DNA from: Comamonas odontotermitis | GTDB lineage: Bacteria > Pseudomonadota > Gammaproteobacteria > Burkholderiales > Burkholderiaceae_C | DNA length: 64,000 bases | Direction: 5' to 3' | Assembly: GCF_020080045.1 (NCBI RefSeq) | Contig: NZ_CP083452.1 | Coordinates: 5,001-69,000, forward strand | Shown: in pieces, positions 1 to 64,000 of the stretch | Position numbering within the stretch: the stretch's first letter is position 1 | How the letters are laid out: each line of letters opens with the position of its first letter | Notes under the pieces: model-generated | The model's input: the letters and a program-made list of their open reading frames with translations, nothing else | Database searches by the model: none | Told to the model about the DNA's origin: nothing | Translations under genes and position numbers: made by a program

Positions 1-349
<349 letters not shown>

Positions 350-534
350 GGAAAACAGCTTCGCTGTTTCGGTGGATGCTCACTTTGTGCAAACAAAGTG
401 AAGTGCCATCGGCACGGCAGGAGCCAAAAAAGCAATCAAGATTGAACGCCCACACTTATCGGTTGTTGGAACACAAGCCAAGGCTTTGTAGAGACTGAGT
501 CACACAAGACGCAGTAGCTACTAGGCATTGGAAT

Positions 535-611
535 GGGTCTGTAGCTCAGCTGGTTAGAGCACTGTGTTGATAACGCAGGGGTCGTTGGTTCGAGCCCAAC
601 TAGACCCACCA
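535..611 (+). tRNA. tRNA-Ile (GAU)
   Basis: This is a full cloverleaf in the 16S-23S spacer. The acceptor arm GGGTCTG pairs with the 3' strand before the encoded CCA. The D-loop has AGCTCAGCTGGTTAGAGC, the anticodon loop TTGATAA carries GAT, and the T-arm has GGTTCGAGCC. Ile followed by Ala is the usual spacer pair in Burkholderiales. Confidence 0.98.
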
Positions 612-768
612 AAAGCTTCCAACGGATTAGAGGTTGAGCTTATGCCGCTTTGGTTGATCAGTGAAATGCTGATTGACTAGAGCCAAGCAGTGCGAGGCGT
701 CTGATGCGAAGCACACTGATGTGTGTGAGCAGCAGGCAACGAAGCAATGCGCAGGCTATAGGCAATCA

Positions 769-844
769 GGGGGATTAGCTCAGCTGGGAGAGCACCTGCT
801 TTGCAAGCAGGGGGTCGTCGGTTCGATCCCGTCATCCTCCACCA
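769..844 (+). tRNA. tRNA-Ala (UGC)
   Basis: This is a full cloverleaf with an encoded CCA. The acceptor strand GGGGGAT pairs with ATCCTCC and gives a G3:U70 wobble pair (771 with 838), the main identity element for alanyl-tRNA synthetase. The anticodon loop TTTGCAA carries TGC. It is the second spacer tRNA of the rrn operon. Confidence 0.98.
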
Positions 845-1250
845 ATACCTGGTTGTCAAAACTAGCGTCCGATAGACACTTATCACTCAACACCAAAGCG
901 GTTTCGCAAGAGACTGTTTTGTTGTTGATACCGGATTCCCGGATCAAGCGGCTGTTCTTTAAAAATTCATAGAGTCGAAATCAGCGTTGCTGGTGGAAAC
1001 TGCACATTCGTAAAGGTTTAGTGCAGACCGTGCCACCAGCAACAATTTGATTGCGTCAAAACGAATGAAACTTTGCGATGAGCAATTTTTATTCAGTAAT
1101 GACGAATATTCTTCAAGAATGTGGATCTGGGAGACCAGGTCTACGGCAAAGATATTCACATTACGGCATAACGCGCGAGGTGAGAGACCTCGCAAAGCAG
1201 TTGCTTGAGAGTGTAGCGATGTTCTCTAGAGATAGAGGTCAAAGTTATAG
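845..1250 (+). other. 16S-23S spacer, distal part
   Basis: About 400 bases between tRNA-Ala and 23S with no gene. It holds a boxA-like antitermination site (953-965). It also holds the 5' strand of the pre-23S processing stem (1241-1257), which is perfectly complementary to 4119-4135. I see nothing else in it. Confidence 0.9.
953..965 (+). promoter_or_regulatory. boxA-like rrn antitermination site
   Basis: TGTTCTTTAAAAA resembles the boxA consensus TGCTCTTTAAA bound by NusB/NusE (S10) in nascent rRNA. It lies in the spacer ahead of 23S, where boxA copies are expected. Confidence 0.75.
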
Positions 1251-4127
<2,877 letters not shown>

Positions 4128-4273
4128 ATAACTTTGATGATCCCTCCCTTAGATGGGATGCATGCAAAGACACTGCAACTGCAGTTATGCCCAAAGCGCA
4201 ATCAAATTTAGCTGATAAGACTCTATGAATTCGCTGCGCTGCCTAACAAACCTGGCAGCAAAGCAAAAAGTTA

Positions 4274-4388
4274 TGCCTGATGACCATAGCAAGTTGGTAC
4301 CACTCCTTCCCATCCCGAACAGGACAGTGAAACGACTTCGCGCCGATGATAGTGCGGATTCCCGTGTGAAAGTAGGTCATCGTCAGGC
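4274..4388 (+). rRNA. rrf: 5S ribosomal RNA
   Basis: About 115 nt starting TGCCTGATGACCATAGC and ending GTCAGGC, so the two ends form helix I. It contains the conserved CCATCCCGAAC segment of loop C. It is the last gene of the operon and an intrinsic terminator follows at once. Confidence 0.96.
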
Positions 4389-4397
4389 TTTTATTCC

Positions 4398-4436
4398 TAA
4401 ACCCCCTCAGTCTTCGACTGCGGGGGTTTTGCTTTT
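4398..4436 (+). terminator. rrn operon terminator
   Basis: A GC-rich hairpin, AACCCCC then CAGTC-TTC-GACTG then GGGGGTT, is followed by a T-rich tract, 10 bases after 5S. It is a typical intrinsic terminator. Confidence 0.93.
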
Positions 4437-4518
4437 ACGGGCTCGAAACAGGCGGATTATTTAGGGGCAAAACCTCATGGTATTTGCGCGGATCGCGCTT
4501 GCAGATTTTTGACTGATT

Positions 4519-5736
4519 ATGTTTTCTTCGTTGACGCGTGTGGTGCTGCGAACCAGCCTGGTGGCACAAATCATGTGCGCGATGGTATTGGGCGTAGCCA
4601 TTGGATACCTGACGCCAGAGGGCGCAAGTGGATTGTCCATTCTGGGCAAATTGTTTGTTTCGGCTCTCAAGGCGGTGGCACCGATTCTTGTACTCATTTT
4701 GGTTATGGCTGCGATATGTGGGCAGCGCAAGGGTGCCGCGACGCATATGCGGCCCGTGTTGGCTCTCTATCTTGTGGGCACTTTCGCTGCAGCGCTTGTA
4801 GGTGTTGCTGCCAGCATGCTCTTTCCTACCATTTTGCATTTGGAAGGCGCTGCCGATGTGAGCCAGGCGCCCAAGGATGTCTCGCAAGTCATGCTGGATC
4901 TGCTGATGCAGGTGGTAGATAACCCGGTGCACGCTTTGATGGCGGGTAACTATATTGGAGTGCTCGCCTGGGCGATCGCTTTGGGTTTTGCATTCCGTCA
5001 TGCGGCGAAGAGCTCCAGGCAAATGATCCAGGATGCCGCAGGGGCAATCACGCAGGTGATTCAGTGGGTGATTCGCCTGGCGCCCCTTGGTGTTTTGGGA
5101 TTGGTTGCGTCTACCTTTGCAGAGGCAGGCGCCGATGCCCTGGTGGGCTATGTGCGTGTGCTGCTGGTGTTGGTTGGTGCAATGCTTTTTGTTGCTCTTG
5201 TGGTGAACCCTTTGATTGTGGGAGCAGTCATTCGTGCGAATCCTTATCCCTTGGTTCTGACTTGCTTGCGCGAGAGTGCGGTGACGGCTTTTTTCACGCG
5301 TAGCTCAGCGGCCAACATTCCAGTCAACCTGGCATTGGCCGAAAAGCTGGGCCTGGATCGGGATACCTATTCCATTGCCATTCCGCTGGGTGCCACGATC
5401 AATATGGCAGGTGCTGCCATCACGATCAGCGTGTTATCACTGGCGGCGGCTCACACCATGGGTATTCAGGTGGCGTTACCGACTGCAATACTGCTCTGTG
5501 TTGTGTCGGCGCTGTGCGCATGCGGTGCATCCGGTGTGGCAGGGGGCTCGCTGCTGCTGATTCCGCTGGCCTGCAGTCTGTTTGGTATCAGTAACGATGT
5601 GGTGATGCAGGTCGTGATGGTGGGGATGCTCATCGGCGTTGTGCAGGACTCTGCCGAGACCGCGCTGAATTCGTCCACCGATGTGCTCTTTACCGCAGCA
5701 GCTTGCATGCGCGCTGATCGACTGCAACAGGCCTGA
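4519..5736 (+). CDS. sstT: Serine/threonine:Na+ symporter SstT
   Basis: A 405-residue inner-membrane protein of the dicarboxylate/amino acid:cation symporter (DAACS) family. It should take up L-serine and L-threonine with sodium. I recognise it by near-identity to E. coli SstT over long blocks, such as [10 protein letters not shown] near residue 50, [14 protein letters not shown] near 265-280, the NMAGAAITI motif near 300 and [14 protein letters not shown] near the C-terminus. These blocks form the two re-entrant hairpins and the substrate and Na+ sites of the fold. Its length matches E. coli (414). It stands alone between the rrn terminator and its own hairpin terminator at 5759. Confidence 0.95.
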
Positions 5737-5758
5737 TGGTTTGATTGTGGCGGTTGGC

Positions 5759-5785
5759 AACGGCTCCTGGAAGGAGCCGTTTTTA
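5759..5785 (+). terminator. Terminator after sstT
   Basis: ACGGCTCC-tgga-GGAGCCGT is followed by five Ts. It lies between convergent genes (sstT and the amidotransferase). Confidence 0.9.
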
Positions 5786-5798
5786 ATGCTCAGCACAT

Positions 5799-6566
5799 TT
5801 ACAGAAATAGCCGCCGTCCCTGGTCAAATACCATTAGCTCACCGGGTTGAAAGTGCGTCCATTCTTCATTGGTGGTGAGAGGGGTTGTGACAACGACGGC
5901 GACGCGGTCCTGTGGCGTGGTGCAGGTGGAGAAATCGAGGCTGAGGTCTTCGTCGCTCAGGTGCGCATGCGAGAACGGGTGTGCACGCTCCGTGTAGCAG
6001 AGGAATGTGGTGGCATGGGCCCAGAGTGCATCGCCGTTGCAGAGCAGAAAATTAAAGGTGCCATGCGGCGCAATGCGGGCCGCCAGATCGCGCAGAGTGT
6101 GTGTGAGCTCTGCGATGCTTGGCGTGCCTGCGTGGGATTTCCACAGTTCCTGCATGATCCAGCAGAACACGTGTTCGCTGTCGGTATCTCCAACAGGGCG
6201 GAAATGTGCATGCAGACGCGGACGAAAGTCCTTCAGATCGCCATTGTGGGCAAAGACCCAGTTCTTGCCCCAGAGTTCTCGTACAAAGGGGTGGCAGTTC
6301 TGCAGCAGCACGCGGCCTTGTGTCGCCTTGCGGATGTGTGCAATGACATTGCGGCTTTTGATGGGGTAGCGGCGGATCAACTCCGCCATCGGCGAATCCG
6401 CGGCCGGGTGGTGATCCACCAGGTGGCGCAGGCCGCCTTCTTCGAAAAAGGCAATGCCCCAGCCGTCACTGTGGTGGTCCGTGTTGCCGGCACGCTGCGA
6501 AAAGCCGGTAAAGCTGAAGTTGATATCGGTGGGGGTGTTGCAGTTCATCCCCAGCAATTGGCACAT
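5799..6566 (-). CDS. Class II glutamine amidotransferase, YafJ type
   Basis: A 255-residue stand-alone Ntn-hydrolase. Cys2 directly after Met would become the catalytic N-terminal nucleophile. HHSDGWGIAFF (about residues 31-41), HIRKATQGRV (about 97-106) and FAHNGDL (about 129-135) are the glutaminase-site motifs. The family covers YafJ and the fungal DUG3 glutathione-degrading enzymes; the real substrate of the bacterial proteins is unclear. No synthetase domain or partner gene is attached. A long open frame on the other strand is a shadow. Confidence 0.88.
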   Translation of the reverse strand: MCQLLGMNCNTPTDINFSFTGFSQRAGNTDHHSDGWGIAFFEEGGLRHLVDHHPAADSPMAELIRRYPIKSRNVIAHIRKATQGRVLLQNCHPFVRELWGKNWVFAHNGDLKDFRPRLHAHFRPVGDTDSEHVFCWIMQELWKSHAGTPSIAELTHTLRDLAARIAPHGTFNFLLCNGDALWAHATTFLCYTERAHPFSHAHLSDEDLSLDFSTCTTPQDRVAVVVTTPLTTNEEWTHFQPGELMVFDQGRRLFL

Positions 6567-6622
6567 GGCAGAACACTCTCAAAACGCACTGAAGACCTAG
6601 TGTAGACCATCCTCAGCCGCTA

Positions 6623-8092
6623 TCAGTGCGCCGCAGGCGTTGGCCGTGCGCGCAGCTGGAGCGCGGCGATGCCTGCGAGCACGCACACAACAGCCAGCAA
6701 GGCAAAGGTATCGCGGAAAGCGGACACGCGCTCTGCCATGGCAATCTCTACCGCCGCCGATTGCGCAGCGTAGTAGCCCACGCGCCACTCCAGAAAGATG
6801 CCGCACAGGCTGACGCCAGCCGCACCACCCAGCATGCGCAGAAAGCTGAATGTGCTGGAGCCTTGCGAGATGAGGCTTTTGTCCAGCGGGCGCATGCTGC
6901 CAAGGGTGAGCGAGGGCAGGATAAAGCCCAGGCCAATGCGGCCCAGCACGGTGTAGCCCACCAGCAGCCACAGTGACGAGCCGGGCTGCAGCACGCCTGT
7001 GAGCACAAATGACAGTGCCAGCAGCGCCAGCCCGCCTATCACCAGCCAATGGGCCGGTGTGCGGTCGGCCATGCGGCCCGCCAGGGCGATCACGCCGCCC
7101 AGCACCAGGCCTGCGGGCAGCATGGTGGTTCCCACCACTGAAGCAGAGTAAGACAGCCCCAGTTGCATGAACACCGGCAGCAGGTAGGTGGATCCAAACA
7201 GCGCGGTGCCGTAGATGAAGGCGACAATACAGCCGGCGGCAAAGGGCTTACAGGCAAACAGGCGCAGATCCATCAGCGGCTTTTCGCCACGGGCCAGCAT
7301 GCGCTTTTCCCATGCCACAAACCCCGGAAAGCATGCCAGGGCGATGGCAAGCAGCACAGCGCTTTCCTGCCAACTGGTGCCATGCAGTGCGACGAGGCCG
7401 TTGAGCAGGCAGATGGTGCCCACCGTGGCAATGCCCAGACCAATCCAGTCGAGGCTCTTGCCTTTGCGGTCGGCCGATGCGCCGCCTGGAGCATTGATGG
7501 GCACGTACCGCAGACCCAACCAGATCGAGGCCAGACACAGCGGCACCACCATGAAGAACACCGAGCGCCAACCCATCCAGTCCACCAGCAATCCGCCCAC
7601 GCTCGGGCCGATGGCAGGCGCCAGCACAATGCCCATGCCGAACAATCCATTGGCGCGGCCTTGTTCATTGGGTGCAAAGGCGTGCAGGATGATGATGGCC
7701 GGAATGGGCTGAATCACGCCAGCGGCAAGGCCCTCGACCACGCGTGCGACCAGCACCAGGTTGTAATCGGTGCTGAAGCCGCCCCCGATGCCGCCAAGCA
7801 TCAGCAGGACGACGGCGCCCAGATAGGTGTTGCGGTAGCCATAGCGCGTCAGCAGCCAGGGGGTGGTCAGCATTGCCACCGTGGTGGCCACCATGAACGA
7901 CGATGTCACCCACTGCGCGCGCGACTGGCCCAGCTGGAAATGGTGGCTCATGGCCGGAATGGCCACATTGAAGATGGTGGACGAGATGATCGACGCCATC
8001 GTGCCGATCATCACGGTAAAGAGCAGATACCAGCGGAAGCGCTCGCCGTACAGGGCGCGCAGATCTTGGGCATTGTGGTTGCTGATATGCAT
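6623..8092 (-). CDS. MFS drug exporter, DHA2/EmrB-QacA type
   Basis: About 489 residues with roughly 14 predicted membrane helices, a proton-driven inner-membrane exporter of the drug:H+ antiporter-2 family. The N-half has the RYGYRNTYLGAVVLLMLGG segment (motif A region) and a motif-C-like GPSVGGLLVDWMGWRSVFF stretch. The ATG at 8092 (MHISNHNA) is preferred to an upstream start that adds eight Arg-rich residues. No periplasmic adaptor or outer-membrane channel gene sits beside it, so it probably works alone. The substrate cannot be told. Confidence 0.87.
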   Translation of the reverse strand: MHISNHNAQDLRALYGERFRWYLLFTVMIGTMASIISSTIFNVAIPAMSHHFQLGQSRAQWVTSSFMVATTVAMLTTPWLLTRYGYRNTYLGAVVLLMLGGIGGGFSTDYNLVLVARVVEGLAAGVIQPIPAIIILHAFAPNEQGRANGLFGMGIVLAPAIGPSVGGLLVDWMGWRSVFFMVVPLCLASIWLGLRYVPINAPGGASADRKGKSLDWIGLGIATVGTICLLNGLVALHGTSWQESAVLLAIALACFPGFVAWEKRMLARGEKPLMDLRLFACKPFAAGCIVAFIYGTALFGSTYLLPVFMQLGLSYSASVVGTTMLPAGLVLGGVIALAGRMADRTPAHWLVIGGLALLALSFVLTGVLQPGSSLWLLVGYTVLGRIGLGFILPSLTLGSMRPLDKSLISQGSSTFSFLRMLGGAAGVSLCGIFLEWRVGYYAAQSAAVEIAMAERVSAFRDTFALLAVVCVLAGIAALQLRARPTPAAH

Positions 8093-8196
8093 GATGGATG
8101 GCGTGCGACGGCGCAAACCTGGATCGCCCTTGCGTACGAGATACTATGAATTTAATAGCTTGGTGCGCTTGGCAGGCTTGCGTTGAGTGGCAATAA

Positions 8197-8439
8197 TTAT
8201 CGCAACTTTGGCGCCTGAGCACCAGCGCCTGCTGTGTCCAAGCCAACGGTGGCTTGCCCGCAGGCGGGGCAGATGCAGCGCTGGCCGCGTTCGGCGGCAG
8301 GTACACGCTGCAGTGCTTCCGGGCTGATCTGCGCCGTCATGCACCAGCATTGCTCTGCTGGCAGGCCCTGGGCGACAGCGCACTGGTTGTGCTGTCCGCA
8401 GAGCGGACACCGCTGCGCCTGGGGGCTGGTATTGCTCAT
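8197..8439 (-). CDS. Cysteine-rich CWC family protein
   Basis: An 80-residue protein starting MSNTSPQAQRCPLCG. It has CPLC near 11-14, the CWC signature at 31-33 and CICPAC at 55-60, enough cysteines to bind a metal such as zinc. The family is widespread in proteobacteria and has no established function. Its ATG overlaps the stop of the upstream DHH phosphoesterase gene, so the two are translationally coupled. It is easily missed because a longer open frame runs upstream of the true start. Confidence 0.85.
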   Translation of the reverse strand: MSNTSPQAQRCPLCGQHNQCAVAQGLPAEQCWCMTAQISPEALQRVPAAERGQRCICPACGQATVGLDTAGAGAQAPKLR

Positions 8440-9398
8440 GCTGCGGTTGCAGGTGCGGGGCGGGGGGCTGGCAGGGCGTCCTCGGGCCGCGCGGTCAGGC
8501 TGCCAGCCAGCAACTCCGGCAGGCGGTCTGCACCCATGCGAAAACCGCAGGCCTGCGCATGTCCGCCACCGCCCATGCTTTCTGCGAGCGGAATGCAGTT
8601 GAAATCGGAGCGTGAACGCAGGCCACATTTCACGCCTTTTTCGTTGGCGCTCCACATCAGCGCAAAGCTGCCGCTCTTTTTGGCCAGAATATCGCCCACC
8701 TGGCTGTGGAACATGCCGGGGGCGTTCACCATCAGGCCTGCAATGCCGTTGAAGACAACAGGCTGCGCTCCCTCGGCGATATCGCTGCACAGTTTCAGGT
8801 ACTTTTCGTCCATGGCTCCGCCGCGTGCCATGAAGGCTGCCAGCTGCTCGGGCGTGAAGGCAGCAATCTCGGCCCAGCGCTCGAATGTGCGCGGCTCCAT
8901 GTCAAGCGCCGCCAGGAAAGCGCCGCTCTCGGGATACTGCCAGCGCCAGATATCGCGGTCTTCAATGTGCAGGATGAGGGCTGGGATCGCTTCGGACGGG
9001 TGGAAAAACTCCCACGCAAGGCGCGCACCGGACTTGTTCATGTCAAAGTGCACCACGCCGCAGGTGCAGCGGTAGCCGGTCAGCTTTTCTGCGGCGCTCT
9101 TGTGGTGGTCCAGCAGCACCAGCTTGTGGGCCTTGGCTTCAATGGCGGCCAGCAGCTCGGGGCCAAAGGCGAAATCGAGGATGTAGATGGTGCGGCCATT
9201 CAGGTCGCCCAGGTCGTCCACTGTCTGGATTTCGCCGTGGTCCAGGCCGCGGAACTCTGCCTTGCCGCCAAAGAACAGCCAGGCTGCCAGCGCGGCGCCA
9301 TAGCCATCAGGGCAGCTGCGCCCGTGGTAGAGGATGAACGGCTTGGGGTCGTTGATGTCGGCGCTTACCGGCAGAGACAGGTCGGGCAGGAGTTTCAT
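8436..9398 (-). CDS. DHH-family phosphoesterase
   Basis: A 320-residue cytoplasmic protein. The N-terminal DHH domain shows HGRSCPDGYGAALAAW (about 25-40; family form HxDxDG), ILDFAFGPE and the namesake LLDHHKS (about 95-101). The C-terminal part has GGGGHAQACGFRMG (DHHA1-type substrate motif). Relatives hydrolyse phosphodiesters in oligonucleotides, nanoRNA or cyclic dinucleotides. The first motif keeps PDG but lacks the canonical first Asp, so metal binding may differ. It is the first gene of a two-gene unit with the CWC protein. Confidence 0.87.
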   Translation of the reverse strand: MKLLPDLSLPVSADINDPKPFILYHGRSCPDGYGAALAAWLFFGGKAEFRGLDHGEIQTVDDLGDLNGRTIYILDFAFGPELLAAIEAKAHKLVLLDHHKSAAEKLTGYRCTCGVVHFDMNKSGARLAWEFFHPSEAIPALILHIEDRDIWRWQYPESGAFLAALDMEPRTFERWAEIAAFTPEQLAAFMARGGAMDEKYLKLCSDIAEGAQPVVFNGIAGLMVNAPGMFHSQVGDILAKKSGSFALMWSANEKGVKCGLRSRSDFNCIPLAESMGGGGHAQACGFRMGADRLPELLAGSLTARPEDALPAPRPAPATAA

Positions 9399-9455
9399 GC
9401 CCGCTATTTTCCGCCAGCTGCAGTACCCGAGTGTGCGCGCTATTTCTGGCCCGGG

Positions 9456-10433
9456 TTATGCGTTTCCCGATTTGCGCGCTCCCCGTGCTTCTCGCGTCAC
9501 CAGCCAGATGCCCAGGCACACCATGGCGAGGGCCAGCACATAGTGCCAAGCCCACAGAGTCTCCCCGAGAAACCACGCCGACAGCACGGAGCCAAAAACG
9601 GGCACGGTGAAGTTGTAGATCGTCACCTGGCTGACCCGGTTGTGCTTAAGCAGCAGGCTCCACAAGGTGAAGGCGGCCGAGGACAGCAGGGCCAGATACA
9701 CCAGAAGCGCCAGCGCCTGCCAGGAAGGCAGGCCCATCTGGCCGCCGCTGCCCCAGCCTATCAGCACCAGCAGCGCGCCGCCCAGTCCCAGTTGCCAGCC
9801 GGTCATGGCCATGGCATCCACGGTTTGCGACAGTTGCTTGCCGTAGATGCTGGATGCCGCCAGGATCAGCGCCGCCAGCACCACCGAGCCTTCGCCCAGC
9901 CAGCTGAAAGCCCCACCCAGCTCGCCGCTGCCGCCCAGCGTTACCGTGAGCACGCCAGCAAAGCCGATCACGCAGCCCAGAGCCTTGGCAGGCGTGAGCC
10001 GGTCGTTGGCGTAGAACCCATGTGCTATCAGCACGCTGAAAAAGGTGGCCGTGGCGTTCATGATGGCGCCTTTGACGCCAGTGGTGTAGGCCAGGCCCAG
10101 GTAGAAGAACACGTATTGCAGGCTGGTCTGCGTAGCGCCCAGCACCAGCAGTTGGCGCGAATGTGCGCGAAACGTCTGCAGCGCAGGCTTGCCCATGGCA
10201 GCTGCCACCAGCAGCACAAAGCCGCCCGCCATCACAAAACGCCAACCTGCAAACAGCAGCTTGCTAGGCAGATCGGACTGCGCGATGGAGAACAGCGCAT
10301 AGCCGCCCTTGATCGCCGGATACGAACTGCCCCATAGCAGGCAGCACAGCAGCGCCACACCGGCCACCACGGCAGGGCTGCGCCATGTCGATGTCACAGG
10401 CGCCGGTGCGTGGCCGGTACTTGCCGTGCTCAT
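9456..10433 (-). CDS. EamA/DMT-family transporter
   Basis: A 325-residue inner-membrane protein with about ten helices in two EamA repeats. The second repeat ends in SVLSAWFLGETLWAWHYVLA, the usual hallmark near helices 8-9. Its start overlaps the aldehyde dehydrogenase stop by four bases, making it the last gene of the leftward aldarate operon. The family exports or imports small metabolites; the operon suggests a sugar acid or pathway intermediate, but that is inference from position only. Confidence 0.86.
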   Translation of the reverse strand: MSTASTGHAPAPVTSTWRSPAVVAGVALLCCLLWGSSYPAIKGGYALFSIAQSDLPSKLLFAGWRFVMAGGFVLLVAAAMGKPALQTFRAHSRQLLVLGATQTSLQYVFFYLGLAYTTGVKGAIMNATATFFSVLIAHGFYANDRLTPAKALGCVIGFAGVLTVTLGGSGELGGAFSWLGEGSVVLAALILAASSIYGKQLSQTVDAMAMTGWQLGLGGALLVLIGWGSGGQMGLPSWQALALLVYLALLSSAAFTLWSLLLKHNRVSQVTIYNFTVPVFGSVLSAWFLGETLWAWHYVLALAMVCLGIWLVTREARGARKSGNA

Positions 10434-11878
10434 GCCAGGGTGTATGCCGTTTTGACGGTGGTGTAGAACTCCTGCGCATAGCGGCCTTGCTCACGCGGGC
10501 CGTAGCTTGAGCCCTTGCGGCCGCCAAAGGGCACGTGGTAATCCACGCCCGCCGTGGGCAAATTCACCATCACCATGCCAGCCTGCGCATGGCGCTTGAA
10601 GTGCGTGGCGTATTTCAGGCTCGTGGTGGCAATGCCTGCCGACAGGCCGAATGGCGTGTCGTTGGCCACGGCCAGCGCCTCGTCATAGTCGCGCACGCGG
10701 ATCACGCTGGCCACCGGGCCAAACACCTCTTCGCGGTTGATGCGCATGGCAGGCGTGCTGTCCACCAACAAGGCGGGTTGCAGGAAAAAGCCCTGCTTGC
10801 CGCTGCCCGTGTGGCAGCCAATGCGCTCGCCACCAGCGGCCAGCACGGCGCCTTCCGCCTTGGCGATTTCCACGTAGCTCAGGTCCTGCTCCAGCTGTGC
10901 CTGGCTGACCACGGGGCCAATGTCGGTGCCTGCTGCGCGCGCATCGCCCACCTTGAGCTTGGCCATGCGGGCCTGCAAGGCTGCGATGAAGGCCGGGTAG
11001 ATTTTCTCGGTCACGATCAGGCGGCTCGATGCTGTGCAACGCTGGCCGGTGGAGTAGAAGCAGCTTTGCGCCGACAGCTCCACGGCCTGGGCCAGGTCGG
11101 CATCGTCCAGCACCACCTGGGGGTTCTTGCCTCCCATCTCCAACTGTACCTTCTTGCCGCTCTTGACGCAGGCTTCGGCAATGCCGCGGCCCACGCCTAC
11201 CGACCCGGTGAAGCTGATGGCAGCCACATCGGGGTGCTGTACCAGGGCTTCACCAATGACGCGACCCCGGCCCATGACCAGGTTGAAAACACCCGCAGGG
11301 ATGCCGCTGCGGTGGATGATGTCGGCCAGCGCCCAGGCGCTGCCCGGCACCAGATCGGCAGGCTTGAGGACCACGCAGTTGCCAAAGGCCAGCGCCGGGG
11401 CAATCTTCCACGCCGGAATGGCGATGGGAAAATTCCACGGCGTGATCAGGCCCACCACGCCAATGGGCTCGCGCGTGATCTCCACGCCAATGCCGGGGCG
11501 CACCGATGGAAGGCTCTCACCGGCCAGGCGCAGGCATTCGCCCGCAAAGAACTTGAAGATCTGGCCTGCCCGCGCCACCTCGCCAATGGCTTCAGGGCGG
11601 GTCTTGCCTTCCTCGCGTGCCAGCAGGTCGCCCAGCTCGTCCTTGCGGGCCAGAATCTCGTTGCCGATCTTGTCGAGCGCATCGTGGCGTGCCTGGATGC
11701 CCGAGGTGCTCCAGGCGGGAAAAGCCGCCTGCGCCGCAGCCACCGCTGCATTCACATCGGCTGCATCGCCTTGCGCGTATTCGCCAATCACATCGGCCTG
11801 ATCGCTGGGGTTGGTGTTGGGTGTGGTGGCATGGCCCGCAGTCCAGTTGCCGTTGATGAGGTTGTTGTAGATCGTCAT
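10430..11878 (-). CDS. 2-oxoglutarate semialdehyde dehydrogenase
   Basis: A 482-residue NAD(P)+-dependent aldehyde dehydrogenase. Visible sites are the TPWNFP nucleotide-binding segment (146-151), FTGSVGVGRG (about 223-232), the general base Glu247 in LEMGGKNPQ and catalytic Cys281 in GQRCTASSR. ALDHs encoded beside kdgD oxidise 2,5-dioxopentanoate to 2-oxoglutarate, the last step of oxidative glucarate, galactarate and pentose pathways. I infer that activity here from the operon with kdgD and gudD. Length and motifs are intact. Confidence 0.9.
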   Translation of the reverse strand: MTIYNNLINGNWTAGHATTPNTNPSDQADVIGEYAQGDAADVNAAVAAAQAAFPAWSTSGIQARHDALDKIGNEILARKDELGDLLAREEGKTRPEAIGEVARAGQIFKFFAGECLRLAGESLPSVRPGIGVEITREPIGVVGLITPWNFPIAIPAWKIAPALAFGNCVVLKPADLVPGSAWALADIIHRSGIPAGVFNLVMGRGRVIGEALVQHPDVAAISFTGSVGVGRGIAEACVKSGKKVQLEMGGKNPQVVLDDADLAQAVELSAQSCFYSTGQRCTASSRLIVTEKIYPAFIAALQARMAKLKVGDARAAGTDIGPVVSQAQLEQDLSYVEIAKAEGAVLAAGGERIGCHTGSGKQGFFLQPALLVDSTPAMRINREEVFGPVASVIRVRDYDEALAVANDTPFGLSAGIATTSLKYATHFKRHAQAGMVMVNLPTAGVDYHVPFGGRKGSSYGPREQGRYAQEFYTTVKTAYTLA

Positions 11879-11884
11879 GGTGGT

Positions 11885-11946
11885 ATTTTGATAAAAAGGC
11901 CTCTGGCGCCCGATAGGTTGGCGCAGAATGCTATGAAATAAATAGT
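11885..11946 (-). repeat. Dispersed palindromic repeat, copy 2
   Basis: Read on the minus strand: CTATTTATTTCATAGCATTC, then GCGCC...GGCGCC, then AGAGGCCTTTTTATC. This is the same AT-box / GCGC-stem / AGGCC layout as the other copies in this window. It fills the gap between gudD and the aldehyde dehydrogenase gene, right after the gudD stop. Confidence 0.6.
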
Positions 11947-11948
11947 AA

Positions 11949-13286
11949 TCAACGCACCATGCACGGGCGCTTGGGGTCGAACTGCCAGCCGGGAATCAGG
12001 TACTGCATGGCCATGGCATCGTTGCGTGCTCCCAGGCCATGCTCCATGTACAAGGCATTGGCGCGCTGCAGTGCTGCACGGTCGACGATGACGCCCAGCC
12101 CCGGGGTCTGGGGCACATCGACGAAGCCATCCTTGATCTGGAACGGGTTGATCGTGAGGAACTGGCCGTCCTGCCAGATCCAGTGCGTATCGATGGCGGT
12201 GACCTTGCCGGGAACGGCTGCGGCTACGTGGGTGAACATGGCCAGCGAAATGTCGAAATGGTTGTTGGAGTGCGAGCCCCATGTGAGGCCCCAGTCGCGG
12301 CAGGTCTGGCCTACGCGCACGGAGCCGGCCATGGTCCAGAAGTGCGGGTCGGCCAGCGGGATGTCGACCGACTGCAGCGACAGCGCATGTACCATCTGGC
12401 GCCAGTCGGTCGCCACCATGTTGGTGGCCGTCGGCAGGCCGGTGGCGCGGCGAAATTCGGCCATCACCTCGCGGCCCGAAAAGCCGCCTTCCGCCCCGCA
12501 GGGGTCTTCCGCATAGGCCAGCACGCCGTGCATGTCGCGCATCAGGCGGATGGCGTCCTTCAGGAGCCAGCCGCCATTGGGGTCGAGCGTGACACGCGCT
12601 TGTGGAAAGCGTTGCGCCAGCGCGGTCACTGCCTGTACCTCTTCTTCGCCCGACAGCACACCGCCTTTGAGCTTGAAATCGTTGAAACCATAGCGCGCAT
12701 GCGCGGCCTCTGCCTGGTGCACGATGGCCTCGGGCGTCATGGCCGTCAGGTGGCGGGTCTGGCTCCAGGCGTCGTTGTCCGTGTGGTCATCGCCCGGCTG
12801 GATGTAGGGTAGGTCGGTTTTCTCGGACGGACCAACGAAGAACAGGTAGCCCAGCATTTCGACGCGCGAGCGCTGCTGGCCCTCGCCCAGCAAGGCTGCC
12901 ACGGGCACTCCCAAATGCTGGCCCAGCAGGTCGAGCAAGGCAGATTCGACCGCCGTGACGGCATGGATGGCGATGCGCAGGTCAAACGTCTGCAGGCCTC
13001 GGCCGCCGCTGTCGCGGCCTGACAGCAGCAGCTGCACCTTCTGCAGCAATTGCAGGTGCTGGCCAATGGGCTGGCCCAGCAGCGCGGCCTTGCTGTCTTC
13101 GAGCCCCTGGCGTATGCCTTCGCCGCCCGGCACCTCGCCCACACCAGTGTGGCCGCTGCTGTCATGCACCAGCACCACGTTGCGGGTGAAGAAGGGCGCA
13201 TGCGCGCCGCTCAGGTTCATCAGCATGCCATCGCGGCCTGCTACGGGAATGACTTCGATCTCGGTGATGGTGGGTGTTGGAGCCAT
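11949..13286 (-). CDS. gudD: Glucarate dehydratase
   Basis: About 445 residues of the enolase superfamily; Mg2+-dependent dehydration of D-glucarate (and L-idarate) to 5-dehydro-4-deoxy-D-glucarate. Visible motifs are [13 protein letters not shown] (catalytic Lys region), VTLDPNGGW (metal ligand Asp), YAEDPCG and [16 protein letters not shown] (catalytic His region). I start at the ATG at 13286 ([15 protein letters not shown]), which matches the family N-terminus; the upstream frame adds nine unlikely residues. Part of the leftward operon, with galactarate dehydratase encoded on the other arm. Confidence 0.94.
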
Positions 13287-13309
13287 GGGCGTGTCTCTCT
13301 GCGGTTCTG

Positions 13310-14296
13310 TCATTCGGTGCGTGCTGCAGCAGCGGCTTGCGACCAGGGAACTTCCTGCACCAGGCTGCCGTGGGCGATAAAGCTGCGCAGGTTGGCGAGC
13401 ACCAGATCTGCCATGGCGCGCCGCGTTTCCTGCGTACCACTGGCAATATGCGGGGCCAGCACCACATTGTCCTGCTGCAAAAGGCCGGGCAGTGGGCGAG
13501 GCTCATCTTCAAATACATCAAGGCCCGCCCCGGCGATGGTGCCGTTTTGCAAGGCATGCAACAGCGCGGCCTCGTCCACCACGCTGCCGCGCGCCACATT
13601 GATGAGAAAGCCTTGCGGCCCCAGCGCCTGCAGCACCTTGGCATCGACGAGGTGCTGCGTTGCGCTGCCGCCCGCAGCCGTGATGACGAGGAAATCGCAC
13701 CACGCCGCCAGCTCTTGCAGAGAGGCCAGGTACCGGTGCGCGGAATCTGCTACCGGGCGCCGGTTGTGGTAGGCCACCTGCATGTCAAAACCGCTGGCAC
13801 GCCGCGCCACCTGCAGGCCGATGCGGCCCATGCCCAGAATGCCCAGGCGCTTGCCCGATGCTCGGGTGTAGACGCCAAAGCGCTGCTGCGGCCACAAGCC
13901 TGCGCGCACAAAGCGGTCGGCGGCAGACACGTGGCGTGCGGCGTCCAGCAGCAGGGCAAAGGTCATGTCGGCCACGCAATCGTCCAGCACGCCGGGGGTG
14001 TAGCCCACGCGGGCACCATGCGCAAGGATGGAGGCCTGGTCCAGCGAATCAAAGCCTACCCCAAAGCTGCTGATGCAGCGCAGGCGGGGCAGGGCCTCAA
14101 TCACCTGGGCGGGCGCGCCCATGCCGGCAGAGGTGACGAAGTATTCGAACTCCGCGCCATGCCGTGCAAGAAACTGCGCCGGGTCCGGCTGCTCGCTGAG
14201 AACGGTGATGTCAAATTCGCGCGCCAGATCGGCATCCAGCGCGGGCAAGGGCATCTTGCCCATTTGCAGGACACGGGGACGGGTGGCTTCAGTCAT
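13310..14296 (-). CDS. D-isomer 2-hydroxyacid dehydrogenase
   Basis: A 328-residue NAD(P)H-dependent oxidoreductase of the D-2-hydroxyacid dehydrogenase family. The Rossmann motif is [16 protein letters not shown] (about 151-166), [14 protein letters not shown] holds the substrate Arg, and [13 protein letters not shown] holds the catalytic His. The closest match in kind is glyoxylate/hydroxypyruvate reductase (GhrB-like). The core oxidative uronate route does not need this enzyme, so its substrate here is open. It sits between kdgD and gudD with short gaps, so it is co-transcribed. Confidence 0.88.
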
Positions 14297-14343
14297 GGTG
14301 AAAAGGGGTGCGCCTGCCCTGCGGGCAGGCAGTGGTGGCAGGT

Positions 14344-15261
14344 TCAGCCTTCAACCTTCTTGATCAAGGCTGCGAGCATGTCGACCTCTTCCGGCTTCAA
14401 ATCGGCCAGTGGTGTGCGTACCGGGCCTGCGTCGTGGCCCACCAGTTTGGCCCCGGCCTTGATGATGGAGACGGCATAGCCTGCGCTGCGGTTGCGGATC
14501 TTCAGGTAAGGCATGAAGAAGTCCTTGAGCAACTGGTGCTGGGTGGCATGGTTGTCGGTGCGCACGGCTTCATAAAAGCGCATTGCAGTCTTGGGGATGA
14601 AGTTGAACACTGCAGACGAGTACACCGGAGTGCCCAGTGCCTTGTACGCGGCCGCATACACCTCCGCAGTGGGCAGGCCGCCCAGGTAGGCCAGGCGGTC
14701 GCCCATCGTCAGGTACATGGCCGACATGGCCTCGATGTCGCCCACGCCATCCTTGAAGCCCACCAGGTTGGGGTTGCGCTCGCACAGGCGCGCCACGGTC
14801 TCGGGCGTGAATTTGCTCTGGCCACGGTTGTAGATGATGACGCCGAACTTCACGCTCTTGCAGACCGCTTCCACGTGTGCGGCAAGGCCTTCCTGGCTGG
14901 CCTCGGTCATGTAATGCGGCATCAGCAGAATGCCATGGGCGCCAGCTGCCTCTGCGGCCTGCGCGCACTGGATTGCAAAGCGCGTGGGGCCGCCAGCGCC
15001 TGCAATGATGGGCACCTTGCCCTTGCAGGTGTCGACGGCGGTCTTGATGATCTCTGGGTATTCGTCTGCCGTGAGCGAGAAGAATTCGCCCGTGCCGCCC
15101 GCAGCGAACAGTGCGCTTGCGCCATAGGGCGCCAGCCATTCCAGGCGCGATGCATAGCCCTTGGCGTTGAAGTTGCCCTGCGCATCAAAATCGGTCACGG
15201 GGAAGGACAGCAGGCCGGAGCTCATCACGTGCTTCACATCCTGGGGGCTCATGGTGGTCAT
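14344..15261 (-). CDS. kdgD: 5-dehydro-4-deoxyglucarate dehydratase
   Basis: A 305-residue class I aldolase-fold enzyme of the DHDPS/NAL superfamily. It dehydrates and decarboxylates 5-keto-4-deoxyglucarate to 2,5-dioxopentanoate. Lys170 in [10 protein letters not shown] forms the Schiff base and Tyr144 in VIIYNRGQ is the usual proton relay. [12 protein letters not shown] near 53-64 is the carboxylate-binding loop. The ATG at 15261 ([10 protein letters not shown]) fits the family start; the extra 26 upstream residues are non-homologous. It takes the products of both GudD and GarD and feeds the aldehyde dehydrogenase downstream. Confidence 0.94.
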
Positions 15262-15307
15262 AGAAAATCTTTCAAGAACGAGTAAGGGGGAGCAACCGCA
15301 GTGGTGA

Positions 15308-16282
15308 TCAGTCCAGCTGCAGGTTGGCGGATTGAACAACCGTGCGCCAGCGCTGGCGTTCGGCGTTGAAGAACTGGTCGGTCTGGGCCGGTGTCATCGT
15401 GACGACCTCGGCGCCCTGGCCGGTGAGGCGGGCCCGCACATCGGGCGTGCGGATGGCTGCCAGCAGCGCCTGGTTGACGCGCTGGACCACGGCATCCGGC
15501 GTCTTGGCGGGCAACACCACGCCCTGCCATGTGCCGGATGCAAAACCTTTGGCGCCTTGCTCGGCCAGCGTGGGCACATCGGCGATCAACGGCATGCGGC
15601 TTTCCTTGGAGATACCCAGCAGCTTGAGCTTGCCGCTCTGCACCTGTGGGTAGGTGGCCAGCATGCCATTCATCAGCACCTGGGTCTGGCCGGCGACGGT
15701 GTCCTGCACTGATTGCACACCGCCCTTGTAGGGCACATACACCCACTTGGCGCCGGTGATGCGGGCCAGCTCCACCCCCGCCAGGTGTGGGGCGCTGCCG
15801 GTGGCCGTCACGGCAAAATTCAAGTCCTGCTTTTTCGACAGTGCCACCAGCTCCTGCAGGTTGCTTGCCTGTACCGAAGGGTGCACCACCAGCATGTGCG
15901 GCGAATAGGCCAGCATGGCGGCGCCGCGCAAGTCCTTGCTCGGGTCAAAAGCCAGCTTGGTGTAGATGGATGGCGAGATGGCCAGCGCACCCAGATCGCA
16001 CAGCAGCCAGGTGTAGCCATCGGGCTGGGCCCGGGCTACCAGCTCGGCGCCCAGGTTGCCATTGGCGCCGGGCTTGTTGTCGATGACAACCGGTTGCTTC
16101 AACTCCTGCGAGATCAGCTGGCCGATCGAGCGCGCAATGATGTCGGAGCTGCCCCCGGGCGGATAGGGCACAACCAGCCGGATGGGCTTGCTTGGCCAGG
16201 CATCGGCAGCCAGAGCCGGGCCGAGTGCGGCGCTGGCTGCAAAGGCCAGCGCGGTATGGAGAAACCGGGCGCGGGTGATCAT
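15308..16282 (-). CDS. Bug-family solute-binding protein (TctC-like)
   Basis: About 324 residues with a signal peptide ([25 protein letters not shown]). The mature part starts with [21 protein letters not shown], the Bug/TctC ligand-loop hallmark. It is a periplasmic binding protein for carboxylated compounds. The ATG at 16282 has an AGGAGA ribosome site seven bases upstream. No TctA/TctB membrane pair is nearby. It is the first gene of the leftward aldarate operon, behind a possible GntR operator, so it likely binds an aldarate or uronate, or acts as a sensor. Confidence 0.9.
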
Positions 16283-16301
16283 GGGGTGCTGTCTCCTGAG
16301 T

Positions 16302-16323
16302 TGTTGTAAGTCATCATACAACT
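16302..16323. promoter_or_regulatory. Possible GntR/FadR operator for the leftward operon
   Basis: GTTGTA (16303-16308), eight bases, then TACAAC (16317-16322) is an inverted repeat upstream of the Bug gene. Its half-sites share TTGTA/TACAA with the perfect palindrome at 17396 beside the regulator gene. The spacing differs, so it may be a weaker or variant site. Confidence 0.5.
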
Positions 16324-16491
16324 TAAAATCAGAATGTAAAGGCACCGCATCTGCAGGTTAACACCTAGATTGCTCGAATCAGCGGATGAAAGACCGGGAG
16401 GAAGGCGCTGCAGAAAGGCGCTACAGGCTCTGGGCGGGTTTGTATGCGCGCCCGGAGCCCTTGGTTGCCCGATCCGAAGGGTTTGCTGCTT

Positions 16492-16563
16492 AGAGCGTGT
16501 TTACGATCTCACTCCAGCCCGCAGAGCCACTGTCGCGGCGCGAGGAGATCGTAAACACGTTCT
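16492..16563 (-). repeat. Inverted-repeat element, short copy (MITE-like)
   Basis: A 72-bp element bounded by AGAGCGTGTTTACGATCTC (16492-16510) and its near-perfect complement GAGATCGTAAACACGTTCT (16545-16563). Read on the minus strand, its first 46 bases match the start of the 268-bp element at 48954 with one mismatch. It is therefore a deletion form of the same repeat. It ends five bases beyond the stop of the GntR gene. It has no coding capacity. Confidence 0.85.
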
Positions 16564-16567
16564 TGGA

Positions 16568-17374
16568 TCAGGCGTCCTGGGAGGTGGCGCCTGCGCTTTG
16601 GCGCTGTGCCAGACGCAGGCGTTCGCGTGAATTGGTCAGGTGGATGCGCATGGCGGCACGGGCCGAATCGGCGTCCTGCCGTTCGATGGCGGCATAAATC
16701 TCTTCATGCTCACGATTGACGCGGCGCAGATAGTCCGGATCGCGTGCGGGCTTGTCGATGGACGCAATGCGGGTGCGCGGAATCAGCATGCTGCCAAAGT
16801 GCTGCAAGATATCCTGGAAGTAACGGTTGCCCGTTGCCTGGGCAATGCTCAGGTGGAATGCGAGGTCGTGGCTGACGGTCTCTGCCCCGGCGGCAAAGTT
16901 GATCTCGAAGGCTTGCAACGCCTGCAGCATGGCGTGCAGGTGCTGAGGCTGGCGGCGCTGGGCGGCAAGGCCCGCAGCCTCGGTCTCCAGGCTGATGCGC
17001 AATTCCAGCACGGCGAGCACGTCAACCGACTCGCTCAACTCGCTGGCGCTCAGCACCAGGCCCGGGCTTTGGCGCGCAGGCAACACAAAGGTGCCAATGC
17101 CGTGCCGCGTCTCCACCAGGCCCGACGCCTGCAGCTTGGACAGCGCTTCGCGCACGACGGTGCGGCTGACATCGTAGCTGCGCACCAGTTCCGACTCGGT
17201 GGGCAGCTTGTCGCCTTCACCCAGCAGGCCCTGCCGGATCTTGGTTTCAAACTCTTCGGACAACAGGTTGGCCAGGTTGCGGCTGCCCCGGTTGGCCTTG
17301 TTGCGCAGGGCGCCAGCATCCGGGCTGGAAAAAATTGCAGGAGATTGGGGTAATTCCGAAGTCGGCTTGCTCAT
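16568..17374 (-). CDS. GntR/FadR-family transcriptional regulator
   Basis: A 268-residue DNA-binding protein. The winged helix (about residues 30-100) contains GDKLPTESELVRSYDVSRTVVREALSKL in outline and the wing GLVETRHGIGTFV. The C-terminal all-helical FCD domain (about 120-250) has conserved His residues (DLAFHLSIAQATGNR) that bind metal and a carboxylate ligand. FCD regulators next to uronate genes (ExuR, UxuR, LgoR) are repressors released by uronates or aldarates. The gene is divergent from udh across a perfect palindrome (17396-17412), suggesting control of both arms and of itself. Confidence 0.9.
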   Translation of the reverse strand: MSKPTSELPQSPAIFSSPDAGALRNKANRGSRNLANLLSEEFETKIRQGLLGEGDKLPTESELVRSYDVSRTVVREALSKLQASGLVETRHGIGTFVLPARQSPGLVLSASELSESVDVLAVLELRISLETEAAGLAAQRRQPQHLHAMLQALQAFEINFAAGAETVSHDLAFHLSIAQATGNRYFQDILQHFGSMLIPRTRIASIDKPARDPDYLRRVNREHEEIYAAIERQDADSARAAMRIHLTNSRERLRLAQRQSAGATSQDA

Positions 17375-17395
17375 GGCTCTGATGATAATCGCAAC

Positions 17396-17412
17396 ATGTT
17401 GTATGACAACAT
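17396..17412. promoter_or_regulatory. Operator in the gntR-udh divergent promoter
   Basis: A perfect 7-3-7 palindrome, ATGTTGT-ATG-ACAACAT. The core TTGTATGACAA resembles operators of the FadR/UxuR/ExuR branch of GntR proteins. It lies 22 bases from the regulator start and 28 from the udh start, where bound repressor would block both promoters. Confidence 0.75.
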
Positions 17413-17439
17413 ATCACTAACCCCGGATGTTGAACATTT

Positions 17440-18270
17440 ATGAGCCAGCCTTTGAGAGTGCATCGTTTGTTGTTGACCGGCGCTGCCGGCGGTCTGGGCA
17501 GAGTGCTGCGCGAACGCTTGCGCCCCTATGCCGAGGTGCTGCGCCTGTCGGACGTGGCAGGCATGGCGCCCGCTCGTGATACGAGCGAGGAAGTGGTGTT
17601 TTGCGATCTGGCAGACAAGCAGGCGGTTGACGCGCTGGTGGCCGGGTGCGATGCCATTGTGCACATGGGCGGTGTATCGGTGGAGCGCCCCTTTGAAGAA
17701 GTGCTGGAAGCCAACATCAAAGGCATCTTCAACCTGTATGAGGCCGCACGCCGCCACGGCGTGCGGCGCGTGGTGTTTGCCAGTTCCAACCACGTGATCG
17801 GCTTTTACAAGCAGAGCGACAGACTCGACGCCCATGTGCGCCGCCGCCCTGATGGGTACTACGGCCTGTCCAAATCCTTTGGTGAGGACATGGCGAGCTT
17901 CTACTTTGACCGCTACGGCATCGAAACCGTCAGCATGCGCATCGGTTCGTCCTTCCCCGAGCCCAAGGACCGCCGCATGATGAGCACCTGGCTCAGCTAC
18001 GACGACCTGGTGCAGCTGATCGAAAAAGGCCTGTTCACCCCGAGCGTCGGCCACACGGTGGTGTATGGCGCATCCGACAACCGCGACGCCTGGTGGGACA
18101 ACCATGCCGCGGCCCACCTGGGCTTTGTGCCCAAGGACAGCTCCGAGCCCTGGCGCGCCAAGGTCGAAGCGCAGCCCGCACCCGCGGCCAATGACCCGGT
18201 GGCGGTCTACCAAGGCGGTGCCTTTACGGCGCAAGGCCCTTTTGGTGACGCTGAAGGCCAGCCGGCATGA
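17440..18270 (+). CDS. udh: Uronate dehydrogenase
   Basis: A 276-residue short-chain dehydrogenase of the extended type. It oxidises D-galacturonate and D-glucuronate with NAD+ to aldaro-lactones, the entry step of the oxidative route. The nucleotide motif is LLTGAAGGLGRVLRE (11-25). The catalytic triad is Ser in FASSNHVIGF (about 115), Tyr141 and Lys145 in YYGLSK. Long blocks such as MRIGSSFPEPKDRRMMSTWLS match the Pseudomonas and Agrobacterium enzymes. It is the first gene of the rightward operon and its stop overlaps the lactonase start. Confidence 0.95.
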   Translation: MSQPLRVHRLLLTGAAGGLGRVLRERLRPYAEVLRLSDVAGMAPARDTSEEVVFCDLADKQAVDALVAGCDAIVHMGGVSVERPFEEVLEANIKGIFNLYEAARRHGVRRVVFASSNHVIGFYKQSDRLDAHVRRRPDGYYGLSKSFGEDMASFYFDRYGIETVSMRIGSSFPEPKDRRMMSTWLSYDDLVQLIEKGLFTPSVGHTVVYGASDNRDAWWDNHAAAHLGFVPKDSSEPWRAKVEAQPAPAANDPVAVYQGGAFTAQGPFGDAEGQPA

Positions 18271-19178
18271 GTGCCGAACTCGTTTTGGATGCACGCAACG
18301 CCACCGGCGAGAGCCCGGTGTGGCGGGCCTGCGAGCAGGCGCTGTACTGGGCTGATATTCCGCGTGGCGTTCTCCACCGCTGGCTGGCAGGCAAGGTGCA
18401 GCATACGCAGTGGCAACTGCCGCAGATGCTGGCCTGCATGGCGGCCTGGAATGGCGATGGCCGGCGCTGGGTGGCGGGGCTGGAAGACGGCATCTACGAG
18501 GTGACCGCAGAAGAGGGCGCGGAGGCCGCGCAGGTGCGCCCACTCGCTGCCGTGCAGCACGCCTTGCCCGGCATGCGTTTCAACGATGGCCGCTGCGACC
18601 GCCAGGGCCGCTTTGTTGCGGGCACCATGTTCATGGACATGGCCGCTGCGCAGGCCGTGGGCAAGGTGTACCGGCTGGGGGCGGGCGAGCTGGCCGCAGG
18701 CGCTGCCACTGATTTACAGCTGGGGCCGCTGATCACGCCCAATGGCCTGGCGTTCAGCCCTGACGGTCAAACCATGTACCTGTCCGATTCACACCCCAGC
18801 GTGCAGACGATCTGGGCCTTCGACTACGACATTGCCACGGGCACGCCGCGCAACCGCCGGGTGTTCGTGGACATGACGCTCATGCCTGGCCGACCCGACG
18901 GGGCTGCGGTGGACGCCGATGGCTGCTACTGGATCTGCGGCAACGACGCGGGGCTGGTGCACCGCTTCACCCCCGATGGCAGGCTGGACCGGTCGCTTGC
19001 CGTTCCTGTCAAGAAACCGGCGATGTGTGCGTTTGGCGGCGCGAATCTGGATGTGCTGTACGTCACATCGATCCGGCCCGATGGCGTGGATCTGGCCGAG
19101 CAGCCGCTTGCAGGGGGCGTGTTTGCGCTGCAGCCGGGCGTACAGGGCTTGCCCGAGCCTGCCTTTGCCGGAGGCTAG
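18267..19178 (+). CDS. SMP-30/gluconolactonase-family aldarolactonase
   Basis: A 303-residue six-bladed beta-propeller of the SMP-30/Gluconolactonase/LRE family. Metal-site segments are GESPVW (Glu, near 14-19), MRFNDGRCDRQGRFVAGTM (Asn/Asp, near 102-120), LITPNGLAFSPDGQTMYLSDS (Asn) and RPDGAAVDADGCYWIC (Asp). It overlaps the udh stop by four bases, so it most likely opens the galactaro- and glucarolactone that Udh makes. It is otherwise a generic sugar lactonase; the exact lactone preference is inferred from coupling. Confidence 0.9.
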   Translation: MSAELVLDARNATGESPVWRACEQALYWADIPRGVLHRWLAGKVQHTQWQLPQMLACMAAWNGDGRRWVAGLEDGIYEVTAEEGAEAAQVRPLAAVQHALPGMRFNDGRCDRQGRFVAGTMFMDMAAAQAVGKVYRLGAGELAAGAATDLQLGPLITPNGLAFSPDGQTMYLSDSHPSVQTIWAFDYDIATGTPRNRRVFVDMTLMPGRPDGAAVDADGCYWICGNDAGLVHRFTPDGRLDRSLAVPVKKPAMCAFGGANLDVLYVTSIRPDGVDLAEQPLAGGVFALQPGVQGLPEPAFAGG

Positions 19179-19253
19179 GTTTTTGAGGTATGGCCTGCGC
19201 CGGAGCGTGGGGCGCTGTTTGACAAAGAAAACTGTTGAGAAAGAGGAAGACAA

Positions 19254-20219
19254 ATGAAAGCCAACAAACTGTGGGTGGCCTTGGCCGCAAGTGTGTTGTC
19301 GCTGGCTACCAGCGCAACGGAATTCCGCTCATCCGATATCCACCCGGACGACTACCCGACCGTGCAGGCGGTCAAGTTCATGGGGGAGCGCCTGAAGGCG
19401 CTGTCTGGTGGCAAGCACACCATCCGCGTCTACCCCAACGGAGCGCTGGGTGGAGAGAAGGAAACCATCGAGCAGGCCAAGATCGGCGCGCTCGCCATGG
19501 TGCGCGTGAACGTCGGCGCGATGAACAATGTCTGTGGCGAAACCATTGTGCCGACCATGCCGTTTCTCTTCCGCTCGGTGGAGCACATGCACAAGGTGCT
19601 TGATGGCCCGGTGGGTGAGGAGATTCTGAAGGCCTGCGAAAAGCAGGGCTTTGTCGGCCTGGGCTTTTACGACAGCGGCGCGCGCTCGATGTTCACCGCC
19701 AAGAAGCCGGTCAAATCCTTTGCCGACATGAAGGGCATGAAGGTGCGCGTGCAGCAGTCCGATCTGTGGGTGAGCATGCTCGAAGCGATGGGCGCCAATG
19801 CCACCCCCATGCCGATGGGCGAGGTCTACACGGGCCTGAAGACCGGCCTGATCGATGCAGCCGAAAACAACTACCCGACCTATGAAAGCTCGCGCTCGTT
19901 CGAGGTGGCCAAGTACTTCACCAAGACCGAGCATTCGATGGCGCCCGAGATTCTGCTGTTCTCCAAGCGCACCTTCGACAGACTCTCGCCCGAGGAGCAA
20001 GGCTGGATCCGCCAGGCGGCCAAGGAGTCGGTGCCCTATATGCGCAAGCAGTGGGCCGAGCGCGAAGCCAAATCACTGGCCATCGTGAAGGCTGGCGGCG
20101 CCGAAATCATCGAGATCGACAAGGCGCCTTTCCAGGCCGCGATGAAGCCGGTGTACGACAAGTTCATCACCGATGCCAAGCTCAAGGATCTGGTCAAGCG
20201 CACGCAGGAAACCCAATAA
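19254..20219 (+). CDS. dctP: TRAP transporter solute-binding protein, DctP type
   Basis: A 321-residue periplasmic protein with a short signal peptide ([21 protein letters not shown]). DctP hallmarks are [23 protein letters not shown] in outline near 60-85 and [14 protein letters not shown] near 160-175, where the Arg fixes the ligand carboxylate. It captures a sugar acid for the DctQM permease encoded next. With udh first in the operon, D-glucuronate or D-galacturonate is the likely ligand. A GAGGAAGAC ribosome site lies just upstream. Confidence 0.92.
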
Positions 20220-20270
20220 CCAGCACAGCCACGGTTGCCTGGCTGGTGCAAGCCTCGTCGGGCGATTCGG

Positions 20271-20332
20271 TATCAAAAACAATAGCTGCTGGCGCTTGCT
20301 GTGCAAGCGCTGGGGTTTGATCTGGCCTGAAA
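20271..20332 (+). repeat. Dispersed palindromic repeat, copy 3 (inside TRAP operon)
   Basis: TATCAAAAACAATAGCTG, a perfect 8-3-8 stem GCGCTTGC-TGT-GCAAGCGC, then TGGGG...GGCCTGAAAA. The first 18 bases are identical to the copy at 47186. It lies between the binding-protein gene and the small permease gene of one transporter. Confidence 0.85.
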
Positions 20333-20335
20333 ACT

Positions 20336-20818
20336 ATGTATACCAAAATTTGCAGCGCATTGTCCCGCTGGTGCATGTGGCTGGGGGTGCTGGGCCTGGT
20401 GCTCCTGATTGCTGCGGTGAGCTGGCAGGTGTTTGGCCGTTATGTGCTCAACAACACGCCGACCTGGGCCGAGAGCCTGTCGCTGCTGCTGGTGCTGTAC
20501 GTCACCATGTTTGGCGTTGCCGTAGGCGTGCGCAACTCCGGCCATATCGGGCTGGAATCGTTTCTGGTGCTGGCGCCGGACTGGTTGCGCACCAAGATGG
20601 AATACCTGATCCACGCACTGGTGCTGCTGTTTGGCGCCTGCATGGCGTACAGCTGCGCGTCGCTGGCCGAATCGGTGTGGGAATACCGCCTGCCCACCCT
20701 GGGCATCTCCGAGGGCTGGAAATACATTCCAGCCGTTATCGCAGGCAGCCTGATCGTGCTGTTTTCCATTGAACACATCATTGCACTCGCGCAGGGCCGC
20801 GAAGTGGAAGCCAACTGA
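20336..20818 (+). CDS. dctQ: TRAP transporter small permease, DctQ type
   Basis: A 160-residue inner-membrane protein with four helices (about 12-34, 48-66, 87-107, 128-150). NTPTWAESLSLLLVLYVTMFGVAVGVR in outline is the DctQ signature. It pairs with the large permease 17 bases downstream. The start lies a few bases beyond the palindromic repeat, so its ribosome site is poor (CTGAAAACTATG), which may lower translation relative to dctP. Confidence 0.9.
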   Translation: MYTKICSALSRWCMWLGVLGLVLLIAAVSWQVFGRYVLNNTPTWAESLSLLLVLYVTMFGVAVGVRNSGHIGLESFLVLAPDWLRTKMEYLIHALVLLFGACMAYSCASLAESVWEYRLPTLGISEGWKYIPAVIAGSLIVLFSIEHIIALAQGREVEAN

Positions 20819-20835
20819 GCAGCCGAGGTCTTGCG

Positions 20836-22131
20836 ATGACAACCCCCTTGTTGATTCTGTGCATCTCGTTTGCACTCCTGCTGCTGCTGGGCGTGCCCGT
20901 GGCGTTCTCGATTGGCCTGTCGGCGCTGGCCACACTGGCCTATGAAGGCCTGCCGCTGGAAGTCGGCTTTCAGCAGATGACGGCGGGCATGAGCGTTTTC
21001 TCCTTCCTCGCCATTCCCTTTTTCATCTTTGCCGGTGAACTGATGCTGTACGGCGGCATTGCAGACCGGATCGTCAACTTTGCCCGGGCGCTGATCGGCC
21101 ATGTGCGCGGCGGCCTGGGCATGTCGAACGTGGTGGCCTGCACCTTGTTTGGCGGCGTCTCCGGTTCGCCAGTGGCCGATGTCTCGGCCATGGGCGCGGT
21201 GATGATTCCGATGATGAAGAAGGAGGGCTACCACGCCGACTACGCGGTGAACGTGACGACGCACGCCGCCCTTGTGGGCGCGCTCATGCCCACCAGCCAC
21301 AACATCATCATCTATGCGCTGGCAGCGAGCGGCAAGGTATCGATTGCGGCGCTGATCCTTGCGGCCATCCTCCCCGCCGTGATCCTGACGCTGTCCAACC
21401 TGGCAGCGGCCTACTGGGTGGCGCGCAGGCGCGGTTACCCTGCGGGCACCTTTCCCGGCTGGCACATTGTGGCGCGCAGCTTTGCGGCGGCGCTGCCGGG
21501 CCTCTTGGTGGTGGTGCTGATCCTGGGCGGCATCCTGTCCGGCGTATTTACCGCCACGGAATCGGCTGTGGTGGCAGTGCTGTATGCGCTGGCGCTGACG
21601 GTGCTGGTGTACCGGTCGATCAAGTGGGAGCACTTTGTCAAGGCGGCCTCCAAGGCGGTGCGCAACACCGGCATCATCCTGCTGCTGATCGGCATCTCCA
21701 GCACCTTCGGCTACCTGATCAGCCTGTATGGCGTGGCCGAGCTGACGGGCCAGATGCTCTCCGAGATCACCACCACACCGTGGATGATCTTTCTGCTGAT
21801 CAACGTCATCCTGTTCGTGCTGGGCACCTTTTTGGACATGGCTGCCACCATCTTGCTGTGCACGCCAATTTTCCTGCCGATTGCGCAGCACTACGGCATG
21901 AGTTCGGTGCAGTTCGGCATCGTGCTGCTCATCAACTGCGCGCTGGGCCTGAACACGCCGCCCGTGGGCACCACGCAGTTCGTTGGCTGCGCCATTGGCG
22001 GGGTCTCGGTCGGCACGGTGATGCGCACCATCTGGCCGTTCTATGGTGCGCTGATCTTTGCGCTGGCGCTCGTCACCTTCGTGCCTGCATTCACCACCTG
22101 GCTGCCCGGCCTGTTCATGACCGTGAAGTGA
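20836..22131 (+). CDS. dctM: TRAP transporter large permease, DctM type
   Basis: A 431-residue inner-membrane protein with about 12 helices of the DctM/ion-transporter superfamily. It does sodium-coupled transport together with DctQ. Typical segments are [14 protein letters not shown] near 18-31, [19 protein letters not shown] near 63-81, [17 protein letters not shown] near 106-122 and [19 protein letters not shown] near 375-393. The length is standard. It is followed at once by garD. Confidence 0.94.
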
Positions 22132-22141
22132 GGGCGCCGTG

Positions 22142-23716
22142 ATGACGAACCAACCGCTCTACATCCGCATGCACCCGGCAGACAATGTGGCCATTGTCGC
22201 CAACGACGGTGGCCTGCCTGCGGGCACCCTGTTTGCCGACGGCATGACGCTCGTGGACAAGGTGCCGCAAGGCCACAAGGTGGCGCTGGCCGATCTGGCC
22301 GAAGGCGATGCCGTACGCCGCTACAACGTGGTCATCGGCTATGCCAGCCGCGCCTTGCCGCGCGGCAGCTGGGTCAACGAGCAGACCCTGCGCATGCCCA
22401 CCGCGCCAGAACTGCATGGCCTGCCCATGGCAACGGTGAAGCCGCCTGTGCAGCCGCCTCTTGAGGGCCATACCTTTGAAGGCTACGTCAACGCCGACGG
22501 CTCGGTGGGTACGCGCAATATTCTGGCGATCACCACCACGGTGCAGTGCGTATCGGGTGTTGTGGATGTGGCAGTGGCGCGCATCCGAAAGGAGCTGCTG
22601 CCCCTCTATCCGCATGTCGATGATGTAGTGGGCCTGGAGCACACCTACGGCTGCGGCGTGGCGATTGATGCGCCCGATGCCGTGATCCCGATCCGTACCC
22701 TGCGCAACATCAGCCACAACCCCAATTTTGGCGGCGAGGTGATGGTGGTGAGCCTGGGCTGCGAAAAGCTGCAGCCCGAGCGCCTGCTGCCGCTCGAAGC
22801 GCCGTTGTTGCCTTTGAAGCGCGATGCAGCCGCACCCCCTGCGTCCGCCGCCAATCTGGATGTGGTGTGCCTGCAGGCCGAAGAGCATGTGGGCTTCATG
22901 AGCATGATCGACTCCATCGTGCGCCAGGCGGATGTGCATCTGCGGAAGCTGAACCAGCGCCGCCGCCAGACCGTGCCCGCGAGCGCGCTGGTGGTGGGCG
23001 TGCAGTGCGGTGGCAGCGATGCCTTCAGCGGCGTCACGGCCAATCCGGCTGTGGGTTTTGCAACTGATCTGCTGGTGCGCGCTGGCGCGAGCGTGATGTT
23101 TTCGGAAGTGACCGAGGTGCGCGACGGCATTGACCAGCTGACTTCGCGCGCCCGCACGCCGCAGGTGGCGCAGGCCATGGTGGAGCAGATGGCCTGGTAC
23201 GACGCCTACCTGGCGCGCGGCAGTGCCGACCGCAGCGCCAACACCACGCCCGGCAACAAGAAGGGCGGCCTGTCCAACATCGTGGAAAAGGCCATGGGCT
23301 CCATCGTCAAATCAGGCTCGGCACCCATCGACGGTGTGCTGGCACCCGGCGAAAAGCTGCAGCAAAAGGGCTTGATCTATGCAGCCACGCCCGCGTCCGA
23401 CTTCATCTGCGGAACCTTGCAACTGGCAGCAGGCATGAACCTGCACATCTTCACCACGGGTCGCGGCACGCCATACGGACTGGCGGAGTGCCCGGTGATC
23501 AAGGTGGCCACGCGCAGTGATCTGGCGCGCCGCTGGCACGACTTGATGGATGTGAATGCGGGTCGCATTGCCGATGGTGAGGCCAGCATCGAAGACCTGG
23601 GCTGGGAGCTGTTTCACCTGATGCTGGATGTGGCCAGCGGCAAGAAAAAAACCTGGGCCGAGCACTGGAAGCTGTACAACGCGCTCGTGCTGTTCAACCC
23701 GGCGCCAGTGACCTGA
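22142..23716 (+). CDS. garD: Galactarate dehydratase
   Basis: About 524 residues of the UxaA/altronate-dehydratase family, iron-dependent. It dehydrates galactarate (mucate) to 5-dehydro-4-deoxyglucarate, the same product as GudD. The N-terminal SAF-like domain (about 1-95) is followed by the catalytic part, with [36 protein letters not shown] and [18 protein letters not shown]. These hold the metal and substrate cysteines and histidines. ATG at 22142 directly follows an in-frame GTG; both are possible. It lies ten bases after dctM. Confidence 0.94.
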
Positions 23717-23796
23717 GTGCATATTTTGAAGAGCCATTCCAACCCGCAGCAAGACGGGTGCATCCCCCTTTTTGAACCACACGATTGGAGACAGAC

Positions 23797-24792
23797 ATGC
23801 AACGCCGTCAACTGTTGAAAGCCGCTGCCGTCCCCCTGGCGCTGGCCTGCCTGCCCGCCGCTGTGCGCGCGCAGGGTAACTGGCCCAAGGGCAAGCCTAT
23901 TACCTACATGGTGCCGTTTGCCACCGGCGGCACCACCGATACGCTGGGCCGCCTGATTGCGCAGCAACTGGGCCCGGCGCTGGGCACCACGGTGGTGGTC
24001 GAGAACAAGGGCGGGGCGGGTGGCAGCGTGGGCTCGGAACTGGCGGCGCGCGCCCAGCCCGATGGGTTCACCATTCTGGGCGGCACCATCAGCTCGCACG
24101 CCATCAACATCAGTCTCTACCCCAAGCTGGGGTATGACCCGGTCAAATCATTCACTCCCATCAGCTTGATCGGCACCAATCCGCTCGTGCTGGTGGTGGC
24201 GGCCAACAGCCCCTACAAGAGTCTGAAGGACGTGCTGGAGGCATCGAAGAAAAGGCAGGGCGGCCTGTCTTCCGCATCGGCAGGTACCGGCACTTCGCAG
24301 CACCTGGCGCTGGAGATGTTGGGTTGGAAATCGGGCGTCAAGTTCACCCATGTACCTTACAAGGGCAGCGGCCCGGCCATCCAGGATGTGATGGGCGGAC
24401 AGGTGGACATGATGTTCGACACCACGGTGGTGGCTGCGCCGCACATCCAAAGCGGCAAGCTGCGTGCGCTGGCGGTGACGTCGAAGCAGCGGCTTGAGGC
24501 GCTGAAGGATGTGCCAACGGTGGCCGAATCGGGCATCAACGGGCTGGGTGATTTCGAGGTGACTTCGTGGCAGGCGATTTTTGCGCCGACCGGCACACCC
24601 GATGCCATTGTGCAGCGGCTGCACCAGGAGATTGCCCGGATCATCGCCACGCCCGACATGCAGGCGCGGCTCAAATCCATGGGCATGGATGCCTCGACGA
24701 TGAGTACCGCGCAGGTGGCAGATTTTCAGAAGGCCGAAGTTGCCAAATGGGCGGCAGTGATCAAGGAGGCGAATGTGAAAGTGGACGGCTGA
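23797..24792 (+). CDS. Bug-family solute-binding protein (TctC-like), second copy
   Basis: About 331 residues with a Tat-like or Sec signal (MQRRQLLKAAAVPLALACL). The mature start WPKGKPITYMVPFATGGTTDT is the Bug ligand-loop motif. The ATG at 23797 has TTGGAG upstream and is preferred to a TTG four codons earlier. It closes the rightward operon. Like the Bug gene on the other arm it has no TctAB partner here. Sequence divergence from that copy suggests a different ligand or role. Confidence 0.9.
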   Translation: MQRRQLLKAAAVPLALACLPAAVRAQGNWPKGKPITYMVPFATGGTTDTLGRLIAQQLGPALGTTVVVENKGGAGGSVGSELAARAQPDGFTILGGTISSHAINISLYPKLGYDPVKSFTPISLIGTNPLVLVVAANSPYKSLKDVLEASKKRQGGLSSASAGTGTSQHLALEMLGWKSGVKFTHVPYKGSGPAIQDVMGGQVDMMFDTTVVAAPHIQSGKLRALAVTSKQRLEALKDVPTVAESGINGLGDFEVTSWQAIFAPTGTPDAIVQRLHQEIARIIATPDMQARLKSMGMDASTMSTAQVADFQKAEVAKWAAVIKEANVKVDG

Positions 24793-24867
24793 TCCGGTTG
24801 TCCATCCGCTCGCCCGCTTGACGCGATCTTCGCGCCGCCTGATCTGGCGCAGGCGCTGCCGTTGCCC

Positions 24868-25704
24868 CTATTTCTTCCACTTGGCGCGCAGCTCGGCGCA
24901 ATGGTCCTTGGCGGCAATGGCGGGGGTGTAGTGGACCGAGTCCCGGTCGGCTTGCGGGGCTTGCTCTGCATCGCCTGCCTGCCCGATGACCACCACCGAG
25001 CGCGTACCCGGCGGCAGCCAGCTGGGCACGCCAATGCTGCGCAGCACATGGCCGCGTCCGGCAATCAGTATCACCGTCTTGCCTGTCTGCACCTGTTGCT
25101 GCGCCGTGCGGGCCATGCTCGCATCCTTGGCGAGCTGTATGCGTGCCATTGGCGCCAACTGCGCATCGGGCAGCAGGCCGCAGTGGCCGTCGCGGATGGC
25201 GTCCAGCTGGCGCTGCCAGCCGGGTTGCGGCAAGTGGGTGTCCCATTGCGGCTGTTGCATCACCTCGCGCATCTTTGCGCGCGGCAGGTTGCCGCCCAAC
25301 ACCGGCACACCGGCCTGCAGAGCCGTCATCACGGCGGGGCCATAGCTCTTCCACGGCCAGCCAGCATCATTCCAGGCCAGGGCCTTCTGCACTTCGGCTT
25401 CACTTGCCGATGCGGGCAGGCCCTGCGTGCTGTTGCCTGCATCGGCCATCTCCAGCACCACGGCAGTCAGACGTCCGTGCGCGGCCCATTGCGCTACGGT
25501 ATCGCGCTGCCACTGCTGGTGTTCCGGGGCATCGTGCTGTTCGCCGAGCAACAGCACATCTGGCGGGTGTTGCAGTAGCAGCTGGCGCTTCCAGTCCCCC
25601 AGCGGAGTGGCGGGGGGCGAAGCGCTGCTGGCGCAGCCAGCCAGCATGAAAACGAGCGAGCCAGCGGCCAGGAGGGCGGGCGGGAGTGTCTTGGTTTTCC
25701 ACAT
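24868..25704 (-). CDS. ChaN-like haem-binding lipoprotein
   Basis: About 278 residues. The lipobox is LVFMLAGC near 17-24, so it is lipid-anchored. The ChaN fold shows PDVLLLGEQHDAPEHQQWQ, where the Glu-x-His supplies the conserved acidic/histidine pair, and ends with AGRGHVLRSIGVP. Campylobacter ChaN binds two haems and is iron-regulated. The start is uncertain: three in-frame starts lie within 12 codons and none has a good ribosome site. It is divergent from a Fur-controlled TonB receptor, which supports an iron role. Confidence 0.85.
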   Translation of the reverse strand: MWKTKTLPPALLAAGSLVFMLAGCASSASPPATPLGDWKRQLLLQHPPDVLLLGEQHDAPEHQQWQRDTVAQWAAHGRLTAVVLEMADAGNSTQGLPASASEAEVQKALAWNDAGWPWKSYGPAVMTALQAGVPVLGGNLPRAKMREVMQQPQWDTHLPQPGWQRQLDAIRDGHCGLLPDAQLAPMARIQLAKDASMARTAQQQVQTGKTVILIAGRGHVLRSIGVPSWLPPGTRSVVVIGQAGDAEQAPQADRDSVHYTPAIAAKDHCAELRAKWKK

Positions 25705-25842
25705 GGTGCGCATGCTAGCGGCGCGGGCATGCACTTTCAATGCATCGGCCTATTGGGTGCGGGTTTCAGCGCAAGTCAGCCAATGGCTGTGCCGATGAAC
25801 CAAGCCCGCGCGGTAGGTGCATTGATTCAATAATTTGATTAG

Positions 25843-25861
25843 AATGCGAATTATTCTCATT
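25843..25861. promoter_or_regulatory. Fur box
   Basis: AATGCGAAT-T-ATTCTCATT, a 9-1-9 inverted repeat with one mismatch. It fits the Fur consensus arrangement (NAT)n-rich GAATGATTCTC. It lies 17 bases before the receptor start codon, overlapping the likely promoter. Low iron should relieve repression. Confidence 0.85.
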
Positions 25862-25877
25862 AATATTTATAACATCA

Positions 25878-28025
25878 ATGGCTTCCTCATTTCCGATTGC
25901 CAGCCGCACGCGTCTGGCCGTGCATTCTGCGGCCGCGATAGTCGCGCTGTCTGCGGGTTCGGTCGCGATGGCGCAGGAGCCGTCTGCAGCAACACCTGCC
26001 GAGGCAACCCTGCCGACAGTGCGGGTCAACGCATCCACAGAGGCCGAGACGGCGACTTCGTCCGTGATCGGCTATCGGGCCCGAAATGCTGCCACCGCTA
26101 CCAAGACCGACACGCCATTGGCCGAAACGCCGCAGTCCGTCACGGTGGTGACGCGCGACCAGATACTCGACCAGGGAGCCACCAACCTGCAGGATGCGCT
26201 GACCTACGCCGCGGGCGTGCGCTCCGACGCCTATGGGATCGACTCGCGCACCGACAGTTTTCTGATCCGGGGCAGCGAGCCGTCGCTGTACCTGGATGGG
26301 CTGCAGATGTATTCCTCTGGCTGGTACACGGCCACCGCACGGCCTGATCCGTATACGCTGGAGCGGGTGGAGGTGCTGCGCGGGCCGGCGGGCATGCTGT
26401 TCGGTGCCGGTACGGCGGCCGGCGTGGTCAACATGGTCAGCAAGCGCCCGCAGGCAGAGGCTGCGCGCGAAGTGGGCGTGCAATTTGGCTCGTTCGGCCG
26501 CAAGCAGATTCAGGCTGATCTGACCGGCCCGCTCAGTGCCGATGGTGCCTGGTCGTACCGCCTGATTGCGCTGCAGCGCAAGTCTGACACCCAGGTGGAC
26601 TATGTGCCCGATGATCGCTCGCTGCTGGCGCCTTCGCTCACCTGGCGGCCAAGCGCTGCCACCTCGCTTACGCTGCAAGGCCTGTGGCAGAAGGACAAGA
26701 CCGGCAGTACCGCGCAGTTCCTGCCCTGGCAGGGTACCTTTCTGCCCAACGTCAATGGACAGTTGCCCAGCAGCCGTTTCATCGGAGAGCCGGGCGATGG
26801 CTATGACACCACGCGCAAGACCTTCGGCTGGCAGTTCGAGCACCGCTTCAATGACCAGTGGAGCTATCGCCAGAATGCGCGCACTGCGCGCACCTTCAAC
26901 GATTCGCACTACCACTACGCCGATTCCTTCGCGCTGCCCGGCGGCTGGAAGGAGGACCCGGCGGGCCAGCGCCTGCTGGGGCGCTACAACGACAAATCGT
27001 TGGCATGGACCCGCATGAACGCCATCGACAACCATGTCGAAGGCCATTTCGGCACGGGGGCAGTGCAGCACACCCTGCTGGTGGGGGCTGAATACTCGCG
27101 CCAGCGCCAGGACAAGCGCGAAGGCTCCGCCTACAGCACCATCGATGCCTACAATCCGGTCTATGGCGTTGGCTATGTGCCGGTGACTGAGTTGACCGAC
27201 CGGCCGCGCACCACGCAGCGCAATGCGGGCATCTACCTGCAGGACCAGATGAAGTGGAACCAGTGGATCTTCGTGGCCGGGCTGCGCCATGACCGCAGCA
27301 CCAGCGGCTCAGAAGGCAGCGCATCGGAGACCACCACTGCCAACAGTCGACGCCTGGGTGTGATGTACGCGCTGCCCTCGGGCTGGTCGCCGTACCTGAG
27401 CTATACCGAATCATTCACGCCGCAGGCGGGCACCGATGTGGCGGGCAGCCTGTTCAAGCCGCTGCGCGGCGAGCAGGTGGAGGCTGGCGTCAAGTACCAG
27501 CCCGAAGGCTCGGTTACCAGCTTCACCGCGTCGGTCTATTCGCTCAAGGAAAAGAACCGCATTGTTGCCGACGCCACCAACCCCAACTATGGCCGGCAGG
27601 TTGACGCAACCAGAAACAAGGGGCTGGAGCTGGAGCTCAAGACCACGCTGGCCAAGTCCGTCGACCTGATCGCCAACTACAACTACACCAATGTGGACCG
27701 CAAGCTCACCGACATGCCGCGCAACCAGGCATCGGTGTGGGGCAAGTACCGCTTTGCCATTGCCGGGGTGACGGGCTTCTCGGCAGGCGCGGGCGTGCGC
27801 TATCTGAGCGGCTTCCAGGACATCGAAGGCGCAGACCGTGGCCCTCGCATGCCCTCTGTGGCGCTGCTTGACCTGATGGTGGCCTACGATTCGGAACACT
27901 GGCGCTACGCGCTCAACATCAACAACGCAACGGACAAGGCTTATTTCAGCACCTGCCTGGCCCGTGGTGACTGCTGGTGGGGCGCGCGGCGCAGCGTGGT
28001 GGCCAGCGCCACCTACAGGTTCTGA
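25878..28025 (+). CDS. TonB-dependent siderophore receptor
   Basis: A 715-residue outer-membrane protein. After the signal peptide (cleavage near AMAQE) comes a plug domain with DTPLAETPQSVTVVTRDQI (about 78-96), LIRGSEPSLYLDGL and VEVLRGPAGMLFGAGTAAGVVN (about 158-180). A 22-strand barrel follows and ends in the C-terminal aromatic ATYRF. It belongs to the FhuA/FpvA/FoxA ferric-siderophore group. It lacks the N-terminal signalling domain of transducers. No Shine-Dalgarno is visible before the ATG. A Fur box lies just upstream. Confidence 0.93.
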   Translation: MASSFPIASRTRLAVHSAAAIVALSAGSVAMAQEPSAATPAEATLPTVRVNASTEAETATSSVIGYRARNAATATKTDTPLAETPQSVTVVTRDQILDQGATNLQDALTYAAGVRSDAYGIDSRTDSFLIRGSEPSLYLDGLQMYSSGWYTATARPDPYTLERVEVLRGPAGMLFGAGTAAGVVNMVSKRPQAEAAREVGVQFGSFGRKQIQADLTGPLSADGAWSYRLIALQRKSDTQVDYVPDDRSLLAPSLTWRPSAATSLTLQGLWQKDKTGSTAQFLPWQGTFLPNVNGQLPSSRFIGEPGDGYDTTRKTFGWQFEHRFNDQWSYRQNARTARTFNDSHYHYADSFALPGGWKEDPAGQRLLGRYNDKSLAWTRMNAIDNHVEGHFGTGAVQHTLLVGAEYSRQRQDKREGSAYSTIDAYNPVYGVGYVPVTELTDRPRTTQRNAGIYLQDQMKWNQWIFVAGLRHDRSTSGSEGSASETTTANSRRLGVMYALPSGWSPYLSYTESFTPQAGTDVAGSLFKPLRGEQVEAGVKYQPEGSVTSFTASVYSLKEKNRIVADATNPNYGRQVDATRNKGLELELKTTLAKSVDLIANYNYTNVDRKLTDMPRNQASVWGKYRFAIAGVTGFSAGAGVRYLSGFQDIEGADRGPRMPSVALLDLMVAYDSEHWRYALNINNATDKAYFSTCLARGDCWWGARRSVVASATYRF

Positions 28026-28028
28026 TCC

Positions 28029-29216
28029 ATGCAGAGCCGAACCATCAAGACCTGGGCATGGCTGCACAAGTGGAGCAGCCTTGTCTGCACCGTCTTCATG
28101 CTGCTGCTATGCCTGACCGGCCTGCCGCTGATCTTTCACCACGAGATCGGCCACCTGCTGGGCACCGAGGTGGAGACCCCCAAGATGGCGCCCGGCACGC
28201 CGCACGCCAGCCTGGACAAGGTGCTGGAAGTGGCGCGCGCCCAGCACCCCGACCGCGTGGTGCAGTTCGCCTCCAAGGATGCGGACGACGACAACCTCTG
28301 GTTCATCACCCTGACGCCTACGCCGGAGCCGACGGAGGACTTCCGCTCGGTGGCCATCGATGCGCGAACGGCTCAGGTGCTGGCACAGCCGCGCTTTGAC
28401 GAAGGCTTCATGTACGTGATGTTCAAGCTGCATGTCGACCTGTTCGCAGGCCTGCCTGGCAAGCTGTTTCTGGGCTTCATGGGCCTGCTGCTTCTGGTGG
28501 CCATCGTCAGCGGCGTGGTGCTGTACGCTCCCTTCATGCGCAAGCTCGATTTCGGCACGGTGCGGCGCGACAGGCGCACACGCCTCAAGTGGCTCGATCT
28601 GCACAACCTGCTGGGCATCGTCACGCTGGTGTGGCTCTTTGTGGTGGGCGCCACGGGCATGATCAACACCTGGGCGGATCTGGTCATCAAGTACTGGCAG
28701 TATGACCAGCTCAGCGCGCTCATGGTGCCCTACCAGGGCCAGCCTACCGTGCCGGTGGCCGAGCGCGGCTCGGTGCAGCGCTCGATGGAAGTGGCGCAGG
28801 CCCAGGCGCCGCAGACCAAGCTCTCCTTCATTGCCTTCCCCGGCACGGCCTTCTCCAGCCCGCACCACACCACCTTCTTTCTCAAGGGCAATGAACCCTT
28901 CACATCCAAGCTGCTGCAACCCGTGCTGGTGGATGCCAAGACGACCGAAATGACGGCGGCGCCCCAACTGCCCTGGTATCTGACAGCGCTGCTGGTGTCG
29001 CAGCCGCTGCATTTTGGCGACTACGGCGGCATGCCGATGCAGATCCTCTGGGCACTGCTCGACATCGCCACCATCATCGTGCTGGGCAGCGGTCTGTACC
29101 TGTGGCTCAGAAAGGGCAACACCGTCCCTGAACGCAAGGCCGAGAGTGCCACCGAGGCGGATGGGGCGACGCCTGCCCTGGCAACGCTGAAAAAATCGCT
29201 GGAGACTTCGCCATGA
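28029..29216 (+). CDS. PepSY-domain membrane protein (ferric-siderophore reductase-like)
   Basis: A 395-residue inner-membrane protein, PepSY_TM type. There are four helices, about 17-38, 140-162, 196-217 and 340-362. HKWSSLVCTVFMLLLCLTGLPLIF and a C-terminal LDIATIIVLGSGLYLWL mark the family. Conserved histidines near helix 1 and in LKWLDLHNLLGIVTL could bind haem. It starts three bases after the receptor stop. Such proteins next to siderophore receptors are thought to reduce or release iron from ferric siderophores; the reductase role is inferred. Confidence 0.88.
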   Translation: MQSRTIKTWAWLHKWSSLVCTVFMLLLCLTGLPLIFHHEIGHLLGTEVETPKMAPGTPHASLDKVLEVARAQHPDRVVQFASKDADDDNLWFITLTPTPEPTEDFRSVAIDARTAQVLAQPRFDEGFMYVMFKLHVDLFAGLPGKLFLGFMGLLLLVAIVSGVVLYAPFMRKLDFGTVRRDRRTRLKWLDLHNLLGIVTLVWLFVVGATGMINTWADLVIKYWQYDQLSALMVPYQGQPTVPVAERGSVQRSMEVAQAQAPQTKLSFIAFPGTAFSSPHHTTFFLKGNEPFTSKLLQPVLVDAKTTEMTAAPQLPWYLTALLVSQPLHFGDYGGMPMQILWALLDIATIIVLGSGLYLWLRKGNTVPERKAESATEADGATPALATLKKSLETSP

Positions 29217-29395
29217 AGCCGCACCACCCCTTCTGGGCGCTGTGGGGCTGGCCCCTCGCCATGGGCCTGCTCACCTGCATCGGACTGGTATCTGCGCTGT
29301 TCAGCGACGGCGGCCTTGGCGACATGCTGGCGTGGCTCACCCTGGGCATTCCAACGGCTGCGTGCATCTGGTTTGGCTGGCTGCGGCGGGGCTGA
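29213..29395 (+). CDS. Small membrane protein after PepSY gene
   Basis: A 60-residue protein with two hydrophobic segments (about 12-28 and 36-55) and a short basic tail. Its ATG overlaps the PepSY stop by four bases, so it is translationally coupled. I recall small proteins of this kind trailing PepSY siderophore genes in related bacteria; it has no named function. It may be an accessory subunit of the PepSY protein. Confidence 0.75.
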   Translation: MKPHHPFWALWGWPLAMGLLTCIGLVSALFSDGGLGDMLAWLTLGIPTAACIWFGWLRRG

Positions 29396-29430
29396 ATCAG
29401 CTTCCATGATTTGAGCAGTCGGCTCCAAAA

Positions 29431-29457
29431 AGAAAAGCACCTCGATGGTGCTTTTCG
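29431..29457. terminator. Bidirectional terminator
   Basis: GAAAAGCACC-tcgat-GGTGCTTTTC has A-rich and T-rich flanks on both sides. It serves the rightward iron operon and possibly the leftward lipoprotein operon ending at 29512. Confidence 0.85.
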
Positions 29458-29511
29458 ATGGATGCATGACGCACGCTGCATCAGCGAGCGTGCGAGGCAA
29501 GTCATGTCATG

Positions 29512-30177
29512 TCAATCTTTGCCGTATAGCGGCGAACGCGGGCCGTAGAGTACGCCGTTGGGGCGTCCAGCTGCCAGCAATCTGGAGGTCGCAACCCCGG
29601 CTACACCATGGGATGCATCGGTCGTGCTGTTGATTACCTGCTTGATCACTGCAGTGATCAGCATCCCTGCCAAGCCTCCGCCACTGTTTCCGCCTTCCTC
29701 ACTGGATGCACTGGCTTGGCCCTTCCATAGCTCCTGGCCAGTTTTGAGGTCGATCAACTGTGCCTGCACTTGCACCACCGCTGCACTGCTGATGACCATA
29801 TAGCTGGTGCCATAGCGATTGACTTTGATATACAGCGCGGCATCTGCGCCAAATATCTCCCGCAGCTTGGTATATGGCACGTCATGGATATCGCTGGGTA
29901 TGGCCATCCCGTTCTGGCGGAATGTTTCAGTTACCAGCGTGACCGGCGTTACATAGTAGCCAGCTTCAGCCAACGGGTACGTGGCATGCGAAAGCACACT
30001 GGGTGTCGCATTGACGTCTGGCGCATCGTTGACAGGGGGAAGCACGAGGATGGAGGCTGGCTTTGCCGTCTGGAATGCTGTGCGGTCAATTTTGGGAGCT
30101 GTAGTACAAGCTGTCAGTTGCGAAAGCAAGGCAAATGTTGCAGCCCATGCTGCGAGTCTGGCGATATGTCTCAACAC
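29512..30177 (-). CDS. DUF799 (GNA1162-type) lipoprotein
   Basis: A 221-residue lipoprotein; lipobox LLSQLTAC near 18-25. The DUF799 core has SILVLPPVNDAPDV near 43-56 and VPYTKLREIFGADAALYIKVNRYG near 103-126. The fold of the Neisseria relative GNA1162 resembles TolB and CsgG-type periplasmic domains. It is the last gene of a three-gene operon with CsgG and DUF4810 lipoproteins. A C-terminal NGVLYGPRSPLYGKD tail is typical. Its function is not established; an outer-membrane complex is the usual guess. Confidence 0.88.
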   Translation of the reverse strand: MLRHIARLAAWAATFALLSQLTACTTAPKIDRTAFQTAKPASILVLPPVNDAPDVNATPSVLSHATYPLAEAGYYVTPVTLVTETFRQNGMAIPSDIHDVPYTKLREIFGADAALYIKVNRYGTSYMVISSAAVVQVQAQLIDLKTGQELWKGQASASSEEGGNSGGGLAGMLITAVIKQVINSTTDASHGVAGVATSRLLAAGRPNGVLYGPRSPLYGKD

Positions 30178-30181
30178 GATG

Positions 30182-30556
30182 TCAGCTTCCGTTTTTCTTC
30201 ATGTTATTCATGAGGTAGTCGATGTACTGGGCAGACTCTGGAAAAAGCTCCTTTTCCCGATTCCACGCGGCAATGGCTTGATCGCTGTGCCCTGTATTGA
30301 GGTACAGCAGACCCAGGTGTGCGTAATAGCCAGGGGGCAACTTTGCGTTTTGCGCTGATGCCTGTTCAATGCCTTTTTCCAAGGCGAGGACTTGTCCATC
30401 AGCGGATCCGCCGCCTTCTTTGAGATATTGGTATACCTGAGGCGAATAGTCGTTCCAGGCATACAGCGTTTTTTGTGTTGCGCATCCGGTCAGGGCAAAA
30501 ATGGCCAAAAGCAGGGCCAACTGGGTGGTGCGGGTGAAGGAGGCCATCGATTGCAT
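30182..30556 (-). CDS. DUF4810 lipoprotein
   Basis: A 124-residue lipoprotein with lipobox IFALTGC near 19-25. The mature part YAWNDYSPQVYQYLKEGG is the DUF4810 start. A TPR-like pair of helices follows (YYAHLGLLYLNTGHSDQAIAAWNREKELFPES). It lies four bases from DUF799 and five from the CsgG gene. The function is unknown; it probably acts as an adaptor in the same envelope complex. Confidence 0.88.
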   Translation of the reverse strand: MQSMASFTRTTQLALLLAIFALTGCATQKTLYAWNDYSPQVYQYLKEGGGSADGQVLALEKGIEQASAQNAKLPPGYYAHLGLLYLNTGHSDQAIAAWNREKELFPESAQYIDYLMNNMKKNGS

Positions 30557-30561
30557 ATGGC

Positions 30562-31254
30562 TTACCTCGATGGCGTAGTTGCAGCAGGCTTGAGCAGGCC
30601 GGCGTCAATGGCTTCGCCCAGGCGATCCACGGCTTCCCGAATGGCAAGGTCGAGCACCTTTCCGTTCAAGGTTGAGTCATAGCTCGCGGTACCGCCGAAG
30701 CCGATGATTTCGCGGTTGGATAGTTGGTACTCTCCGGCGCCCTGCACCGAGTGCACGACTTCAGAAGTACGGATGCTGACCACATTCAGCGTCACTTTGG
30801 CATAAGCTTCCTGTGTCTTGCCCCGCCCCAAGACGCCGAAAAGCTGTTTATCTCCGACTTCCTTGCGGCCAAACTCGGTCACATCGCCAGTGATTACGTA
30901 ATCTGCTCCCTTGAGTTGCTGCGCTGTTCCTTGAAGGCTGGCTTCCTGTTTGATTTCAGCCATGTTGTCGCGATCAAGCACATTGAACCGATTGCTTTGT
31001 TGCAAGTGGCTGATCAACGTCGTCTTGGCCTGTCCTCCAAGACGATCAACGCCATCGGAAAAAGCTCCACGCAGGTAGCTGGAGCGATTATTGAATTGAC
31101 CCACTGCGATGGGGCTGCGCGGCCCTTGGTAAGTGCGTGCTGCGGATTGTGTTTTTGCAACTGCGACGGGTTGGTTTGATTCAGTGGCACAGCCAGCCAG
31201 AAGGAATGTGCCTCCGACCAGCGCAAGTGTGGCAGCGTAGAAGCGAGCTTTCAT
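30562..31254 (-). CDS. CsgG/HfaB-family lipoprotein
   Basis: A 230-residue lipoprotein with lipobox FLLAGC near 17-22. It has the CsgG domain: PIAVGQFNNRSSYLRGAF, RFNVLDRDNMAEIKQEA near 93-109 and GADYVITGDVTEFG near 121-134. CsgG forms a nonameric secretion channel for curli; HfaB acts in holdfast anchoring. No csgA, B, E or F genes are nearby. It is first in the operon, so a CsgG-like channel or ring with the two partner lipoproteins is plausible. Confidence 0.9.
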   Translation of the reverse strand: MKARFYAATLALVGGTFLLAGCATESNQPVAVAKTQSAARTYQGPRSPIAVGQFNNRSSYLRGAFSDGVDRLGGQAKTTLISHLQQSNRFNVLDRDNMAEIKQEASLQGTAQQLKGADYVITGDVTEFGRKEVGDKQLFGVLGRGKTQEAYAKVTLNVVSIRTSEVVHSVQGAGEYQLSNREIIGFGGTASYDSTLNGKVLDLAIREAVDRLGEAIDAGLLKPAATTPSR

Positions 31255-31373
31255 ATAGTTTTTAGATATTTAGTTTCGAAAATCAATTAAGTATCAATAA
31301 CCAATCTTACTGTTGCCTTACGTTTATATGTGACCATTTGGCGAGTTGTTTTTTGTTGACCGAATGCATAAAA

Positions 31374-31397
31374 AAACGGCGCCCAAGGCGCCGTTTT
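31374..31397 (-). terminator. Terminator after glcB
   Basis: On the minus strand, AAAACGGCGCC-ttg-GGCGCCGTTTT is followed by more Ts. It lies 36 bases past the malate synthase stop and upstream of the CsgG operon promoter region. Confidence 0.9.
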
Positions 31398-31432
31398 GGA
31401 GGTTGTGAATCGCCCTCGTTCGGGAGGCTTGA

Positions 31433-33628
31433 TCAATGATGACCAGCCTTCACCTTCAGGCGCCAGGCGTGCAGCAGTGGCTCGGTGTAGCCAGAAGGCT
31501 GTTCCTTGCCCTTGAACACCAGGTCCAGCGCGGCCTGGAAGGCGGCGCCCTGCGGGTTGGCTGCGAGGCTCTTGTAGGCGGCGTCGCCTGCGTTCTGTTC
31601 GTCCACCACCTTGGCCATGCGGGCAAAGCTGTCACGCACCATGGCCTCGGTCACCACGCCGTGCTGCAGCCAGTTGGCAATGTGCTGGCTCGAGATGCGC
31701 AGCGTGGCGCGGTCTTCCATCAGGCCCACGTTGTGGATGTCGGGCACCTTGGAGCAGCCCACGCCCTGGTCGACCCAGCGCACCACATAGCCCAGGATGC
31801 CCTGCACGTTGTTGTCCACTTCCTGCTGCTTCTCGGCATCGCTCCAGCTCGGGTTGCTGGAGACGGGTACCTGCAGGATGGCGCCCAGCAGGTTGTCGCG
31901 CTCGCCGTCGGCATTGGTCTTTTCCAGCTCCTTCTGCACCTCGGCCACGTTGACCTGGTGGTAGTGCAGCGCGTGCAGCGTGGCGCCGGTAGGTGAAGGA
32001 ACCCAGGCGGTGTTGGCGCCTGCCTTGGGCTGGGCGATCTTCTGCTCCAGCATGGCTTTCATCAGGTCGGGCATGGCCCACATGCCCTTGCCGATCTGGG
32101 CGCGGCCACGCAGGCCCAGGCCCAGGCCCACCAGCACGTTGTTCTTTTCATAGGCTGGCAACCAGGCGCTGGCCTTCATGTCGGCCTTGCGCACCATGGG
32201 GCCGGCGTACATGGCGGTGTGCATTTCGTCGCCGGTGCGGTCCAGGAAGCCGGTGTTGATGAAGGCGACGCGTGCAGGTGCAGCGGCAATGGCGGCCTTC
32301 AGGTTCACCGTGGTGCGGCGCTCTTCGTCCATGATGCCCAGCTTGACGGTGTTCTCGGGCAGGCCCAGCAGTTTCTCGACGCGGCCGAACAGCTCGTTGG
32401 CAAAGCCGGCTTCGGCGGGGCCGTGCATCTTGGGCTTGACGATGTAGACGGAGCCGGTGCGGCTATTCTTGATGCCGTTGGCGCCATTGCCTTTGAGGTC
32501 ATGAATGGCGATGGCGGTGGTCACCACGGCGTCCATAATGCCTTCGGGGATTTCCTTCTTGTCTGCGCCCCACAGGATGGCAGGGTTGGTCATCAAATGG
32601 CCCACATTGCGCACGAACATCAACGAGCGGCCATGGAGCCTGACGGGCTTGCCATCGGCACCGGTGTACTGGCGGTCCGCGTTCAGGCCACGGGTCACGG
32701 TCTTGCCACCCTTGTCGAAGGACTCGGTCAGTGTGCCCTTGAGGATACCCAGCCAGTTGGCGTAGCCGTTGATCTTGTCTTCGGCATCGACGGCGGCCAC
32801 GGAGTCTTCCAGATCGAGAATGGTGGAGAGCGCGGCTTCCACCACCACGTCGGACACGCCGGCTGCATCGGTCTGGCCGATGGGGGTGGACTTGTTGATG
32901 ACGATGTCGATGTGAATGCCGTTGTTCTTGAGCAGCACAGACGTGGGAGCTGCGGCGTCGCCCTGGAAGCCCACGAACTTGTCAGCGTCCTTCAGACCCG
33001 TCTTGCTGCCGTCCTTGAGCGTGACCGACAGCTTGCCACCTTCAACGGCGTAAGCGGTCGAATCCTTGTGCGAGCCTGATGCAAGAGGCGCGGCCTGATC
33101 GAGAAAATCGCGTGCGAACGCGATCACTTTGGCGCCGCGCACCGGGTTGTAGCCCTTGCCCTTTTCGGCGCCGCCTTCTTCGCCGATCACATCAGTGCCA
33201 TACAGCGCGTCGTACAGCGAGCCCCAGCGGGCGTTGGCGGCGTTGAGGGCGTAGCGGGCATTGAGGATTGGCACCACCAGCTGGGGGCCAGCCTGAATGG
33301 CCAGCTCTGCGTCCACGTTCTCGGTCGTGGCTTTCGCGCCCTGGGGTTGTGGCACCAGATAGCCGATCGTCTCCAGAAACTTGCGGTAGCCCTGCATGTC
33401 CTTGATCGGGCCGGGATTGGCCTTGTGCCAGGTGTCCAGCTCGGCCTGCAGGCGGTCACGTTCGGCCAGCAGGGCGGCATTCTTGGGGGCCAGGTCGGCC
33501 ACGATGGCGTCGAAGCCTTGCCAGAAAGCGGCCTGGTCCACGCCGGTGCCAGGCAACACATCCTGGTTGATGAAGTTGTACAGCTCGGTGGCCACTTGCA
33601 GGCCGTGGATGGCGGTGCGATCAGTCAT
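31433..33628 (-). CDS. glcB: Malate synthase G
   Basis: About 731 residues, the size of the monomeric G isoform. It condenses glyoxylate with acetyl-CoA to malate in the glyoxylate and glycolate routes. Family segments are [25 protein letters not shown] in outline (Glu/Asp near 270-280 for Mg2+ and general base), [30 protein letters not shown] and [18 protein letters not shown] chose the ATG at 33628 ([12 protein letters not shown]), with a GAGGTAGAG site upstream. It stands alone with its own terminator. Confidence 0.96.
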
Positions 33629-33792
33629 GGTCTCTACCTCGGTCAATGTCTCTGAGCAAACGGTACCTGTCGGCACCCTGTCAGAACACTGTATTGCATA
33701 CCTGCGGAGTGATCAATCCACAAAAAAAGCGTAGATATATGACTTTTTAGTGTGCAATCATCCGTTCGCGGTCATAAGCAGATCTATGTTGA

Positions 33793-33808
33793 TGATCAGT
33801 TCTGATCA
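33793..33808. promoter_or_regulatory. Phased TGATCA pair
   Basis: TGATCA at 33793 and again at 33803, one helical turn apart. It has the same motif and period as the three-unit array at 33993. Confidence 0.55.
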
Positions 33809-33992
33809 TGAAGAGAAATAAAAAGTCAGTTTTTCGGGCAAATATTCAAGTTGTATCGCAAATGAAACAGCTGGAAAAATTGCGATAAATCCTATAAGTG
33901 CATTGATTTAAATTGGATTTTTGCTATGAAAATTGAAAGCCACCTGTGCAAAGAGTGAAGAGTCAACTGCAAAACAATGTGTTTGTTGATAC

Positions 33993-34018
33993 AGATCAGA
34001 AATGATCAGATATGATCA
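33993..34018. promoter_or_regulatory. Phased (A/T)GATCA triplet before Roadblock gene 1
   Basis: AGATCA, TGATCA and TGATCA start at 33993, 34003 and 34013, an exact ten-base period. The array ends 58 bases before the Roadblock start codon, where a regulator would act. The binding protein is unknown. Confidence 0.6.
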
Positions 34019-34075
34019 CTTTCATTGAGGCTCGGTAATTTTTCACAGAGCTCGCTCATCCCACAGGAGAAAAGC

Positions 34076-34435
34076 ATGGCAAATCTGAACGATAGCTTGA
34101 ACGATCTGATGTCCCTCGACGGTGCCATGTGCGCTGCCGTGGTGGATTACAACAGCGGCATGATGCTGGCGAGTGCTGGCTCTGGCGTGGATATGGAACT
34201 GGCCGCCGCTGGCAATACCGAAGTGGTGCGCGCCAAGATGAAGACCATGAAGGCCCTGGGTCTGAACGAGAACATCGATGACATCCTGATCACGCTGGGC
34301 AAGCAGTACCACATCATTCGTCCATCGGCCAAGCTGGCCGGCATCTTTGTGTACTACGTGCTGGACAACAAGCGTGCCAACCTGGCGCTTGCTCGCCGCA
34401 AGGTCTCCGATGTGGAAGGTGCAATGACCATGTAA
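34076..34435 (+). CDS. Roadblock/LC7-domain protein, copy 1
   Basis: A 119-residue soluble protein that is essentially one Roadblock/LC7 (longin-like) domain. Helix-strand landmarks are LDGAMCAAVVDYNSGMMLAS (about 15-34) and IDDILITLGKQYHIIRP (about 67-83). Such domains dimerise and, in MglB-type proteins, act on small GTPases. No MglA-like GTPase is encoded here. The ATG at 34076 has CAGGAGA upstream. It closely matches the second copy (34855), the main differences falling at residues 12-15, 31-36, 65-68, 82-85 and 96-97. Confidence 0.88.
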   Translation: MANLNDSLNDLMSLDGAMCAAVVDYNSGMMLASAGSGVDMELAAAGNTEVVRAKMKTMKALGLNENIDDILITLGKQYHIIRPSAKLAGIFVYYVLDNKRANLALARRKVSDVEGAMTM

Positions 34436-34462
34436 TGGCCTGGGCTTAGCCCTGTCATTCTT

Positions 34463-34489
34463 CAAACGGGCCCTTGAGGCCCGTTTTTA
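34463..34489 (+). terminator. Terminator after Roadblock gene 1
   Basis: AAACGGGCC-cttga-GGCCCGTTTTT, a strong stem with a T tract, 28 bases after the stop. The two Roadblock genes are therefore separate transcription units. Confidence 0.93.
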
Positions 34490-34854
34490 TTTGCTTTATT
34501 GCTTTTGAAAATATAGCAATCACGCACCAGAGGCAGCGTCGCCCTTGTGGCCGGGGCGGGCTTTCATAGCGCCGAGCTGCATAGGAGCGCCATAGGGCCT
34601 TGCGCAGATCGTCGTAAATAACACACGCTTTGTTACGATTGTGGTGGGCGATGTTGCGGTGCAAAAAAGCGCTTTCCGCGCATATCCATATTTGCCAAAC
34701 TGCTATCAAATTCCGCAGCCCAGGGCCCCAAAGTCGCAGTTTGCGGAATGCAAAACATCTTCAATGATTGATCTGGTCAGAAGTGACTCAATAGAATCAC
34801 TAACACCTTAACAAGGTGATGAAACTGATCTACGTCAAACAAAGTGGGGAAACC
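34490..34854 (+). other. Intergenic region between the Roadblock genes
   Basis: About 365 bases with no convincing gene. It holds an 8-bp inverted repeat ATTCCGCA/TGCGGAAT (34710-34717, 34742-34749). A small hairpin CACCTT-aac-AAGGTG (34804-34818) lies in the likely leader of the second gene. The phased TGATCA array of the first gene is not repeated here; only looser TGATCT-like words occur (34764, 34826). Confidence 0.6.
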
Positions 34855-35214
34855 ATGGCAAATCTGAACGACAGCTTGAATGATCTGATGACGATGGACG
34901 GCGCCATGTGTGCTGCCGTGGTGGATTACAACAGCGGCATGATGCTGGGCAGCATCGGTACTGGTGTGGATCTGGAACTGGCTGCTGCCGGTAACACCGA
35001 AGTGGTGCGCGCCAAGATGAAGACGATGAAGGCCTTGGGCTTGAACGACAACATCGAGGACATTCTGATTACGTTGGGCAAGCAGTACCACTTGATCCGC
35101 CCATCGCAGCGTCTGTCGGGCATCTTTGTGTACTACGTGCTGGACAACGCCCGCGCCAATCTGGCTCTGGCTCGCCGCAAGGTGGCCGACGTGGAAAGCA
35201 AGATGACCATGTAA
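34855..35214 (+). CDS. Roadblock/LC7-domain protein, copy 2
   Basis: A 119-residue near-duplicate of the protein at 34076, again a single Roadblock/LC7 domain. The conserved core MANLNDSLNDLM, GAMCAAVVDYNSGMML and KMKTMKALGLN is unchanged. Differences sit mostly at the dimer-edge and loop positions (for example SIGTGVDLEL for SAGSGVDMEL). The ATG at 34855 follows GTGGGGA. It has its own upstream region and terminator, so the two genes can be expressed under different conditions, and the proteins could form homo- or heterodimers. Confidence 0.88.
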   Translation: MANLNDSLNDLMTMDGAMCAAVVDYNSGMMLGSIGTGVDLELAAAGNTEVVRAKMKTMKALGLNDNIEDILITLGKQYHLIRPSQRLSGIFVYYVLDNARANLALARRKVADVESKMTM

Positions 35215-35247
35215 TCGGCCATCGACCCGGATCACGCGGGGTCAAAA

Positions 35248-35274
35248 AAAGCGAGCCATGGCTCGTTTTTTTTG
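35248..35274 (+). terminator. Terminator after Roadblock gene 2
   Basis: AAAAAGCGAGCC-atg-GCTCGTTTTTTTT type hairpin, 34 bases after the stop. The response regulator gene lies beyond on the opposite strand. Confidence 0.92.
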
Positions 35275-35383
35275 TAAATTACTCAATTTTGACAGCTGTA
35301 TGCGGTGAAAAGGCGGTTGTTGCGGGCTATTGCGGCCTATTGCGCCAAAAATGCCAGGTGTTGTGACGCTGGTAGTCGGCATG

Positions 35384-36070
35384 TCACGCTGCTACAAGCG
35401 GCGCGCGAAACTGGTAGCCGACCTTTTGCTGTGATTGCAGCGGCACGGCCAGCGGAGTGACTTTTTCAATCCGGCGGCGCAGGCGGTAGATGGTGGCGTG
35501 CAGGCTATTGTCCGAGTCGGCGGCGCTGCTGTGGCCCAGCAGATCGCGAATCTGATCACGGCTCACCACTTCGCCTTGGGCTTGCAGAAAGCATTCCATC
35601 AGCAGCAGGTCCGTCGGGCTCAGTTCCACAATCTGGCCGTCAGGCGCGGTGAGCACGCTGCGACGGCTGTCGAGCCTCCAGGCAGTGGCGGTCTTGGCCG
35701 TGGTCATGATGCGGCGATGCACGGCGCGGATAGCCAGCTCCACCTGCTCGAAGGTGACCGGCTTGGTCAGGTACATGTCGGCGCCCGCGTTGATGACTTC
35801 GGCAAACACCTCCGGCCCCAGACGCCCCGAGACAATCAGAACGCCCGCCTGCGTGCGCTTGCGCAGAATGCGGATGAGCTCGGCACCATCCACGCCGGGC
35901 AGCATCAGATCCAGCACATAGAAATCGAAACGATAGGGCTCGATGTCGGCCAGCAGGTCGCTGCTGTCGCCATAGGCCTGAACCCTCACGCCCTGGTTGC
36001 GCAGGTGCTGGGCGAGGAATTCGCAGTATTCGGTGTCGTCGTCGACCAGGGCAAGCGTGGCAGGGAGCAT
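35384..36070 (-). CDS. OmpR-family response regulator
   Basis: A 228-residue two-component regulator. The receiver domain (about 5-118) has the acidic pocket Asp10-Asp12, phosphoacceptor Asp54 in VLDLMLPGVDG and Lys103 in YLTKPVT. A winged-helix DNA-binding domain follows (about 130-225), with SPTDLLLMECFLQAQGEVVSRDQI and HATIYRLRRRIEK. It lies 21 bases after the histidine kinase gene, so the two are a pair. Target genes are not evident; the convergent Roadblock genes are neighbours only. Confidence 0.93.
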   Translation of the reverse strand: MLPATLALVDDDTEYCEFLAQHLRNQGVRVQAYGDSSDLLADIEPYRFDFYVLDLMLPGVDGAELIRILRKRTQAGVLIVSGRLGPEVFAEVINAGADMYLTKPVTFEQVELAIRAVHRRIMTTAKTATAWRLDSRRSVLTAPDGQIVELSPTDLLLMECFLQAQGEVVSRDQIRDLLGHSSAADSDNSLHATIYRLRRRIEKVTPLAVPLQSQQKVGYQFRAPLVAA

Positions 36071-36091
36071 GGTGTCTTCAGTAGTGGGGAA

Positions 36092-37336
36092 TCAGTCGTC
36101 CAGACCTTGGGGCAATTCCAGCCGCATGATGGTGCCATGCGGTTCGCGCGGCAAGGCTTGCACCGTGCCCTGGTGCAATTGCACCACAGAGCGCACGATG
36201 AACAAACCCAGCCCGGCACCTGCGCGGTGGCGGTGCTCTGCACCGCGCGAGCCTTTTTCGAACAGGCGTGGCCGCAGTTCTTCAGAAATCCCCGGCCCCT
36301 CGTCGATCACTTCGATGATCAGCGCCAGCGGATCGTCCGATTCGGCGATGCGCAGCCGCACGGGCGTGTCGGCGGGCGCGTAGTTGAGCGCATTGTTCAA
36401 GAGGTTGCGGATGGTCAGCCGCATCAGGGCAGGGTGCAGCTGCACCGTGCGCGCATCGGCGTCCCACACCACCTGGATGCGCGGGCGGTTGTCTGCCGCG
36501 ATGTCGTGCAGCACCAGGTTGACGAGGGTGGGCAAGTCGGTGTCGGTGGAGGCGCCTGCCTTGCCGCCCACGGCCAAAATGGTGCCAGCTGCCAACGTGT
36601 TGTCCAGGGTGCCGATCACCTGCTGCAGCACATGCTCTGCCCGCAGCAAGGCCTTGCTGGCGGGGGTGGTCTGTTCCAGATGCAGGTCGGCAATGGCCTT
36701 CATCGTGGCCTGCATGGCGGCTGACGCGTTGTTGAGCGGCTGGCGGATCTCGTGCGAGAGAAGCTGGAGCATGTCGCTGTGCTCGGCCAGCATGGCGGTG
36801 CGCCAGTCCAGCAGGGTGCGCAGCTTGAGCAGTTCGCCCTTCTCCTCGGTGCGCTCCTGCTCGGTGGACGACAGCGCGGCCAGTTGCGCATGCAGCAGGG
36901 CCTCCTCGGCACGAGCGCGGTACTCGGCAGTGCAGTCCTGCATGAGCATCAGCACGCCATCGGCAGTCTTGGGGCTGGCTTTGCCCTGCCAGATATAAGG
37001 CGACAGGCTGATGCGGCGCCAGGCGGTGGCGCCATGGGCATCAGTCTTGCTCGCATCAAATTGCTGACGCTGGCCGAGGGCTGCGGCCTGCAGCGTATCG
37101 CGGTGGGCGTCCAGAAAGGCGGCGGGCAGGGCTTCGGCCAATAGCTGGCCGGCCACGCCGGTGCTGGGAATGCCGAACCACTCACACCACTGGGGCGTGG
37201 CCAGGCGCAGGCGCTGGTCATGCCCCCAGTAGGCCATGGCGACCGGGCTGTTGCCAAACAGGCGCAGCAGTTGCGCGGGGGCAAACCACAGGGCATCGGC
37301 ATTGGTGTTCAAGGTGGCGCTGGAGCTGGCGGACAT
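36092..37336 (-). CDS. Soluble PAS-type sensor histidine kinase
   Basis: A 414-residue kinase. A PAS-like domain (about 20-140) precedes a coiled-coil linker (about 140-185), the phosphoacceptor His195 in LLSHEIRQPLNN and an HATPase domain (about 300-410) with NNALNYAP (N box), IEVIDEGPGI (G1) and GAGLGLFIVR (G2). No transmembrane helix or signal is visible, so it should sense a cytosolic or redox cue. It is encoded directly upstream of its response regulator and divergent from a LysR gene. Confidence 0.92.
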   Translation of the reverse strand: MSASSSATLNTNADALWFAPAQLLRLFGNSPVAMAYWGHDQRLRLATPQWCEWFGIPSTGVAGQLLAEALPAAFLDAHRDTLQAAALGQRQQFDASKTDAHGATAWRRISLSPYIWQGKASPKTADGVLMLMQDCTAEYRARAEEALLHAQLAALSSTEQERTEEKGELLKLRTLLDWRTAMLAEHSDMLQLLSHEIRQPLNNASAAMQATMKAIADLHLEQTTPASKALLRAEHVLQQVIGTLDNTLAAGTILAVGGKAGASTDTDLPTLVNLVLHDIAADNRPRIQVVWDADARTVQLHPALMRLTIRNLLNNALNYAPADTPVRLRIAESDDPLALIIEVIDEGPGISEELRPRLFEKGSRGAEHRHRAGAGLGLFIVRSVVQLHQGTVQALPREPHGTIMRLELPQGLDD

Positions 37337-37479
37337 GGTGATTGAAAGCGAGGGCGCAACAGCGCAGCTGGTTGGACGTACAAAGTCGCCGCGCAGGCTG
37401 GTGCGGTTTGGAGCCCCGATGATAATAGGCAGACCGGGGGCGCGTTGCCATGGTTGGCACGGCCCGGGCCAATCTTGCT

Positions 37480-38412
37480 ATGGATCGTCTCAAGCAGCTC
37501 GAATCATTTGTCGCCATTGCTACGCGCGGCAGCCTCACCGCCGCCGCCAAGGCCGAAGGCGTGGCACCCGCCATCATGGGCCGTCGTCTCGATGCGCTGG
37601 AGGAGCGCCTGGGCGTCAAGCTGCTGGTGCGCACCACGCGCAAGCTCACCCTCACGCATGAAGGCATCGCCTTTCTGGAGGACTGCCAGCGCCTGCTCAC
37701 CGATCTGGCCAATGTCGAGGCCAGCGTGAGCGCGGGCGGCGTCAAGGCCACCGGGCATTTGCGGGTCACGGCCCCGGCGGGCTTTGGCCGTCGCCATGTG
37801 GCGCCGCTCTTGCCGCTCTACCATGCCCGCCACCCCGAGGTAACGGCCTCGCTCAACCTGAGCGATCGCCTGGTGGATCTGGCTGGCGAAGGCTATGACT
37901 GTGCGATCCGCGTTGGCGACCTGCCCGATTCATCTCTGGTGAGTGTGCGCGTGGCCGACAACCGGCGTCTGTGCGTGGCCACGCCCGAGTACCTGCGCCG
38001 CCGTGGCACGCCCCGCCACCCGAGCGATCTGGCCCAGCACGACTGTCTGACCCTGTCGAGCGAGGCCTCGCAGACCCGCGGCTGGGCATTTCGCATGCCG
38101 GTCGATGGTGGTACGAGCGAAGTGATGCATTTCAAGCCGGGCGGGCCGCTGGATTGCTCCGACGGCCAAGTGCTGCACGACTGGTGCCTGCAGGGCTGGG
38201 GCATTGCATGGCGCAGCACCTGGGAGGTGGAGGCCGAGATTGCCGCAGGCCGCCTGGTGCCGGTGCTGGAGGAGTTTGCCGCGCCGCCCAACGGTATTTA
38301 TGTGGTGTTTCAGCAGCGCAAGCACCTGGCGCTTCGCGTGCGCCTGTGGATCGATTTTGTCAAACACCACTACGAGCAAGCCGATTTCTGGAAAAACGGA
38401 GTATCACGATGA
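37480..38412 (+). CDS. LysR-family transcriptional regulator
   Basis: A 310-residue protein from the ATG at 37480 (MDRLKQLESFVAIA). The N-terminal helix-turn-helix (about 1-60) has GSLTAAAKAEGVAPAIMGRRLDALEERLGVKLLVR in outline. A type-2 periplasmic-binding-like effector domain follows (about 90-295). The closest kind is the CrgA/AaeR-like group. Its stop overlaps the start of a DUF2214 membrane protein gene, so the two are co-expressed. Confidence 0.9.
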   Translation: MDRLKQLESFVAIATRGSLTAAAKAEGVAPAIMGRRLDALEERLGVKLLVRTTRKLTLTHEGIAFLEDCQRLLTDLANVEASVSAGGVKATGHLRVTAPAGFGRRHVAPLLPLYHARHPEVTASLNLSDRLVDLAGEGYDCAIRVGDLPDSSLVSVRVADNRRLCVATPEYLRRRGTPRHPSDLAQHDCLTLSSEASQTRGWAFRMPVDGGTSEVMHFKPGGPLDCSDGQVLHDWCLQGWGIAWRSTWEVEAEIAAGRLVPVLEEFAAPPNGIYVVFQQRKHLALRVRLWIDFVKHHYEQADFWKNGVSR

Positions 38413-38855
38413 CTTTGGAAGCTTTTCTGGCCTGTATCCACCTGCTGGCCTTGCTCACGATGGTGGTTTTTCTCTCCAGCGAGGCGGCGCTGTGCCGTAC
38501 CGAGTGGATGAATGCTGCCGTCGTGCAACGCCTGGCACGGTTGGACATGATCTTCGGCATCGCCGCTGTCGCCGTGCTGGCCACTGGGCTGATGCGCGTC
38601 TTCCTGGGGGCCAAGGGCGCGAGTTGGTATGTGTCGCAGCCGCTGTTCCACTTGAAGATGGCCCTGTTCATCACCGGGGCGCTGCTCTCGTTCAAGCCGA
38701 CAGTCGTGTTCCGGCGCTGGTTACGCCAATTGCGCGACAATGGCAGCTTGCCTGCGGCGGCCGAGGTGCAGTCCACCCGCAAATGGATCATGTGGCAGGC
38801 CCACCTGATTCCCGTGATCGCCGCAGTGGCCGTGTTTTATGCCCGGGGTTGGTAG
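38409..38855 (+). CDS. DUF2214-family membrane protein
   Basis: A 148-residue inner-membrane protein with four helices (about 3-23, 46-66, 78-96, 124-145). FLACIHLLALLTMVVFLSSEAAL and a conserved His in FHLKMALFI mark the DUF2214 family. These are heme- or redox-associated small membrane proteins by analogy only; no function is known. The start codon overlaps the LysR stop (ATGA). A longer open frame runs upstream of this start but is a shadow of LysR. Confidence 0.83.
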   Translation: MTLEAFLACIHLLALLTMVVFLSSEAALCRTEWMNAAVVQRLARLDMIFGIAAVAVLATGLMRVFLGAKGASWYVSQPLFHLKMALFITGALLSFKPTVVFRRWLRQLRDNGSLPAAAEVQSTRKWIMWQAHLIPVIAAVAVFYARGW

Positions 38856-38891
38856 CCCAGCTGGTTGCCAGCCTCCCAAGAATTTCTAAAT

Positions 38892-40598
38892 ATGTTGCAA
38901 GTCAAAAAGGATTTGCTCGCAGCCCTGGCTGGTGAGCTGGATAAATTGTCGCCCGGCGCGGGCGAGCGCGCCGCGTTCGAGACGCCCAAGGTGGCCGCCC
39001 ATGGCGACTATGCCGTGACCGCTGCCATGCAGCTGGCCAAGCCGCTCAAGGCGAATCCGCGCGCACTGGGCGAGCAATTGAAGGCAGCGCTGGAGGCGAC
39101 AGCGCCCTTCCAGCAATGGGTGGACGCGGTGGAAATCGCCGGCCCCGGCTTTTTGAACCTGCGCCTCAAGCCCGCTGCCAAGCAGCAGATCGTGCGCGAA
39201 GTGCTCGCGCAGGGCGACCGCTTCGGCCACCAGGCTGACCGGGGCGAGAACGTTCTCGTCGAGTTCGTCTCGGCCAACCCCACAGGCCCACTGCACGTGG
39301 GCCATGGCCGCCAGGCCGCCATTGGTGACGCCATCAGCAACCTGTATTCCACCCAGGGCTGGAAGGTGCACCGCGAGTTCTATTACAACGACGCTGGCGT
39401 GCAGATCGACACGCTCACCAAGAGCACACAGCTGCGTGCCAAGGGCTTCAAGCCGGGCGACGAATGCTGGCCTACCGATGCCGAGAACCCGCTGGCCAAG
39501 AACTTCTACAACGGTGACTACATTGCCGAGATCGCCCAGGCCTTCCTGAACAAGGAAACCGTCAAGGCCGACGACCGCGAATTCACCGCGAATGGCGACG
39601 TCGAAGACTACGACAACATCCGCAACTTCGCGGTGGCCTACCTGCGCAATGAGCAGGACAAGGATCTGCAGGCCTTCAACCTCAAGTTCGACGAGTACTA
39701 CCTGGAGTCGAGCCTGTACACCAATGGCTATGTGGAAGACACCGTCAAGCGCCTGATCGACAGCGGCTATACCTACGAGCAGGACGGGGCGCTGTGGCTC
39801 AAATCTACCGAATTTGGTGACGACAAGGACCGCGTGATGCGCAAGTCCGACGGCAACTACACCTACTTCCTGCCCGATGTGGCCTACCACATCCAGAAAT
39901 TCAAGCGTGGCTACGGCAAGGTGGTGAACATCCAGGGAACCGACCACCACGGCACCATTGCCCGTGTGCGCGCCGGCCTGCAGGCAGCCAACGTCGGCAT
40001 TCCCCAGGGCTACCCCGATTACGTGCTGCACACCATGGTGCGTGTGGTGCGCAATGGGGAAGAAGTGAAGATCAGCAAGCGCGCAGGCAGCTACGTCACC
40101 CTGCGCGACCTGATCGAGTGGACGAGCAAGGACGCGGTGCGCTTCTTCCTGCTCTCGCGCAAGCCCGACACCGAATACACCTTCGACGTCGACCTGGCCG
40201 TGGCCCAGAACAACGACAACCCCGTCTACTACGTGCAGTACGCCCATGCGCGCATATGCTCGGTGCTGCGCGCGTGGCAGGAGTCCGGCGCGGTGGTTGC
40301 GGCATTGAAGGATGTGGATCTGTCTGCCCTGCAGGGCCCGCAGGCCCAGGCGCTGATGCAGCTGCTTGCCAAGTACCCCGAGATGCTGACGGCTGCCGCT
40401 GACGGCAACGCGCCACACGATGTTACGTTCTACCTGCGTGATCTGGCTGCCAGCTACCACAGCTACTATGATGCTGAACGCATTCTGGTGGACGATGAGC
40501 CCGTCAAGCTGGCCCGTCTGGCGCTGGTGGCTGCCACGGCGCAGGTGTTGCGCAATGGCCTCGCAGTGCTGGGCGTGGGTGCGCCAGAACGCATGTGA
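38892..40598 (+). CDS. argS: Arginyl-tRNA synthetase
   Basis: A 568-residue class I synthetase that charges tRNA-Arg. The N-terminal Add-1 domain (about 1-105) is followed by the HIGH motif in [16 protein letters not shown] (about 123-138). The KMSKS-equivalent is [16 protein letters not shown] (about 390-405), and the C-terminal helical anticodon domain carries [16 protein letters not shown]. The ATG at 38892 ([12 protein letters not shown]) fits the family. The ribosome site is weak. It is followed 26 bases on by the SPOR gene. Confidence 0.96.
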
Positions 40599-40624
40599 TT
40601 TTGCGAACAAAGGTAAAAACTGCA

Positions 40625-41347
40625 ATGCGACGACATCAACGTGGTGGAACGATTCTGGGCCTGATTCTGGGGCTGCTGATTGGCGTAGGCGCGGCCCTGG
40701 CCGTGGCTGTCTATGTGACCAACGTACCGGTGCCGTTTGTCAACAAAGGCAATGTGCGCGGCGAAGCCAAGGACAAGGCCGAAGCCGAGCGCAACCAGAA
40801 CTGGGACCCGAACTCGCCGCTGTACGGCAAGAACCCCGCAAGAAACCCCGCGCCCGCAGCCCCTGCCGCGCAGGGCGTGGTCGTGCCGGAGCCGCCCAAG
40901 ACGGTGACTGAAAACACCAAGCCGCCTGCCGACACCAAGCCCCCCAAGCCCGAAGTGGTGCTGCCCGACAGCAAGACGACCACCGCCGATGGCAAGCCTG
41001 CTGACAAACCCGCAGACAAGACCCAGGTAGCCAAGCTCGACCCCAAGGCCGGGCAGGCCACCGATCCGCTGGGTGATCTGGCCAAATCGCGCGGTGCGGA
41101 TGGCTCGGATGGTTTCCAGTATTTCGTGCAGGCAGGGGCTTTCCGTACCCAGTCCGACGGTGATGCCCAGCGCGCCAAGCTGGCCATGATGGGCTGGGAA
41201 GCCCGCGTGACTGAGCGCGAGGTCAACGGTCGCACGGTCTACCGTGTGCGCGTGGGCCCCTTCAACAAGCGTGACGATGCGGATGGCCTCAAAGGTAAAC
41301 TGGATGGCGCTGGCGTCGACGCGCAAATTGTGCGCGTGCAGCGTTGA
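40625..41347 (+). CDS. SPOR-domain cell-division-type protein (FtsN-like)
   Basis: A 240-residue bitopic inner-membrane protein. A short basic cytoplasmic stretch precedes one helix (about 9-31). A long Pro/Lys/Ala-rich periplasmic linker (about 60-150) leads to a SPOR domain (about 165-240: YFVQAGAFRTQSDGDAQRAKL and VYRVRVGPFNKRDDADGLK). SPOR binds denuded septal peptidoglycan. The layout is that of FtsN-type proteins, and the argS-SPOR-dsbA order is common in this family. Confidence 0.92.
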   Translation: MRRHQRGGTILGLILGLLIGVGAALAVAVYVTNVPVPFVNKGNVRGEAKDKAEAERNQNWDPNSPLYGKNPARNPAPAAPAAQGVVVPEPPKTVTENTKPPADTKPPKPEVVLPDSKTTTADGKPADKPADKTQVAKLDPKAGQATDPLGDLAKSRGADGSDGFQYFVQAGAFRTQSDGDAQRAKLAMMGWEARVTEREVNGRTVYRVRVGPFNKRDDADGLKGKLDGAGVDAQIVRVQR

Positions 41348-41404
41348 ACTTTTTCAAACCACAGCGACTCCTACCTCGCAACCCGCTACTGGAGATAACA
41401 AAAC

Positions 41405-42049
41405 ATGAAACGTCGTGCGTTTTCCGCCACCGCTGCCTCGGCAGTGGCCGCCTCTGCCATCAGCCTGCCTTTTGCCACTGGCGCACAAGCCCAGGCCAAG
41501 TTCAAGGAAGGCAAGGACTACCTCAAGCTGGCCAAGCCCGTGAACCCCGATGCGCCGGCCGGCAAGGTCGACGTGATCGAGTTCTTCTGGTACAGCTGCC
41601 CGCACTGCAACGCGTTTGAGCCCCAGTTCGAAGCCTGGGCCAAGACCGCGCCCAAGAACCTGCAGGTGCGCCGCGTGCCCGTCGCGTTCAACAACACCTT
41701 CATTCCTCAGCAAAAGATCTACTACACGCTGGAAACCATGGGCCTGATCCCTGACGTGCATGTCAAGGTTTTCCGCGCCATTCACGTGGAGCGCCAGCGC
41801 TTGAACAAGGACGACGAAATCTTCGCCTGGATGGAGAAGAACGGCGTCGACATCAAGAAGTTCAAGGACATCTACAACTCGTTCTCGGTCACCAACCAGG
41901 TGCGCAAGGCGACGCAGTTGCAGGAATCCTACGGCGTGGAAGGCGTGCCAGCCATGGGCGTGGCAGGCAAGTACTACACCGATGGAACGCGCGCAGGCTC
42001 GATGACCAATGTGCTGCAGGTGGTGGAATTCCTGGCAACCCAGGGCTGA
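41405..42049 (+). CDS. dsbA: Periplasmic thiol:disulfide oxidoreductase DsbA
   Basis: A 214-residue periplasmic protein with a signal peptide (MKRRAFSATAASAVAAS..., cleavage near AQA). The thioredoxin-fold active site is CPHC in EFFWYSCPHCNAFEP (about 63-68 for the motif). The cis-Pro loop is YGVEGVPAMGV (about 179-189). It introduces disulfides into exported proteins with DsbB. The ribosome site GGAGATAAC lies just ahead of the start. Terminated at 42090. Confidence 0.94.
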   Translation: MKRRAFSATAASAVAASAISLPFATGAQAQAKFKEGKDYLKLAKPVNPDAPAGKVDVIEFFWYSCPHCNAFEPQFEAWAKTAPKNLQVRRVPVAFNNTFIPQQKIYYTLETMGLIPDVHVKVFRAIHVERQRLNKDDEIFAWMEKNGVDIKKFKDIYNSFSVTNQVRKATQLQESYGVEGVPAMGVAGKYYTDGTRAGSMTNVLQVVEFLATQG

Positions 42050-42089
42050 TCCGATACCGAATACGGATATCGTGCAGAACCACACCGCC

Positions 42090-42115
42090 AAGCCCGCAAC
42101 ATGCGGGCTTTTTTC
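42090..42115 (+). terminator. Terminator after dsbA
   Basis: AAGCCCGC-aacat-GCGGGCTTTTTT, a classic stem and T tract, 41 bases after the stop. Confidence 0.93.
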
Positions 42116-42342
42116 ATCGCTGGGGGCTGTGCCTTGAAAGGCGCCCGTGTCGCAAAAGGCGGCAGGCTGACACGGCCAAGCAAAAGCCATTGCCTGCTGT
42201 AAGCAGGCGGATCGGGGGCGGTCAAGCAGGCTTTCCGGACATTCCGGCGCCTCTGCATCGCAGGGAACATGGGTGATTTCCGCAGCGCTGGCGGCAGGCC
42301 CCTCAGCATGGCTACAATGGGTAAGAGCAAGATTCATGCCTT

Positions 42343-43011
42343 ATGAGACCTAGTATTTTTTCCACCCTGTTGATGGCGGCTGTGCTGGCGCTGCCATTGC
42401 TGTCGCACGCCGAGCGCGCCGACCGCACCAAGCCCATGAACATCGAGGCGGACAATGGTACGCACGATGAGCTCAAGCAGACCAGCGTCTTCACCGGCAA
42501 TGTCGTGGTGACCAAGGGCACCATCATCATTCGCGGCGCCCAGTTGACCGTCAGCCAGGACCGCGATGGCTACCAGCACGGTGTGGTGACGGCGGCGCCC
42601 GGCAAGCTGGCGTTCTTCCGCCAGAAGCGCGACACCGCACCTGGCGCGCCGTCCGAGTTTGTCGAAGGCGAAGGCGAAGTCATCACCTACAACGGTCGCG
42701 ACGATACCGTGCACTTCGAGCGCCGGGGCGAGTTGCGCCGCTACCGTGAAACCACCCTGACCGACCAGGTCAGCGGCTCGGTCATCGTCTACAACAACCT
42801 GACCGACACCTTTACCGTGAATGGCCAGAAGGGCGAGCAGACGGCAGAAACCAAGCCCGGTGCGCCCAAGAATGGCCGCGTACGCGTGATCCTGACGCCC
42901 AAGGCCGATGAAAAGGCCGATGCGAAAGCGGACGCAGGCAAGGCCAAGCCCGCTGCGGACGACAAGGAAAAGCTGCGCCCGAGCACCCAACTCAATGACG
43001 GAGCCAAGTGA
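42343..43011 (+). CDS. lptA: LPS transport periplasmic protein LptA
   Basis: A 222-residue periplasmic protein with a signal peptide (cleavage near SHA-E). The OstA/LptA domain shows DRTKPMNIEADNGTHDELKQTSVFTGNVVVTKGT in outline (about 26-60) and the beta-jellyroll repeat through GSVIVYNNLTDTFTVNG. It bridges LPS between the inner- and outer-membrane Lpt complexes. A Lys/Ala/Asp-rich tail (about 185-222) is longer than in E. coli. Its stop overlaps the lptB start. lptC is not adjacent. Confidence 0.92.
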   Translation: MRPSIFSTLLMAAVLALPLLSHAERADRTKPMNIEADNGTHDELKQTSVFTGNVVVTKGTIIIRGAQLTVSQDRDGYQHGVVTAAPGKLAFFRQKRDTAPGAPSEFVEGEGEVITYNGRDDTVHFERRGELRRYRETTLTDQVSGSVIVYNNLTDTFTVNGQKGEQTAETKPGAPKNGRVRVILTPKADEKADAKADAGKAKPAADDKEKLRPSTQLNDGAK

Positions 43012-43811
43012 CCGTGGCTGAAACTTCGTCGGGAATCTCGGTCAACGCCAAGGCGGCAGCCAGCGACCATCGCAGCCAGCTCGAAGTGCTGCACCTCGAA
43101 AAATCCTATGGCAGCCGCAAGGTCGTCAAGGATGTGTCGCTGTCGGTGCGCAAGGGCGAGGTCGTTGGCCTGCTCGGCCCCAATGGCGCGGGCAAGACCA
43201 CATCGTTCTACATGATCGTTGGCCTGGTGCGCAGCGATGGCGGTGACATCCGCATCGACGGCCACTCGGTGGCCAACATGCCGATTCACCAGCGCTCGCA
43301 GCTGGGCCTGTCGTATCTGCCGCAGGAAGCATCGATCTTCCGCAAGCTCAGCGTGCAGGACAATGTGCGCGCCGTGCTGGAGCTGCAAAAAGGCCCCAAT
43401 GGCAAGCCATTGCCACGCGATGAGGTGGAGCGCCAGCTGACGGCGCTTTTGCAGGAGCTGCGTGTAGAGCACTTGCGTGAGTCGCCGGCCGTTGCACTCT
43501 CCGGCGGCGAGCGTCGCCGTGTCGAGATTGCACGGGCGCTTGCCACGCAGCCCCGTTTCATTCTGCTGGACGAGCCGTTTGCGGGCATTGACCCGATTGC
43601 GGTGATCGAGATCCAGCGTATCGTCGCTTTTTTGAGAGACCGTGGCATCGGCGTGCTGATTACTGACCACAACGTGCGCGAAACCCTGGGCATTTGCGAC
43701 CACGCCTGCATCATCAGTGATGGCAAGGTGCTGGCAGCCGGGACGCCGCAAGAGATTGTGGAAAACGCCGATGTGAGGAGGGTGTACCTGGGTGAGCATT
43801 TCCGCATGTGA
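43008..43811 (+). CDS. lptB: LPS export ABC ATPase LptB
   Basis: A 267-residue ATPase that powers LptB2FGC extraction of LPS. The Walker A is GPNGAGKT (about 59-66), the Q-loop LPQEASIFRKLS, the signature LSGGERRRVEIARAL (about 164-178), Walker B FILLDEPFAGID and the H-loop LITDHNVRE. It starts with GTG overlapping the lptA stop; another GTG two codons later is possible. About 25 N-terminal residues precede the usual LptB start. Confidence 0.96.
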   Translation: MTVAETSSGISVNAKAAASDHRSQLEVLHLEKSYGSRKVVKDVSLSVRKGEVVGLLGPNGAGKTTSFYMIVGLVRSDGGDIRIDGHSVANMPIHQRSQLGLSYLPQEASIFRKLSVQDNVRAVLELQKGPNGKPLPRDEVERQLTALLQELRVEHLRESPAVALSGGERRRVEIARALATQPRFILLDEPFAGIDPIAVIEIQRIVAFLRDRGIGVLITDHNVRETLGICDHACIISDGKVLAAGTPQEIVENADVRRVYLGEHFRM

Positions 43812-43913
43812 TGCACGCAGACCTGGCTGGCAACGCGTTGTTCGCGCGGTGGCTGGCCGGTCACACAACCGTTTCATAGCAAGCGCATACATTGCCATGC
43901 AAGGGGGCTCGCT

Positions 43914-45548
43914 ATGATGCCCTCGCTGTCACTGCGCGTCTCGCAGAACCTCACGCTCACGCCGCAGCTGCAGCAGTCCATCCGGCTGCTGCAACTGTCC
44001 ACCCAGGAGCTGTCGCAGGAAGTGGAGCAGATGCTCGACGAAAACCCGTTCCTGGAGCGGGATGCGGACGAGGCTGCTGCGGAGCCGGACGCTGCAGCGG
44101 CACCTGCCGATGTGCCGGGCGCCAGCGCGGACGCAGGCGATGATCGCGCAGAAAATGCTCCTGAAAAAGTAGCTTCTTCTGCAGATTCAGCAAGCACTGA
44201 ATCTGATTTTGAACCAGATTACGCTGGCGGCGAAACCCTGGACTTTGCCGCAGGCAAGGAAACCGGTGCAGACGCCGAAGCGGCTGCGGGCGACTCTGCA
44301 TCCGACTGGGAAGAATGGGGCGGCGATGTGCCAGCCCGTGCCAGCGCGGCAGATGACGAAGAAGAAACTCCCGCATCGGACCGCAGCTCGGTCCACATCA
44401 GCTTGCAGGATGTGCTGCACCGCCAGGCGCTGTCGCTGCGGCTGTGCCCGGAAGACCGCGCTGCGCTGTACTTCCTGATCGAATCGCTGAACGACGACGG
44501 CTACCTCGAAGAGACCCTGGCCGAGCTGGCCCAGAGCTTTGGGGACGCCAGTGATCCAGACGCTTATGACGCGCTGCTGCACCACCTGACCGTGGCGCTG
44601 CGCCTGCTGCAAAGCCTGGAGCCGGTGGGCGTGGGCGCCCGCACGCTGGCAGAATGCCTGGCCCTGCAGATCAAGGCCCGCCAGCGTCTGCTGGACGACG
44701 AAGGCTCCGCCGACCCCGAGGCCGATGCGCTGGCCCTGGAGACTGCGCTGCTCGTGTGCCAGGAATCGCTCGACCTGCTGGCGCGCCGCGATGTGCGCAA
44801 GCTCATGCAGCTGACGGGTTGCAGCGAAGCTGCCGTGCGCAGCGCGCTGGCGGTGATTGCAAAGCTGGAGCCACGCCCGGGCCGCCCATATGCAGACGTT
44901 GACCGCAACGCCATCATCCCCGACATCATCGTGCGCCCCAGCAACGAGCGCGGCCTGCCTGTGCCGGGTTTCAGCGTGCAGCTCAATGCCGAAGTGATGC
45001 CGCGCCTGCGCGTGCAGGAGGTGTACGCCAACGCCCTGCGCAGCCACAAGGGCAGCGAAGGCCATGGTGCACTGCAGCAACGGCTCCAGGAGGCGCGCTG
45101 GTTCATCAAGAACATCCAGCAGCGTTTCGACACCATCCTGCGGGTGTCGCAGGCCATTGTGGAGCGGCAGCGCAACTTCTTCGTACATGGTGAGCTTGCC
45201 ATGCGCCCCATGGTGCTGCGCGAGATCGCCGATGAGCTGGGCCTGCACGAATCCACCATCAGCCGCGTGACCACGGCCAAGTACATGGCAACGCCCCAGG
45301 GCACGGTTGAGCTCAAGTACTTCTTTGGCTCGGGCCTGGGCACCGAAACCGGGGGCAGCGCCTCCAGCACGGCGGTGAAGGCGCTGATCAAGCAGCTGCT
45401 GGACGAGGAAAACCCGAAAAAGCCGCTGTCCGATGCCAAGATCGCCGATCTGCTGCAGGAGCAGGGCATCGAGTGCGCGCGCCGTACGGTCGCCAAGTAC
45501 CGCGAAGCCTTGCGTATTCCGGCGGCCAGCCTGCGCAAGACCTTGTAG
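43914..45548 (+). CDS. rpoN: RNA polymerase sigma-54 factor
   Basis: A 544-residue sigma factor. Region I is Gln/Leu-rich (SLRVSQNLTLTPQLQQSIRLLQLSTQELSQEV in outline, about 5-40). A long acidic region II follows (about 45-160), then the core-binding domain (about 160-340), the HTH (about 400-440) and the RpoN box ARRTVAKYREALRIP near 522-536. It recognises -24/-12 promoters with enhancer-binding ATPases. At 544 it is longer than E. coli (477); the extra length is in region II, where an AT-rich stretch (44155-44215) stands out. The lptA-lptB-rpoN order is conserved. Confidence 0.96.
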   Translation: MMPSLSLRVSQNLTLTPQLQQSIRLLQLSTQELSQEVEQMLDENPFLERDADEAAAEPDAAAAPADVPGASADAGDDRAENAPEKVASSADSASTESDFEPDYAGGETLDFAAGKETGADAEAAAGDSASDWEEWGGDVPARASAADDEEETPASDRSSVHISLQDVLHRQALSLRLCPEDRAALYFLIESLNDDGYLEETLAELAQSFGDASDPDAYDALLHHLTVALRLLQSLEPVGVGARTLAECLALQIKARQRLLDDEGSADPEADALALETALLVCQESLDLLARRDVRKLMQLTGCSEAAVRSALAVIAKLEPRPGRPYADVDRNAIIPDIIVRPSNERGLPVPGFSVQLNAEVMPRLRVQEVYANALRSHKGSEGHGALQQRLQEARWFIKNIQQRFDTILRVSQAIVERQRNFFVHGELAMRPMVLREIADELGLHESTISRVTTAKYMATPQGTVELKYFFGSGLGTETGGSASSTAVKALIKQLLDEENPKKPLSDAKIADLLQEQGIECARRTVAKYREALRIPAASLRKTL

Positions 45549-45550
45549 GT

Positions 45551-45604
45551 TGCTATTATTTGTGTAGCGTATCGCGCTTGATGGGCGGGTGCCAGGGGCC
45601 AGTT
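45551..45604 (+). repeat. Dispersed palindromic repeat, copy 5
   Basis: TTGCTATTATTTGTGTAGCG, CGCGCTTGATGGGCGGG and GCCAGGGGCCAGTTTTGCC. It has the same architecture as the other copies but with a degenerate stem. It lies between the stops of convergent rpoN and the glutaredoxin-like gene. Confidence 0.6.
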
Positions 45605-45609
45605 TTGCC

Positions 45610-46089
45610 TTATTTCTTGCCCGCTGCAGCCTTGCGCTTGGCAAACAGCGCGTCATAGCTGGATTCGCGGAACCCCGCCAGCCGCTGGCCGTCTGCCAGC
45701 AGCACCGGTACGCCCCGGCCGCCGATCTCTGCAAAAGCGGCCTTGCCGTCTGGCGTGTCGATATCGATTTCACGGTAGGCGATCTGGTTTTTGGCCAGAT
45801 AGGCGCGCGCGAGCCGACAGTAGCCGCACCATTGCGCCATGTACAGCACGGCCTGGCCATGCTGCACCACCGCCTTCTTCGCGGTCGCCTTGCCTGCGGG
45901 TGCCGGTGGCATGCCCGGCACGATGCTGATCGGCAATTGCTCCTGCTGCAGGGCCTGGGCGTTGCCTTCGGCAGGGGGCCGGTCGCTGTAGACCACCTTG
46001 CCGTCGGCCCCCACCGTTTTGTACAGCGTCTGCGCACCTGCGAACGGGTAGATTGCAATCAACAACAACGTAAGACAAAAGGAACGCAT
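45610..46089 (-). CDS. DUF4124-glutaredoxin fusion, exported
   Basis: A 159-residue protein with a signal peptide (MRSFCLTLLLIAIYPFAGA). A DUF4124 domain follows (YKTVGADGKVVYSDRPPAEG, about 23-42) and then a glutaredoxin/thioredoxin-like domain (about 78-150) with CGYC in YMAQWCGYCRLARAYL and the cis-Pro loop GGRGVPVLL. The signal peptide places it in the periplasm, unlike ordinary glutaredoxins. A disulfide reductase or isomerase role is plausible. Convergent with rpoN. Confidence 0.87.
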   Translation of the reverse strand: MRSFCLTLLLIAIYPFAGAQTLYKTVGADGKVVYSDRPPAEGNAQALQQEQLPISIVPGMPPAPAGKATAKKAVVQHGQAVLYMAQWCGYCRLARAYLAKNQIAYREIDIDTPDGKAAFAEIGGRGVPVLLADGQRLAGFRESSYDALFAKRKAAAGKK

Positions 46090-46131
46090 GGAGTCTCCAG
46101 GGAGGCGCTGGGGGCCAAGCCAATCATATAA

Positions 46132-46175
46132 AAGAAAAAAGCCGCTGGGCGTTTGCGCACCAGTGGCTTTTTGCA
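46132..46175. repeat. Dispersed palindromic repeat / terminator-like hairpin
   Basis: GAAAAAAGCCGCTGGGCG...GCACCAGTGGCTTTTTGC, an imperfect stem with A and T tracts at both ends. The layout is that of the dispersed repeat. It lies just after the stop of the lpxO-like gene and can terminate on that strand. Confidence 0.7.
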
Positions 46176-46194
46176 GTGATCAAGATTGGGCCCT

Positions 46195-47118
46195 TCAAGC
46201 GGGCCACAGCCACCATACAAACAGCGCTGCCACGGCCAGCATCAGGCCGAACTTGGTGAGTTTGTAGGCGGTTTTGTTCCAGGCCTTGTAGCGGCGGCGC
46301 CACTGGCCCATGTAGAACGAGATTTTGAAGATGCGGCTGATGAAGCCGCGCGGGTCGCCCTCGTTGTTGGGGGAGCTGGCGGCAGCGACCACATTCTTGC
46401 CCAGCCAGTGGTTGAGCCACTGGGCAAAGCCGTTGGTCATGGGGCGCTCCACATCGCAGAACAGCACGATGCGGTTGCCTTCGCTGCGGTTTTCTGCCCA
46501 GTGCATATAGGTCTCGTCGAAGATCACGCCTTCGCCCTCTCGCCAGCTGTACGGCTGGCCATCGACTTCGATCATGCAGCGGTCATCGTTGGGCGCCAGC
46601 ACGGCCAGATGGTAGCGCAGCGAGCCCGCGTACGGATCGCGGTGCAGGTTGAGCTTGGCGCCGGGTGGCAGCTCGGCAAACATGGCGGCCTTCACATTGG
46701 GGATGGCCTTGACCAGCGCCGTGGTCTTGGGGCACAGCTCCATGGCCGAGGGGTGGGCGTCGCCATACCACTTGAGGTAGAAGCGCTTCCAGCCGGTCTT
46801 GAAGAAGGAGTTGAAGCCCGCGTCGTCGTTGTTGGCCGCCGCCTTGATCTGCATGTTTTTCTGCAGGTTGATGGCTTCTTCGCGGATCTCGCGCCAGTTG
46901 GCCTGCAGCGGTGCCAGCTCGGGGAAGGTGCTGGTGGGCAGGTAGGGTGTGCGTGGCACCTTGCTGAACACCAACATGAAGACGTTGAACGGCGCCGTGA
47001 AGGTGGAGTGGTCAAACAGCTGGCGCAGCACCTTGTGCCGCACCTTGCCACGCAGGTGCATGTACAGGCCGCAGCCAAAGAAGAGCAGCACCAGGGCCAG
47101 AACAATGATTTTTGCCAT
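46195..47118 (-). CDS. lpxO: Aspartyl/asparaginyl beta-hydroxylase-family lipid A hydroxylase (LpxO-like)
   Basis: A 307-residue protein with an N-terminal membrane helix (AKIIVLALVLLFFGCGLYMHL, about 2-22) and a C-terminal hydrophobic end (about 288-306). Between them lies a 2-oxoglutarate/Fe(II) dioxygenase domain. The iron and substrate residues are LNLHRDPYAGSLRYHLA (His and Arg) and EGVIFDETYMHWAENRSEGNRIVLFCD (His and Arg). Membrane-anchored members hydroxylate the 3'-secondary acyl chain of lipid A. I favour LpxO over a protein hydroxylase because of the two-ended membrane anchor; the substrate is inferred. Confidence 0.85.
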   Translation of the reverse strand: MAKIIVLALVLLFFGCGLYMHLRGKVRHKVLRQLFDHSTFTAPFNVFMLVFSKVPRTPYLPTSTFPELAPLQANWREIREEAINLQKNMQIKAAANNDDAGFNSFFKTGWKRFYLKWYGDAHPSAMELCPKTTALVKAIPNVKAAMFAELPPGAKLNLHRDPYAGSLRYHLAVLAPNDDRCMIEVDGQPYSWREGEGVIFDETYMHWAENRSEGNRIVLFCDVERPMTNGFAQWLNHWLGKNVVAAASSPNNEGDPRGFISRIFKISFYMGQWRRRYKAWNKTAYKLTKFGLMLAVAALFVWWLWPA

Positions 47119-47185
47119 AGCCGCCGATTTTACCGAGGGCATTGCGGCCCGTGCTGTGCAAGCGCAAAGCACGGGCGTTTCGTAA

Positions 47186-47253
47186 TATCAAAAACAATAG
47201 CTGATAGCGTTTGGTGGATAAGCGCTGGAGGCCAAAAACAGCCTCAATAGCTA
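47186..47253 (+). repeat. Dispersed palindromic repeat, copy 6
   Basis: TATCAAAAACAATAGCTG is identical to copy 3 at 20271. AGCGTTTGGTGGATAAGCGCT forms an imperfect stem and GGAGGCCAAAAACAGCCTC a second one. It lies between the lpxO-like gene start and the TPR gene stop. Confidence 0.85.
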
Positions 47254-47265
47254 CCGAGTGCTGCT

Positions 47266-48024
47266 TTACTTGCCCTGCTTGGCAAACGCCGCCTTGAGGC
47301 GCAGCAGCATTTCCTTGTTCAGCAGGCGTTGCTGGCCGCTCCAGTGCGTCATGGCCTTGTCGGCGTCGGCCTTGAGGCGGTTGGCCGTGGCCCAGTCGCC
47401 CTGCTCTGCGGCCCAGATTGCGTATTCGGCGATCACATCGAAGCCGCCCGATTGCTCGCGCACGAAATCAAAGCTCTTGCGCGCCATCTCCTGGTCGCCC
47501 AGCATCGCGTACGACTTGGCAATCAGCAGGCCCACGGGCTCTGCGCGGTAGTGCACATCGGTCTGCGCAATGGTCTTGAGGTATTGCAGCGCGGTGCGGG
47601 GCTCACCCGCATGGTAGGCGGCTTGCGCGGCGCCCCAGCGGATGTCCTGGTCAGTGGCAAACGGGCCTTTCATTGCCGCTTCAAAGTGGCGCAGCGATTG
47701 CTGAGCATTGCCAACGGCCAGCTGTGCCTGTGCGAGGCGGATTTCATGCTGCGCCGTGGGGCTGTAGTCGTAGGCGGCCTGGGCTTCGCGCACTTCGCGC
47801 GTCGGATCCAGCGCCTTGACAGCGCTGCTGGCCAGCTGGCGCGCGTGGCGCTGCAGACGCGAGCTGGGCAGGAAGATGGCGAAGAAGTACACCACGCTGC
47901 CCAGAAACGGAAATGCCAGCAGGATGAACAGCCAATAGTTGTTCTGCCCGGTGCGCACGGCATGAATGGCAAAGAAAATGGCAATGATGATGTGTGCGCC
48001 CGCGCCCAGATACGGCATATGCAA
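47266..48024 (-). CDS. Membrane-anchored TPR protein with PLDc_N segment
   Basis: A 252-residue protein. Two N-terminal helices (about 5-23 and 29-52) with WLFILLAFPFLGSVVYFF resemble the PLD-nuclease N-terminal membrane segment. TPR-like helices follow (about 90-230: AYDYSPTAQHEIRLAQAQLAVG, WGAAQAAYHAGEPRTALQYLK). Members of this arrangement are annotated only as TPR proteins and have no specific role. It likely presents a protein-interaction surface to the cytoplasm. Confidence 0.83.
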   Translation of the reverse strand: MHMPYLGAGAHIIIAIFFAIHAVRTGQNNYWLFILLAFPFLGSVVYFFAIFLPSSRLQRHARQLASSAVKALDPTREVREAQAAYDYSPTAQHEIRLAQAQLAVGNAQQSLRHFEAAMKGPFATDQDIRWGAAQAAYHAGEPRTALQYLKTIAQTDVHYRAEPVGLLIAKSYAMLGDQEMARKSFDFVREQSGGFDVIAEYAIWAAEQGDWATANRLKADADKAMTHWSGQQRLLNKEMLLRLKAAFAKQGK

Positions 48025-48103
48025 CCCTTGTTATGGATAGTGTGGCTGCATTGTAAAAGGGCGCTCTCAGCCGCTGCCGCCCTGTCGTGCAGGGACAACA
48101 GCG

Positions 48104-48442
48104 CTACAGCAGGCGAGTACCCAGGGGCACATCGCCATCGGGCACGCACAGCGCCACATGGCCGTCGGCGTTGTGAAAGCCGGTGATCAGGCACTCGCTC
48201 ATGAGCGGCCCGATCTGTTTTTTGGGAAAGTTGACCACGCCCACCACCAGCCTGCCCACCAGATCGTGCGGCTGGTAGAGCTGGGTGATTTGCGCGCTGG
48301 ATTTGCGGATGCCGATCTCGGGGCCGAAATCGACCTGCAGCTTGTAGGCGGGCTTGCGCGCCTCGGCAAACACCTCGGCGGCGAGCACCCGGCCCACGCG
48401 CAGCTCCACCTTCAGAAAATCGTCAAAACTGATGTCGTTCAT
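48104..48442 (-). CDS. csaA: tRNA-binding protein, CsaA type
   Basis: A 112-residue protein from the ATG at 48442 (MNDISFDDFLKVELRVGRV). It is a single OB-fold tRNA-binding domain like the C-terminal part of methionyl-tRNA synthetase, with ARKPAYKLQVDFG and VGVVNFPKKQIGPLMSECLITGF. CsaA dimers bind tRNA and in Bacillus have secretion-chaperone activity. The upstream frame extension lies in the SMR gene and is not needed. Confidence 0.9.
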   Translation of the reverse strand: MNDISFDDFLKVELRVGRVLAAEVFAEARKPAYKLQVDFGPEIGIRKSSAQITQLYQPHDLVGRLVVGVVNFPKKQIGPLMSECLITGFHNADGHVALCVPDGDVPLGTRLL

Positions 48443-48503
48443 GCCGCCATCTTGCCGCAGCGCGGTGCGCCAACTGTCGAGAAACGCTTGAGGGGGGCTG
48501 CGG

Positions 48504-48833
48504 TCAATGCCCCACGGCCTTGGAGAAGACATTCATCACCACCACGCCTGCCACGATCAGCCCCATGCCGATGAGTGCAGGCAGATCCAGCTTCTGGCCA
48601 AACAATACCCAGGCGGCAATGGTGATGAGCACCACGCCCAGGCCCGACCAGATCGCGTAGGCAATGCCCACCGGAATGCTGCGCAGGGTGAGCGACAGGC
48701 AGTAGAACGCAACCGTGTAGCCCGCCACGGTGATGACCGAGGGCCATAGCCTGCTGAAGCCGTCGCTTGCCTTGAGGGCCGATGTGGCAATGACTTCCGC
48801 CACGATGGCGGTGAGCAGATACACCCAGCTCAT
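48504..48833 (-). CDS. Small multidrug resistance (SMR) exporter
   Basis: A 109-residue inner-membrane protein with four helices, starting [20 protein letters not shown], where Glu13 is the proton/substrate carboxylate. [16 protein letters not shown] near 57-72 is the EmrE-type signature (AYAIWSG). SugE/Gdx types tend to have differences here, so a quaternary-cation exporter is favoured over a guanidinium exporter. SMR proteins work as dual-topology dimers. Confidence 0.9.
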
Positions 48834-48898
48834 GGGGCGCTTGCGCCGTGCGCAGGAGTGAAGAGGGGCATGGGTGTACAGGGTGGAAAAATTGAACA

Positions 48899-48946
48899 AA
48901 AAGGCCTGCGCCGCCCCAAAGGCAAGCGCAGGCTGCTATTGATTTG
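48899..48946 (-). repeat. Dispersed palindromic repeat, copy 7
   Basis: On the minus strand: TCAAATCAATAGCAGCCTGCGCTTGCC, then GGCGGCGCAGGCCTTTTTGTT. GCCTGCGC pairs with GCGCAGGC. Next to the upstream end of the SMR gene and beside the larger inverted-repeat element. Confidence 0.75.
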
Positions 48947-48953
48947 AGAGTTT

Positions 48954-49221
48954 AGAACGTGTTTACGATCTCCTCGCGCCGCGACAGTGGCTTTGCGGGA
49001 GGGGATGCGAGGCGCAATACCGCAGCAATAGCCCCGCTATTGCGAGGATTTGCAACGACGCAGACCGCCCGCAAAACCACTGTCCCTCCGGGTTGGAGTG
49101 AAATCGGGCGATTTCTGCGCGCTGTCCCTTGCTTGCACCCCGGTGCAAGCTGCGGCCCAGCGCTTCGAACTCATCCCGATTGCACTCCAACGCGGCTGCG
49201 TAGAGATCGTAAACACGTTCT
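48954..49221 (+). repeat. Inverted-repeat element, long copy (268 bp, MITE-like)
   Basis: It has perfect 19-bp terminal inverted repeats (48954-48972 and 49203-49221). Inside are two nested arms. The left arm pairs 48983-48999 with 49068-49084 (16 of 17) and encloses GCAATAGC-ccc-GCTATTGC (49025-49043). The right arm pairs 49095-49108 with 49175-49188 (13 of 14) and encloses GCTTGCACC-cc-GGTGCAAGC (49131-49150). No coding frame spans it. It ends 16 bases past the ohr stop. A shortened copy is at 16492. Confidence 0.88.
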
Positions 49222-49237
49222 TAGCGCTGGCGGGCCA

Positions 49238-49648
49238 TCAGCCCACGGTCAAGGTCTTGTTGATGTTGCCGCGCGTGGCGTTGGAGTAGGGGCAGACCAG
49301 GTCGGCATCGTGCACCAGCTTTTCGGCGGCGGCCTTGTCCATGCCGGGCAGGTGGATGGTCATGCGCACGGCAATGCCGAACACGTCGCCCACGGGGCCC
49401 AGATCGACTTCGGCGTCAATCGAGGTGTCGGCTGGCAGGGTGATCTTCTGGCGACCGGCGACGGCCTTCATCGCGCCCAGAAAGCAGGCCGAGTAGCCGC
49501 TGGCAAACAGCTGCTCGGGGTTGACGCCCTTGCCGCCAGGGGCGGTCAGGGTGATGTCGAGCTTGCCGTCGTCGCTGCGCGAGACGCCTTCGCGCCCGCC
49601 GGTGCTGTGGGCGCGTGCGGTGTACAGAACTTTGTCGAGATTGGCCAT
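49238..49648 (-). CDS. ohr: Organic hydroperoxide resistance protein
   Basis: A 136-residue OsmC-superfamily peroxidase. It reduces organic and fatty-acid hydroperoxides with a reactive Cys pair: one in SGYSACFLGAMKAVA (about 52-57) and the second in ADLVCPYSNATRGN (about 117-125). The start at 49648 (MANLDKVLYTARAHSTGGREG) has a CAGGAG site upstream. It lies 35 bases after ohrR on the same strand, so the pair is one operon. Confidence 0.95.
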   Translation of the reverse strand: MANLDKVLYTARAHSTGGREGVSRSDDGKLDITLTAPGGKGVNPEQLFASGYSACFLGAMKAVAGRQKITLPADTSIDAEVDLGPVGDVFGIAVRMTIHLPGMDKAAAEKLVHDADLVCPYSNATRGNINKTLTVG

Positions 49649-49683
49649 GGTGAACTCCTGGTTGAGGATGGGCGAAAAGTGCT

Positions 49684-50154
49684 TCACAACGAAGCGGTGG
49701 ACGGCTGCGCGGTCAAACGATCGCGCAGCTGTTGGATCTGTTGGGTCAGGGCCTGCAGCTCCTGCACGGTGCACTGGCTGCGCGCCAGCACACAGGCGGG
49801 CACGGCGGCGGCCTGGGTCTTGAGGGCGCGGCCCGCGTCCGTGAGGGTGACGCGCACGCGCCGTTCATCCTGCGCATCGCGCTGGCGCTGCAGCCAACCG
49901 GCAGCTTCCATGCGCTTGAGCAGCGGGGTGAGGGTGCCCGAGTCGAGAAACAAACGCTCGCCCAACTGCGAAACCATGCAGCCATCGTGCTCCCACAGTA
50001 CCAGCAGGGCGAGGTATTGCGGGTAGGTCAAACCCAACGGTTCCAGCAAGGGCTTGTAGAGCTTGGTCATTGCCAGCGAGCTGGAATACAGCGCAAAGCA
50101 CAGCTGGTGATCGAGCTGCAGCGCGTTGGATGTGGTGGGGGTGGCGTTGGACAT
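49684..50154 (-). CDS. ohrR: MarR-family peroxide sensor OhrR
   Basis: A 156-residue winged-helix repressor from the ATG at 50154 (MSNATPTTSNALQLD). The N-terminal sensing Cys is in LDHQLCFALYSSSLAMTKLYKPLL (about Cys19), with Tyr residues that hydrogen-bond it. DNA recognition is in LGERLFLDSGTLTPLLKRMEAAGWLQRQRD. Oxidation of the Cys releases DNA. It is upstream of ohr and downstream of a perfect operator (50173-50198). Confidence 0.93.
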   Translation of the reverse strand: MSNATPTTSNALQLDHQLCFALYSSSLAMTKLYKPLLEPLGLTYPQYLALLVLWEHDGCMVSQLGERLFLDSGTLTPLLKRMEAAGWLQRQRDAQDERRVRVTLTDAGRALKTQAAAVPACVLARSQCTVQELQALTQQIQQLRDRLTAQPSTASL

Positions 50155-50172
50155 GGCTGTTATTATCGCCAG

Positions 50173-50198
50173 CAATTAAATTGTGTGCAATTTAATTG
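50173..50198. promoter_or_regulatory. OhrR operator
   Basis: A perfect 11-4-11 inverted repeat, CAATTAAATTG-tgtg-CAATTTAATTG, 19 bases upstream of the ohrR start. AT-rich palindromes with AATT half-sites are the known OhrR/MarR binding pattern. It should autoregulate ohrR-ohr. Confidence 0.88.
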
Positions 50199-50356
50199 AA
50201 CAAGACCATGAACCGGAAAGGGGCGATGCGTCGCTCGCTGGCAGCGGGCTTTTCAGTGGCTGGAGGAGCGCTGTGGCCCGTTGGCCGACGGGCGGCCCGG
50301 CCCGCCGTCTGCATCACCTTCTGCAATGCCTTTGCAATGCGTTGGGCAGTACCGGA

Positions 50357-51160
50357 TCAGTACGCAGTCTGCACCACCATGCCGCTCTGGTCCTTGAAGC
50401 GGGCTGCCACGGCATCGGCGGCGGTGCGCAGCAGGATCAGGTCCATGCCGACGGCTACAAACTGGGCGCCCAGCGCAATGCATTCGCGGGCGCGGGCCTC
50501 GTCCACCATCAGAATGCCGGGCGCCTTGCCAGCCGCGCGGATGCGGCCAATGGCCTGGTTGATGGCAGCGTCCACCTCGGGGTGGCGCATCTGCCCCGGG
50601 TAGCCCATGCTCGCCGAGAGGTCGGCCGGGCCGATGAAGATGCCATCCACGCCATCCACGGCGGCAATGGCTTCGATCTGGCCCAGCGCCTGTCGGGTTT
50701 CCACCTGCACCAGCAGGCACAGCTCGCGGTGCGCGTCGGCGATATAGGCGCCATCGCGGCCAAAGTTGCTGGCGCGGGTCGATCCGCCCATGCCGCGTAT
50801 GCCCACGGGGCCGTAGCGCATGGCGTCCACGGCGGCCTGCGCCTCCTGCGCGTTCTGCACAAAGGGCAGCAGCAAGGTCTGCGCGCCAATGTCGAGGTAG
50901 CGTTTGATGAGCACCGGATCGTTCCACGCCGGGCGCACCACGGCGCTGGTGGGGCGCGGCTGGCGCGCGGCGTCCAGCGCCTGCAACTGCGCCATCACCT
51001 GCGGCACATCGTTGGGAGCGTGCTCGGTGTCGAGCATGACCCAGTCATAGCCGCTGCCGCCGAGCAGCTCGGCCACATACGGCGATGGAAACGCCGACCA
51101 CAGGCCGATCTGGGTCTGGCCAGCTGCCAGTGCTTGCTTGAAGAGGTTCTTGTTGGGCAT
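50357..51160 (-). CDS. HpcH/HpaI-family class II aldolase
   Basis: A 267-residue TIM-barrel aldolase from the ATG at 51160 (MPNKNLFKQALAAGQTQIG). Sites include LWSAFPSPYVAELLGGSGYDWVMLDTEHAPND (catalytic Asp/His), QVETRQALGQIEAIAAVDGVDGIFIGPADLSASMG (Glu and Asp metal ligands) and an Arg in PVGIRGMG. Members cleave 4-hydroxy-2-oxoacids (HpaI) or 2-keto-3-deoxyglucarate (GarL). No pathway genes are adjacent, so the substrate is open; GarL-like use would link it to the aldarate cluster. Confidence 0.9.
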   Translation of the reverse strand: MPNKNLFKQALAAGQTQIGLWSAFPSPYVAELLGGSGYDWVMLDTEHAPNDVPQVMAQLQALDAARQPRPTSAVVRPAWNDPVLIKRYLDIGAQTLLLPFVQNAQEAQAAVDAMRYGPVGIRGMGGSTRASNFGRDGAYIADAHRELCLLVQVETRQALGQIEAIAAVDGVDGIFIGPADLSASMGYPGQMRHPEVDAAINQAIGRIRAAGKAPGILMVDEARARECIALGAQFVAVGMDLILLRTAADAVAARFKDQSGMVVQTAY

Positions 51161-51221
51161 GGCTTGTCTCCGGTTGTCTTCATTGCCTGGTTTCACTGCC
51201 TGACTTCACTGCCCGTTGGCG

Positions 51222-51596
51222 TCAGGGCAGGATGTGGATGTCATCGTCCGTCATGGGCCTGCGGCAGGCATCGGTCATGGTGTGCCAGGCGCTACCTCGC
51301 AGATCCACGCCGTCCCGGTCTGCCAGGTGGGTGACGCTGCTGCACACCTGGTAGAAGTGGCGCGCGGCGACGGTATCGCGCGCATACCGCTGGTAGTAGC
51401 GGCCCAGGTACAGCCGTGCAGCAGGCGACTGCGCGGTAACGTATTCCAGGAAATCGCGGTAGCTCGCATCCACCGGGGCATTTTCCAGCGAGGTCTTCCA
51501 GAGGCGAAAACCCACGAGCAGCCCCGCCAGCACCAATAGCACAACGGCAAGCCGAACCCCCTTGCGCAGGGTGGATGGCTTGCCGTTTGCGGTCAT
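51222..51596 (-). CDS. Hypothetical protein with one membrane helix
   Basis: A 124-residue protein I do not recognise. A basic N-terminus is followed by one hydrophobic segment (about 15-33), so it is probably anchored with the C-terminal part outside. That part holds one TPR-like helix pair (SPAARLYLGRYYQRYARDTVAARHFYQVC). Cys residues near 85 and 110 could form a disulfide. It lies between the aldolase and the 3-hydroxybutyryl-CoA dehydrogenase gene on the same strand. Confidence 0.65.
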   Translation of the reverse strand: MTANGKPSTLRKGVRLAVVLLVLAGLLVGFRLWKTSLENAPVDASYRDFLEYVTAQSPAARLYLGRYYQRYARDTVAARHFYQVCSSVTHLADRDGVDLRGSAWHTMTDACRRPMTDDDIHILP

Positions 51597-51641
51597 GGCT
51601 GTGGATCGGGAGCCCTGCGCGTGCGCCAGGGCAGGCCCTGG

Positions 51642-52490
51642 TCAGTACTGGTACACGCCCTTGCCGGTCTTGCGGCCCAGATGGCCTGCGGCCACCATTT
51701 CCTTGAGCAGCGGGCAGGGGCGGTATTTGCTGTCGCCAAAGTCTTTCAGGTACACCTCCATCACGGCCAGGCACACGTCGAGGCCAATCATGTCAGCCAG
51801 CGCCAGCGGGCCGATGGGGTGGCTGCAGCCGAGCTTCATGCCGTCGTCGATGTCCTGCGCGGAGGCAATGCCTTCGGCCAGCACGTAGAAGGCCTCGTTG
51901 ATCATCGGCACCAGAATGCGGTTGACGACAAAGCCGGGGGAGTTCCTCACCGTGATCGGCGACTTGCCCAGCTTCTCGGCCATGGCCTTGACGGCGTCAT
52001 GCGTGGCGTCGCTGGTCTGCAGGCCACGGATCACTTCCACCAGCGCCATCATCGGCACGGGGTTGAAGAAGTGCATGCCGATGAATTTGTCCGCGCGCTT
52101 GGTGGCTGCGCCCAGCTGGGTGATGGAGATGGACGAGGTGTTCGATGCCAGCAGCACCTCGGGGGCCAGCAGGTCGTCCACCTGCTTGAGAATCTTGAGC
52201 TTGAGCTCGTAGTTTTCGGTTGCGGCCTCGATCACCAGTTGCGCGGCCTTGAGGTCGTCGTAGCTGGTCGAGCCCTTGATGCGGGCGAGTGCGGCGGCTT
52301 TGTCGGCTTCGGTGATCTTTTCCTTCTTGATCAGGCGGTCCAGGCTGGCGCCTACCGTGGCCAGGCCCTTTTGCACGGCGGCGTCGGAGATGTCCACCAT
52401 CACCACCTGCAGGCCCGCCACCGCGCAGGTCTGCGCAATGCCATTGCCCATGGTGCCTGCACCAATCACGCCTACGGTCTGGATCGTCAT
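51642..52490 (-). CDS. 3-hydroxybutyryl-CoA dehydrogenase
   Basis: A 282-residue NAD(P)-dependent enzyme interconverting acetoacetyl-CoA and 3-hydroxybutyryl-CoA. The Rossmann motif is [15 protein letters not shown] (6-20), followed by [30 protein letters not shown] (catalytic His and Asn region) and the C-terminal dimer domain [17 protein letters not shown]. The start at 52490 has AGGAAGAC upstream; a much longer upstream frame is not homologous. Stand-alone, as for the PaaH/HbdA type used in fatty-acid, PHB or aromatic catabolism. Confidence 0.93.
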
Positions 52491-52664
52491 CTGTCTTCCT
52501 TTGGATTTGCTGTTGGGCCAAAGCGGCTGCGCCGCCATCGCCAGCATCATAGCGGCCCCTGCTGCACCGCCGCATAAACTGGGTGACAGGGCCGCTGGGG
52601 TAAGCCCGGGCACCTAAAATCGCCCGCATCGCTGCGCTGCAGCCCTTCATCGACAAGGCTAGAT

Positions 52665-53894
52665 ATGACCACCTTCGGCACCCCGCTTTCCAAAAACGCA
52701 ACCAAAGTCATGCTGCTGGGCAGTGGCGAGCTGGGCAAGGAAGTGCTGATTGCGCTGCAGCGCCTGGGTGTGGAGACCATTGCCGTGGATCGCTACGACA
52801 ACGCCCCCGGCCAGCAGGTGGCCCACCATGCGCGCACCATCGCCATGAGCGACCCGGCCCAGCTGACCGCGCTGATTGAGGCCGAAAAGCCGCACATGGT
52901 GGTGCCCGAGATCGAGGCCATCGCCACGCCCGCGCTGCAGGCGCTGGAAGCTGCTGGCACCGTGCGCGTGGTGCCCACCGCCCGCGCCACGCGCCTCACC
53001 ATGGACCGCGAAGGCATTCGCCGCCTGGCTGCCGAAACCCTGGGCCTGCCCACCAGCCCCTACCAGTTCTGTGATTCGCTGGCCGAGCTGCAGGCCGCCA
53101 TCGACAACGGCATCGGCTACCCCTGCGTCGTCAAGCCGGTGATGAGCAGTTCCGGCAAGGGCCAGAGCAAGATCGACGGCCCCGCCGATGTGGAAAAAGC
53201 CTGGAACTACGCCATGGAAGGTGGCCGCGTGCAGGGCGGCCGCATCATCGTGGAAGGCTTCATCGACTTTGATTACGAAATCACCCTGCTGACCGTGCGC
53301 GCGAAAAATGCTGCCGGTCAGATCGAAACCCATTTCTGCGAACCCATCGGCCACGTGCAGGTCAAGGGCGACTATGTGGAGAGCTGGCAGCCCGCCCGCA
53401 TGGCGCCTGCTGCGCTCACGCTGGCGCAGGACATTGCCCGCGAAATCACCACCGATCTGGGCCGTGGCTTGAATGACGAGCCTGCCGGCCTGGGCCTGTT
53501 TGGCGTGGAGCTGTTCGTCAAGGGCGACCAGGTCTGGTTCAGCGAAGTCAGCCCCCGCCCGCACGATACCGGCATGGTGACGATGATCACCCAGTGGCAG
53601 AACGAATTCGAGCTGCATGCCCGCGCCATCCTGGGCCTGCCGGTGGACACCAGCCTGAAAACCGCCGGTGCCAGCGCCGTGATCTATGGCGGCGTCGAGG
53701 CGCAGGGCATCGTGTTCGATGGTGTGGACGCTGCGCTGCAGATTCCGGGTACCGAAGTGCGCCTGTTCGGCAAGCCCGAGAGCTTTGAGCGCCGCCGCAT
53801 GGGCGTGGCGCTGGCGCGTGCTGCAGATACGGATGCCGCACGTGACAATGCCAAGAAGGCGGCTGCGCTGGTTCGCCCCCGCGTGGCGGAGTGA
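52665..53894 (+). CDS. purT: Formate-dependent GAR transformylase PurT
   Basis: A 409-residue ATP-grasp enzyme. It makes formyl-GAR from GAR, formate and ATP, the folate-independent third step of purine synthesis. Key parts are [20 protein letters not shown] (PreATP-grasp, 14-33), [18 protein letters not shown] (nucleotide loop, about 147-164), [32 protein letters not shown] in outline (Mg2+ ligands) and the C-terminal PurK/PurT domain. The length is standard. Divergent from the dehydrogenase gene. A long open frame on the opposite strand is a shadow. Confidence 0.96.
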
Positions 53895-53967
53895 GCGGAC
53901 GCCTCCGCCGCCAGCATGACCGGCAAGCAAGCGCAAGAAGTGCAACCGCCCAGGCTGCGGCGGTGCA

Positions 53968-54022
53968 TATGAAAAAAGCTGCCTGGCGCCCATTGGTGGC
54001 GCGCAGGCAGCTATTGATTGGA
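53968..54022. repeat. Dispersed palindromic repeat, copy 8
   Basis: GAAAAAAGCTGCCTGGCGCC...GGCGCGCAGGCAGCTATTGATT. AGCTGCCTG-GCGCC pairs with GGCGC-CAGGCAGCT. It lies between convergent purT and the CTERM protein gene and could terminate both. Confidence 0.82.
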
Positions 54023-54034
54023 TAGCGATCTGGC

Positions 54035-55372
54035 TCAGAGACTCATGAATGCCTTGCGGCGCATCCATACCAGCACACCCAGCACGCCGGTCAGCAGCAA
54101 GGTGGCCCAGCCGCCCAGCGATGGAACGGGCTGCGGCGTTGCCGGAGGCGTGACCGTGCCGCTGTCGTCATTGGTGATGACGACGCTCGCCTGCGCAGGA
54201 TTGCCGGTGAGGTAATCGTTGCTGTCGGTGACTTGCAGGGTGACCGTCACCGGCGCTTCGCCCGCCACCTGGTTGTCGTTCGCAATGATGGTGCATGCGG
54301 GCGCCTGGGTCTGGCCTTCGGGGATCACGACCGGGCTGTTGCAGCTTTGGGTGCTGTATTGCGGATCTGCTGCCGAAATGGTGAATGGAACGGACAGACC
54401 GCCGGTCGGAGCCGGGGTGCTGGCCGTGACGGTGCAGACCGATTGCTGGTTGGCGCTGTCCGTCAGGGCCGATTTATCGCATGCGATGGTGATGGTGGGC
54501 TGGTAGATGTATTCAAACGACACCAGGCCATCCACGCCATTGGGGGCAGGGTCGGTATTGGGAGGCGGCGTTGTAGGCGAGCCCGGAACCGTTGCTACTG
54601 GGCTGCTGATCGTGTTGAGTGCGGCGCTATAGGTGCAGGAGCCGCCCATGCCGCCGGAGCCTGCGCTTTGTGACGTGTCGATGCCAAAAGTGCCGCCGGT
54701 ACCTGCGGCGCCCTGGTAGCCGCCACCACCGCCACCGCCACCGCCGCCGTCACCCGGGCCTTGGATACCTGCATTGCCTGGTGCGGGCGTTGCGCATGCA
54801 GCCACTTCGGGCGTGAACAGCGCGACTGCCGATGCATCAGCCACAGGGGCGGCCTGGAAGGAGTCGCCACCACCACCGCCGCCGCCGCCGGCACGCACCC
54901 AGGCGCCACCCACGTTCAGAAAGGATGCGCCACCGCCACCTGCGCCGCCGCCGCTGACAAAACTGGGGCCCATGGCGGCGCCATTGCCACCAGCACCCGC
55001 GCCGCTGCCGCCGGTGCCACCACTCAGGCTGCGGATACGCCCATAGGTAGCGCCACCTTGCCCACCACCAGCGGCCACTGCCGTGATGGTTTGACCCGGC
55101 TGCACACGGATGATGGCGTCCACCTGCGTGCCTGCTGCACCCTTGCCCCCCACGATGCCGTCGTAGGCACCCGCTCCGCCCGCACCGCCTCGGACGATGA
55201 CCTTGATGGCGCCAACGCCAGCAGGCACTACATCAGGGGCGGCTTGTGGGGCTGCAGGGGTATAGGTGATGGTCTGGGCATGGACACCGCCGCTGGCCAG
55301 ACACAGTGCGAGCAACGCTGCTGCCGGCAGCGCTGGGCGCATGCCATCACGCTGGAAGAAAGATGGGGACAT
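54035..55372 (-). CDS. Exported glycine-rich protein with IPTL-CTERM-like sorting tail
   Basis: A 445-residue protein. A signal peptide (cleavage near VHAQT) is followed by a Gly/Ala-rich region (about 55-250) with Gly runs up to ten residues, then a Calx-beta/Ig-like part (about 290-405). The C-terminus PVPSLGGWATLLLTGVLGVLVWMRRK has the sorting layout of a VPxLG motif, one helix and a basic end. It matches IPTL-CTERM tails loosely. Such proteins are exported and processed at the membrane; the specific function is unknown. An in-frame Met at residue 11 is an alternative start. Confidence 0.82.
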   Translation of the reverse strand: MSPSFFQRDGMRPALPAAALLALCLASGGVHAQTITYTPAAPQAAPDVVPAGVGAIKVIVRGGAGGAGAYDGIVGGKGAAGTQVDAIIRVQPGQTITAVAAGGGQGGATYGRIRSLSGGTGGSGAGAGGNGAAMGPSFVSGGGAGGGGASFLNVGGAWVRAGGGGGGGGDSFQAAPVADASAVALFTPEVAACATPAPGNAGIQGPGDGGGGGGGGGGYQGAAGTGGTFGIDTSQSAGSGGMGGSCTYSAALNTISSPVATVPGSPTTPPPNTDPAPNGVDGLVSFEYIYQPTITIACDKSALTDSANQQSVCTVTASTPAPTGGLSVPFTISAADPQYSTQSCNSPVVIPEGQTQAPACTIIANDNQVAGEAPVTVTLQVTDSNDYLTGNPAQASVVITNDDSGTVTPPATPQPVPSLGGWATLLLTGVLGVLVWMRRKAFMSL

Positions 55373-55662
55373 GGTTTACGTGGTCAATAACAAAGATGAG
55401 CAAGGGTGCAATTGAACGTGCATGTGAACGCAAGGCAGGGCGTTGGTACCGGTGCGTATCAATTGCTGATGGCGTCCATTATTTAATTGAAATATATAAG
55501 TCAATTGTCATAAACTATCAATAAATAGATATATTGAATCAATTGCAGCACATTGTCACAATTTCCGTAATACGTTTCTTCCCGTAGCGTGGCGAAAAAA
55601 AACTGCATGGCCCTTGCCGCAGGGCGCATGCAGTTCTCTCAATGACAACGGATGAAGCGCAA
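55373..55662. other. AT-rich region with TCAATTG motifs and a terminator
   Basis: About 290 bases with no gene. It has three TCAATTG words (55459, 55501, 55539) and a TTAATTGA (55484) in the likely promoter region of the CTERM gene. A hairpin, ACTGCATG...GCATGCAGT, lies at about 55602-55634. On the minus strand it is followed by eight Ts and would terminate the tannase-family gene. Confidence 0.7.
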
Positions 55663-57348
55663 TCACTCCATCCAGCACATAAAGCTCTCGGCCTTGTTCA
55701 CATCACCCGTGCCCTTGTAGCGCGGCCAGAACGGGTATTCGCACAGGGGGCGGGTGCGGCCAGGCACGCCGCTCGCATCGGTCACCACAGGGTTTTCCGG
55801 TGGCTTGCCCGTCGTGCTCCAGTGGTCCAGCGCGGCCAGCGAGTCCCAGTTGGCGTTGAAGGTGGTGCTGACGGCGTGGCCATAGCCCGGCACTTCGTAG
55901 TAGCGCACAAACTGGCGCACCACCTGGCGGCCCATTTTGTTGATGACCCCGTCGAAATACTGCTCGGTTGCGCGGGTGCTGACCAGGGCATCCGCCGCGC
56001 CATGCGCCATCAGCACCTTGCCACCATGCTTGTTGAATGCCGTCAGGTCGGTGTTGTTGATGTCCTGCAACTGGGCGAGCTGGTTGATGCGCTCTGCCCA
56101 GGGGCCGGGGTTCTGCGGGTCGAGGGTGAGGCTGTTGAAGGCTGGGTCGCGCGTGACGAAATGGCGCACCCACTGGTCCCAGAACACCGCCCAGTACGGC
56201 GCGGTGAGCGGCGCGGGGCTTGCGGGGGGCGTGGTGTTCATGGCCAGCAGGTTCACCGTGGGTTGCAGCGGGCTCGTGCCTTCCTCGCCCAGTTCGGTGC
56301 CCCAGATGTTGAAGCCGGGGTACCGCGTCTCTCCGCTGCCCAGCTTGGCACCAAAGCGGATTTCGCTGTCATAGACCTTCAAGGCGGCAATCATGGCATC
56401 GCTCAGGCACTGGTCGCTCTCGTTGCCTCCGCTGGCACAGCGCAGTGGCTTGCCCTCGAACTGGGCCTTGGCGGGGTCGAACTGCGCGTTGCATGCGGGC
56501 ACATTGCTGATGATGCCGTCGACCACGCCGTCGAGTCCGTCGCACTGCGCAATGGCTACCTGGCGCAGCAGCTTGCGCTGTGCCAGGCTTGGGTAGGCGC
56601 CAGGCTGGGCAAAGGCGCGGCTGATGCGGCCAAACTGCAGATCCAGGCTGGCAGCGTTCCAGGCGGGGTACCAGGCGACGATGCCATCCCACTCCCTGGG
56701 CCATTTCTGGGCCACGGCCAGCGCCTCGCGGCCACCGGTGGAGCCGCCAATGAAATAGCGCTTGCTGGGCTTTTTGCCGTAAAAGCGGGTGATGAGGGCG
56801 TCGCCCACATCGCTCACCTTCTTGAGCGCGGCGCCCGAGAAATTGGCCACCGCCTCGTCATTCATGCCAAAGCTGCCGTCGCGGCTGCCTGCGGGGCCCG
56901 CCTGGTGGCCTGAATCACTGGCAAACACTGCGTAGCCTTGCGAGAGCAGCGGATACGGCCCTTGGCTTGCAGGCGCTGCCGGGTAGCTGAAGAGATTGGG
57001 CAGCGTGCCGTTGTAGCCGCCGCCGCCCAGCATCACGACCTTGCCGTTCCATTCCTGCGGCAGGATGAGCGCCATCTTGATGGCGGGCGCTGCAGGGTCA
57101 ACGGGGGCAATGCTCACATCGGCCCGCAAGGCTGCAGGGGGCTGCGGGCCCTTGGCCGGATCGGCGGCGGTGACGGCCTCGACCTTGGTAACCGTGGCGC
57201 CGCTGGTGGGCAGGCCGATCTTGTCGGCGGCAACCTGCTGGCCCGTCAGGGCGCTTGCATCAAAACGGACGGTGCTGCAGGCAGTCAGCGCGAGCGCCGC
57301 GCTGGCAACGGCCAGCAGGCGAAAAGCAGGGGATGGATGGTTGGACAC
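55663..57348 (-). CDS. Tannase/feruloyl-esterase-family lipoprotein hydrolase
   Basis: A 561-residue alpha/beta hydrolase with a lipobox (ALALTAC near 18-24). The catalytic Ser203 is in FIGGSTGGREAL, the Asp in HGAADALVSTR and the His in VPGYGHAVST. A lid domain with the Ca2+-type loop CDGLDGVVDGII (about 268-279) is present. The family includes tannases, feruloyl esterases and MHETase-like enzymes. Unlike these it lacks the Cys before the Ser (Gly201-Gly202) and the Cys after the His (Ala), so the usual CS-D-HC disulfide is absent. The substrate is an ester, probably aromatic. Confidence 0.87.
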   Translation of the reverse strand: MSNHPSPAFRLLAVASAALALTACSTVRFDASALTGQQVAADKIGLPTSGATVTKVEAVTAADPAKGPQPPAALRADVSIAPVDPAAPAIKMALILPQEWNGKVVMLGGGGYNGTLPNLFSYPAAPASQGPYPLLSQGYAVFASDSGHQAGPAGSRDGSFGMNDEAVANFSGAALKKVSDVGDALITRFYGKKPSKRYFIGGSTGGREALAVAQKWPREWDGIVAWYPAWNAASLDLQFGRISRAFAQPGAYPSLAQRKLLRQVAIAQCDGLDGVVDGIISNVPACNAQFDPAKAQFEGKPLRCASGGNESDQCLSDAMIAALKVYDSEIRFGAKLGSGETRYPGFNIWGTELGEEGTSPLQPTVNLLAMNTTPPASPAPLTAPYWAVFWDQWVRHFVTRDPAFNSLTLDPQNPGPWAERINQLAQLQDINNTDLTAFNKHGGKVLMAHGAADALVSTRATEQYFDGVINKMGRQVVRQFVRYYEVPGYGHAVSTTFNANWDSLAALDHWSTTGKPPENPVVTDASGVPGRTRPLCEYPFWPRYKGTGDVNKAESFMCWME

Positions 57349-57688
57349 GGGCGATTCCTGACTTGTTGTGTTGGTTCAGGGAGCCTCTGCAGAACCCTTG
57401 CCATCGTGATGGATGCGGATCGCCCGAGACCGCGCTCAGACTACGGAAGAGAATTTTGCAGAGGAGCCCCAGGTTCCCTAGATTCCCTAGGCTGTGGGCA
57501 GGGCTGCCCATGCACCATTGTGGAGTGGCGGGGAGCAGAATTCCACAGGGTTTGTCGTCCAGTCGTGTGCAGCCAACGCATAGGCTGTCCACATCGGGCG
57601 GCGAAATTGAATAAAAAAGAGCCACTGGCGCTTTATCCATCAGCGCCAGCAGCTCTCTTTTTGCGAGTGGTCTCGCGGTGCGGCAGTG
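57349..57688. other. Intergenic region with palindromic repeat
   Basis: About 340 bases between the tannase-family gene start and the amn stop. I see no gene in it. The last 75 bases hold a copy of the dispersed repeat (57613-57664). Confidence 0.6.
57613..57664 (-). repeat. Dispersed palindromic repeat, copy 9
   Basis: AAAAAAGAGCCACTGGCGCT...AGCGCCAGCAGCTCTCTTTTTGC; TGGCGCT pairs with AGCGCCA. It lies 25 bases past the amn stop, with T tracts suited to termination on the minus strand. Confidence 0.82.
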
Positions 57689-59173
57689 TTACTGGAATGC
57701 CACTTCCGCAAAGCTGCGCAGCTTGCGGCTGTGCAGGCGATCCACCCCGCCCGCTCGCAGGATATTGACTGCACGCAGGCCGATGCGCAGGTGCTGGTCC
57801 ACCCGCTCGCGGTAGAAGTGGTTGGCCATGCCGGGCAGCTTGATCTCGCCATGCAGCGGCTTGTCGCTCACGCACAGCAAGGTGCCGTAAGGCACGCGGA
57901 AGCGAAAGCCGTTGGCGGCGATGGTGGCGCTTTCCATGTCCAGCGCAACGGCGCGGCTCTGGCTGAAGCGGCGCTGCGGCGTGTTGTTGGGCAGCAGCTC
58001 CCAGTTGCGGTTGTCGGTGCTGGCCACGGTGCCGGTGCGCATGAAGCGCTTGAGGTCGGCCTCGGGCACCTGGGTCACATCGGCCACGGCCTGTTGCAGT
58101 GCCTGCTGGATCTCGGCCAGCGCAGGAATCGGCACCCACAGCGGCAGCTCTTCGTCGAGCACATGGTCTTCGCGCACATAGGCATGGGCCAGCACATAGT
58201 CGCCCAGCTGCTGGCTGTTGCGCAGGCCTGCGCAGTGGCCCAGCATCATCCAGGCGTGCGGGCGCAGCACGGCGATATGGTCGGTAATGGTTTTGGCATT
58301 GGCCGGGCCCACACCGATATTGACCATGGTGGTGCCCGACTGGTCGGCGCGCACCAGGTGGTAGGCGGGCATCTGCGGCAGGCGGGGCGGCGGGTTGCCC
58401 AGCGCATCGGCACTCTGGGCGGGCAGGCCCACGCGGCGCGTCACCACGTTGCCCGGCTCGATGAAGGCAATGAACTCGCTGTCCGGGTTCTCCATCTCGG
58501 CGCGGCCCAGGCGGATGAATTCGTCGATGTAGAACTGGTAGTTGGTGAACAGCACAAAGTTCTGGAACCACTCGGGCAGGGTGCCGGTGTAGTGGCGCAG
58601 GCGTTGCAGCGAATAATCCACCCGCGGCGCGGTAAAGAGCGACAGCGGCTGCGGATCGCCCGCCAGCGGCTCCCAGGTGCCATTGGCAATGCCGTCGTCC
58701 ATGGCGTGCAGATCAGGCAGGTCGAACACGTCGCGCATCAGCAGGCGCCGCTCGGCGCTCAACTGCCCTTCGATATGGTCGTTGTCGGCAAAGGAAAAAT
58801 GGATGGGAATGGGCTGGTTGCTGGTGCCCACTTCCAGCTCCACGCCATGGTTGGCGATCAGCAGGCGAAACTGCTCGGCGTAGTAATTGTCAAACAGGTC
58901 GGGCCGCGTCAGCGTGGTTTCGTAGTGGCCGGGGCCTTCCACGAAGCCGTAGGCGAGCTTGCTGTCGGCGCGTGCCACGGTGCGTGTGTGCAGGCGCACA
59001 AAGGGGTAGCAGGCGCGGTAAGGCGCTGCGGGTGTCTCGCCCGCCACGAAGCGCTGCATGGCCGAGCGCAGGAAATTGATCTGTTCAGCGTAGATCGCCT
59101 GCACCTGCGCCAGCGCGGCTTCCGCCGTGCGGTGGCTGGTCGGTGCGATAAAAGCAGGTTTGGTATGGGTCAT
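57689..59173 (-). CDS. amn: AMP nucleosidase
   Basis: A 494-residue cytoplasmic enzyme splitting AMP into adenine and ribose 5-phosphate, regulating AMP pools. The N-terminal Amn domain (about 1-170) is followed by a nucleoside-phosphorylase-like domain with TTMVNIGVGPANAKTITDHI, MLGHCAGLRN, RAVALDMESATIAANGFRFRVPYG and LPGMANHFYRERV. The ATG at 59173 (MTHTKPAFIAPTSHR) fits the family; about 50 upstream in-frame residues do not. Divergent from dbpA. Confidence 0.95.
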   Translation of the reverse strand: MTHTKPAFIAPTSHRTAEAALAQVQAIYAEQINFLRSAMQRFVAGETPAAPYRACYPFVRLHTRTVARADSKLAYGFVEGPGHYETTLTRPDLFDNYYAEQFRLLIANHGVELEVGTSNQPIPIHFSFADNDHIEGQLSAERRLLMRDVFDLPDLHAMDDGIANGTWEPLAGDPQPLSLFTAPRVDYSLQRLRHYTGTLPEWFQNFVLFTNYQFYIDEFIRLGRAEMENPDSEFIAFIEPGNVVTRRVGLPAQSADALGNPPPRLPQMPAYHLVRADQSGTTMVNIGVGPANAKTITDHIAVLRPHAWMMLGHCAGLRNSQQLGDYVLAHAYVREDHVLDEELPLWVPIPALAEIQQALQQAVADVTQVPEADLKRFMRTGTVASTDNRNWELLPNNTPQRRFSQSRAVALDMESATIAANGFRFRVPYGTLLCVSDKPLHGEIKLPGMANHFYRERVDQHLRIGLRAVNILRAGGVDRLHSRKLRSFAEVAFQ

Positions 59174-59304
59174 GCACCATTGTGCAACGACCCCGGGTGC
59201 CCCGCATGACAAAACGGTGGCATGGGTCGGGGCACCCGCTGGCAGATGCAGGGGTAAGCGCCAGTGGGCAGGTCTGAAAACCGCCCGCACGGGATAATTG
59301 GGGC

Positions 59305-60717
59305 ATGAATGCACCATCCAACACATCCGCCCATGCAGCGGATGCCACTTCTTTCAGCCAACTGCCGCTGGGCGCCACCATGCAGGCCAACCTGCAGCAG
59401 TTGGGCTACACGCAGATGACCGCCATCCAGGCCGCCAGCCTGCCGCTGGCGCTGCAGGGCAAGGACGTGATCGCCCAGGCCAGCACCGGCAGCGGCAAGA
59501 CGGCCGCCTTTGGCCTGGCGCTGCTGGCCCGCCTGAACCCCCGCTGGTTTGCCGTGCAGACCCTGGTGCTGTGCCCCACGCGTGAGCTGGCCGACCAGGT
59601 GGCCACCGAAATCCGGCGCCTCGCGCGGGCCGAGGAAAACATCAAGGTCGTTACCGTCTATGGCGGCGTGCCTTCCCGCAACCAGATTGCCAGCCTGGAA
59701 AACGGCGCCCACATCATCGTCGGCACGCCCGGCCGCGTGATGGACCTGATGGAGCGCGGCGCCATCGACCTGGCGGCGCTGAACACCCTGGTGCTGGACG
59801 AAGCCGACCGCATGCTGGACATGGGCTTCTACGCCGACATCGTGACCGTAGCCAGCCAGTGCCCGGCAGAACGCCAGACCCTGCTGTTCTCGGCCACCTA
59901 CCCCGAGGGCATCGCCCAGCTGGCCCAGCGCTTCATGCGCGACCCGCAGACGGTCAAGGTCGCATCGCAGCACAGCGCGCACAAGATCGCGCAGCGCTGG
60001 TACGAGGTGAGCGAAGGCGAGCGCCTGCATGCGGTCTCGCAGCTGCTGGCGCATTTCCGGCCCGAATCGTCCATTGCCTTCTGCAACACCAAGCAGCAGT
60101 GCCGCGATCTTGTGGACGTGCTGCAGGCGCAGGGCGTGAGCGCATTGGCCCTGTTTGGCGAACTGGAGCAGCGCGAGCGCGACGAAGTGCTGGTGCAGTT
60201 TGCCAACCGCAGCTGCAGCGTGCTGGTGGCCACCGACGTGGCCGCGCGCGGCCTCGACATCGCCAACCTCGAAGCGGTGATCAATGTCGACACCACCCCT
60301 GACCCCGAAGTGCATATCCACCGCATCGGCCGCACCGGCCGGGGCGATGCCGAAGGGCTGGCGCTGTCGCTCGCCAGCATGGACGAGATGGGCTCGGTCG
60401 GCAAGATCGAGCTGCTGCAGGGCCGCGAATCGGAGTGGCATCCGCTGTCGGAGCTGAAACCGGCGCCCGGCGAGCCCATGGTGCCTGCGATGCGCACCAT
60501 CCAGATCATCGGCGGCCGCAAGGAGAAAATCCGCGCGGGCGACGTGCTGGGCGCGATGACGCGCGACTTTGGCTACACCAAGGAGCAGATTGGCAAGATC
60601 AACGTCAACGACTTCTCCACCTACGTGGCCGTGGCGCGCGGCATTGCCCAGCAGGCCGTGAACAAACTCAACAGTGGCCGCGTCAAAGGCAAGAGCGTGA
60701 AGGCGCGTTTGTTGTAA
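59305..60717 (+). CDS. dbpA: ATP-dependent RNA helicase DbpA
   Basis: A 470-residue DEAD-box helicase. Motifs: Q motif near 34-42, GSGKT in QASTGSGKTAAFG (about 58-70), PTRELADQ, TPGRVMD, DEAD (VLDEADRMLD), SAT, ATDVAARGLD and HRIGRTGR. A C-terminal RNA-recognition domain (about 395-465: RTIQIIGGRKEKIRAGDVLGAM) marks it as DbpA, which binds 23S hairpin 92 during 50S assembly. The dispersed repeat begins at its stop codon. Confidence 0.94.
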   Translation: MNAPSNTSAHAADATSFSQLPLGATMQANLQQLGYTQMTAIQAASLPLALQGKDVIAQASTGSGKTAAFGLALLARLNPRWFAVQTLVLCPTRELADQVATEIRRLARAEENIKVVTVYGGVPSRNQIASLENGAHIIVGTPGRVMDLMERGAIDLAALNTLVLDEADRMLDMGFYADIVTVASQCPAERQTLLFSATYPEGIAQLAQRFMRDPQTVKVASQHSAHKIAQRWYEVSEGERLHAVSQLLAHFRPESSIAFCNTKQQCRDLVDVLQAQGVSALALFGELEQRERDEVLVQFANRSCSVLVATDVAARGLDIANLEAVINVDTTPDPEVHIHRIGRTGRGDAEGLALSLASMDEMGSVGKIELLQGRESEWHPLSELKPAPGEPMVPAMRTIQIIGGRKEKIRAGDVLGAMTRDFGYTKEQIGKINVNDFSTYVAVARGIAQQAVNKLNSGRVKGKSVKARLL

Positions 60718-60766
60718 ATTAGCTGCTGGCGCTTACCCCACAAGCGCGAATAGCTATCATTTTTAA
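60715..60766 (+). repeat. Dispersed palindromic repeat, copy 10
   Basis: TAAATTAGCTGCTGGCGCTT-acccca-AAGCGC, then AATAGCTATCATTTTT. It starts at the dbpA stop codon and runs into the start of the cation-efflux gene, so it supplies that gene's leader. Confidence 0.82.
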
Positions 60767-61695
60767 TGACCGACACCACGCCATCCCGCTGGACCACGCC
60801 CGAGAACCTGCTGCGCATCTCGGTCGTCGTGGCCATTGCCACCATCGCGTTCAAAACCGTGGCCTGGGCCGTCAGCGGCTCCGTCGGCCTGCTGTCCGAT
60901 GCGCTGGAATCGCTCGTCAACCTGGTGGGCGCGCTGTTCGCGCTGGGCATGGTCACCATCGCCAAGCGCCCGGCAGATGACGACCACCCCTACGGGCACA
61001 CCAAGGCCGAATACTTCTCGGCTGGCTTTGAAGGCCTGCTGATCTTCGGCGCGGCCATGGCAATCCTGTGGGCATCTGTCGACCGGCTGCTGCACCCGCA
61101 GCCGCTCGAACAGCTGGGCTGGGGCCTGGTGCTCTCGCTCATCAGCACCGCGCTCAACGGCGGCCTGGCCATGGTCATGCTGCGCGCCGCGCGGCAGCAC
61201 CGCTCTGCCGCGCTGGAGGGCGATGGCCGCCACCTGCTGACCGACGTATGGACATCCGTTGGCGTGGTGCTGGGCCTGCTGCTGGCCATGTGGACCGGCT
61301 GGCACTGGCTGGACGCCGTGCTGGGCATTGCCGTGGCGCTGCACATTCTCAAGGAAGGCGGCAAGCTGGTGTGGACCTCTTCGCAAGGCCTGATGGACGA
61401 AGCCATCGACGCCGACACCCTGGCCACCATTGATGCCTGCGTGCGCCGGTTTGAAGCTGAGAGGGGCGGCGCCGTGCACAGCGACAGGCTCAACACACGC
61501 CGCGCCGGTGCGCTCAATTTTGTCGACCTGCACCTGCACATGCCCGGCGACTGGAGCCTGGCCCACGCCACCCGCCTGCGCATGGAGCTCGAAGCAGCCC
61601 TGCTGCGCGACGTACCCAATGCCCGCATCACCGTCGAAGTACTGCCCATTGGCGTACAGACGCAGAGCGAGGTTGCGGAAAAAAACATGCCTTAG
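60766..61695 (+). CDS. Cation diffusion facilitator (CDF) efflux protein
   Basis: A 309-residue inner-membrane protein with six helices. Metal-site motifs are SVGLLSDALESLVN (helix II, Ser/Asp) and DGRHLLTDVWTSVGVV (helix V, HxxxD). The C-terminal cytoplasmic metal-binding domain (about 210-300) has HLHMPGDWSLAHATRLR. The SD/HD residues suggest Zn2+ or Fe2+/Co2+ export by proton antiport; the metal is uncertain. The leader consists of the palindromic repeat and no Shine-Dalgarno is visible. Another repeat copy begins at its stop. Confidence 0.92.
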   Translation: MTDTTPSRWTTPENLLRISVVVAIATIAFKTVAWAVSGSVGLLSDALESLVNLVGALFALGMVTIAKRPADDDHPYGHTKAEYFSAGFEGLLIFGAAMAILWASVDRLLHPQPLEQLGWGLVLSLISTALNGGLAMVMLRAARQHRSAALEGDGRHLLTDVWTSVGVVLGLLLAMWTGWHWLDAVLGIAVALHILKEGGKLVWTSSQGLMDEAIDADTLATIDACVRRFEAERGGAVHSDRLNTRRAGALNFVDLHLHMPGDWSLAHATRLRMELEAALLRDVPNARITVEVLPIGVQTQSEVAEKNMP

Positions 61696-61734
61696 CGCTT
61701 ACTGTGTAAGCGCTATAAGCTATCAATAACAGAG
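61692..61734 (+). repeat. Dispersed palindromic repeat, copy 11
   Basis: A perfect 10-3-10 stem TAGCGCTTAC-TGT-GTAAGCGCTA, followed by TAAGCTATCAATAAC. The TAG opening the stem is the stop codon of the cation-efflux gene. Confidence 0.85.
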
Positions 61735-61816
61735 CATTCGATTAAAGCAGATTGAAGCAGAAAGCTGCGCATACCTTGTAGTGCGCAGATCGCACGCTCT
61801 TGCCAGAGGAGTTGGA

Positions 61817-62311
61817 ATGATCAGCGTATTGCAGCGCGTGCGCGAGGCGCGCGTCGAAGTCGATGGTGAAGTGATCGGCCAGATAGGCCAGGGCCTGCTG
61901 GCCCTGGTATGCGCGGAAAAAGGCGATACCGAAGCGGAGGCCGACAAACTGCTGGCCAAGATGCTCAAACTGCGCATCTTTCAGGACGAGGCCGGCAAGA
62001 TGAACAAAAGCGTGCAGGATGTGGCAGGCGGCCTGCTCATCGTGAGCCAGTTCACCCTGGCCGCCGACACCAGCGGCGGCAACCGCCCGAGCTTCACCAA
62101 CGCAGCGCCGCCCGCCGAAGGAGAGCGCCTGTACAACTACGTGGTGGCCCAGGCCCGCGCTGCCCACCCGGTGGTCGCCACAGGCCGCTTTGCGGCGGAT
62201 ATGAAGGTGTATCTGATGAACGACGGGCCGGTGACGATTCCGCTGCGGGTGGCGCCGGCTGCTGGGGGTGAGAAAAGGCGGTTGTTGGCCAGGAGCGGCC
62301 AGCCTTACTAG
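61817..62311 (+). CDS. dtd: D-aminoacyl-tRNA deacylase
   Basis: A 164-residue enzyme, usual Dtd length about 145 plus a short tail. It hydrolyses D-aminoacyl-tRNA and glycyl-tRNA-Ala mistakes. [24 protein letters not shown], the catalytic loop [17 protein letters not shown] (about 79-95) and the cross-subunit Gly-cis-Pro motif [10 protein letters not shown] (about 135-144) are all present. The start at 61817 has GGAGTTGGA upstream. Confidence 0.95.
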
Positions 62312-62606
62312 TGCAAGTCCCATCTTTTTGGAAGTGCTTTATCGGACCGAATGCAGATAGCTTTCAATGAAAATATATCGATTCTTACCGCTCACACACT
62401 TTCAATGTGAATTGCAACTTTTCCTACCTCTGCACCTTCAGTGCATTGCACTATGGCTACTTGAAACAAGTGATGCCGAAGCTTGGCGTACTTTTCTATA
62501 TATGCACTCTACTAGATCTATCGCAATTATCGGTGCCAAAAAATACTGCCACTACTTTACAAGCAATGTATCCTATTGAGCTCTTGTGCTAATTCTTAGG
62601 AAAAAT
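62312..62606. other. AT-rich intergenic region
   Basis: About 295 bases, clearly more AT-rich than dtd and the preceding genes. Two short open frames (61-70 codons) have no ribosome site or recognisable sequence and I do not accept them. Presumably it holds the promoter of the next gene. Confidence 0.5.
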
Positions 62607-63620
62607 ATGCGCAGACGCGTGCAATTATCGAGTGATGCAGCTATCGTCAAAGGGAAAAAGAGCCGATATGTGAGTTCTCGGCCAATGGAACCGTCAAAGA
62701 AAGGAACCGGCTCGTGGCTGGCACAATGGGTATCTGCAGCTGCTTTGATGTCGATTCTTATCTCGGTCGTCGGGTATGGCGCGGTGATGGGAGTTGCGCA
62801 CAGATTCGGACAGAATCATGAAACAATGATCAGCTCCGGGCTGGATTTGATCACGATGGTTTGGCCGGCGGTATTAATGGTCGCCGTGTCATTGGGAAAA
62901 TTTTTATCTACCGATGTATTTTGGGATATTTTCCGCCAGACATTCGTTATTCCCTGTGCTACAGCTGCAGTCGTCTTTTGCTTGCTCATAGCGAGACTAC
63001 CTGAGGTTACCCGATTTATCAGATGGAGCCAACGCGCCAGAGCTTGGATCAACCCAAAAAATTCATTTGCCAAATCGGTAACGTTGGCTGCAACGGGCTC
63101 TGTATTGGCAGGATTTTTGAGTGGGGTAGCGCTTTTTCTTGGTGCTGTATTTATATGGGCAATCCTTACCTTGCTACTGTATTTGCCTCTATTAGGGTAT
63201 TTCATGGGGATTTCTTACGTCGATAAGAATGTGGTGCAGCCTACGCAATGTGAAACGCCTTCAAATCGTACAGTGCGCATGACGCTACGAGACAAGGGGC
63301 GCAATAGGGATGACGAGGGGGATGTCGTCCAAGCTGAATGTGTCTTGATTTCATCGCTGGATGCTGGCAAGCCTTTTTTCCGGGTGGGGCGAACGGTCTT
63401 GTCCTCTTCCAGTGCAATGCTATTGTGGAACCCGGAAACCGGAAATTCTTATAGAACGCCATTGGTGGGAATGGAAGTGAGTTCTGTTGGTGAGGCTGAT
63501 TTTCAACAAATTTCAGAATTGTTGGCGCAATACCCAACGTCTTGTTTGCAGCTTGTTGGTGACGCAAGACGGTTGGTTTTGAAGACAACCGGGGTCACTC
63601 CGGAGCAATGTAAGCGGTGA
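62607..63620 (+). CDS. Hypothetical membrane protein, low-GC
   Basis: A 337-residue protein I do not recognise. The start at 62607 (MRRRVQLSSDAAIVKGKK) has AGGAAA upstream; an in-frame GTG seven codons earlier is possible. Basic N-terminus, then hydrophobic helices at about 42-66, 80-98, 110-130 and 158-190. A soluble C-terminal half (about 205-337) contains cysteines near 214, 243, 317 and 335. Base use is more AT-rich than in its neighbours, suggesting recent acquisition. Partner genes are not evident. Confidence 0.7.
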   Translation: MRRRVQLSSDAAIVKGKKSRYVSSRPMEPSKKGTGSWLAQWVSAAALMSILISVVGYGAVMGVAHRFGQNHETMISSGLDLITMVWPAVLMVAVSLGKFLSTDVFWDIFRQTFVIPCATAAVVFCLLIARLPEVTRFIRWSQRARAWINPKNSFAKSVTLAATGSVLAGFLSGVALFLGAVFIWAILTLLLYLPLLGYFMGISYVDKNVVQPTQCETPSNRTVRMTLRDKGRNRDDEGDVVQAECVLISSLDAGKPFFRVGRTVLSSSSAMLLWNPETGNSYRTPLVGMEVSSVGEADFQQISELLAQYPTSCLQLVGDARRLVLKTTGVTPEQCKR

Positions 63621-63735
63621 TATACGCAATGGCGAATATTTCACTTCGCCTTGCCTAACGAAGCGCCAAATTTCAACAAAAGCACATCTATGCTTCAGCG
63701 TCCTCAATAGGACGTAAGACGCACTATATCTACAC

Positions 63736-63999
63736 TCAATCCAACTGCCCCAACCCCACCGCATTGCCATGGCGGTCGCGTAAGCGGACCATGGTGCCTC
63801 CACGGTTCATCAGCGGCTTGCTCAGGAACTGGTGCCACACCCATGCGCCTTTTTCTCCCGGCTGCCCGCAGCTCGCATCGACGCCCTTGCGGTTGGTGAT
63901 GGGTGTGCAGACCACCAGGCCGTCTGCCGACGTCACGGTGTCGCCATCTGCGCGGGTGAGGGTGATGGTTTTCTGAACGACCGGCAGGAACCACTGCCC
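63736..63999 (-). CDS. Unrecognised protein, C-terminal part, cut by window edge
   Basis: The open frame runs from the window edge to a TGA at 63736, giving at least 87 residues. The visible part ends ADGDTVTSADGLVVCTPITN... and ...NRGGTMVRLRDRHGNAVGLGQLD. It has two cysteines that could pair. The start lies beyond the window; the GTG at 63936 is unlikely to be the real start because the frame and sensible codon use continue upstream. I cannot name the family. Confidence 0.6.
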   Translation of the reverse strand, partial: GQWFLPVVQKTITLTRADGDTVTSADGLVVCTPITNRKGVDASCGQPGEKGAWVWHQFLSKPLMNRGGTMVRLRDRHGNAVGLGQLD

Positions 64000-64000
64000 C

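Follow-up and report, generated by a model that had tools for sequence, protein, structure and literature searches.

MITEs are usually read as a pair of ends plus filler. Several described families of bacterial repeats share features with the element reported here. The R0 and R2 elements of Pseudomonas fluorescens (PMC2718517) are, like it, short, intergenic and multicopy, have the same inverted repeats as an IS and are proposed to be moved in trans, but in the excerpt of that report the inverted repeats form a stem with the variable core as loop, and conserved internal hairpin modules do not figure. ERIC, Correia/NEMIS and RUP (PMC2229807) are likewise small and mobile, and their two ends pair to form a stem; in the available part of that source the repeats other than CIR appear with neither arms nor linker, several of them with TA at the termini. 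CIR of Caulobacter and Brucella resembles the present element in having two long arms and a linker and in being kept between species. According to the same excerpt it is about 110 bp long, is tabulated with no terminal inverted repeat (TIR), has GANTC at the loop and moves by a mechanism called unclear (PMC2229807). Palindromic units in alternating orientation are a feature of REP, BIME and REPIN sequences with RAYT (compare PMC2817692 and PMC3116915); the REP/BIME unit measures 20–40 bp and is tied to a RAYT. MITEAba12 is also IS-derived, mobile and bounded by TIRs, but in the section available (PMC6382973) it is a 113-bp element with only weak predicted secondary structure, unlike the Comamonas element.

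The element was found in a window of 64,000 nucleotides, the whole stretch of DNA that was analyzed. Compared with ERIC, Correia/NEMIS and RUP as set out in the excerpt, it is distinguished by a TNA target duplication and by two arms and a linker inside the end-to-end stem. Membership of CIR implies two arms and a linker without a TIR, and the Comamonas element does have a TIR. Against REP, BIME and REPIN, it has the ends of a DDE IS, a target duplication and modules of 80 nt. With IS5-family ISs (NF033580), represented by one from Paracidovorax anthurii, it shares ends and TNA duplication, but it encodes no transposase and only the terminal 17–18 bp are in common. The element is an IS5-type MITE and not a new class of transposon. 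Its interior is of a kind that we did not find described, with inverted twin hairpins of fixed geometry that occur across element families with different ends. No description of the element was found among the open-access titles and abstract openings searched, which took in papers on Comamonas repeats, IS1031/IS5 MITEs, repeats of Burkholderiales, Chromobacterium, Nitrosomonas and Neisseria, and MITE stop codons. In this MITE it is the filler that is shared most widely, in the form of one hairpin module whose stems covary and in which some mismatches are fixed.

Organization of the Window Copies

The original prediction described two copies of a MITE-like element with shared 19-bp TIRs. Both copies were found: the 19-mer AGAACGTGTTTACGATCTC has four matches in the window (at 16492, 16545, 48954 and 49203, one with one mismatch), where 0.00 were expected from 100 shuffles. 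The repeat is real but one base shorter than proposed, since the inverted repeat proper is 18 bp (G...C), GAACGTGTTTACGATCTC, and the 19th base is the A or T of the flanking TNA.

As judged from ends, fold and flanks, the long copy is a full-length two-arm MITE of 266 bp (48955..49220). Its 18-bp TIRs lie at 48955..48972 on the plus strand and at 49203..49220 on the minus strand, and the sequence has the target duplication TTA at 48952..48954 and again at 49221..49223. In the consensus fold of an alignment of related elements (A1, see below), the arm B hairpin on the plus strand (48983..49084) and the arm A hairpin on the minus strand (49092..49191) are linked by a mini-hairpin CCnnnGG at 49085..49091. 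Each arm contains a module. That of arm B, in sense orientation on the plus strand (48996..49075), is matched by the covariance model with 96.6 bits and is one of the model's own seeds. That of arm A (49105..49178) reads CGGGATG...CGCCCG on the minus strand and had no match by covariance model R1 in the window at an E-value of 0.001. The nested two-arm palindrome proposed for this copy is strongly borne out by folding of 48954-49221, which gave −161.4 kcal/mol on one strand and −169.9 kcal/mol on the other (z = −13.5 and −13.8), a stability that none of 200 shuffles reached. With four end matches against 0.00 expected and a fold far beyond that of shuffles, chance is ruled out for the window repeat. 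The longest listed ORF wholly within the long copy has 75 aa, and there is no transposase gene.

The short copy (16493..16562) measures 70 bp and is flanked by TTA on the left (16490..16492) and by TTG, one base off TTA, on the right (16563..16565). It had been described as keeping one end and part of an arm; the internal deletion and the partial arm are there, with no full arm left, but both ends are kept. The TIRs that mark a MITE are thus present in both copies. An OsmC-like gene (ohr, 49238..49774, minus strand) adjoins the long copy, and a putative gntR gene, so named in the original prediction, adjoins the short one (16568..17374, minus strand). A distance of 5–16 bases to a stop codon had been given; the putative gntR gene ends 5 bp past the short copy, and the ohr stop codon at 49238-49240 is 17 bp past the long one. 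On the opposite side of the long copy from ohr there is a gene of the small multidrug-resistance (SMR) family at 48504-48899.

Copies in the Host and Related Genomes

In the host genome (genus Comamonas; 4.83 Mb, three contigs) the end motif occurs 42 times forward and 41 times in reverse with at most one mismatch; a reversed-pattern control gave 0. These ends delimit 30 two-ended elements (21 longer than 200 bp, one of 173 bp and eight of at most 90 bp), and the others are single. Five single ends of one end list were left out of the retrieved loci. The element lengths span 48–307 bp, and the copies are dispersed, as befits MITEs of a few hundred base pairs at most. They are located between different genes and have TNA duplications. 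Copies of 48–88 bp have break points that differ from one to the next, which fits recurrent internal deletion, so that the predicted loss of internal sequence after spreading would have taken place more than once. The most similar long host copies are 97% identical, which gives no sign of recent movement in the host. The exact end motif is present in 17 of 24 genomes of the same genus and absent from all 16 genomes examined elsewhere in the order. The element is thus not restricted to two loci in one strain, the situation that would have spoken against the original prediction of a non-autonomous element that spread. As far as sequences can tell, its 30 two-ended host copies, their TNA duplications and the existence of an IS with nearly the same ends support such an element.

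The target duplications that the prediction called for were found. With duplicates dropped (L058:2934, L158:479 and L197:3445), the 3-bp flanks are identical in 21 of the 30 elements of the host and in 69 of the 87 from other genomes, a set that includes some orthologues of host elements; in all 90 of these, out of 117, the triplet is TNA. Before duplicates were dropped the flanks were identical in 91 of 121, and 45 of these 91 had C before and G after.

The closest relative genome among the matches listed is that of Comamonas odontotermitis S00124 (G054). At the site of the long window copy it has an element with the same flanks, in which the interior is inverted and arm B is different; among the five orthologous pairs of long elements seen in the two genomes, inversion occurred only at this site. 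It may have arisen by exchange between copies via the identical inverted ends. The short copy is conserved in S00124, at the position orthologous to that in the host. At another locus, a 279-bp element sits on a stop codon in S00124 and is absent from the host, where the stop is in the same place and about 20 bp more are missing; at a second element-free site the flank has diverged. Both element-free sites are thus imperfect, and this evidence of presence and absence is between species and not at strain level.

A Candidate IS5-Family Partner

TNA duplication is typical of the IS1031 group of the IS5 family. A full-length, transposase-bearing relative, which had been suggested as something to look for, was found in P. 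anthurii: an IS of 843 bp (L113) whose ends, GAGCGTGTTTACGATCTC, are nearly those of the MITE. It is flanked by TAA left and right and has two ORFs for transposase. Its DDE ORF belongs to the IS5 family by Pfam and NCBIfam (NF033580, 144.9 bits at a cut-off of 110), and the N-terminal ORF alone scores 81.9 bits, under that cut-off. Relatives of this transposase, many of them distant, are present in 35 of 53 genus genomes (E ≤ 0.001). The ends of 11 genus ISs outside the host were examined. Two of these ISs (G046 and G052) have GAACGTGTTTACGATCTT at one end and TNA-type flanks that are not identical, and three of the 11 loci have no convincing end pair. The candidate partner ISs, L113 and, from Comamonas, L420 and L423, have ends that differ from the MITE end by at least one base each. 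An IS with ends matching those of the MITE was looked for in the host genome and not found; the three intact IS copies there have GAACCTGTTCAAAGTCT ends, 5 of 18 bases off the MITE end, with duplications TAA, TAA and TCA. Judged by its sequence, a candidate autonomous partner with nearly the same ends exists in the genus; the search of the host yielded no IS whose ends match.

Other observations concern the same ISs. In one genome of the genus, G063, an IS5-type IS related to L113 is present on contig C1 in twelve or more almost identical copies. In P. anthurii, IS ends and other element ends adjoin each other, separated by a single TNA (L167:41-328 and L113:550-1430), as though one element had inserted at the edge of another.

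Stop Codons and Gene Context

Since TAA, TGA and the complements of both fall under TNA, a gene stays intact when the element inserts precisely on its stop codon. The flanking triplet is the exact stop codon of a neighboring gene in 45 of 116 non-coding elements, 11 of 29 in the host and 34 of 87 elsewhere. From C-TNA-G sites in the same loci 16% (host) and 25% (other genomes) would be expected (P = 0.004 and 0.003), and from all non-coding or stop TNA sites 7.6% and 10%. The figure of 34/87 (P = 0.003) counts L086 and L097, which are the same element, once; counted twice they give 35/88 and P = 0.0017. Genes were called with a hexamer script for these and the orientation counts, and some loci of the two compared genomes are orthologous, hence not independent. 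With L086 still included there are 46 stop-codon cases, 40 with identical and 6 with non-identical flanks. Only 1 of 118 elements lies inside a gene, as against 60–70% of C-TNA-G sites. The enrichment at stop codons beyond the TNA target rule is modest. The overlap of TNA targets with stop codons provides a simple account of multiplication without gene breakage.

The orientation of host genes around the element is near background, with 6 of 29 convergent (43 of 236 spacers) and 6 of 29 divergent (54 of 236); no clear enrichment was found among these copies. Within 48700-49500, no terminator-like or promoter-like site was detected inside the long element. The sole terminator-like site there, 48901-48917, lies outside it, and an intrinsic terminator was rejected as an identity for the element, since no stem with a T-run occurs within it.

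Twin Hairpin Arms and the Module

Alignment A1 comprises 48 elements over 375 columns, from Comamonas, Paracidovorax, Acidovorax, Simplicispira, Rhodoferax and other records. Arms A and B are homologous and in opposite orientation, each reading CGGGATG...CGCCCG on its own strand. Pairing is kept despite changes on both sides at 33 of the 82 consensus pairs of this Comamonadaceae alignment, a count made without the one row in the wrong orientation (L092); with that row it is 40 of 82. Interior variation among elements takes the form of whole stems replaced at once. All 22 of the 22 two-module loci have the modules inverted, with a linker of 25 nt in 12, 24 in 6, 23 in 2, and 21 and 36 once each.

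In a larger alignment of 122 modules, the covariation score is 0.535, compared with 0.145 in shuffles (0/500) and at most 0.073 when slid, and 19 of 21 pairs show changes on both sides; this alignment was fitted to the covariance model and is biased in its favor. Some unpaired columns of these 122 modules are more than 90% conserved. Of the 58 non-redundant modules outside loci L031-L211, 53 share a fixed mismatch, C opposite A. The covariation is computed; selection, which we infer from it, has probably acted on a folded single strand.

The covariance model (R1) was built from 21 modules (alignment A2), obtained by reducing 60 strings to 30 non-redundant ones and using 21; three of the nine left out look like chance matches. 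With R1, whose E-values are rough, and at most 15 candidates scored per genome, the module was matched in 94 of the order's 300 sampled genomes, which represent 52 of 134 genera, and, in a phylum-wide draw, in 45 of 299 genomes, including 37 from other orders. A motif pattern that takes no account of stem pairing was matched in 65 of 399 genomes and 42 of 158 genera, with three matches in total for the reversed control. From about 150 listed order-wide matches, 28 loci outside the genus were returned and 40 more were retrieved.

In a set of 100 module loci, 40 have ends and identical 3-bp flanks, which in one case (L381) are not TNA; no such ends were found for the other 60. The 40 bounded elements are 159–163 bp (10), 265–268 bp (22), 238–244 bp (6), 182 bp and 279 bp long. 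Other ends than those of the Comamonas element occur in 14 of the 32 elements of the two main size classes. They are GGGCTCGTTAATGAATAA and close variants (with GGGCCTATTCATGAATAA and GGGGCTGTCCATGAATAA), GAGCCTGTCTCACAAAATC, GAGCCTATTTCAGTAGG, GAGCTTGTCCGTAAATAA and GAACCTGTTTAG(TG/CA)TCTC. At least five other end types thus carry the module, at least six in all, mostly in elements of about 160 bp with one arm or 266 bp with two. Plasmids of Cupriavidus and Mitsuaria have the module in elements with other ends. The whole element was not found on plasmids, five plasmid records carrying the module alone. The original prediction did not extend to the TNA target or the way it coincides with stop codons, to a partner IS of the IS5 family, to the homology of the inverted arms or to the order-wide presence of the module with other ends.

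Possible Mechanisms

In view of the above, we consider it probable that the element as a whole is an IS5-mobilized MITE that inserts at C-TNA-G and carries a twin-hairpin fold under selection. An IS5-family DDE transposase would recognize the 18-bp ends and move the non-autonomous element in trans, and the reaction at C-TNA-G would produce the TNA duplication that is observed. Landing on a stop codon would be harmless and insertions within genes would be lost, which could account for the proportion found at stops. Inside the element, the two inverted module copies and the small linker hairpin are predicted to form a Y. The form under selection may most likely be RNA, made by read-through from a neighboring gene; since the arms point in opposite ways, a transcript from either side has one module in sense orientation. 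Its job would likely be protection of the 3′ end or binding of a host RNA protein, by which, we propose, insertions could become tolerable. Deletion of palindromic arms would give rise to the short copies.

Which strand folds can be examined by counting pairs. A G-U pair on one strand is A-C on the other, and an imbalance therefore indicates the folding strand. In the 58 non-redundant modules outside L031-L211, a strand-symmetric pair list gave 24 G-U against 0 A-C, in a set gathered with a model favoring G-U. An alignment-free test on the motif gave 19 against 2 over the first three stem positions in 60 of 83 strings and 29 against 6 over all 83; at the fourth stem position it gave 9 against 10. 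The 83 strings were hand-picked among the matches listed, with Comamonas and near-identical strings omitted and relatives from single genomes included. For the Comamonadaceae, strand-symmetric pairs on the strand with arm A first gave 28 G-U against 16 A-C. A one-strand pair list, which leans towards that strand, gave 28 to 16 in sense for arm A and 23 to 3 as aligned for arm B. The latter is 3 to 23 in the arm's own sense, which slightly lowers our confidence in the preferred explanation. The wider set points to the sense strand of the module, and the counts for the Comamonadaceae would sooner indicate a single strand of the element as a whole. The reading of the element as RNA is a weak one.

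The strand preference could also be that of a folded single-stranded DNA, in the form of hairpins that arise during replication or transposition and are bound by the transposase or a host factor. G-T is the best tolerated mismatch in DNA hairpins too, the element is mobile, and its oppositely oriented arms make its two strands alike, all of which would suit such DNA. However, IS5-type DDE transposases act on double-stranded ends and the modules lie well inside the ends, and a double-stranded cruciform would give no strand preference. We regard selection on DNA instead of RNA as a serious contender that is nevertheless unlikely.

It is unlikely that nothing beyond an ordinary MITE is at work, with ends and transposase explaining everything and the palindromic interior being kept by DNA processes only. 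Template switching in quasi-palindromes copies one side of a stem to the other and would generate covariation without selection on the fold. The replacement of stems as wholes is what template switching predicts, palindrome arms have repeatedly been lost in short copies, and the direction of the G-U to A-C imbalance is inconsistent between the arms in Comamonadaceae. Yet template switching would mend mismatches, whereas the C opposite A is retained in most modules amid highly conserved unpaired columns; the fixed mismatches make self-repair of the palindrome unlikely as the whole cause of the covariation. The module and the linker length also persist across different ends, and G-U exceeds A-C in the wider set.

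A main role as transcription terminator or stabilizer of mRNA 3′ ends, co-opted by the host where genes end, is improbable. A very stable fold and the exact start of 45 of 116 non-coding elements at a stop codon would suit this role, but the TNA target accounts for much of the stop-codon effect, the element is without a terminator-like site and host neighbors are oriented near background. A larger duplicated gene remnant, for which the one 75-aa ORF wholly in the interior could be quoted, was rejected and is next to impossible, as the dispersed copies have TNA duplications and different genes as neighbors, and entire stems differ from one interior to another.

The preferred reading, mobilization by an IS5-type transposase with selection on the fold, leaves room for a wider and more tentative idea, to which we give less than even weight: the unit of inheritance could be the hairpin pair itself, a structured RNA (or single-stranded DNA) cargo of fixed geometry on varied IS-type ends. 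In that case an effect of its fold, either on the host or on how the cargo itself spreads, would be the reason for its retention in many Pseudomonadota. If the module works as RNA, it would represent a large structured-RNA family, absent from Rfam 15, that transposons have spread onto the 3′ ends of genes.

Related Families and Other Occurrences

Rfam gave no family above threshold for the element, and only rRNA and tRNA in the window, so that membership of a known Rfam family was rejected; the best weak match is RsmY, with 16.5 bits where 57 are required. A phage origin was likewise rejected, the phage collection containing no match to the element.

Several further elements came to light. A second family of about 150–163 bp has the same ends as the long element and one module only. 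One host copy (L078:2998-4507, contig C1, near 3557280) contains an insertion of about 1.5 kb, absent from C. odontotermitis S00124, with two transposase-like ORFs just inside the end. Module elements with ends near AGTCCACTGAATCATTGA are situated beside metabolic genes on large Cupriavidus plasmids (L346 and L348). At L364, L385, L394, L410 and L415 the module occurs in stretches of 238–244 bp with another inverted repeat (GAAACCTCAGTTGGACG and similar) and identical 3-bp flanks, perhaps a further size class. In the phylum-wide draw, many small genomes outside the class (family f76) have module matches, with up to 15 scored per genome. Chromobacterium (L095, L100, L101, L109, L114, L119 and others) has a third family, of 140–151 bp and many copies, in which the same kind of ends (GAACGTGTTTACGATCTC / GAACCTGTTTACGATCTG) enclose a different interior.
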